This document shows positions 1 through 26,784 of a stretch of DNA of 26,784 nt, one piece after another. A model generated the notes under the pieces. That model was not told the DNA's origin and made no database searches. It was given only the letters and a program-made list of their open reading frames with translations. The stretch spans positions 1-26,784 of the forward strand of contig DENA01000003.1 of assembly GCA_002359465.1 (NCBI GenBank). Direction: 5' to 3'. The position numbers were made by a program, and so were the translations under genes. Numbering within the stretch: the stretch's first letter is position 1; every line of letters begins with the position of its first letter. The stretch comes from Ruminococcaceae bacterium UBA2656. Lineage in GTDB: Bacteria > Bacillota > Clostridia > Oscillospirales > Acutalibacteraceae.

Positions 1-66
1 CTCAGTTGGTAGAGCAGCTGATTTGTAATCAGCAGGTCGGGGGTTCAAGTCCGTCTGCCAGCTCCA
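1..66 (+). tRNA. tRNA-Thr (TGT), 5' end cut off by the window
   Basis: The D arm, the anticodon stem-loop with loop TTTGTAA (anticodon TGT), the T arm (GGGTTCAAGTCC) and the acceptor 3' strand TGCCAGC followed by TCCA are all present. About ten bases of the 5' acceptor strand lie before the window. CCA is encoded. The last 20 bases of this gene region recur at 210-229. Confidence 0.93.
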
Positions 67-209
67 TTTTTTACTCAAGTCTTAGTCGGACTTGAAGCCT
101 AAGAGGGCATTTTGCGTTAAGAAAAGCTGCCGGTGGTAGGTTTTTAGCAAAATGTGGCGTAGCACCTGTGGTGCAAGCCGTAAAAACGCGAGCGAAGCGT
201 GGCGGTTTT

Positions 210-229
210 GTCCGTCTGCCAGCTCCATT
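210..229 (+). repeat. Duplicated 3' end of tRNA-Thr
   Basis: GTCCGTCTGCCAGCTCCATT occurs at 49-68 and again, identically, at 210-229. The second copy has no D arm or anticodon arm in front of it, so it is not a tRNA gene. A duplicated tRNA 3' end is the classic trace of site-specific integration (attL/attR) or of a deleted element. Here only about 140 bp separate the copies and no integrase is visible, so it would be an empty scar. Confidence 0.75.
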
Positions 230-291
230 GTTAATAAGCGTAAATTTAGAATATTATTGTTTAAATTGCGCATTATTATAAATATAGTTAT

Positions 292-377
292 GGGAGAGTT
301 CCCGAGTGGCCAAAGGGGGCAGACTGTAAATCTGTTGCTTTATAGCTTCGATGGTCCGAATCCATCCTCTCCCACCA
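292..377 (+). tRNA. tRNA-Tyr (GTA)
   Basis: An 86-base class II tRNA. The acceptor strands GGGAGAG and CTCTCCC pair, followed by ACCA. The anticodon loop contains GTA between AGACT and AATCT-type stem sequence. The long variable arm is typical of bacterial tRNA-Tyr, and CCA is encoded. It lies about 225 bp downstream of tRNA-Thr, so the two may be cotranscribed. Confidence 0.95.
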
Positions 378-384
378 CACAGGG

Positions 385-418
385 CAGCAGGACAAAAGTG
401 TAAACTTTTGCCCTGCTG
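385..418 (+). terminator. Hairpin after tRNA-Tyr
   Basis: CAGCAGG and CCTGCTG, then CAAAAG and CTTTTG, form a 13-bp stem with one mismatch and a loop of TGTAAA. No long T run follows, so it may be a processing hairpin; the stronger terminator lies just downstream. Confidence 0.5.
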
Positions 419-438
419 TTACGTTTTCGTACTACAAA

Positions 439-488
439 CAAAAGATGACCGTGTTATTTTGACATGGTCATCTTTTGTTCTTTTTTTT
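439..488 (+). terminator. Rho-independent terminator of the tRNA unit
   Basis: CAAAAGATGACC at 439-450 pairs perfectly with GGTCATCTTTTG at 466-477 and is followed by a T-rich tail (478-489). It ends transcription of the tRNAs. The reverse strand also carries TTTTG after the stem, so it could serve the leftward germination genes too. Confidence 0.85.
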
Positions 489-529
489 ATAATACGGACA
501 CGCCCAGCTATGCCGGAAATTCAAAAGGT

Positions 530-1645
530 TTATTTTGCGCATCCCCTTTTTTTAAACATGAATGCCATAATCAGCAAAAAACATTCAAGCCCGGATTCAA
601 TAAACAGTGCAATAAAAGGAAAAGTATAATTAACAAAATTATATATGTCGGTACTGTTATCAAAAGAAGTAACTGTAATGATAAATGCCAACAAAGCGGA
701 AGGATATACGATGGGTTTATAGGTGCTTAAGCCCGCAATTTGTGCAGTGCCTAAACTAAATGCCCAAATTAAACTCATTGCCGATATAATACCTGCAGCA
801 ACGGATATCATCAGAAACATTGCCTCTAAACGTTCAAATACACCGCCAATGGAAACTATTTTTGCAAGCTGAAGACCAACGTTTGTCATAATTCCGGCCT
901 GCTCCGGGCCAAAAATGCAAATGCCCGAAATGACCTCTAATTCGAATATTACGGATCCCAGAGTAACGGAAATAAATTTTCCCTTAAAACCATTTTCGGG
1001 CTTACTGCAATAGGGAATGTACATACCCATAATAATGCAGATGCCTATATATGACAATAAAAACGGCGCGCCGCTCAAAAACGGAAAAATGCCCCGATAC
1101 AAAAGGGGCTTGAGACCATCAAGATTTATTAAAGGAGCCAGTGATACAAATAAAACAATAAAACCCAATAAATAAATCGGCCCCAGAAATGCAGATATCC
1201 TCGCAAATACTTTTAATCCTTTTTTAGCGCCGATTGCGATTAAAATGAAACAAAATGCGATTAGTACATTCAGAGGCGTTTCAGGAAAAAATGCGGTACC
1301 TAATAAGGTGCAGAGACTGCGTATTAAAACCGAGACCGATATTAAAAATAAAAAAATAAAGAGCGCGCCAATAAGCCTTCCGAAATATTTTCCTAAAACA
1401 GATATGCTGTATTGAACCATATTTTCTCCAGGAAAACGCCTTCCCATGTAAGCATAAACCACAGCCAATGCAACATCTGTCAGCCATGCGCAGATGACCG
1501 ACAGCCATGCGTCCTCGCCTGCGTGGGCAATCAGCATGCTTACTATTTGCAAAGTGGAGAAAGATGTTATGACGCTGAAAAGCAGCCATATATATTGTTT
1601 TGTCGTGATTGTATCTTTTTCCTGCATAATGAGCCAGCTTTCCAT
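530..1645 (-). CDS. Spore germination permease, GerAB/GerKB family
   Basis: A 371-residue, very hydrophobic protein with about ten predicted membrane helices and almost no soluble part. It matches the endospore germination permease (B subunit) type within the APC superfamily; in known receptors this subunit sits in the inner spore membrane and takes part in germinant recognition. Features that fit are the KQYIWLLFS start, the GRRFPGEN loop after the second helix and the hydrophilic CSKPENGFKGK loop near the middle. The first ATG (1645) has a poor ribosome site; the in-frame ATG at 1627 is preceded by GGAAAG and may be the true start. Neither the A subunit nor the lipoprotein C subunit is beside it. 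The germinant cannot be told from sequence. The gene starts 12 bases after the small membrane protein gene upstream and is probably cotranscribed with it. Confidence 0.85.
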   Translation of the reverse strand: MESWLIMQEKDTITTKQYIWLLFSVITSFSTLQIVSMLIAHAGEDAWLSVICAWLTDVALAVVYAYMGRRFPGENMVQYSISVLGKYFGRLIGALFIFLFLISVSVLIRSLCTLLGTAFFPETPLNVLIAFCFILIAIGAKKGLKVFARISAFLGPIYLLGFIVLFVSLAPLINLDGLKPLLYRGIFPFLSGAPFLLSYIGICIIMGMYIPYCSKPENGFKGKFISVTLGSVIFELEVISGICIFGPEQAGIMTNVGLQLAKIVSIGGVFERLEAMFLMISVAAGIISAMSLIWAFSLGTAQIAGLSTYKPIVYPSALLAFIITVTSFDNSTDIYNFVNYTFPFIALFIESGLECFLLIMAFMFKKRGCAK

Positions 1646-1657
1646 ATCTTTAGACAG

Positions 1658-1870
1658 CTATCCAAACAGCTTTTTACCGTAATCATCAAAGAATTCATTT
1701 AACAATTTTAACGTGACCGGAATGCCCGTATCCTTACAAATCACAAGGATGCAGGATAATGCCATAAGGAGCAAAAACACCGTCAGTTCTGCCCGCTGCT
1801 TATTTTTGATTAACGGAATTCCATCAATGATAAAAAGTATTGCAATTAAAAATATTAGTACAAACAGCAT
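1658..1870 (-). CDS. Small two-helix membrane protein, germination receptor D-subunit-like
   Basis: 70 residues with two hydrophobic segments (about 2-18 and 29-45) separated by a basic KNKQR turn, then an amphipathic tail. AAGGAA stands in front of the ATG. Small two-helix proteins ('D subunits') are known to be encoded with GerA-type receptor genes and modulate receptor activity. Size, topology and position immediately upstream of a gerAB gene fit that role. Sequence alone does not prove the family, so the functional label is inference from context. Confidence 0.6.
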   Translation of the reverse strand: MLFVLIFLIAILFIIDGIPLIKNKQRAELTVFLLLMALSCILVICKDTGIPVTLKLLNEFFDDYGKKLFG

Positions 1871-2255
1871 CAGAATACATTCCTTTTTCGGGTTTCTTCA
1901 CAAGCCCTATACGCTGATCCTTCAGTAGTGTGGATTTAACAGCAGAACCATGCCATAGCGGCATGAATAAATCTGAAATTTGCATGAACCCGTAAAACAA
2001 ATTCTTTTTAAATATAGTTAGACTTATTATTACCGCTTATATGATATTATTCGCAATTATCATATTGTCATATGACTTTTATGAATAATGGCAAAAAATG
2101 ATTGATAAAATGACAGCAGGCATTTCCATACAGCATACAAAGAAGCTTTGTCCCATATACCAAGACAGTACGAATGTGCATATCATGTATCGATAGGTTT
2201 ACATTTTAAGCCTACTGTACTGTTGAAAAACAAAATATTGAAAGGTTGGTTATTT
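1871..2255. other. Divergent intergenic region between germination genes and surface-protein cluster
   Basis: 385 bases without a convincing gene. It must carry the leftward promoter of the germination pair and the rightward promoter of the module-protein cluster. It holds a perfect inverted repeat CATGCCatagcGGCATG (1949-1965) and an AT-rich one, ATATGATA/TATCATAT (2039-2065). CATATTGT at 2061-2068 lies 18 bases after ATAT (2039-2042), a weak resemblance to sporulation sigma-E spacing. An open frame runs upstream of 2256, but it has no good start and is not kept. Confidence 0.5.
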
Positions 2256-2585
2256 ATGGGAATGCCCGTCATTGTATCCGGCACCGAAACACGCTGCCAG
2301 GCAATTTCCGATATTATTGAGTCCGTTGCGTTGGAGCAGGCCGCTTTAGCGCATATCCTTAATGCAGAGGGAGAAAAGCTGCAAAAAATAGTAGCTACTG
2401 AAAGGGTTACTCCGGCACAGCTTTTGGATACGAACAAGAGTGTCAAAAAGGTAGTTGACTCCGTATCCCGTCTGGAGCTGGTCCTCCAGGCAAAATTAGA
2501 TCTGTTCAGTGATTGTGCCTGCGTGGAATGCGCTACCACTACAACCTCCACAACCTCAACGACGACAACTACTACGGAAGAATAG
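2256..2585 (+). CDS. HILNAEGEKLQ-module protein with Thr-rich tail
   Basis: 109 residues. The ATG at 2256 is chosen because GAAAGGTTGG precedes it and because the paralogue at 6500 starts with the same residues (MGMP) and the same leader. Residues 14-89 form the shared module: helix one with ALEQAALAHILNAEGEKLQ, a loop, and helix two with LLDTNKSV...SRLELVLQAKL, ending in DCAC. A further Cys (92) is followed by a tail at 94-107 of twelve Thr and two Ser, then EE. I recall a similar two-helix module from collagen-like and exosporium proteins of spore formers, but its function is not known to me. The Thr tail is a plausible O-glycosylation site, and the next gene is a glycosyltransferase. There is no signal peptide, as is usual for spore coat or exosporium proteins made in the mother cell. 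A strong hairpin follows the stop. Confidence 0.8.
   Translation: MGMPVIVSGTETRCQAISDIIESVALEQAALAHILNAEGEKLQKIVATERVTPAQLLDTNKSVKKVVDSVSRLELVLQAKLDLFSDCACVECATTTTSTTSTTTTTTEE
2295..2522 (+). repeat. HILNAEGEKLQ module, copy 1
   Basis: Codes for residues 14-89 of the Thr-tailed protein. It starts CQAISDIIES and ends FSDCAC. It is the same length, 76 residues with no gap, as copies 3 and 4. Confidence 0.85.
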
Positions 2586-2593
2586 CTAAGCGG

Positions 2594-2628
2594 AGAGGGC
2601 ATGGCGCAAAAGTGCCATGCCCTCTTTA
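2594..2628 (+). terminator. Strong hairpin between module protein and glycosyltransferase
   Basis: AGAGGGCATGGC (2594-2605) pairs perfectly with GCCATGCCCTCT (2614-2625) and is followed by TTTAAT. It lies directly in front of the AAGGAGG ribosome site of the next gene. It is probably a leaky terminator that gives much more of the small upstream protein than of the enzyme. Confidence 0.75.
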
Positions 2629-2645
2629 ATAAGGAGGTTTTTTGA

Positions 2646-3953
2646 TTGAAGGTAGCAATCCTGACGATGTTTTCCGGTCTTTCCAGCACCTATTCACTGG
2701 TGGGAGTGGTGGCCGACCAGCTCGAAATGCTGTTAAGTCATGGCATACCTGTCAAGCTTCTGGTTTCGGAGTATTGCCCTGACAGTGACCGGCCCGGCAT
2801 ATTTTCCGACACCAGAATTGAATGGGTGAAAATTAAAAGCAGTATAGACGGCAAACCAATTAAACTTTATGATTACGCGAACCCTGAAAGCAAGCTGCAC
2901 GAAACCTTTTACAGTGAGGCGGAGCTTTTCGCTGCAGAATTTGAAAAGGCTCTTAGCGATGTGGATGTGTGCATCATGCATGATATTCTTTATCAGGGAA
3001 CTCACTATGTACACAATATAGCAGTCCGAATGGCGCAGAAAAACTTGCCCAATGTGTGTTTTCTTTCATTTTCCCATTCGCTGCCCGTCAAGCGTCCTCT
3101 TAATGTAGGCAAGGAAATGTCGGGCAGATATACGCCCATGCCGAATACATTGTTTGTTTATCCGGGCCATTCGGGTATTACGGCACTTGCTCAGCAATAT
3201 AACGTCCCGGAGGGATATTGCAGAACGGTTTACAACTGCGCGCCCGTTATGGCGTATATGGATGAGTCCGTACAAAACCTGCACCGTCAAACCAGCCTGC
3301 TCAATACAGAATATATGATTGTCTATCCGGGGAGGCTTTCCACCGGAAAAAAATTTGAGAAGGTCGCCGCGTTGGCAGGGACTATCAAACGGATCTCCGA
3401 AAAAACCGTGAAGGTAGTGTTTTGCGATTTTCCCTGCGAGGATACTCCCGCTGACGATTACAAGGCTGCGATTTACTATGTGGGGGATTTTTACGGACTG
3501 GACAGGGACGATATCGTTTTCACAACCGACTGCGGATACCCGAAAGGATTTCCGCGTGCCGGCGTGCTGGATCTGTTTACACTTTCCAACTTATTTATTT
3601 GTCCGTCCCTTTCAGAAGCCTTTTCCGTCACGCTGCTGGAAGCGGCAAGCAGGGGAAACTTCTTGGTCTTAAACGAATGTGTCCCGGGTCTGCGTGAAGC
3701 GGGGGAACTGTTTGGCTCATATTTTATGAAATGGGATGCAAGAAATACGGACTTTACGATAAACCAGCAATACACACCCTCCGAACGGGCTTATTATGAA
3801 CGGCACAGTGCCGAAATTATTCAGATGATGCGGGAGGATAAGGTGTGCCTTGCAAAAACCATGATCCGCAAACGCTTCAATTATGAGTGGGTATGGGAAA
3901 ATCAGCTGAAGCCTCTCCTCTTCGGCTGCATTCCGGCTGAATCGCAGCAGTGA
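2646..3953 (+). CDS. Glycosyltransferase, GT4-like (GT-B fold)
   Basis: 435 residues from a TTG start, eight bases after a perfect AAGGAGG (2631-2637). The N-terminal half begins KVAILTMFSG and has DVCIMHDI, typical of the acceptor-side Rossmann domain. The C-terminal half has VYPGRLSTGKKFEK (donor-side start of GT4 enzymes) and the PSLSEAFSVTLLEAASRG segment, matching the E-x7-E donor-binding motif. It is expected to transfer a sugar from an activated donor; the sugar and acceptor are not evident. There is no signal or membrane segment, so it acts in the cytoplasm. Lying between two module proteins, and right after one with a Thr-rich tail, it most likely glycosylates one or more of these surface proteins, as linked glycosyltransferases do for exosporium glycoproteins. 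This last step is inference. Confidence 0.85.
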   Translation: MKVAILTMFSGLSSTYSLVGVVADQLEMLLSHGIPVKLLVSEYCPDSDRPGIFSDTRIEWVKIKSSIDGKPIKLYDYANPESKLHETFYSEAELFAAEFEKALSDVDVCIMHDILYQGTHYVHNIAVRMAQKNLPNVCFLSFSHSLPVKRPLNVGKEMSGRYTPMPNTLFVYPGHSGITALAQQYNVPEGYCRTVYNCAPVMAYMDESVQNLHRQTSLLNTEYMIVYPGRLSTGKKFEKVAALAGTIKRISEKTVKVVFCDFPCEDTPADDYKAAIYYVGDFYGLDRDDIVFTTDCGYPKGFPRAGVLDLFTLSNLFICPSLSEAFSVTLLEAASRGNFLVLNECVPGLREAGELFGSYFMKWDARNTDFTINQQYTPSERAYYERHSAEIIQMMREDKVCLAKTMIRKRFNYEWVWENQLKPLLFGCIPAESQQ

Positions 3954-4065
3954 CAGGCAGCTTATCAAAAACGCGGCAGTTTTTTGAAGTTCCTGCTGCC
4001 GCAGGTAACGGAATGAAATGGTTTGATATCTCCATCCAAAACAATATCACAATGCTATTTTTATT

Positions 4066-4074
4066 CATATCATA
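4066..4074 (+). promoter_or_regulatory. Possible mother-cell sporulation promoter (-10 CATATCATA)
   Basis: CATATCATA fits the sigma-K -10 pattern CATAnnnTA, and an AC at 4049-4050 lies 15 bases upstream, about one base short of the usual spacing. It is 49 bases before the ATG of the Cys-rich protein. The match is short and the region is AT-rich, so this is only a candidate. Confidence 0.25.
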
Positions 4075-4122
4075 TAGCATATAGGTAAAAAAGCATTTGA
4101 ACCGTTTAAGGAGAAAAAGATC

Positions 4123-5124
4123 ATGTTTAGAATAAAATCCGAAAAACCTCTGTCCTCTAAATGCCAGACCCGGTACAAGGGACTGGCATATGACGGCTGC
4201 TGGTTTTATCTTACTGTATATTGCGAGTGCAGGGTCGTACGTTTTGACTCCTGCTTCCATGAGGAGAAAAGCTTTGATACTTGCAGATGCTACCGCTGCA
4301 TTTGCTACGATTTGAAAGAAAAGTGTTTCTGGGCGTCGGACAGTCAATGTCTGTCCACCGTATTTAAGTTGGATGAATGCTTTCATGAAATTGATTCTAT
4401 CCGTATCCGCTCCTCTGACAGATGCGGCGGCCTGGTAACCGGAATTTCATATAACTGCTGTGATGATAGCCTTCTGGTTTCCTTTGCCGGAGGTGTCGTA
4501 TGTGTCAACAAACAACATCCGGAAAAAAGCCGCACGCTGGCAGAAACCTGTCGCGAGTGGATTCTTGGCCTTGTTTCCGTTTGTCCGTATTATATTATCT
4601 ACAGCGTTTCAGAACAGAAAAAAACAATCCGCGTCTGCTGCCACAACGGAAGGCCTATTAAGGAAATCTGCGTTCCGGGTGAAATGATTATTGAGTCAGC
4701 GGTTTTCTTCCCTTGTGCAAAGGACTGTTCTGACTGTCACTTTTATGTTTTGATATCTAAACATGGCTGTTATCCCTATCTCCTGGACTGCATCATGGAA
4801 TGTGATGCAATATGCGACGGAATATGTGACTGCAATTATAAAATATGTGATAGGGACTGCAATGAAAATTGTGAACACAAAAAGTGCTGCTGCGATGTGA
4901 TGGAATCCATTGCTTTACAGGAAGCCTCCCTCGCGCATATCCTGAATGCAGAGGGAGAAAAACTGCAGAAGACGATTTCCTCTACTGACGACATACGCAA
5001 AATTTTAGAAGTAAACAGGTCGGTCAACAAGACGATTATAAACGCTACCCATTTGGAGCATATATTATACGCTAAGCTGGAAGCTCTGGATGATTGCTGT
5101 GACTTCTGTGAAAACGACAGGTGA
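4123..5124 (+). CDS. Cys-rich beta-propeller-like protein with C-terminal HILNAEGEKLQ module
   Basis: 333 residues with AAGGAG nine bases before the ATG. I count 39 Cys, about one in nine, spread through the whole chain. Residues 1 to about 220 show propeller-like strands (GLAYDGCWFYLTV, CYDLKEKCFWASD, GISYNCCDDSLLVSF) that line up with the start of the next gene's product (GIAFDGTALYTT, YYDALENVFWGGG), so both seem to derive from one ancestor. A knot of Cys follows at about 223-257 (CDAICDGICDC, CNENCEHKKCCC). Residues 257-333 are the shared module (ALQEASLAHILNAEGEKLQ) ending DDCCDFC. No signal peptide is visible. Cys-rich proteins of this kind in spore coats and exosporia form disulfide-linked layers, so a structural, self-crosslinking role is a reasonable guess. 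An enzymatic role looks unlikely. Confidence 0.75.
   Translation: MFRIKSEKPLSSKCQTRYKGLAYDGCWFYLTVYCECRVVRFDSCFHEEKSFDTCRCYRCICYDLKEKCFWASDSQCLSTVFKLDECFHEIDSIRIRSSDRCGGLVTGISYNCCDDSLLVSFAGGVVCVNKQHPEKSRTLAETCREWILGLVSVCPYYIIYSVSEQKKTIRVCCHNGRPIKEICVPGEMIIESAVFFPCAKDCSDCHFYVLISKHGCYPYLLDCIMECDAICDGICDCNYKICDRDCNENCEHKKCCCDVMESIALQEASLAHILNAEGEKLQKTISSTDDIRKILEVNRSVNKTIINATHLEHILYAKLEALDDCCDFCENDR
4891..5109 (+). repeat. HILNAEGEKLQ module, copy 2
   Basis: Codes for residues 257-329 of the Cys-rich protein. It is the most divergent copy: QE replaces EQ in helix one, THLEHILYAKL stands in helix two, and the start is shorter by a few residues. Confidence 0.8.
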
Positions 5125-5165
5125 AGCAAACGGATGCGATCCGTGGCGGAATATCCGCCCTTGTG

Positions 5166-5210
5166 GAGCAAACGTGGTAATTTTGCCGCCCCCCGTTTGC
5201 TCACTTTTTT
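5166..5210 (+). terminator. Rho-independent terminator after Cys-rich protein gene
   Basis: GAGCAAACG (5166-5174) pairs with CGTTTGCTC (5194-5202), followed by AC and six T. It separates this gene from the next, which implies a separate promoter for the next gene or partial read-through. Confidence 0.75.
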
Positions 5211-5275
5211 AAAGTTGCGGGAATACAATGGCGTGGAGACTTTGTCTACTACTACCAATCAAAGGAGATTGCTAT

Positions 5276-6328
5276 ATGGCAATTGGAGATATCCTAAGAG
5301 AGTTTAATGTTCCGGCACAGGCATCCGGCAACGGCAGGGGAATCGCTTTTGACGGAACGGCATTATACACCACAATCACAGCTTCCACCGACATCTTTAA
5401 GATGGATCTGAACGGCAATTATCTTGCTACCATTCCATCCGCGCACGTCTATGGCGCGCTGTACTATGACGCTTTGGAAAATGTATTCTGGGGCGGCGGC
5501 TATGAGGGACTTTATACGCTTTATAAGGTTGCGCTTAATGGAACGGTTCTTCAAACCATCAACTACCAGTCCATTATTCCCGCCGCCCTGCTCAGTCAGG
5601 ATCCGTTCCCCGCTTATGTGGACGGCATAACTGTTGACCCCGCCACCAATACCATCTGGTTTTCGACCGACCTGGGCAGCAACGTATACAACATTTCAAA
5701 GGCGGGTGTTTATATCGGATTCATCCCGGCACCCCTGCCAAATTCCGGTGTTACGACCGACGGCACCAATTTATGGCTTGCCTTCGCCGACAATCCCACA
5801 CCCATTCTGAAAAAGCTTTCAACAACAGGAACAGAGCTTGAAACGGTTGATATCAATGTAACCGGACAATATCAAATCGAGGACATTGAGTACGACAGCG
5901 TTACCTTTGCGCCAAAATGTGCTGTTTGGGCAATTAATGCCACATTTGACACTCCGGTTGTCCGCGCCATCGAGGTGCCCTGTAACAGCGTTTCCCGTTT
6001 TCAGGCGATTACCGATATGATCGAATCGGTTGCCCTTGAACAGACCGCCCTTTCCCATATCCTCAATGCGGAGGGGGAAAAGCTGCAGAGGTTTCTGCCT
6101 CTGGCGGGCAATGACCAAACGCTTGTCCTGAAGGCCAATCGTTCGGTGGAGTCTACAATCAATTCCATTTCAAGGCTGGAGCTGGTGCTTCAGGGTAAGC
6201 TGGGCATTTTCAATGATTGCCTCTGCCCTCCGGCCACCGATGATTTACTAGGCGGAAACAGCCGGAAGCTTTTGGCGTCTCTCAACAGCGATCCTGCCTT
6301 TGCAGCTTCAAAACCACCCAAAATCTAA
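5276..6328 (+). CDS. Beta-propeller protein with C-terminal HILNAEGEKLQ module
   Basis: 350 residues. The ATG at 5276 follows AAAGGAG; an earlier in-frame ATG at 5228 lacks a ribosome site. Residues about 1-235 carry repeated strand patterns of an SMP-30/NHL-like propeller: GIAFDGTALYTT, YYDALENVFWGGG, GITVDPATNTIWFSTD, GVTTDGTNLWLAFAD and DIEYDSVTFAPKCAVWAI, each an Asp followed by a W/Y-rich strand. Residues 242-317 are the module (ALEQTALSHILNAEGEKLQ) ending NDCLC. A tail of about 30 residues (LLGGNSRKLLASLNSDPAF) closes the protein. Unlike its Cys-rich neighbour it has only a handful of Cys. There is no signal peptide. Propellers often bind ligands or carry out lactonase-type chemistry, but I see no assured active site. 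Inferred role: a displayed binding domain anchored by the module. Confidence 0.78.
   Translation: MAIGDILREFNVPAQASGNGRGIAFDGTALYTTITASTDIFKMDLNGNYLATIPSAHVYGALYYDALENVFWGGGYEGLYTLYKVALNGTVLQTINYQSIIPAALLSQDPFPAYVDGITVDPATNTIWFSTDLGSNVYNISKAGVYIGFIPAPLPNSGVTTDGTNLWLAFADNPTPILKKLSTTGTELETVDINVTGQYQIEDIEYDSVTFAPKCAVWAINATFDTPVVRAIEVPCNSVSRFQAITDMIESVALEQTALSHILNAEGEKLQRFLPLAGNDQTLVLKANRSVESTINSISRLELVLQGKLGIFNDCLCPPATDDLLGGNSRKLLASLNSDPAFAASKPPKI
5999..6226 (+). repeat. HILNAEGEKLQ module, copy 3
   Basis: Codes for residues 242-317 of the propeller protein. The DNA of its core is very close to copy 4 (both contain gaacagaccgccct), pointing to a fairly recent duplication. Confidence 0.85.
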
Positions 6329-6345
6329 CCTCTTTTAGATGCCGG

Positions 6346-6376
6346 ACAGACGTGCGCATTTTCTGCGCACGTCTGT
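6346..6376 (+). terminator. Hairpin after propeller protein gene
   Basis: ACAGACGTGCGCA (6346-6358) pairs perfectly with TGCGCACGTCTGT (6364-6376); the loop is TTTTC. The following T run is interrupted (TTGCGTTTC), so it may terminate only partly. Confidence 0.65.
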
Positions 6377-6499
6377 TGCGTTTCACAGAAACCCTCTTGA
6401 CCCAGCGCATGCCACAAGATATGAGGGACGCGCATATGATGTGCTGAGCAGGTTATGAAACCTGCTGTTTCCAAGAAAAAATTGAAAGGTTGAATTTTT

Positions 6500-7243
6500 A
6501 TGGGAATGCCTATCATTGTACCCGGCAACGCAACGCGCTGCCAGGCCGTTTCCGATATCATCGCGTCTGTAGCACTGGAACAGACCGCCCTATCCCACAT
6601 TCTTAATGCGGAAGGGGAAAAGCTGCAAACGGCCGTATCGGGAACAGATATTGCTTCGGCACAGCTTTTGGAAACGGAAAAAAGCGTAGGGAATATGGTC
6701 GACGCCATATCCCGCCTGGAAATTATTCTGCAGTCCAAGCTTGCATTGTTCGGCGGGTGTATCTGTATCCCGGGTATAACGAACGGCAGCTTTGAAAATG
6801 ATTTTGAAGGATGGACACTACAGACTCCTTCTGGAGCAACATCAGAAACAGTAACCAATTTTGACACGTATAATCCCATCAGCGGCAGCTATTTCGCGCT
6901 GTTAAAAACGGATGGGGCGGGGAACTACAATATATTGGGACAAGAATTTAGCGCAAACATCGGCGATAAAATCAGCGGCTGGTCATTTTTCTATGATGCT
7001 GAGGGCGGATCGTCTGTTTTCAATGACAACTGCAGCGTAGTAATTAAATCAAATAACTCTGTAATTGCCACCCCGTTCAGTGCAAGCTCGGCTACTACCA
7101 GCACAACACCATGGACACAATGGGAGTACACGTTTAATACCGCCGGTAAATTCACCGTTGAAGCATCTATTGCCAACGGTGGAGATCCTACGGTTGACAG
7201 TTATATGGGAATGGATGCGGTTCAACTGATTCCAATTTGCTGA
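6500..7243 (+). CDS. HILNAEGEKLQ-module protein with C-terminal jelly-roll-like domain
   Basis: 247 residues. Start ATG 6500 with the leader ATTGAAAGGTTG, shared with the gene at 2256. Residues 1-13 (MGMPIIVPGNATR) and the module at 14-89 (ALEQTALSHILNAEGEKLQ, ending GGCIC) correspond position by position to the Thr-tailed protein, but here the C-terminal part is about 155 residues long. It opens ITNGSFENDFEGWTLQT, the usual start of carbohydrate-binding-like jelly-roll domains (NGSFE..GW), continues with beta-strand sequence (GDKISGWSFFYDAEGG, WTQWEYTFNTAGKFTVEA) and ends DSYMGMDAVQLIPIC. Thus the module can sit at either end of a protein. Likely role: a surface protein binding carbohydrate or another ligand; the ligand is unknown. 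It is the last gene of the cluster, followed by a strong terminator. Confidence 0.8.
   Translation: MGMPIIVPGNATRCQAVSDIIASVALEQTALSHILNAEGEKLQTAVSGTDIASAQLLETEKSVGNMVDAISRLEIILQSKLALFGGCICIPGITNGSFENDFEGWTLQTPSGATSETVTNFDTYNPISGSYFALLKTDGAGNYNILGQEFSANIGDKISGWSFFYDAEGGSSVFNDNCSVVIKSNNSVIATPFSASSATTSTTPWTQWEYTFNTAGKFTVEASIANGGDPTVDSYMGMDAVQLIPIC
6539..6766 (+). repeat. HILNAEGEKLQ module, copy 4
   Basis: Codes for residues 14-89 of the jelly-roll protein. It begins CQAVSDIIAS and ends FGGCIC. Confidence 0.85.
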
Positions 7244-7330
7244 CGTAAAATGCTGCTAAAATCAGCCTGTTGGTAGTGCAAAGCTTCAGACAGTTCCTGT
7301 ATACGAAAAAAATTAAATAACGCCTTATCA

Positions 7331-7365
7331 GTAAAGAAGGACGGCTTCATGCCGTCCTTCTTTAC
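7331..7365. terminator. Bidirectional terminator between convergent genes
   Basis: GTAAAGAAGGACGGC (7331-7345) pairs perfectly over 15 bp with GCCGTCCTTCTTTAC (7351-7365) around a five-base loop. It lies between the rightward surface cluster and the leftward acetyltransferase and can serve both. Confidence 0.85.
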
Positions 7366-7438
7366 AATTATATACATTGCGCTCAGACCCGCGCCGACAA
7401 ATATTGGGGGTATTAAAAGGGAAATGTCCATAAAAGCC

Positions 7439-8005
7439 TCACTTGAAAAATTCATTTCTGACGGCGGAGAAGGGGAGAACCTTTTCGGGATGCAGGCCGT
7501 GTTCGCCAATGATTTTTTCCATCCAGATCATATCATACCATGTGTCAAGCTTATAGCCGCACTGATGGAAGTGCCCGATTGTCTTGTAGCCCAAATGCTC
7601 ATGAAATCCAATGCTGCCGGGGTTGGGGTAGGCTATGCAGGCGTTCATGTTCAGGACATGCTGCCTTTTCATGATTTCTTCTAACAGAAAATAGAGTTTT
7701 TTGCCGACGCCATGCCCCCTGTAATTCATTTTTATGTAAATGGTTGTTTCCACCGCCCAGTCATAAGCGGCTCTCTCATGAAAGGCCGACACGTATGCGT
7801 ATCCAATGATTCTGCCGTTTTCAACCGCGACCAGATAAGGGTATCTTGTCAGAATATGCCGGATTCTTTCGGCAAATTCCTCCAGCGGCGGAACGGCATA
7901 TTCAAATGTGATGGCCGTATCTGTAATGTAGGGCGCGTAGATCTCCAGAATTTCGCGGGCGTCGTCCACAGTGGCTGTGCGAATAGAGATTTTTTCCGTG
8001 TTCAT
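7439..8005 (-). CDS. GNAT N-acetyltransferase, phosphinothricin acetyltransferase-like
   Basis: 188 residues with AAAGGAG just before the ATG. The N-terminus IRTATVDDAREILEIYAPYI, the central VAVENGRIIGYAYVSAF and the acetyl-CoA loop NYRGHGVGKKLYFLL, followed by IAYPNPGSIGFHEHLGYKTIGHF, are the hallmarks of the PAT/Bar/YwnH branch of GNAT enzymes. These acetylate the amino group of small molecules such as phosphinothricin, methionine sulfone or sulfoximine. In gut and soil bacteria the natural substrate is usually unknown, so drug resistance should not be assumed. It is a single-gene unit, convergent with the surface cluster. Confidence 0.88.
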   Translation of the reverse strand: MNTEKISIRTATVDDAREILEIYAPYITDTAITFEYAVPPLEEFAERIRHILTRYPYLVAVENGRIIGYAYVSAFHERAAYDWAVETTIYIKMNYRGHGVGKKLYFLLEEIMKRQHVLNMNACIAYPNPGSIGFHEHLGYKTIGHFHQCGYKLDTWYDMIWMEKIIGEHGLHPEKVLPFSAVRNEFFK

Positions 8006-8324
8006 GCCGGTTTGTCTCCTTTGATGTAACGAATGAATGCTGCTTCCGCTTCATTCATCGTATTTTTATAGCAATTACAGATTCTTGTCCTGTTCTCAAT
8101 TGATCTCACTATAGTTTAGCATATGCGATAATACATGTAAAATGATTGTATGGAATCTTGACACCACCGTTTTCCATGGCGGCGAGCCGGGATATGCCAG
8201 TCTGGCTGAAACAGCAAATTTTAATTGGTTATCAGCACGGAGGATGTTCTGTACGGAAAAAATAGATTGACATTCCTGAATTGAGATATTATAGTTGTAT
8301 GTACAAACAAAGGAAGTGATCGAA
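8006..8324. other. Divergent intergenic region, acetyltransferase / marR
   Basis: 319 bases. It holds a plausible leftward promoter (TTTACA, 17 bases, TAAACT; 8141 down to 8113) for the acetyltransferase and the clear rightward promoter of marR at 8267-8295. On the minus strand at about 8158-8215 a short frame reads QTGISRLAAMENGGVK, which resembles the recognition helix of an HTH protein, but it is too short to call a gene. Confidence 0.5.
8267..8306 (+). promoter_or_regulatory. marR promoter with overlapping palindrome
   Basis: TTGACA (8267-8272), 17 bases, TATAGT (8290-8295): a near-consensus sigma-A promoter. TTGTA-TG-TACAA (8295-8306) sits across the expected transcription start, the position from which a bound MarR dimer would block transcription. 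Since transcription would begin near 8302, the ATG at 8295 cannot be the start codon. Confidence 0.7.
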
Positions 8325-8774
8325 TTGGAGAAAAGGGAAGAAGACCAGGACTGTATGATGAATAGCTGCCTGTTCTTTTCCTCTGCAAAGTTGGCGCGCC
8401 TGCTTGGTAAAATCGCGGATGACGCTTTTCAGGTGCTTGGTTTTTCGCCCAGTCATGCGCTGCTGCTGTACGTTGTCAATCAGCGGAACGGCATCTGTCA
8501 GAAAGAAATTGGCGAGTTGCTCCATTTAATGCCGTCGACCATAACACGGTTCATTGAAAAACTGGAAGCGAAAGAACTGGTTTGCCGAAAAAATGATGGG
8601 AAGAATGTTTTTATATATCCGACGGAGAAAGGGCTGCTGATGCAGCCTGAAATCGTGAAGGCATGGGGCAGTTTACACGACAGCTATGCAGATGTTTTAA
8701 CACCCGAAGAATGTAATCAGTTTATCGCAATCTGCAACAAGCTGATGGAGCAGCTTGAGAGACATAACAAATAA
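8325..8774 (+). CDS. MarR-family transcriptional regulator
   Basis: 149 residues from TTG 8325, eight bases after AAGGAAG. The winged helix-turn-helix is clear: ICQKEIGELLHLMPSTITRFIEKLEAKELVCRKN followed by the wing GKNVFIYPTEKG, then the C-terminal dimerisation helix. An N-terminal CMMNSCLFFSSAKLARLL segment brings two Cys, which could make it redox-responsive, though that is speculation. It heads an operon with two nitroreductases and a quinol-monooxygenase-like protein, so it probably represses the operon until a quinone, nitroaromatic or other electrophile appears. A palindrome in its promoter supports autorepression. Confidence 0.88.
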   Translation: MEKREEDQDCMMNSCLFFSSAKLARLLGKIADDAFQVLGFSPSHALLLYVVNQRNGICQKEIGELLHLMPSTITRFIEKLEAKELVCRKNDGKNVFIYPTEKGLLMQPEIVKAWGSLHDSYADVLTPEECNQFIAICNKLMEQLERHNK

Positions 8775-8826
8775 ATTTTATCCTATACTAAATATTATCA
8801 TCAGAAAATCATTGGAGGGAATCATA

Positions 8827-9333
8827 ATGGAAGAAATTTTTAACCGCAGAAGTATCCGTAAGTTCAAGGACCAGGACGTGGAGCCGGAAAAAATCGACCG
8901 GCTGCTCCGCGCGGCCATGCAGGCACCGTCCGCTGGCAACCAGCAGCCATGGGAGTTTATTGTGGTAAAGGACAAAGAGGGCCTGAGAAGGCTGTCTCAG
9001 GTTTCGCCGTTTTCAAAACCGGTTGCGGACTCCGGTGTAACCTTTGTGCTTCTTGCAAATGGAAACGAGCTGAAAATTTCCACCGCATGGGAGCAGGACA
9101 TGGGCGCGGCGGCGGAAAACATGCTGTTGGAAGCGGTACATCTGGGTCTTGGCGGCGTGTGGTTCGGTGTTGCAACTTCAAACGAGGTTATGGAAAATGT
9201 AAGCAGCTTATTCCGTCTTCCGGACCATATCAAGCCTTTTGCTCTGATTTCCGTAGGCTATCCGGACGGGCAGAAAAATGAGTTTGTCGACCGCTACAAG
9301 GCCGAAAAGGTTCATGAGGAAAAATGGCAGTAA
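8827..9333 (+). CDS. Nitroreductase family FMN-dependent oxidoreductase
   Basis: 168 residues with GGAGGG before ATG 8827. The FMN-phosphate-binding start NRRSIRKFKDQDVEPEKI, the APSAGNQQPWEF motif and the late GLGGVWFGVA plus LISVGYPDGQ segments are standard for the NfsA/FRP-type nitroreductase fold. The length is that of the short, clostridial-type enzymes. It is expected to reduce quinones, nitro groups or flavins with NAD(P)H as a homodimer in the cytoplasm. The exact substrate is unknown. It is the second gene of the marR operon. Confidence 0.88.
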   Translation: MEEIFNRRSIRKFKDQDVEPEKIDRLLRAAMQAPSAGNQQPWEFIVVKDKEGLRRLSQVSPFSKPVADSGVTFVLLANGNELKISTAWEQDMGAAAENMLLEAVHLGLGGVWFGVATSNEVMENVSSLFRLPDHIKPFALISVGYPDGQKNEFVDRYKAEKVHEEKWQ

Positions 9334-9352
9334 ATGAGAGGAGGAGATTATA

Positions 9353-9643
9353 TTGGTCAAAGTGGTTGCTAAAAATTTTATAAAAGAGGATAAAGTGGAC
9401 GAATTTATAGCGTTGGCCGCCAAGCTTGTGCAGGAAACCGTCCAAAACGATGCGGGCTGTATTCATTATGGGTTGTATCAGGATCTGTCAAACCCACAGG
9501 TACTGACGATTATTGAGGAATGGGAGAACAGGGAAGCGCTGAATCAGCATATGGCCGCAAAGCATTTTCAAGAGGCGTCTGCTCGCTTCAAGGACTTTGT
9601 GGAAAACCCCGGTGAAATAAATCTTTATCAGAAGCTTGCGTAA
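9353..9643 (+). CDS. ABM-domain (antibiotic biosynthesis monooxygenase-like) protein, putative quinol monooxygenase
   Basis: 96 residues from TTG 9353 after a very strong GGAGGAG. The whole protein is one dimeric ferredoxin-like ABM domain: VVAKNFIKEDKVDEFIALA, QNDAGCIHYGLYQD, TIIEEWENREALNQHMAAKHF and ENPGEINLY are its typical segments. Relatives such as YgiN oxidise menadiol or related quinols. Next to nitroreductases it probably belongs to a quinone-handling or electrophile defence set. In a strict anaerobe an oxygenase role is doubtful and the protein may have another use. Confidence 0.85.
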   Translation: MVKVVAKNFIKEDKVDEFIALAAKLVQETVQNDAGCIHYGLYQDLSNPQVLTIIEEWENREALNQHMAAKHFQEASARFKDFVENPGEINLYQKLA

Positions 9644-9654
9644 GGAGAGACGGT

Positions 9655-10497
9655 ATGAAATTTGACTTTCCCGTTGAGCACACTGTTCAGGCGCGTTACA
9701 GCGTAAGAACCTACAAGGAAACGCCGCTTTCCGCGGAGGCAAAAGAACAGATCAATGCCTGTATTGCTTCTTTATCAAATCCTTTTTCTGTTGGAGTGCG
9801 CTTCCGCCTGCTGGAAACGGAAACAGCGGTCAGCTCGGAGAAACTCGGCACATACGGCATGATTAAAGGCGCAAAGAATTTTATTGGCGCCGCAGTGCCC
9901 GGGGGCGCGTTCGCGCTGGAAGCGCTCGGCTATGACTTTGAAAAGCTGATTCTGTATTCAACTCATCTGGGCCTAGGCACCTGTTGGCTTGGCGGAACTT
10001 TCAACCGCAGCAAATTTGCGGCGGCCATGCAAGTCAAAGAAAATGAACTGTTCCCGGCTGTTTCTCCCGTGGGCTATCCGGCTCCGAAAAAGCGGCTCGC
10101 GGAATCCCTTGCCCGCAGGATGGTGAAAGCCGATCAGCGAAAGGACTGGGGCACGCTTTTCTTTAAAAACAGTTTTACCGTGCCGCTTGAGAAAAGCGAT
10201 ACCGGCGCATATCTTTTCCCGCTGGAGATGCTGCGGCTGGCCCCTTCCGCGTCCAACAAACAGCCGTGGAGAATCCTTCAGTCGGAGAACGTCTTTCATT
10301 TTTATGAAGCAAAGCCCCCGGGTTACAGCGACAGGGCAGCCTTTGATATTCAGCGGGTAGACATGGGCATCGCGGCCTGCCATTTCCATCTGGCAGCTTT
10401 AGAAAAGGGGATGCCGGGAACGTTCGCAAAACTGCCGGAACCGAAAACAGAGCTACCGGAGCATCTGCATTATCTGTTTTCGTGGGTACCCGCTTAA
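9655..10497 (+). CDS. Nitroreductase-fold protein, TM1586-like (duplicated halves)
   Basis: 280 residues with AAGGAGAG before the ATG. The first half begins ARYSVRTYKETPLS and contains LGLGTCWLGGTFNRSKF and VGYPAPKKR; the second half has MLRLAPSASNKQPWRIL and IQRVDMGIAACHFHLAALEKG. This is the arrangement of the longer 'putative TM nitroreductase' family, in which two half-domains build one FMN site. It starts 11 bases after the ABM gene and closes the operon. No hairpin terminator was found after it, only T-rich runs. Substrate unknown. Confidence 0.82.
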   Translation: MKFDFPVEHTVQARYSVRTYKETPLSAEAKEQINACIASLSNPFSVGVRFRLLETETAVSSEKLGTYGMIKGAKNFIGAAVPGGAFALEALGYDFEKLILYSTHLGLGTCWLGGTFNRSKFAAAMQVKENELFPAVSPVGYPAPKKRLAESLARRMVKADQRKDWGTLFFKNSFTVPLEKSDTGAYLFPLEMLRLAPSASNKQPWRILQSENVFHFYEAKPPGYSDRAAFDIQRVDMGIAACHFHLAALEKGMPGTFAKLPEPKTELPEHLHYLFSWVPA

Positions 10498-10510
10498 TTT
10501 GCGTATTTTT

Positions 10511-10576
10511 TCAGTGCTTTTTTTCGAGTATTTTTTTAAGCAATTCCGCGAAGGCTTCTTTTGCATGCTTATACAT
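10511..10576 (-). CDS. Possible 21-residue basic amphipathic peptide
   Basis: A minus-strand frame MYKHAKEAFAELLKKILEKKH, with AAAGGGG eight bases before its ATG. It could form one amphipathic, Lys-rich helix. It faces the end of the nitroreductase operon. It is short enough to occur by chance; the ribosome site and clean helix pattern are the only support. Confidence 0.3.
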   Translation of the reverse strand: MYKHAKEAFAELLKKILEKKH

Positions 10577-10802
10577 ATGTCTTTCCCCTTTATTGCTTAA
10601 ATCGCTTTATGAATCCGGTAAACTTGGGAGTATTGTATCACTTTTCCGTATTTCTGACAATGCACCGTTTCCATGCATCACTGCTATGCAATGGAATTGA
10701 GACGCTGTAAAACAGTTTTTGACGGTTAAGGGTGCGTGTCAAAATTTTTTACACCGCACTTTGCGTGTCAATTTTCATACGCGGGTTGAGTCGTTATACT
10801 AG
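10577..10802. other. Intergenic stretch with TGCGTGTCAA direct repeats
   Basis: No gene seen. TGCGTGTCAA occurs at 10733-10742 and 10762-10771, with an imperfect inverted copy (TTTTTTACACCGCAC) between. Such subterminal repeats remind me of insertion-sequence ends. They lie just before the point where oleate hydratase homology begins, so they may mark the event that removed the gene's 5' part. Confidence 0.4.
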
Positions 10803-11498
10803 GGTGAAATATACAGCAGGATTCACGACTATAAATTTTCTCCCAACCCGTTCTTTATCAACCAGGCGCCGGACGAACAGGTGATGTTCGGATACGGCCT
10901 GTACGGCGAGAATGTGGGAAATTATATCAGGAAGCCGATGTGCGAGTGCACCGGCGAAGAAATCATGACCGAGCTGCTGTACCATTTGAATATGCTGGAC
11001 ATCAGGGATGAACTGCTGGCCCATACCTATGTTTCCACCTGTATGATGCCCTATATTACTAGCCAGTTTATGCCCCGCAAAGTAACCGACCGCCCGAAAA
11101 ATGTGCCGGACGGCTGCACAAATATCGCTTTTCTCAGCCAGTATGTCGAAGTTCCGGACGATGTGGTGTTTACGGTGGAAATGTCCGTCCGCACCGGTAT
11201 GGAAGGCGTTTACAAGCTTACCGGACTGGAAAAGGATGTGCCAGAGGTCTATCCTTCCCGCTACGATATCCGTTACACCATTGAGCGGATGAAGAAATTT
11301 GCCGGGCTTCCCATCTATGACAAGATCTCCCTTGATGATCTGCCGAATATCGATCCCAAAGAAATCGGAAACCTGAAGCAGACAATTGTCAATCTTGTCA
11401 ACGCTATCCCGCCGTATTATCATATGTATCTGGGCCGCGACCAGACGGTTCCTTTGAAGACGTCTGCGCTTCATCCCCAAGCCCCGCAGAGTAAATAG
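10803..11498 (+). pseudogene. Oleate hydratase, 5'-truncated remnant (C-terminal third)
   Basis: In frame from the codon after a TAG at 10800-10802, homology is clear from about 10824 (HDYKFSPNPFFINQ) to the stop at 11498. CTGEEIMTELLYHL, CMMPYITSQFMPR, VEVPDDVVFTVEMSVR and VPEVYPSRYDIR are typical of the C-terminal part of oleate hydratase (myosin-cross-reactive antigen family), which adds water to cis-9 double bonds of unsaturated fatty acids using FAD. Full-length enzymes have close to 600 residues; only about 230 remain, without the N-terminal FAD-binding GxGxxG domain. A protein could start at GTG 10881 or ATG 10884, but no ribosome site is evident. It should be inactive. The remaining reading frame is undamaged, which suggests a recent loss or an assembly/rearrangement junction. 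Confidence 0.85.
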
Positions 11499-11514
11499 GA
11501 CAATAGATATAACG

Positions 11515-11560
11515 ACGCCCGTATGCACAGCTATTGAATGCCGTGCGTACGGGCGTTTTT
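11515..11560. terminator. Terminator between oleate hydratase remnant and HPr gene
   Basis: ACGCCCGTA (11515-11523) pairs with TACGGGCGT (11548-11556); the stem extends through GCAC/GTGC and is followed by TTTTTCTGT. It can serve both convergent units. Confidence 0.75.
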
Positions 11561-11584
11561 CTGTCAGTTCGGATAAGACCGGCT

Positions 11585-11842
11585 TTAAAGATTCTTCTCA
11601 CAAAATGCTTTTAAACCCGCACAGTCAGCCGCTTCATCTGCTCCTTCAATTTGAAAGGCAACCGTGTCGTTTTGTTTCGCATTGAGGCTCATTACTGAAA
11701 ACAGACGTTTTGCGTCCGCTGTTTTCCCGTTCAGTGTTATATTGATTGCAGAGTGGAAGCCCTGCGCACACTTGACCAGCAGGCCTGCCGGTCTTGCGTG
11801 AATGCCCAGGGCATCTTTGACTGTAAAAGTAAACTGCTGCAA
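11585..11842 (-). CDS. HPr-like phosphocarrier with His15 but Arg46
   Basis: 85 residues from a TTG at 11842, behind AAAGGAG. This start puts the active His at exactly position 15 (GIHARPAG), as in other HPr proteins. A longer frame from an upstream ATG exists but would add a non-homologous extension. The family's regulatory Ser46, normally in KSIMGVMSL, is replaced here: the segment reads K45-R46-L-F-S-V-M-S-L. Phosphotransfer from Enzyme I to an EIIA should be intact, but phosphorylation at site 46 by HPr kinase, which drives catabolite repression in Firmicutes, should be impossible. It is the last gene of a mannose-family PTS operon, about 75 bases after nagB, so it is probably a dedicated carrier for that PTS rather than the general HPr. 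Confidence 0.88.
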   Translation of the reverse strand: MQQFTFTVKDALGIHARPAGLLVKCAQGFHSAINITLNGKTADAKRLFSVMSLNAKQNDTVAFQIEGADEAADCAGLKAFCEKNL

Positions 11843-11917
11843 AGCATATTCGCTCCTTTGTACCATATTTATTTCCAAATTTAAAATTTTTGTTTGCCGC
11901 TGCACCAACACTCAGTA

Positions 11918-12646
11918 TTATAAGAGAGATGCCGCTTCCTCATCCAGAATTACCGTTACATCGTTATGTAAATAGGTCAATGATGAGGTGTTGTGCGTAT
12001 CGACCATCCGGCCGGTCAAAAGATCTTTTATGATCGCCGCTTTGGCGGTTCCGTTTGCGATGATGATCATTTTTTTAAAGTGCATAATATCCGCGATCCC
12101 CATCGTTATGGCAACCTTCGGAACATCATCGGCATTTTCAAACAGACGCGCGTTTGCCGCACGGGTGTTTTCGGAAAGGAGAACCGTGTGGGTGCGCGCA
12201 AAAAGCCGGTCATCGGGCTCATTAAAGCCAATATGCCCGTTTTGCCCTATGCCTGTGAGCAGGAGGTCTTTTTCATTATATAAATCAAGTTTTACGTCGT
12301 AATTTTTACACGCTTCCTCCATGTTTTCGGACAGTCCGTCCGGGATATAGGCATTTCCCTGTTTAATATTGATATGGTCAAATAAATGATGATGCATAAA
12401 ATAGTGATAGCTGTTTTCGTCGTCCTGACGAAGCCCGATATATTCATCCAGATTGAAAGTCACAATTCCGGAAAAATCGACTTTCCCGGCCGCATACATT
12501 CCGCTAAGCTCCCTGTATGTCCCGATCGGCGTGCTGCCGGTCGGTAAACACAGAACCGAGTTTGGTTTTTTGCTGATTTCTCCGGCAATCATGTCTGCCG
12601 CTCTTTTGCTCAGCTGATCATAGTTTTTTTCAATAAATACCTTCAA
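11918..12646 (-). CDS. nagB: Glucosamine-6-phosphate deaminase-like (NagB family)
   Basis: 242 residues from TTG 12646 behind GGGAGA; this is the usual NagB length and starts KVFIEKNYDQLSKRAADMI as in other NagB proteins. The motifs LPTGSTPIGTYREL (phosphate/sugar loop), FNLDEYIGL (catalytic Asp) and LLTGIGQNGHIGFNEP (catalytic His and Glu) are intact. It should convert glucosamine 6-phosphate to fructose 6-phosphate and ammonia, or act on a related amino-sugar phosphate. No NagA deacetylase is in the operon, which suggests the imported sugar carries a free amino group. It follows the PTS membrane component by about 100 bases and precedes HPr. Confidence 0.86.
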   Translation of the reverse strand: MKVFIEKNYDQLSKRAADMIAGEISKKPNSVLCLPTGSTPIGTYRELSGMYAAGKVDFSGIVTFNLDEYIGLRQDDENSYHYFMHHHLFDHINIKQGNAYIPDGLSENMEEACKNYDVKLDLYNEKDLLLTGIGQNGHIGFNEPDDRLFARTHTVLLSENTRAANARLFENADDVPKVAITMGIADIMHFKKMIIIANGTAKAAIIKDLLTGRMVDTHNTSSLTYLHNDVTVILDEEAASLL

Positions 12647-12751
12647 ATAGCCACATCTCCCATGATATGAAATTACCGTTTCCGCGGATTGCAAAATCGA
12701 CAGATTTCGCAGTCCGCGGAACAACAATTCCTTGAATAAAAGCGTATGTAA

Positions 12752-14416
12752 TTATCCCAGTATGCCAAGCGCATATCCGGCGACGCCGACAAACATCAGA
12801 CCGAAAATGATATAGGTGGGCTTTACCTTCTTTTTCAGCAGCCAGTAAACAAAGAAGGTCAGCGCGAGCGGCAAAAGGTTTGGCATGATGGCATTTAGCT
12901 GGTCCTGTATGGTTGTCGTGACGGTCTTGCCGCTGACAACAAAGGAATACAGCTGAACGGGGATATTGATCGTAGTCCAGCGCGCGACCAGACCGCCGAT
13001 GACGGTGTAGGCAAGGACCGAAATGGCCTTGACGAACTTTTGCTCTCCGCCATGGAACATGGAGATGAAGCTGGTTCCCTGTTTATAAGGAAGAATCAGT
13101 CCGTAATATCTTACGAATACTCTGATAATGTTAAAGGCCAAAAAGAAAAAGATTGGTCCCATCAGATTGCCCTGAGAGGCAATTCCGGCGGCGATTGCCG
13201 CAAACATCGGTCTTAAAATTCCCCAGAATACGGAATCGCCGATTCCCGCGAAGGGGCCCATCAGAGCCACCTTTGTGCTCGTAATTGCTTCTTCGGTAAT
13301 GCCGGAACCATGAACCATGGATTCCTCCATCGCTGCGTTAACACCCAGAACAGGGGAGGCCATGATGGGGTTTGTGTTGAAATATTCCATATGCCGTGTA
13401 AGTGCTGTGGACAGTTCTTCTTTCTCCGGATACAGCCTTTTTAAAATCGGTACCATGCAGTAGCAGTAGCAAAGGTTCTGGAATCTCTCATAGGTCCAGG
13501 AAACCTGATAGAACTGAGTGCGGAGAAACACCTTCATCAAATCGCTTTTCGTAAGCTTTTTGCCGTCATCCACGGCGCTTTCCGCCACCGGTGAAGCGGA
13601 TTGCGAAGCGTCTGAAATTGAGGCTTCGGGCGCGGCCGCGCCATCCCTGCTTCTTACTTTTCTGCCGCCGGCGTTTGCCGCGGATTTATCAAGGAACAGG
13701 TAATAAATCACGGCGAAGCAAATTCCTACAATGGATAGAGCAATTAAAGTCATATCATGGGAGAAGGTCATGATCAGAAAGCCGATAAAGAAAAACGGTA
13801 AAATATCCTTACGGTTAATCTGTTTTAAAACCATTGCGTAGCCCACGACGACCAGAAAACCGGCGGTAACCTGCAAACCGCCGGTAATAACCTTTGGTAT
13901 GCCGTTAAACATATTCTGCGCAAAAGACGCACTTGCAAAACATGCGACCAGCGCTGTCGGCAGCGCGACCCTGAGCGCGCTGGGGACCGCCGTCAGCCAA
14001 TGGGCAAAGCCGATGCCCCGGGTATTTCCTTCTCTTGCGAACTTGTCTCCCAAATGAACAATCGCGACTTCAATTGTGCTGAGCTGAACAATCTGCAGAA
14101 GCTGGCCCGCAACCGCAACAGGGATGGCAATCCCAACCGCGACACCGACATTGACATGACCGAGAATAGCCAAAACGGCGGCGACGGTACCTGCAAGGGC
14201 AGGGTCCGGGGGAGAGGCGGCTCCCACTGTCATCCAGCCCAAGGCAATGAGCTCAACTGCCGCCCCTACCATGACACCGGTTGTTACGTCGCCAAGCGCG
14301 ATACCTACCAAAGTTGCCGATATGATCGGGTGGTGCGTCTGGAACTCTTCACTTGCCGCGCCTATGCCTGAAATCGAAGTTACGATAATTAGAAAAATAA
14401 ACTGCAAAGTTGTCAC
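12752..14416 (-). CDS. PTS mannose-family fused EIIC-EIID
   Basis: 554 residues from a GTG start at 14416 (AGGGGTG upstream). Residues 1-243 are a complete mannose-type EIIC (ISGIGAASEEFQTHHPIISATLVGIALGD, GAAVELIALGWMTVGAASPPDP). Residues 244-287 are a hydrophilic Ala/Ser-rich linker. Residues 288-554 are a complete EIID (LTKSDLMKVFLRTQFYQ, SWTYERFQNL, MEYFNTNPIMASPVLGV, GPFAGIGDSVFWG). The two subunits form the membrane channel for sugar uptake and are usually separate proteins (ManY and ManZ); a single chain is unusual. No stop or frameshift is seen in the linker. It is preceded 13 bases upstream by EIIB. Confidence 0.9.
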   Translation of the reverse strand: MTTLQFIFLIIVTSISGIGAASEEFQTHHPIISATLVGIALGDVTTGVMVGAAVELIALGWMTVGAASPPDPALAGTVAAVLAILGHVNVGVAVGIAIPVAVAGQLLQIVQLSTIEVAIVHLGDKFAREGNTRGIGFAHWLTAVPSALRVALPTALVACFASASFAQNMFNGIPKVITGGLQVTAGFLVVVGYAMVLKQINRKDILPFFFIGFLIMTFSHDMTLIALSIVGICFAVIYYLFLDKSAANAGGRKVRSRDGAAAPEASISDASQSASPVAESAVDDGKKLTKSDLMKVFLRTQFYQVSWTYERFQNLCYCYCMVPILKRLYPEKEELSTALTRHMEYFNTNPIMASPVLGVNAAMEESMVHGSGITEEAITSTKVALMGPFAGIGDSVFWGILRPMFAAIAAGIASQGNLMGPIFFFLAFNIIRVFVRYYGLILPYKQGTSFISMFHGGEQKFVKAISVLAYTVIGGLVARWTTINIPVQLYSFVVSGKTVTTTIQDQLNAIMPNLLPLALTFFVYWLLKKKVKPTYIIFGLMFVGVAGYALGILG

Positions 14417-14429
14417 TTGTATTCACCCC

Positions 14430-14897
14430 TCAAATGATTTTTGTCAAATCCACGCTTTTGTCTGTGGGCAGCATTTTTGCCTCCAGCACCACGTTTTTAC
14501 CCGCAATTTCCCTGAATATTTCCATCTCCTTTTCGTCTGCGAAAACAGAAGTGCAGACCTGCCTGCGCTGCCCTTTACAGGACATTCCTCCGACATTTAC
14601 CCTGTTCAGTTTCCCCCCCTTGTTTATAAACTCCAAAATATCATATGGGTTGCCGAATATGATCATTAAATCCTCGTATTCACACTCTTCCTCATAAGTT
14701 CTGACCGCCTCATCGACATCCACAAACAGGATACTGATGTACTCCGGAACCGCCATACTCATCAGAGACTTTCTCATCTCATCGTTGCACACACTTTTGT
14801 CTACCACCATAATTTCTGTAATGCTTTCATTTGTGACCCAGCTTGTAACAACCTGTCCATGGATTAGCCGTTCATCCAGCCTAACGATTTTCAACAT
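14430..14897 (-). CDS. PTS mannose/sorbose-family EIIB
   Basis: 155 residues with GAGGGAG before the ATG. The signature RLDERLIHGQVVTSWV carries the phosphorylated His at residue 13. VGGMSCKGQRRQVCTSVFADEKE is the typical later segment of this family. It takes phosphate from EIIA and passes it to the sugar as it crosses EIIC-EIID. Its start overlaps the end of the EIIA gene by 17 bases, so translation is probably coupled. Confidence 0.92.
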   Translation of the reverse strand: MLKIVRLDERLIHGQVVTSWVTNESITEIMVVDKSVCNDEMRKSLMSMAVPEYISILFVDVDEAVRTYEEECEYEDLMIIFGNPYDILEFINKGGKLNRVNVGGMSCKGQRRQVCTSVFADEKEMEIFREIAGKNVVLEAKMLPTDKSVDLTKII

Positions 14898-15321
14898 TTC
14901 TTCTCCCTCTTTTCCTCGTTTGATTTGTTTTATTTAAACTTTGAGCAACATCAACGATTCCTTCCTTGCCGGCCTCCACCGCGATGCCGGATAGTTCTTC
15001 CAGACTTTTCGTTTCCAGTAAGGGAAGCACTTCAAGCAGCGCCGGCATATTGATGCCGGTAATCACATTGCATTTGTCCTTCGCAATCTGAAGGGAGCTT
15101 ACATTAAATGGGGTTCCTCCAAGAACATCAACCATCACCAAAAAGGAATCCGCATTTAAATCCTGCTCTGCCTGCTGAATATCCGCTTCCAGCTGATTTG
15201 TGCTTTCGCCTACCTCAAAGCAGATTGCCTTTACGTGCCCGTAATCACCCAGCAAAACTTTTGAAGACTCCAATGCCGCCTTTGCAAAGGGTCCGTGTGA
15301 AATCAACAATAATCCTGTCAT
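14881..15321 (-). CDS. PTS mannose-family EIIA
   Basis: 146 residues with AGGAGG before the ATG. LLISHGPFAKAALESSKVLLG places the phosphorylated His at residue 9, and VMVDVLGGTPFNVSSLQIA is the family's second motif. It accepts phosphate from HPr, here perhaps the dedicated HPr at the end of the operon. The C-terminal tail is basic (TRKRGRRNVENR) and probably results from the overlap with EIIB. Confidence 0.92.
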   Translation of the reverse strand: MTGLLLISHGPFAKAALESSKVLLGDYGHVKAICFEVGESTNQLEADIQQAEQDLNADSFLVMVDVLGGTPFNVSSLQIAKDKCNVITGINMPALLEVLPLLETKSLEELSGIAVEAGKEGIVDVAQSLNKTNQTRKRGRRNVENR

Positions 15322-15339
15322 ATTTTTGTCCTTCCTCCT

Positions 15340-15367
15340 AAAAAAATAGCAAATGGCAGGCCATTTG
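15340..15367 (-). terminator. Leaky terminator between deoC and the PTS genes
   Basis: Read on the minus strand, CAAATGG and CCATTTG form a seven-bp stem with a four-base loop (15350-15367), followed by CTA and seven T, just before the EIIA ribosome site. The stem is short, so it may reduce rather than stop transcription and set gntR-deoC apart from the transporter genes. Confidence 0.5.
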
Positions 15368-15445
15368 ACGCCTTTGTCTCATAGCTTACAATTTGCAATT
15401 TTAAACGCTGATATTTATTTTGAAAGTCTGAGCCTATGCAGGCAG

Positions 15446-16141
15446 TTATCGCTTTTTAATAAACTCACAATATTCCTGCATAATTTTAACGCCGGAACTG
15501 GTTCCTATTCTTTCGGCGCCGGCTTCCACCATTTTCATGGCTGCTTCCAAATCCCTGATACCGCCCGCGGCCTTTACTTTTATATGATCTCCGACAATGG
15601 ACTTCATCAGCATCACGTCAGCCACTGTTGCGCCGCCGGTCCCAAACCCCGTGGAAGTTTTTATAAAATCAGGCCGTACCTTCAGAGCCGTACGGCACAG
15701 AAAAACTTTTTCTTCCCGGGACAGATAGCAATTTTCAAAAATCACTTTTATGGTAACATAATTCTTTTTGCAGACTTCAACAATTTGTTTCATCTCATCT
15801 TCAATATAACTGTAATTACGGTTTTTCAGCTCCACAATGTTTATCACATAATCAATTTCATCAGCGCCGTTTTGAATTGCATTTTCTGTCTCAAATACTT
15901 TTGTTTCTATCGTTGTTTGCCCCAGAGGAAAGCTGATTGCCGCTCCAACGGAGACAGAGGTTCCCTCCAAATATTTTTTACAGGTTTTTACGGCGGAGCT
16001 GTTGATCGCAACCGTTTTAAAATGATTGTCCGCAGCCTCCTGACACAGCTTGCTGAAATCTTCCTCCTTCGCATAAGCTTTCAGCAAGGTATGGTCTATC
16101 ATGTTTGCCAGTTCTTTTTCAGTCATATTTGTGATGCTCAT
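15446..16141 (-). CDS. deoC: Deoxyribose-phosphate aldolase (DeoC family)
   Basis: 231 residues. The class I aldolase signature is complete: [16 protein letters not shown] at the start, [12 protein letters not shown] (catalytic Asp97), [17 protein letters not shown] (Schiff-base Lys161) and VKAAGGIR (Lys190), then [11 protein letters not shown]. The canonical reaction cleaves 2-deoxyribose 5-phosphate to glyceraldehyde 3-phosphate and acetaldehyde. Here it sits not with nucleoside genes but between a GntR regulator and an amino-sugar-type PTS, so the true substrate might be another sugar phosphate. It starts 20 bases after gntR ends. Confidence 0.9.
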
Positions 16142-16161
16142 TTTTCTAAATCATCCTAACA

Positions 16162-16929
16162 TTATTTATAGCGTTTCAGTTCCACGATGAAGCGGTTCCT
16201 GTCACCGGTATATCTGGCAATGGAGTATTCCACAGGAATGTCATTTTCTGCGTAAGCTGTTGTTTTTACAAGGCAGACAGCCGCGTTCGACTTGATGTTC
16301 AACAGCTTTTTTTCATTTGCCTTGGCGATTACCGCCTCTATTTCTCTTTTTGCCCTGATAATTTTTGTGTCGTATTTTGTTTCAATAAGGGAGTATAAGG
16401 ATTGTTCGGACAGATCTTCCGTTAGCAGATCTTTGAATTTTTCATATGGCAGATACGTGTCTACAATAACCACAGGCTGGTCGTTGGCAAATCTGAGTCT
16501 GGATAAATGGATCAGTTCCTCCGAAGGATCAATGCTTAGTTTGCTGTTGATATTTTCCCTCCCTTCTTCTTTGTGGAATTTCAGTATTTTTGTAGAAGGC
16601 TTCATGCCTTTTTTAATCATTTCATTATTAAAGCTGTCCAGTTGCTGAAAAAAGTTCTCATCGACCTTCGGTGTGGATACAAAAGTCCCTTTTGCTCTTA
16701 CCCGGTACAGGTATCCTTCCGATACCAATTCACTGATCGCCTGGCGTACCGTAGAACGGCTGATTTCAAGTTCGGCCACCATGTCGATTTCATGCGGGAT
16801 TTGATCATCCACTTTTAACTCATGATCATTGATTTTTTTGAGCAACTGCTGTTTAAGCTGAAAATATAACGGTGTCGGAATACTCTTGTCAAGTTTAATT
16901 TCTTTTAGATTCAAAATAACATCCCCCAT
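16162..16929 (-). CDS. GntR-family regulator, HutC/UTRA type
   Basis: 255 residues from ATG 16929; AAGGAG lies a rather long 14 bases upstream, and a TTG six codons further in is an alternative start. The N-terminal winged helix reads PTPLYFQLKQQLLKKI, ISRSTVRQAISELVSEGYLYRVRAKGTFVS. From about residue 85 a UTRA ligand domain follows (STKILKFHKEEG, IHLSRLRFANDQPVVIVDTYLP, YSIARYTGDRNRFIVEL). Such regulators bind a phosphosugar and release DNA. It heads the PTS operon, and a paired repeat next to the promoter is its likely operator. It probably represses the operon until the imported sugar phosphate appears. Confidence 0.9.
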   Translation of the reverse strand: MGDVILNLKEIKLDKSIPTPLYFQLKQQLLKKINDHELKVDDQIPHEIDMVAELEISRSTVRQAISELVSEGYLYRVRAKGTFVSTPKVDENFFQQLDSFNNEMIKKGMKPSTKILKFHKEEGRENINSKLSIDPSEELIHLSRLRFANDQPVVIVDTYLPYEKFKDLLTEDLSEQSLYSLIETKYDTKIIRAKREIEAVIAKANEKKLLNIKSNAAVCLVKTTAYAENDIPVEYSIARYTGDRNRFIVELKRYK

Positions 16930-16996
16930 ATTTTTTAATCCTGCTCCTTGAATTATATAATACTTTAATCCAAATAACAACATTATAATATGAGTT

Positions 16997-17020
16997 TGTT
17001 CGTATGTAATAATGTTCGTA
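16997..17020. promoter_or_regulatory. Candidate GntR operator, paired TGTTCGTA repeats
   Basis: TGTTCGTA occurs at 16997-17004 and 17013-17020, 16 bases apart, so both lie on one DNA face. TATGT and ACATA also make an inverted repeat across the second copy. The pair lies just downstream of the -10 box of the gntR promoter, a repression position. Confidence 0.55.
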
Positions 17021-17034
17021 CATAAGATGGCTAT

Positions 17035-17063
17035 ATTATAACGCTGACTTTTGCAAAATGCAA
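17035..17063 (-). promoter_or_regulatory. Promoter of the gntR-PTS operon
   Basis: On the minus strand TTGCAT (17063-17058), 17 bases, TATAAT (17040-17035). This is a good sigma-A promoter with a perfect -10 box, about 106 bases before the gntR start codon. Confidence 0.7.
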
Positions 17064-17211
17064 TACATTTTATAGAATTTTATAAATTTTTTTGTTATCC
17101 TGTACGGATTGACCTCGTCCGGCATACCTTACATTCCTTTAGCTGACGGCACGAAAAGCTGATCCGTTATCGAAAGATGGAGACTGAAATTGAAACAAAG
17201 ATGTCCGGAAC

Positions 17212-17250
17212 AAAAAAGCGGCTGCCCTTACCGGCAGTCGCTCTTTTTGT
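17212..17250 (-). terminator. Terminator of the ABC/dehydrogenase operon
   Basis: AGCGGCTGCC (17217-17226) pairs with GGCAGTCGCT (17233-17242) with one G-T pair; on the minus strand it is followed by six T. T-rich sequence also follows on the plus strand. Confidence 0.8.
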
Positions 17251-17257
17251 TATGATC

Positions 17258-18286
17258 TCAATATTTTACTTCGACGGGGTTTCTCGTAGCTGCTGATTCC
17301 ATAATTGCCAGGATGGCAAGGGACGTGTTCGCGGCGTCATAGACCGACACCGGGAAATCCTCTCCGCTCAGGACGCAGTCGACAAAAGCGCGGATACTCT
17401 CGAACGCAAACCCTTTCGGCTTGCCGAAGATGGAATTCTGGACAATCACATCGGGGACAAAGGATTTTTCGTCCGTAAACTGCTGAATCATGTTATGATG
17501 GCTGGCATCAATGCTGATCATGCCCTTTGTGCCGAGGACGTTGAATTTGATGTCGTTGACGCATGGGTTGGCGTTGGGGGTAATCCATCCGTTTTCCATC
17601 TGGGCGATTCCGCCGCGCTTAAATTCGATGGTAGTCAGGTATTCATCCGTTGTGTCAACACCCATGTCCTTCAGTACGCCGTCCCTGCTGACGCAGTACA
17701 CGCGCGCCACTTCATCATTGAAGAACCACCGGAGCGTATCCAGACTGTGGCTGCCCAGAAACCAGAGAATGGAGGATTTTGCCGCCCAGGGCAGCAGGTC
17801 GGTAGCGACCCATTTCACGTCGTTCAGACGGGAATACGCGCTGTAGATTTCGCCCAGTTCCCCTTTTACAACGGCTTCGTGCGCGGCGTTGAAGGGCGGG
17901 CTCCAGCGATTGTGAAGGTCAACCATCGCGCGGACCTTGTTTTTCTCCACCGCTTCCAAAATCCTGAAAACGTCGTCCCGCGTTGTCGCGAGCGGTTTTT
18001 CAATCAGAATATGTTTTTTATGGTTGGCTGCCGAAACAGCGATATCGGTATGTGCAAAATCCGGCGTTACAATCGCGACCGCATCACAGCCGGACTCCTC
18101 AAACATTTTATTGTAGTCGCTGTAAACCTGATCAATACCGAGTTTGTCGGCAATTGTTTTTGCTTTGCCGGTGTTCAGGTCACAAATAGCGACGACTTCT
18201 GCAAAGGGGTGTTCTTTGTAAATTTTGGCGTGGTTTTCCCCCCAGATCCCGGCGCCAACAATTGCCATTTTCAGTTTTGTGTTCAA
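17258..18286 (-). CDS. Gfo/Idh/MocA-family NAD(P)-dependent sugar dehydrogenase
   Basis: 342 residues from TTG 18286, ten bases after AAGGA. The Rossmann start MAIVGAGIWGENHA (GxGxxG), the EKPLA motif at about 96-100 and the C-terminal alpha/beta domain with DLHNRWSPPFNAA and LWFLGSHSLDTLRWFF fit the family. These enzymes oxidise or reduce hydroxyls of sugars, inositols or sugar acids. As the last gene of a sugar ABC operon it probably performs the first step on the imported compound. The exact substrate cannot be assigned. Confidence 0.9.
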   Translation of the reverse strand: MNTKLKMAIVGAGIWGENHAKIYKEHPFAEVVAICDLNTGKAKTIADKLGIDQVYSDYNKMFEESGCDAVAIVTPDFAHTDIAVSAANHKKHILIEKPLATTRDDVFRILEAVEKNKVRAMVDLHNRWSPPFNAAHEAVVKGELGEIYSAYSRLNDVKWVATDLLPWAAKSSILWFLGSHSLDTLRWFFNDEVARVYCVSRDGVLKDMGVDTTDEYLTTIEFKRGGIAQMENGWITPNANPCVNDIKFNVLGTKGMISIDASHHNMIQQFTDEKSFVPDVIVQNSIFGKPKGFAFESIRAFVDCVLSGEDFPVSVYDAANTSLAILAIMESAATRNPVEVKY

Positions 18287-18329
18287 TTCATATCATTCCT
18301 TACACAATTTATTATGAATCATTATACCG

Positions 18330-19166
18330 TTAACCCTTTACCGCGCCGAAGGTCAATCCTCTGATCATGTGTTTCTGTACGCTGATCGCAAATATCAGGA
18401 CGGGCAGCACCGCAAGAACGCCGGTCGCGGCCATTTCGCCCCATTTGACTCCGGAAACCGAAAGGTACATCATCACGGATGTCGGCACGGTTTTCGCATT
18501 GATGCTTGTTAAGAAGTTAGCAAATATAAATTCATTCCACGAGTTGATAATACAGAAGATTGCTGTGGCGACCATGCCCGGCAGCACCAGGGGCAGGATA
18601 ATTTTATACAGTGTTTTCATTTTGGTACAGCCGTCCACAAAAGCCGCCTCTTCAAGTTCCTTCGGCAGATCCTCAATAAATCCGCGCATCATCCAGATGG
18701 TAAATGGAATGTTGAAGGTTGTGTAGCAGATAACCAGAACCAGCCGGGTGTCAAGGAGCTTGAACATCATCGCCATCAGAAAGTAGGGGATGACGACCGC
18801 CATGGCCGGCAAAAATTTCTGGCTGAGCGCAAAAAATGCGTCGTCTTCTCTTCTTGCCCAGTTGTACCGCGCAAATCCGTAGGCGGCAAAGCTGCCGAGG
18901 GCAAGCGAAATCAGGGTGGTGCAGACCGAGACAATAATGCTGTTATAGAAATAGTTAAAAATATTGTTGGATTGGATAATGGTCCGATAGTTGTCAAGCG
19001 TGGGCTGAATCCACAAATTGCCGGGGCTGAAAATGTCGGCTTTGTTCCGCAGGCTGACCAGAATCATCCATAGAAAAGGAAAAATAACAAAAAAGCAAAT
19101 GCCGATAATCACGATTCCCTTTAGAAGTTTCAGAACGATTTTTTTGAATTTCTTATGGCTTTTCAT
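18330..19166 (-). CDS. Sugar ABC transporter permease, MalG-type (CUT1)
   Basis: About 278 residues. ATG 19166 is preceded at seven bases by AGAGG; a GTG at 19172, overlapping the previous stop by four bases, would add two residues. Six membrane helices are apparent. The EAA loop reads EEAAFVDGCTKMKTLYKIILPLVLPG, the contact site for the ATPase. The N-terminal FPFLWMILVSLRNKADIF and the late NSWNEFIFANFL are typical of MalG/LacG-type subunits. It pairs with the upstream MalF-type permease. Confidence 0.92.
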   Translation of the reverse strand: MKSHKKFKKIVLKLLKGIVIIGICFFVIFPFLWMILVSLRNKADIFSPGNLWIQPTLDNYRTIIQSNNIFNYFYNSIIVSVCTTLISLALGSFAAYGFARYNWARREDDAFFALSQKFLPAMAVVIPYFLMAMMFKLLDTRLVLVICYTTFNIPFTIWMMRGFIEDLPKELEEAAFVDGCTKMKTLYKIILPLVLPGMVATAIFCIINSWNEFIFANFLTSINAKTVPTSVMMYLSVSGVKWGEMAATGVLAVLPVLIFAISVQKHMIRGLTFGAVKG

Positions 19167-19168
19167 GC

Positions 19169-20095
19169 TCACACCTCTTTCCGCTGTAATTTGATCAGAT
19201 ATCTGCTGACGATGGTTACCAGCACCAGAAGTACCAGCGAGATGGCGGCAGCCCTTCCGATCAAGCCGTTCTGCGCGTTGGCCATGCGGTAAATGTGCAG
19301 ACTGAGAAATTCCGTTACGTTGCCGGGGCCGCCCTGGGTCAGAACATAGGCTGTGTCGAAAAGCTTCAGAGAGTCAATCGCACGGAACAGAACCGCCAGA
19401 CAAATGAGCTTGCGCATCATGGGAACGGTAATATATCTGAAGACCTGAAGCGAGCTTGCTCCGTCCATATAAGCTGATTCGTAAGGTTCGTCGGGCATGG
19501 ATCTCAGCCCCGCATAGATAATCAGGGTCACAAAGGGGGTGTACTGCCACAAGTCGACAATCAGCACCGACCAAAAAGCCATACTGCTGGACAGCCATGT
19601 GACTTTTACATGGAACAGCAGCTGCATATAATAGTTGATAATTCCATATTCCGCGTTGAACATCAGTTTCCACATCTGGGCCGCTATGGAAGGGGTCATT
19701 GCGAGCGGGATAATCAGAATCCCGATGACAATTGATTTCAGTTTGAATTCTGAGGAGTTTAAAAGCATGGCGACTAAAAAGCCTACGGTCATTTCAATGG
19801 CGGTCGCCAGCACCATAAACAAAATACTGATGTAAATTGAATTCCAGAAAACCGGGTCGGCACCGGAAAACAGCCGGATAAAATTATTGAGACCGACAAA
19901 TTTCGCCCTGCTGAAGTCCCAGCCAAGCTGATAATTGGTAAGGCTGATTACAAACAGAAACAAAGTAGGCACAATGGATAAAAGGAACATGACCACCATG
20001 GCGGGCGCGATGAATTTCGTTTGCGGATTTCGTTTTAAATAGGATTGAAAGGGATTTTCGTTTTGAGGTTTGCTTCTCTGTGATTTCGATAACAA
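19169..20095 (-). CDS. Sugar ABC transporter permease, MalF-type (CUT1)
   Basis: 308 residues from TTG 20095, seven bases after GGAGG. There are six membrane helices, with the periplasmic-side segment YQLGWDFSRAKFVGLNNFIRLF typical of MalF-type subunits, the EAA loop YESAYMDGASSLQVFRYITVPMM, and TQGGPGNVTEFLSLHIYR near the end. No ATP-binding subunit is encoded nearby; CUT1 systems in Firmicutes often share one MsmK-type ATPase encoded elsewhere. Confidence 0.92.
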   Translation of the reverse strand: MLSKSQRSKPQNENPFQSYLKRNPQTKFIAPAMVVMFLLSIVPTLFLFVISLTNYQLGWDFSRAKFVGLNNFIRLFSGADPVFWNSIYISILFMVLATAIEMTVGFLVAMLLNSSEFKLKSIVIGILIIPLAMTPSIAAQMWKLMFNAEYGIINYYMQLLFHVKVTWLSSSMAFWSVLIVDLWQYTPFVTLIIYAGLRSMPDEPYESAYMDGASSLQVFRYITVPMMRKLICLAVLFRAIDSLKLFDTAYVLTQGGPGNVTEFLSLHIYRMANAQNGLIGRAAAISLVLLVLVTIVSRYLIKLQRKEV

Positions 20096-20117
20096 TGAAT
20101 TGCCTCCATTCTTTTAA

Positions 20118-20152
20118 ATGTCCTATGCCTGCCGGAAGCGGGCATAGGACAT
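20118..20152 (-). terminator. Intercistronic hairpin between binding-protein and permease genes
   Basis: ATGTCCTATGCC (20118-20129) pairs with GGCATAGGACAT (20141-20152) over 12 bp. On the minus strand it is followed by TTTAAAAG. Hairpins at this place commonly let the binding protein be made in excess over the membrane subunits, by partial termination or by protecting the upstream mRNA. Confidence 0.7.
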
Positions 20153-20190
20153 CGAAATCCAAACAATCAGCGCACGGTCAGACAGCAGGA

Positions 20191-21594
20191 TCAGCCGCCA
20201 ATCAGGTCACTGATGTCCTTCTGGGATTTATCGCAGGCTTGCTGCACGGTAATGTCGCCGGCCAGAGCCGCGTTGCCGTAGTTGCCCGCAATTTCAAGAA
20301 TCTGGTTGATCTGGTCATGCTGCGGAATCCAGGAAAGCCCCTTTTCCACAAGGCCGTTTGCGGCGACCAGGGCCGCTTTTTGTGCCGCGAAAGACGGGTT
20401 GGCGGCTTTGAGCTCTTCATTGTCAAAGACGGAGCTTCTCGTTGCGGTGCCGCCGTCCTTTACATATTCAACAGATTTCTCCTTGCTCGCCATATAGGTA
20501 ATGAAGGCCCAGGCCAGGTCGGGATTTTTGGAGCTCTTCGGGATGGCGAGGTTCCAGCCAGCAAGGGCCGCGCCGTCGCCGGCCGGGCCTGTCGGTGTCG
20601 GAACAAATCCAACTTTGTCGGAGACTTTGGATGTCTTGGGGTCTGTAATCTGATTTGCAAGAGCGGTAGCGTCAAGCCACATGGCTGTTTTTCCAGACAT
20701 AAAGGCGCCCAGCGCTTCTTCATGGGTGTATGTACCTACGTCGGGGGGCGCGCACTTGAGAAGATCAACATAGTATTGCAGAGACTTTACGGTTTCCGGA
20801 GAATTGGCGGTTACCACCACTTTGTCTTTGCCGATGGTGGACTGGTCGAGGAACCCGCCGCCAAAGTTATACATCAGGCTCATCCAGCCGGATGCAAAAT
20901 GAATTCCCTTTTGCGCCCTCATGGCTACACCGTACAGCCCGTTTTCCTTGCCGTTGAAGAATTTGGCCAGAGCAAGAAAATCGTCCATGGTCTTCGGGGG
21001 CGTTTTGTTGTATTTCTTAAACAGATCGGTTCTGTATGCCACGAAGCGTGTTTCGCCCGCGGTCGGGATGCCGTAATTGACGCCGCCCGCTCCTGCAATA
21101 CCGTTTCTGTAAGCGGGCATAATGTCGTCGTAATCAAACCATGCAGGTGTTTTCGCCGTGTCTTTGGCGTACTGCTCAATGGGAAGAAGAATATTTTTGG
21201 AAGCATACTCACTCATCCAGAACGCATCCACCATGAACACATCGTAATTTCCGGCTCCCTGCGCGTCAAGAAGCTGTTTGCTTTTCAGATTTGTCTCTTC
21301 AACAATGTCCCATACCACTTTGATTCCGGTAAGATCCGTAAACTCTGTCTGCATTTTTTGAAAAGCTTCGGTCGATGGGTGGGAGGCCATTGCAACCGTA
21401 ATCTGTTTGCCGTTGTATTTTGCTTTCATTGCCTCTCCCCAGCCTTTTAAAGTGCAGATATCGGCGGATGAACTGGCAGCTTGGGCCGAATTGGCCGATT
21501 CGGCCTTGCTTGCGGTTGCGCCGCCTCCGCTGCAAGCAGATAGTCCGCAGATCATTGCGAGGCAAAGCACAATGGATAATATACGTTTACTCAT
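20191..21594 (-). CDS. Sugar ABC transporter substrate-binding lipoprotein (CUT1)
   Basis: 467 residues from ATG 21594 behind AAGGAGAG. A lipoprotein signal peptide MSKRILSIVLCLAMICGLSAC ends at Cys21 (lipobox LSAC), followed by a Gly/Ser/Ala linker. The mature part is a type 1 extracellular solute-binding protein: GKQITVAMASHPSTEAFQK, YDVFMVDAFWMSEYA, YGIPTAGETRFVAYRTDLF, FMSGKTAMWLDATALA, GWNLAIPKSSKNPDLAWAFI. It captures a sugar, oligosaccharide or polyol outside the membrane and passes it to the two permeases encoded downstream. The ligand is unknown. It is first in an operon of four genes that ends with the dehydrogenase. Confidence 0.92.
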   Translation of the reverse strand: MSKRILSIVLCLAMICGLSACSGGGATASKAESANSAQAASSSADICTLKGWGEAMKAKYNGKQITVAMASHPSTEAFQKMQTEFTDLTGIKVVWDIVEETNLKSKQLLDAQGAGNYDVFMVDAFWMSEYASKNILLPIEQYAKDTAKTPAWFDYDDIMPAYRNGIAGAGGVNYGIPTAGETRFVAYRTDLFKKYNKTPPKTMDDFLALAKFFNGKENGLYGVAMRAQKGIHFASGWMSLMYNFGGGFLDQSTIGKDKVVVTANSPETVKSLQYYVDLLKCAPPDVGTYTHEEALGAFMSGKTAMWLDATALANQITDPKTSKVSDKVGFVPTPTGPAGDGAALAGWNLAIPKSSKNPDLAWAFITYMASKEKSVEYVKDGGTATRSSVFDNEELKAANPSFAAQKAALVAANGLVEKGLSWIPQHDQINQILEIAGNYGNAALAGDITVQQACDKSQKDISDLIGG

Positions 21595-22057
21595 ACCATA
21601 ACTCTCCTTCTTCTTGTACGTTTTCAACCGCATTCCTGTTTGGTTGTTGCATCCATGATATATTATCTTTATATCTTTGTATTTATAAAATAATACTTTT
21701 AGTTTGTACAATATTCTTTTATTTGAGATAATTGGCCATAAATATCATAAATTTTGCATTATAACATAAAATTCTAACTGATATTCTTTAAAAATTAAAT
21801 AGATTATACGGCATAATAACTAAATATTTTTGATAAATAAGCAAAATACTAACATATTAATTGATATTAGACAAAAAATTCACAATTTGATAATGTCTAA
21901 AAATACAAACTGATTTTAACGGTTTAAATAAAAAAATTGCATAAATACTGTCCGTTTCCCGCTAAATCCGAAAAAAAGTACAATATATATGCAATTATAA
22001 AATGTAAATTATTCATATTTGCGTTGATTAGACATGTTCAATAAAAAAAATATAAAA
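21595..22057. other. AT-rich intergenic region upstream of the ABC operon
   Basis: More than 450 bases, strikingly AT-rich, without a gene. It must hold the promoter of the sugar ABC operon, read leftwards, and possibly binding sites for the neighbouring AraC regulator. A perfect TTGTACAA palindrome lies near 21714. I could not pick out a convincing -35/-10 pair. Confidence 0.5.
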
Positions 22058-22075
22058 CTCTAAAAATTTTTAGAG
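22058..22075 (-). terminator. AT-rich terminator overlapping the AraC stop codon
   Basis: CTCTAAAAATTTTTAGAG is a perfect 18-base palindrome that includes the TAA stop. On the minus strand it is followed by TTTTATATTTTTTTT. The stem is AT-rich, so strength is uncertain. Confidence 0.55.
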
Positions 22076-22963
22076 AAGCGACCGCGCCTTCACTGATTTT
22101 TCATAGTTGGTCGGCGACATACAGGTATAATGTTTAAACGTTCTTGAAAAATAGTGAATCGATTCAAAGTTCAGCATTTGTGAAATCTGGGTAAAACTGT
22201 ATTTGCCCTCGCTGATCAGCCTTTTGGCCTCGTTGATTTTAATTTTATTGTAGTATTCGATAATGCCGCAGCCGGTTTTTTCCTTAAACAGCTTTTCAAT
22301 ATAGCTTTTGGAAAATGCAATTCTGCTGCAGACCTCGTTCAGTGTGATCTTCCGGTAAATATTCCCGGATAGTATGGTGATGATTGTATCCACAATACGC
22401 TGGTCGTTCTGAATTTTCGCGGTGCTGAACTGCTGGCTGCTGCCGCTGCCGTCCGTATTGTTTCTCACAAGGCTGATGAACAGATGCTCAAGCTGATTTT
22501 TTACAAGCTGTTCCGCCCCGTAGGTTGCGTTTTTCTTTCGGATCAGCTTTGTCTGGTCGATGATGTCGAACGGTTCCACAAAGGCTTTTTTGCCTTCCTT
22601 GAAAATTTCTGCAATCAAATCCCGTTCAACATTACTTAAAGTCAGAATCTTTTTACAGAAGAAATCAATTCCCTGGCTCATACATTCAAAGCTGACGATA
22701 AAGACGCTGGCAAAGCTGCCGAGCGCAAATACGTTGTGGTATTCATTGGGTTGGTGAAAGACCGCCTCCCCCTGATGAAGCGTATACTTTTTGTCGTTTG
22801 CGACCACCTCGATCTGGCCGGAGTCAACATATACAAACTCCCAGAAATCATGGCTTTCCCCGATCCCCTGAAAGTCCTTCACATAGTCGAAGTAATGAAG
22901 GGTGATGATCTTATTGATTTCTATGACGCTGTTCAATTGTGTTTTACAGAAGTTTCTTGTCAT
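22070..22963 (-). CDS. AraC-family regulator with cupin sensor domain
   Basis: 297 residues; AGGAGA precedes the ATG. The N-terminal half is a cupin-like ligand domain (HDFWEFVYVDSGQIEVVANDKKYTLHQGEAVFHQPNEYH). The C-terminal hundred residues hold two helix-turn-helix units (KITLNEVCSRIAFSKSYIEKLFKEKTG and FTQISQMLNFESIHYFSRTFKHYTCMSPTNY). It lies directly upstream of the sugar ABC operon, in the same direction, and is the natural candidate activator of it, responding to the imported sugar. Target and ligand are inferred from position only. Confidence 0.9.
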   Translation of the reverse strand: MTRNFCKTQLNSVIEINKIITLHYFDYVKDFQGIGESHDFWEFVYVDSGQIEVVANDKKYTLHQGEAVFHQPNEYHNVFALGSFASVFIVSFECMSQGIDFFCKKILTLSNVERDLIAEIFKEGKKAFVEPFDIIDQTKLIRKKNATYGAEQLVKNQLEHLFISLVRNNTDGSGSSQQFSTAKIQNDQRIVDTIITILSGNIYRKITLNEVCSRIAFSKSYIEKLFKEKTGCGIIEYYNKIKINEAKRLISEGKYSFTQISQMLNFESIHYFSRTFKHYTCMSPTNYEKSVKARSLL

Positions 22964-22996
22964 ATTCTATTCTCCTGAATCGTTCTTCCGTTCCGT

Positions 22997-23872
22997 TTAT
23001 TGTTTCTTTTTGTCAAACGTCCATGTTCTGCCGTAATCGCCGGTAATATACTGAATGTGCGTATTAAGCCCGGTTTTATTGTCGGTCAGTGTGACGGGAA
23101 GAATGCCCCTCGGGCCGTTAAAAACGGGGGACAGGGCCGTGGGGTAGGAATTGGCATTTTTCAGCTGTGACGGCAGTTCGATGGTGCATTTCTCCCAGAT
23201 TTTCCCCCTGTCCTGCGTGCGGTATAAGACCGGGTTCGGGTCAATGTCGTAACGGAACGACAGAAAGCCCGTCTTTTCGTCGGCAAAGCCCGCGCCTGTT
23301 ACAACGTGCGGGTAAACCTCGCTGGTGCTGCCGGTTTCAGTCCAGCTTTTTCCGCCGTCCTCCGTCAGAAAAACGCGGTTCTTCTGATATCCCGACGCCA
23401 CGTCCCCGGCTGTGACCAGCCATCCGTCCTTTTTTGAAGTGAATCCGATGAATTTGGTTTCAGCGTGGTCCGTTCCGGCCTCGGTCACCCGGCTGTTGTT
23501 CCAGGTCCTGCCCCTATCGCTGCTGACCAGAACCCGCACGGTTTTCTGCGTTTTTGTACCTCCGTATACGACGGCGGTGGCTTCGTCGGAGAGGTAAACC
23601 GCCTTGTCGCTGAAAAATGAAACCGGGTCTTCTGTTCCGGGGTCGAGCGGCACCACTCCCGTTGCTCCGTTCCCATACCGGACGACAAATTTTCCATCTT
23701 TCAGTGCATACGAGCTGCCCGACTGCAAAAGGGCAATGTTGTCTATCGTTTTCTGTGCATTTTGGCTGTTGGCTCCGGAGGTGATAAAAATGCCTATTAT
23801 ACCGATTATGATAAAAATAAAGATCAGCGCGCCAAATCTCCCCGGCCTTTTGGCCGAACCCTCAATATTCAT
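22997..23872 (-). CDS. Membrane-anchored Asp-box (BNR) repeat protein
   Basis: 291 residues from ATG 23872 behind AAGGAGAG. A short cytoplasmic N-terminus is followed by one membrane helix at about 13-31 (FGALIFIFIIIGIIGIFI) without a cleavage site, so the rest faces outside. Four Asp-box motifs (S/T-x-D-x-G-x-x-W) are seen at 117-124 SSDRGRTW, 170-177 TEDGGKSW, 219-226 TQDRGKIW and 277-284 TGDYGRTW, evenly spaced as in the blades of a sialidase-like or YCF48-like propeller. Sialidase catalytic residues (the Arg triad, Tyr) are not evident, so an enzymatic role is doubtful. Lying between two AraC regulators, it may be an extracellular binding or sensing protein. Function unknown. Confidence 0.82.
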   Translation of the reverse strand: MNIEGSAKRPGRFGALIFIFIIIGIIGIFITSGANSQNAQKTIDNIALLQSGSSYALKDGKFVVRYGNGATGVVPLDPGTEDPVSFFSDKAVYLSDEATAVVYGGTKTQKTVRVLVSSDRGRTWNNSRVTEAGTDHAETKFIGFTSKKDGWLVTAGDVASGYQKNRVFLTEDGGKSWTETGSTSEVYPHVVTGAGFADEKTGFLSFRYDIDPNPVLYRTQDRGKIWEKCTIELPSQLKNANSYPTALSPVFNGPRGILPVTLTDNKTGLNTHIQYITGDYGRTWTFDKKKQ

Positions 23873-23943
23873 TTTATTTTCTCTCCTTATCCTTTGCGGA
23901 TATTCGCTGCCTTCAGTAGACATATCTCAGGATAAACCGGCTG

Positions 23944-24840
23944 CTACTGTGAAGCATGCATATTCCGGTACTGCGTGGGGGAACAGTTCATATATTTTCT
24001 GAAATTTTCCGAATAGTAGCTTGCGCCGGAAAACCCTACCTTTTCGGAAATTTCCGTAATATTGTAAGCTCCGCTTAACAGGAGCGGAATGCTTTTTTGA
24101 ACCCGGTATTTCAGAAGATATTCAAAAGGAGTCTGACGCATGGTCTTTTTAAAAAAGTGGCAGTACCTGCTCTTGCTGATGTTGCAGGAAGCGGCGAGCT
24201 TTTCCAGCGTAAGCTTTTCGTGGAAATGACTGTGTATGTAATTCAGGGTCTGCTTTAAATAAAGAATTTCTTTGGAGCCGGCCATGTCTTTTTCTGAGAG
24301 CACGCCCTGTAGTTCCTGATACAGCAGCGTCCAGAGTTCGCACAGTCTGGTTTTAATCTGAAGCTCGCGGCAGACTCTGCTCGCTTTGTCAATCCGGTTG
24401 ATTTCCAGTATGCTGCGGATAATCCGGTTCTGCGGAATGCATTTTGGGTTCAGATAAAAAGACGAGCAGCTTTGGGATTGGATGATTGGTTCCACATAAG
24501 CGTTTTCGATCGTGCTGTTTTCATGGCCGAAAATCAATACGGGATTAAACGTGATGACCAGATAAGAGCAGTCCTGGCCTTCATACGATTTGGCGGTGTG
24601 CAGGACGTTGGCGTTGACGAACATGCCACAGCCCTTTGTCAAATGATAAACGGAATCGTTTGCCTGATATTCCATTTCCCCGTCCAAAACGACGGTGAAC
24701 TCCAAATCGGGATGCCAGTGAACCTCAAAACTTGCGTGCTCATATTCGGACAGGATTTCATGGCTGAGAAAAAACGGAAAGCCATAGTCCCCGTGAGGCG
24801 ATTCCTCGGAAAGATTCTTGCGGAGTAGTAATTTTTTCAT
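23944..24840 (-). CDS. AraC-family regulator with cupin sensor domain
   Basis: 298 residues from ATG 24840 (GAGGG upstream). The N-terminal cupin-like part reads FEVHWHPDLEFTVVLDGEMEYQANDSVYHL. The C-terminal double helix-turn-helix is KLTLEKLAASCNISKSRYCHFFKKTMRQTPFEYLL and NITEISEKVGFSGASYYSENFRKYMNCSPTQYR. It differs clearly from the AraC protein at 22070-22963, so it is not a recent duplicate. It is divergent from the unknown gene at 24981 and upstream of the Asp-box gene; either could be its target. Confidence 0.9.
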   Translation of the reverse strand: MKKLLLRKNLSEESPHGDYGFPFFLSHEILSEYEHASFEVHWHPDLEFTVVLDGEMEYQANDSVYHLTKGCGMFVNANVLHTAKSYEGQDCSYLVITFNPVLIFGHENSTIENAYVEPIIQSQSCSSFYLNPKCIPQNRIIRSILEINRIDKASRVCRELQIKTRLCELWTLLYQELQGVLSEKDMAGSKEILYLKQTLNYIHSHFHEKLTLEKLAASCNISKSRYCHFFKKTMRQTPFEYLLKYRVQKSIPLLLSGAYNITEISEKVGFSGASYYSENFRKYMNCSPTQYRNMHASQ

Positions 24841-24980
24841 TGTGACGCCCTCAAATTGCAATATTGTTATAAAAATAGGCAAAATTCTGATAGATAATCG
24901 ATGATATTACTATTATACTTGTTGCAGAGAGAACCTTCAAGATTTTTCTTCCGATTGATGAGAAAGGGGAGAGGAAAACC

Positions 24981-25577
24981 ATGAGCATGACGGGATTCAC
25001 TCTGGGATTGGATTCCACAGGGGATTACAGCAGGCATGCGGCAAGGGGGCGTTCCCTGCGCGGCCTTGTTACCGATTCTACGTATGATGAAGCGGGCGCT
25101 GCTCCGGAATTCGCCGCTCTGCGCGTTTTCGATCCGGAATACCGGATTCTGAAAGCCTGGGAACGCATGCGGGGGGAGTTTTCGTGCAGCCGGAAACAGC
25201 TGTATGGCATGATGAAAAATTTTCTGTCCTCCGCAAATGGAAGCTCCTCCTACACCATAAAAACGGAGACGGTTTTTAACCGGCTGAAAGAATACGGGAA
25301 TCCGGAAGATGCGAATTTGATTCCGGTGACGCTGGTCGCCTGTAAAATACAGGCAGGGCGGGTTTGTTGCAGCGTGGAAAGGCTTTTTTACAGGTGCGGT
25401 GAGCGTGCGCTGCCAGCACAGGTGCTGCGCGGAGCCCTGTACTGTGAACATCCGGAACAACTGGCAGAAAAATTTAGAAATCTGGACTACCCGCCGTTCT
25501 GTGTAATAGGGAAAGGGGATTTCGCCGGGTCTCTGAGAAAGATTTTCAGCAAACAGTTCGGATTTATTGTGTCATAA
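24981..25577 (+). CDS. Protein of unknown function
   Basis: 198 residues with GGGGAG nine bases before the ATG. I do not recognise a family. There is no signal peptide or membrane helix; the composition is mixed and soluble, with several Cys (EFSC, VACK, RVCCS, YRCGE, YCEH, PFCV) in the second two thirds. The N-terminus is MSMTGFTLGLDSTGDYSRHAARGRS. It is a single-gene unit, divergent from an AraC regulator and closed by a very strong terminator, which together with the ribosome site argues that it is real. Confidence 0.6.
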   Translation: MSMTGFTLGLDSTGDYSRHAARGRSLRGLVTDSTYDEAGAAPEFAALRVFDPEYRILKAWERMRGEFSCSRKQLYGMMKNFLSSANGSSSYTIKTETVFNRLKEYGNPEDANLIPVTLVACKIQAGRVCCSVERLFYRCGERALPAQVLRGALYCEHPEQLAEKFRNLDYPPFCVIGKGDFAGSLRKIFSKQFGFIVS

Positions 25578-25604
25578 AAGCACAGCGGTTTTTCCGCAGT
25601 TTTG

Positions 25605-25636
25605 ATACTCAGGTGGATCCACCTGAGTATTTTTTT
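25605..25636 (+). terminator. Rho-independent terminator after the unknown gene
   Basis: A perfect 26-base palindrome (25605-25630; left half ATACTCAGGTGGA) followed by six T. It is a textbook terminator. Confidence 0.9.
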
Positions 25637-25753
25637 GACCGGTTTTTCTTTTTTACACCGATACAAATCTCTGTTGGCACAATTTATCCGAAAAATACAA
25701 AATTTATACAATTTAAGTACGAAAACCAATATTGTCTTTGTGTAGTTTCTTAA

Positions 25754-25782
25754 TTGACAGATTCAGGAACCAAGACTATAAT
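25754..25782 (+). promoter_or_regulatory. Perfect consensus promoter of the tetR-exporter operon
   Basis: TTGACA (25754-25759), exactly 17 bases, TATAAT (25777-25782). Such a perfect sigma-A promoter would be very strong unless repressed. Confidence 0.85.
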
Positions 25783-25791
25783 ACATAGCAC

Positions 25792-25804
25792 TGACTAAAA
25801 GTCA
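25792..25804. promoter_or_regulatory. Candidate TetR operator TGACTaaaAGTCA
   Basis: A perfect inverted repeat with five-base arms and a three-base centre, extended to seven-base arms with one mismatch. It starts about ten bases after the -10 box, covering the first transcribed bases, where a bound TetR dimer would block the promoter. Confidence 0.6.
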
Positions 25805-25849
25805 TTTTGCCTCGGCTTTCCAGTAAAAAACAGAAGGAGCGGTTCCGGC

Positions 25850-26446
25850 ATGAAAAAAGCAAAGGTTCAGGAGAACAAAAAACTTAAGATGACGAAGCTG
25901 TATGATGCCGCATATGAACTGTTCACGTCCAAAGGAGTACACAATACGGTCATCGATGATATTGTAAAAAACGCGGGCGTGGCCAAGGGCACCTTTTATT
26001 TATACTGCAAGGACAAATATGATCTGGTTGACAAAATCATTTTAAAAAAAGGCGCCGCTTTATTTGACAGTGCAATGAAGGCGGTGGCTGAGAAGCAAAA
26101 GACCGAAGAAATGGATTTTTTGCAGAGTGTCATTTTCTTTGTGGATTATTTAATAGAATTTTTCAAGACGAATAAAAACCTGCTTTCTCTCCTTTATAAA
26201 AACCTGTCGTGGGACCTGTACGAAAAATCGCTGACCTACGAAGAGATGGAAGGGGCAAAGCAGATTTTTATTCAGCATTTTATCACTGACGGGGGTGACA
26301 GCGAACTTGCAAAGCAGCGCTTGTTTATCGTGGTGTCCATGGTGGGAGCCGTCTGTTACAATTCCATCGTTCTGGAAATGCCGTATCCGATTGACAGCGT
26401 AAAAAGCGAACTGTATCGGTCAATTACAAAAATATTGACCTGCTGA
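25850..26446 (+). CDS. TetR/AcrR-family regulator
   Basis: 198 residues with AAGGAG before the ATG. The N-terminal DNA-binding domain is typical: KLYDAAYELFTSKGVHNTVIDDIVKNAGVAKGTFYLYCKDKYDLVDKII. The C-terminal helical ligand domain is variable, as usual. It is followed 54 bases later by an MMPL-type exporter gene, so it most likely represses that exporter and itself until a toxic or lipophilic compound binds. Confidence 0.92.
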   Translation: MKKAKVQENKKLKMTKLYDAAYELFTSKGVHNTVIDDIVKNAGVAKGTFYLYCKDKYDLVDKIILKKGAALFDSAMKAVAEKQKTEEMDFLQSVIFFVDYLIEFFKTNKNLLSLLYKNLSWDLYEKSLTYEEMEGAKQIFIQHFITDGGDSELAKQRLFIVVSMVGAVCYNSIVLEMPYPIDSVKSELYRSITKILTC

Positions 26447-26500
26447 CTGCGCCCGCGCGGACGGATTTCGGTATCAATATATAATAAGGGAGCGGCGGGA

Positions 26501-26784
26501 ATGAAATTGCCTGGAACACAAGAGGATTCACATTCTATTGTAGATTTTATTATTAATCGGAGAAAACAAATTGAAATCGTTTTTTTTATTTTGGTTCTGG
26601 TCAGCGTATTTTTTAATTCATTCGTTGGTATCAATTATGACCTGACGAAATATCTGCCGGCAACCACTTCCTCCCAAAAAGGGATCAGCGTGATGAAGCA
26701 GGAATTTGGCTATCCCGGAACGGCGCGGGTGATGATAGACAATGTTTCGCTGTATGAGGCCAAGGCCTACAAGGACAAAATCGA
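26501..26784 (+). CDS. MMPL/RND-superfamily transporter, N-terminal part (cut by window end)
   Basis: 94 residues are visible from ATG 26501, eight bases after GGGAG. A first membrane helix at about 24-44 (IEIVFFILVLVSVFFNSFVG) is followed by INYDLTKYLPATTSSQKGISVMKQEFGYPGTARVMI, the typical beginning of the extracellular porter domain in the MMPL/YdfJ group. These proton-driven exporters move lipids, drugs or other hydrophobic molecules. The rest of the gene lies beyond the window. Confidence 0.85.
   Translation, partial: MKLPGTQEDSHSIVDFIINRRKQIEIVFFILVLVSVFFNSFVGINYDLTKYLPATTSSQKGISVMKQEFGYPGTARVMIDNVSLYEAKAYKDKI

Follow-up and report, generated by a model that had tools for sequence, protein, structure and literature searches.

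A gene cluster of Ruminococcaceae bacterium UBA2656 probably encodes an A-ENA-type spore appendage with fused anchor and passenger proteins

The A-ENA fibre type is already known from PDB entry 9IHH, which was released on 2026-03-04 under the title "Ex vivo spore-silk A-ENA fibers" and consists of one 101-residue chain. The literature that we searched, with bioRxiv preprints outside its scope, contained nothing on spore-silk, on A-ENA together with endospore appendage or on spores together with appendages, and made no mention of the PF26595 model taken up below; the words 'spore silk' turn up in two Streptomyces papers. For F-ENA, with its DUF4183 subunit, F-Anchor and F-BclA, the available sections of one paper (PMC11952670) describe an F-Anchor that has a C-terminal subunit domain and is thought to start the fibre, an F-Anchor-3 that combines subunit domains with DUF11 and a CsxA-like domain, and, in section 10, putative O-glycans on F-ENA-4 fibres. 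For S-ENA of Bacillus paranthracis, the available part of a second paper (PMC12921279) describes late mother-cell expression and a gene, ena1C, that lies opposite the subunit gene ena1B and whose product anchors the fibre. BclA forms the collagen-like nap of the exosporium. Choice-of-anchor A and G proteins are surface proteins that usually have a signal peptide and a C-terminal anchor.

The locus that we analysed lies in the window, a 26,784-nucleotide stretch of DNA from Ruminococcaceae bacterium UBA2656, and shares features with each of these systems. It has the subunit domain of the A-ENA fibre, MGMP leader included, but in this locus the domain also occurs in fusion with propellers and with a jelly-roll, beside a glycosyltransferase. 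As in F-ENA, there is a small subunit and a putative anchor that joins the subunit domain to other domains, and we count the collagen-like tip and putative O-glycans of F-ENA (PMC11952670, in part) as a like logic. On the other hand, the subunit here is helical, its fused partners cover a wide range, and DUF4183 had 0 matches in the genome (assembly 85.9% complete), which speaks against F-ENA. The likeness to S-ENA (PMC12921279, in part) lies in late mother-cell expression, which a promoter signature suggests here, and in gene-3-type genes, which in relatives lie opposite a leader-bearing module gene as ena1C does; gene 3 of the window, however, is on the strand of gene 1, and it encodes a propeller fused to the subunit domain, whereas Ena1C is a ring of subunit-like fold. 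Some module relatives (L085 and P0313) are joined to collagen and BclA_C, which supports a collagen link named in the original prediction, but window proteins gave no collagen or BclA_C match up to E=1 and are not of the BclA type. Choice-of-anchor A and G domains (TIGR04215 and NF033766) also occur in module relatives, but the usual signal peptide and C-terminal anchor are not seen, and the module stands in their place. What our computation adds to the known fibre type is a fused repertoire, three ways of fusing, an anchor candidate and a linked enzyme. We consider it probable that the cluster encodes an A-ENA ('spore silk')-type spore appendage together with anchor and passenger proteins that are plugged in via the subunit domain. 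The features are as follows.

530..1645, minus strand: GerAB-type spore germination permease (PF03845, E=4e-41; TIGR00912 over cut-off)
2256..2585, plus strand: gene 1, module on its own, with an MGMP leader and a Thr/Ser tail at the C-terminus
2646..3953, plus strand: GT4-type glycosyltransferase between genes 1 and 3 (PF00534, E=7.3e-7)
4123..5124, plus strand: gene 3, Cys-rich beta-propeller with C-terminal module
5276..6328, plus strand: gene 4, Cys-poor propeller with C-terminal module
6414..6441, plus strand: sigma-K-type promoter before gene 5 (AC, 17 nt, CATATGATG; exact fit)
6500..7243, plus strand: gene 5, CBM-like jelly-roll behind an N-terminal module that has the MGMP leader

The original prediction had described four genes within 5 kb sharing one module, C-terminal in two and N-terminal in two, with a glycosyltransferase of their own, and the four open reading frames and the enzyme listed above agree with it on each point. 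The start of gene 4 is taken at the ATG at 5276, behind AAAGGAG, while the list of open reading frames has 5228. The prediction also spoke of adjoining germination genes; there is one, the GerAB-type permease, which lies upstream of gene 1 and is transcribed away from it, and no GerAA or GerAC was apparent on reading the list of open reading frames in the window. The module itself, of about 80 residues (HILNAEGEKLQ), has a fifth copy elsewhere in the genome, on contig C39, where it is fused to another partner. The five modules align with 44-74% identity to gene 1 and 26 invariant columns, including HILNAEGEKLQ and C-x-C, and a degenerate form of the motif has 5 matches in the genome vs 0 for a reversed control. 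When gene 5 was searched against 5.8 billion proteins, gene 4 came up with E=1.1e-15 and the C39 protein with E=1.6e-27. This search is the independent one for the module, as the E-values of a module profile for its own members rest on the sequences from which it was built. The terminal Cys pair described in the prediction is present in the window's modules but is not a general feature, being found in 70 of 135 modules with a readable motif (76 loci). Helices 250-287 and 291-332 of gene 3, which follow strands in an AlphaFold model of mean pLDDT 89.7, and helices 13-47 and 53-83 of gene 5, which precede strands 133-244 (mean pLDDT 72.8), make the module two long helices in both models.

When the five modules served as queries, 3793 of 5003 candidates reached E<=0.001 with a length of 0.55 to 1.75 times the query, and all 120 module relatives among the matches listed bear the precomputed label PF26595. 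P0001, P0121 and P0236, which are 100% identical to genes 1, 4 and 5, bear it as well and place these genes in the family. In a family search with a Pfam set that lacks this model, gene 1 itself had no match, and its NCBIfam matches were all below cut-off. Among solved structures, a profile of 50 module sequences matched chain A of 9IHH at E=1.2e-21, with the next match at 0.055. Gene 1 alone matched it at E=8.2e-16, residues 1-82 aligning with 1-86 of the 101 in the chain, MGMP leader included. In VIA-align, gene 5 covered 90 of the 94 residues of 9IHH with its residues 1-91 (37% identity, rmsd 5.0), the entry being row 41 among the matches listed; it was absent among the 50 Foldseek matches listed. 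As judged from sequence, the module is homologous to the 9IHH chain, and because of this match we read it as an endospore-appendage subunit domain and not a mere tag. The original prediction had proposed an anchoring or co-assembly tag, which our results support as to co-assembly but which missed that the module is the 9IHH-type subunit domain. TIGR02293, NF038132, SGL, HopQ and GCN4, considered as families for module proteins, were below cut-offs or likely chance.

Because the fibre in 9IHH has this module as its subunit domain, gene 1 is more likely to form a polymer than to be one more displayed protein, and it is the likely main A-ENA-type fibre subunit; homology makes fibre formation in this species most likely. 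We took the best 80 of 472 confirmed stretches in genome_contigs, which gave 77 loci, and read 143 module genes with the window included. A short stand-alone copy, as expected of a polymer subunit, is present in 59 of the 76 loci with readable modules. In the other 17, only fused copies are visible, and 9 of these have more than 3 kb of flank on both sides. Such loci favour a different reading, in which the module is a static docking domain of the coat or exosporium, each protein binds a common spore receptor and many species make no fibre. Since the nine loci are not ended by contig ends, they slightly lower our confidence in the fibre; however, the nearest solved relative is titled a fibre, and with the stand-alone copies so frequent we regard static docking as quite unlikely. 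In a polymerising cluster, sigma-K would direct synthesis of the module, a predicted two-helix hairpin, at a late stage in the mother cell, the stand-alone gene 1 would polymerise into the fibre, and genes 3-5 would join it via the subunit contacts of the same domain.

The partners of the module are diverse. Gene 3 gave matches to propellers, and the partner domain of gene 5 matched beta-sandwich structures. The prediction had treated the two propellers as different partners, Cys-rich and Cys-poor; the contrast is real, with 33 Cys in residues 1-250 of gene 3 vs 4 in gene 4, but the propellers are homologous to each other (phmmer E=5.8e-4; 3.4e-10 by a gene-3-type profile built without gene 4). 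P0122-P0129 have the gene-4 propeller, and seven of these eight are labelled PF26595. In relatives, a family search of 10 chosen module proteins identified choice-of-anchor A, choice-of-anchor G, SdrD_B, DUF11, VWA, DUF6923 and collagen with BclA_C, two of the ten being without match. Thioester (PF08341), CshA-type (PF18651), SpaA (PF17802) and LRR (PF13306) domains are known in addition from precomputed labels and from source names. Of 314 fetched proteins, 15, each with the PF08341 label, have a thioester domain inserted after helix 1 and before helix 2, which makes the inter-helix span about 291 residues instead of the usual 16-18. The module is thus placed before, after or around its passengers, among them propellers, the CBM-like jelly-roll, choice-of-anchor A/G, thioester and collagen/BclA_C. 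Of modules that lie no more than 100 residues from the N-terminus, 72 of 83 have the leader M[GS]MP, vs 1 of 52 farther in, so C-terminal copies lack an element of the 9IHH subunit; the single leader-bearing module far from the N-terminus likely has a wrong start. An apparent module-glycosyltransferase fusion in L071, where the module ends near the end of helix 2 and the first 144 residues of the enzyme are absent, is not taken as evidence since the join falls inside both domains and points to a deletion or assembly join.

It is an even bet, in our judgement, that spore silk is a modular display fibre, in which one hairpin, N-terminal, C-terminal or split around an inserted thioester domain, allows spore formers to exchange passengers that bind carbohydrates, form covalent bonds or adhere. 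If true, such a fibre would play the part for spores that sortase motifs play for vegetative surfaces. The fused proteins might instead be purely basal anchors or assembly platforms, like F-Anchor, with no display at tip or shaft. F-Anchor-3, which has DUF11 and subunit domains (PMC11952670, in part), fits this view, as does the gene-3 type, whose members are rich in Cys and in 11 of 12 loci diverge from a leader-bearing module gene, much as ena1C lies opposite ena1B. However, a single locus here encodes several different fused proteins, and the partners include domains of binding type (CBM-like fold, CshA, thioester, BclA_C/collagen), and we consider a purely basal role unlikely.

Among the fused proteins, gene 3 is the best candidate for a basal anchor of the fibre. 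Its propeller has relatives in 12 other loci (phmmer E 4.4e-50 to 1.7e-10), all with the module on the same open reading frame, as searched within module-fetched loci; 10 of the 11 divergent ones lie within 300 bases of the leader-bearing gene. The gene-3-type profile was built from 11 of these 12 loci, and the phmmer search is the independent one. In the window, genes 1 and 3 share a strand, with the glycosyltransferase in between. As the proposed anchor, gene 3, Cys-rich and with a leader-less C-terminal module, would form a cross-linked base that starts the fibre, like F-Anchor and Ena1C, while a propeller and a CBM-like domain would be contributed by genes 4 and 5, either along the fibre or at its tip. 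The anchor and tip roles are putative.

Upstream of the module genes, we found CATANNNTA in 38% of 128 regions (the 143 minus near-duplicates) vs 5% of 621 other genes from the same loci and 6% of shuffles, and CATA..ATA was also found de novo (35 observed vs 3.7 expected); the de novo search gave ribosome-binding-site and terminator-like words as well. The sites lie 45-74 bases before the start codon in 42 of 74 cases. AC stands at a spacing of 16 or 17 in 43 of 66 sites with enough upstream sequence, vs 1-6 sites at each other spacing from 8 to 25; in control sites, this spacing occurs in 9 of 51, 7 of them at 17. The two-part motif is present in 44 of 128 module upstream regions, which come from related genomes and are not independent, vs 9 of 621 controls (25 of 66 leader-bearing and 19 of 62 other module genes). 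A second set, of 39 loci, has it in 13 of 58 regions vs 3 of 71, or 11 of 55 vs 3 of 71 (p=0.006) without three regions that overlap the discovery set. In C. difficile, sigma-E and sigma-K have a common -10 and differ at -35, ATA vs AC, and the list of its sigma-K regulon includes bclA1-3 (PMC3789822, in the part available). Because C. difficile sigma-K has AC at -35, the signature matches the sigma-K pattern at the sequence level, and a sigma-E reading was rejected, ATA at the -35 spacing not being enriched. Within the window, gene 5 is the only module gene with an exact fit; gene 1 has a sigK-like -10, CATATCATG, at -77 with AC at spacing 18, one base off, gene 3 has a site one base off in spacing, and gene 4 has no sigma-K-type site near its start. 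For the C39 gene, the site reads AC-N17-CATA and its -10 is partial. Two more exact matches in the window (17104, plus strand; 8170, minus strand) are at no module gene.

The module occurs in spore formers. In a sample of the window's phylum, it was found in 36 of 398 genomes and SpoIVA in 340 of 398; SpoIVA is present in 34 of 36 carriers vs 306 of 362 others (p=0.08), which lacks significance because most genomes there sporulate, and both carriers without SpoIVA have Spo0A. The genome of the window has both markers. In the phylum of locus L041, the module was found in 15 of 392 genomes and SpoIVA, over cut-off, in 68 of 392, including 13 of 13 carriers with E<1e-8. The two marginal matches there, G508 (8.2e-4) and G524 (2.6e-4), have neither SpoIVA nor Spo0A and are taken as chance matches. 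The association has p=1.6e-9, or 9.1e-8 with these two counted as carriers; both values leave out the centre genome, G461, and an already known carrier, G473, and all distribution p values ignore shared ancestry. SpoIVA is over cut-off in 46 of the 50 named carriers tested (of 77 loci), including 12 of 12 isolates by title, and three of the remaining four have Spo0A, while L040 has neither. Even spread among non-sporulators, named in advance as a refutation of spore placement, is thus not what the L041 phylum displays; the window's phylum is uninformative. SpoIVA bias in the L041 phylum sample and the sigma-K signature support the predicted placement on the spore surface, and they would also fit static docking on the coat or exosporium.

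An appendage of the vegetative cell surface, or a secreted one, with no relation to spores is highly improbable given the same signature and bias to spore formers. Thioester, CshA, SdrD_B and choice-of-anchor domains are usually found on vegetative surface proteins and would suit it, but LPxTG is absent from the last 60 residues of all 143 module proteins, and a crude hydrophobicity rule flags a signal-like N-terminus in 6 of the 143 vs 153 of 647 other genes, which agrees with the signal-peptide-free proteins of the prediction. Of the gene-4 propeller relatives without module label, P0165 has a signal-like N-terminus, and P0128, P0241 and P0242 have none by the same rule. Many gut Clostridia persist and spread as spores, and one domain with a sigma-K signature makes many 'hypothetical' or 'choice-of-anchor' proteins candidate spore-fibre components. 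The outcome is a list of what such spores may carry, with anchor, shaft and tip roles that become testable in non-pathogenic isolates. Cultured carriers of the module include Butyricicoccus pullicaecorum DSM 23266 (L016) and Intestinimonas butyriciproducens An565 (L019).

The predicted glycosyltransferase linkage extends to relatives: counting the window, 27 of 78 loci contain a relative of the enzyme, which in every case shares its strand with the closest module gene. This relative is in pieces in L025, L029, L049 and L070 and truncated in L071. We compared 80 whole genomes, 40 with the module and 40 without, 16 of the latter judged from a separate module search. At no less than 380 bits, the enzyme is present in 5 of 40 module-bearing genomes (own included) vs 0 of 40 module-free ones, and in all five a module gene is no more than about 2 kb away, as compared by eye. 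Since 35 of 40 carriers are without it, the glycosyltransferase belongs to a subset of module clusters. The Thr tail of gene 1 is a putative target, likely to be O-glycosylated by the neighbouring enzyme. A phage origin was considered and set aside: gene 1 had no match in 50,697 phage records. Relatives are present in 7 IMG/VR loci.

Relatives of the module were found on plasmid and IMG/VR records. In the Bacillus velezensis plasmid record NZ_CP083716.1 (L146), a protein annotated as collagen-like matches the subunit of the ex vivo spore-silk A-ENA fibers (PDB 9IHH) at 41%, and a glycosyltransferase gene adjoins the gene encoding this protein. Module relatives are also encoded on seven IMG/VR contigs (L135-L141), which may represent either phage DNA or misassigned bacterial DNA.

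SpoIVA, our sporulation marker, and module genes were both present in MAGs titled Bacilli or Tenericutes (L066, L069, L073, L076, L077, and L078), for which the assembly size is just 1.1-1.3 Mb, with completeness not given; these MAGs carry sporulation genes in genomes that are small as assembled. In the window's own genome, SpoIVA gave a whole match on contig C6 (29007-29717) and a further match on contig C3 (447-1135) that is split into two overlapping pieces, reflecting either a broken paralogue or a strain mixture in the assembly. The same genome encodes a fifth module gene, with a partner of ~120 residues:

L005 1405-2073, fifth module gene

Other features lie in the window itself:

292-377, tRNA-Tyr (GTA), left end of the window
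12752-14416, single ORF of 554 aa, judged by eye

The GerAB-type permease at 530-1645 is possibly an orphan; GerAA/GerAC neighbours were not apparent in the ORF list. Read by eye, the 554-aa ORF looks like a fused mannose-type PTS IIC and IID.
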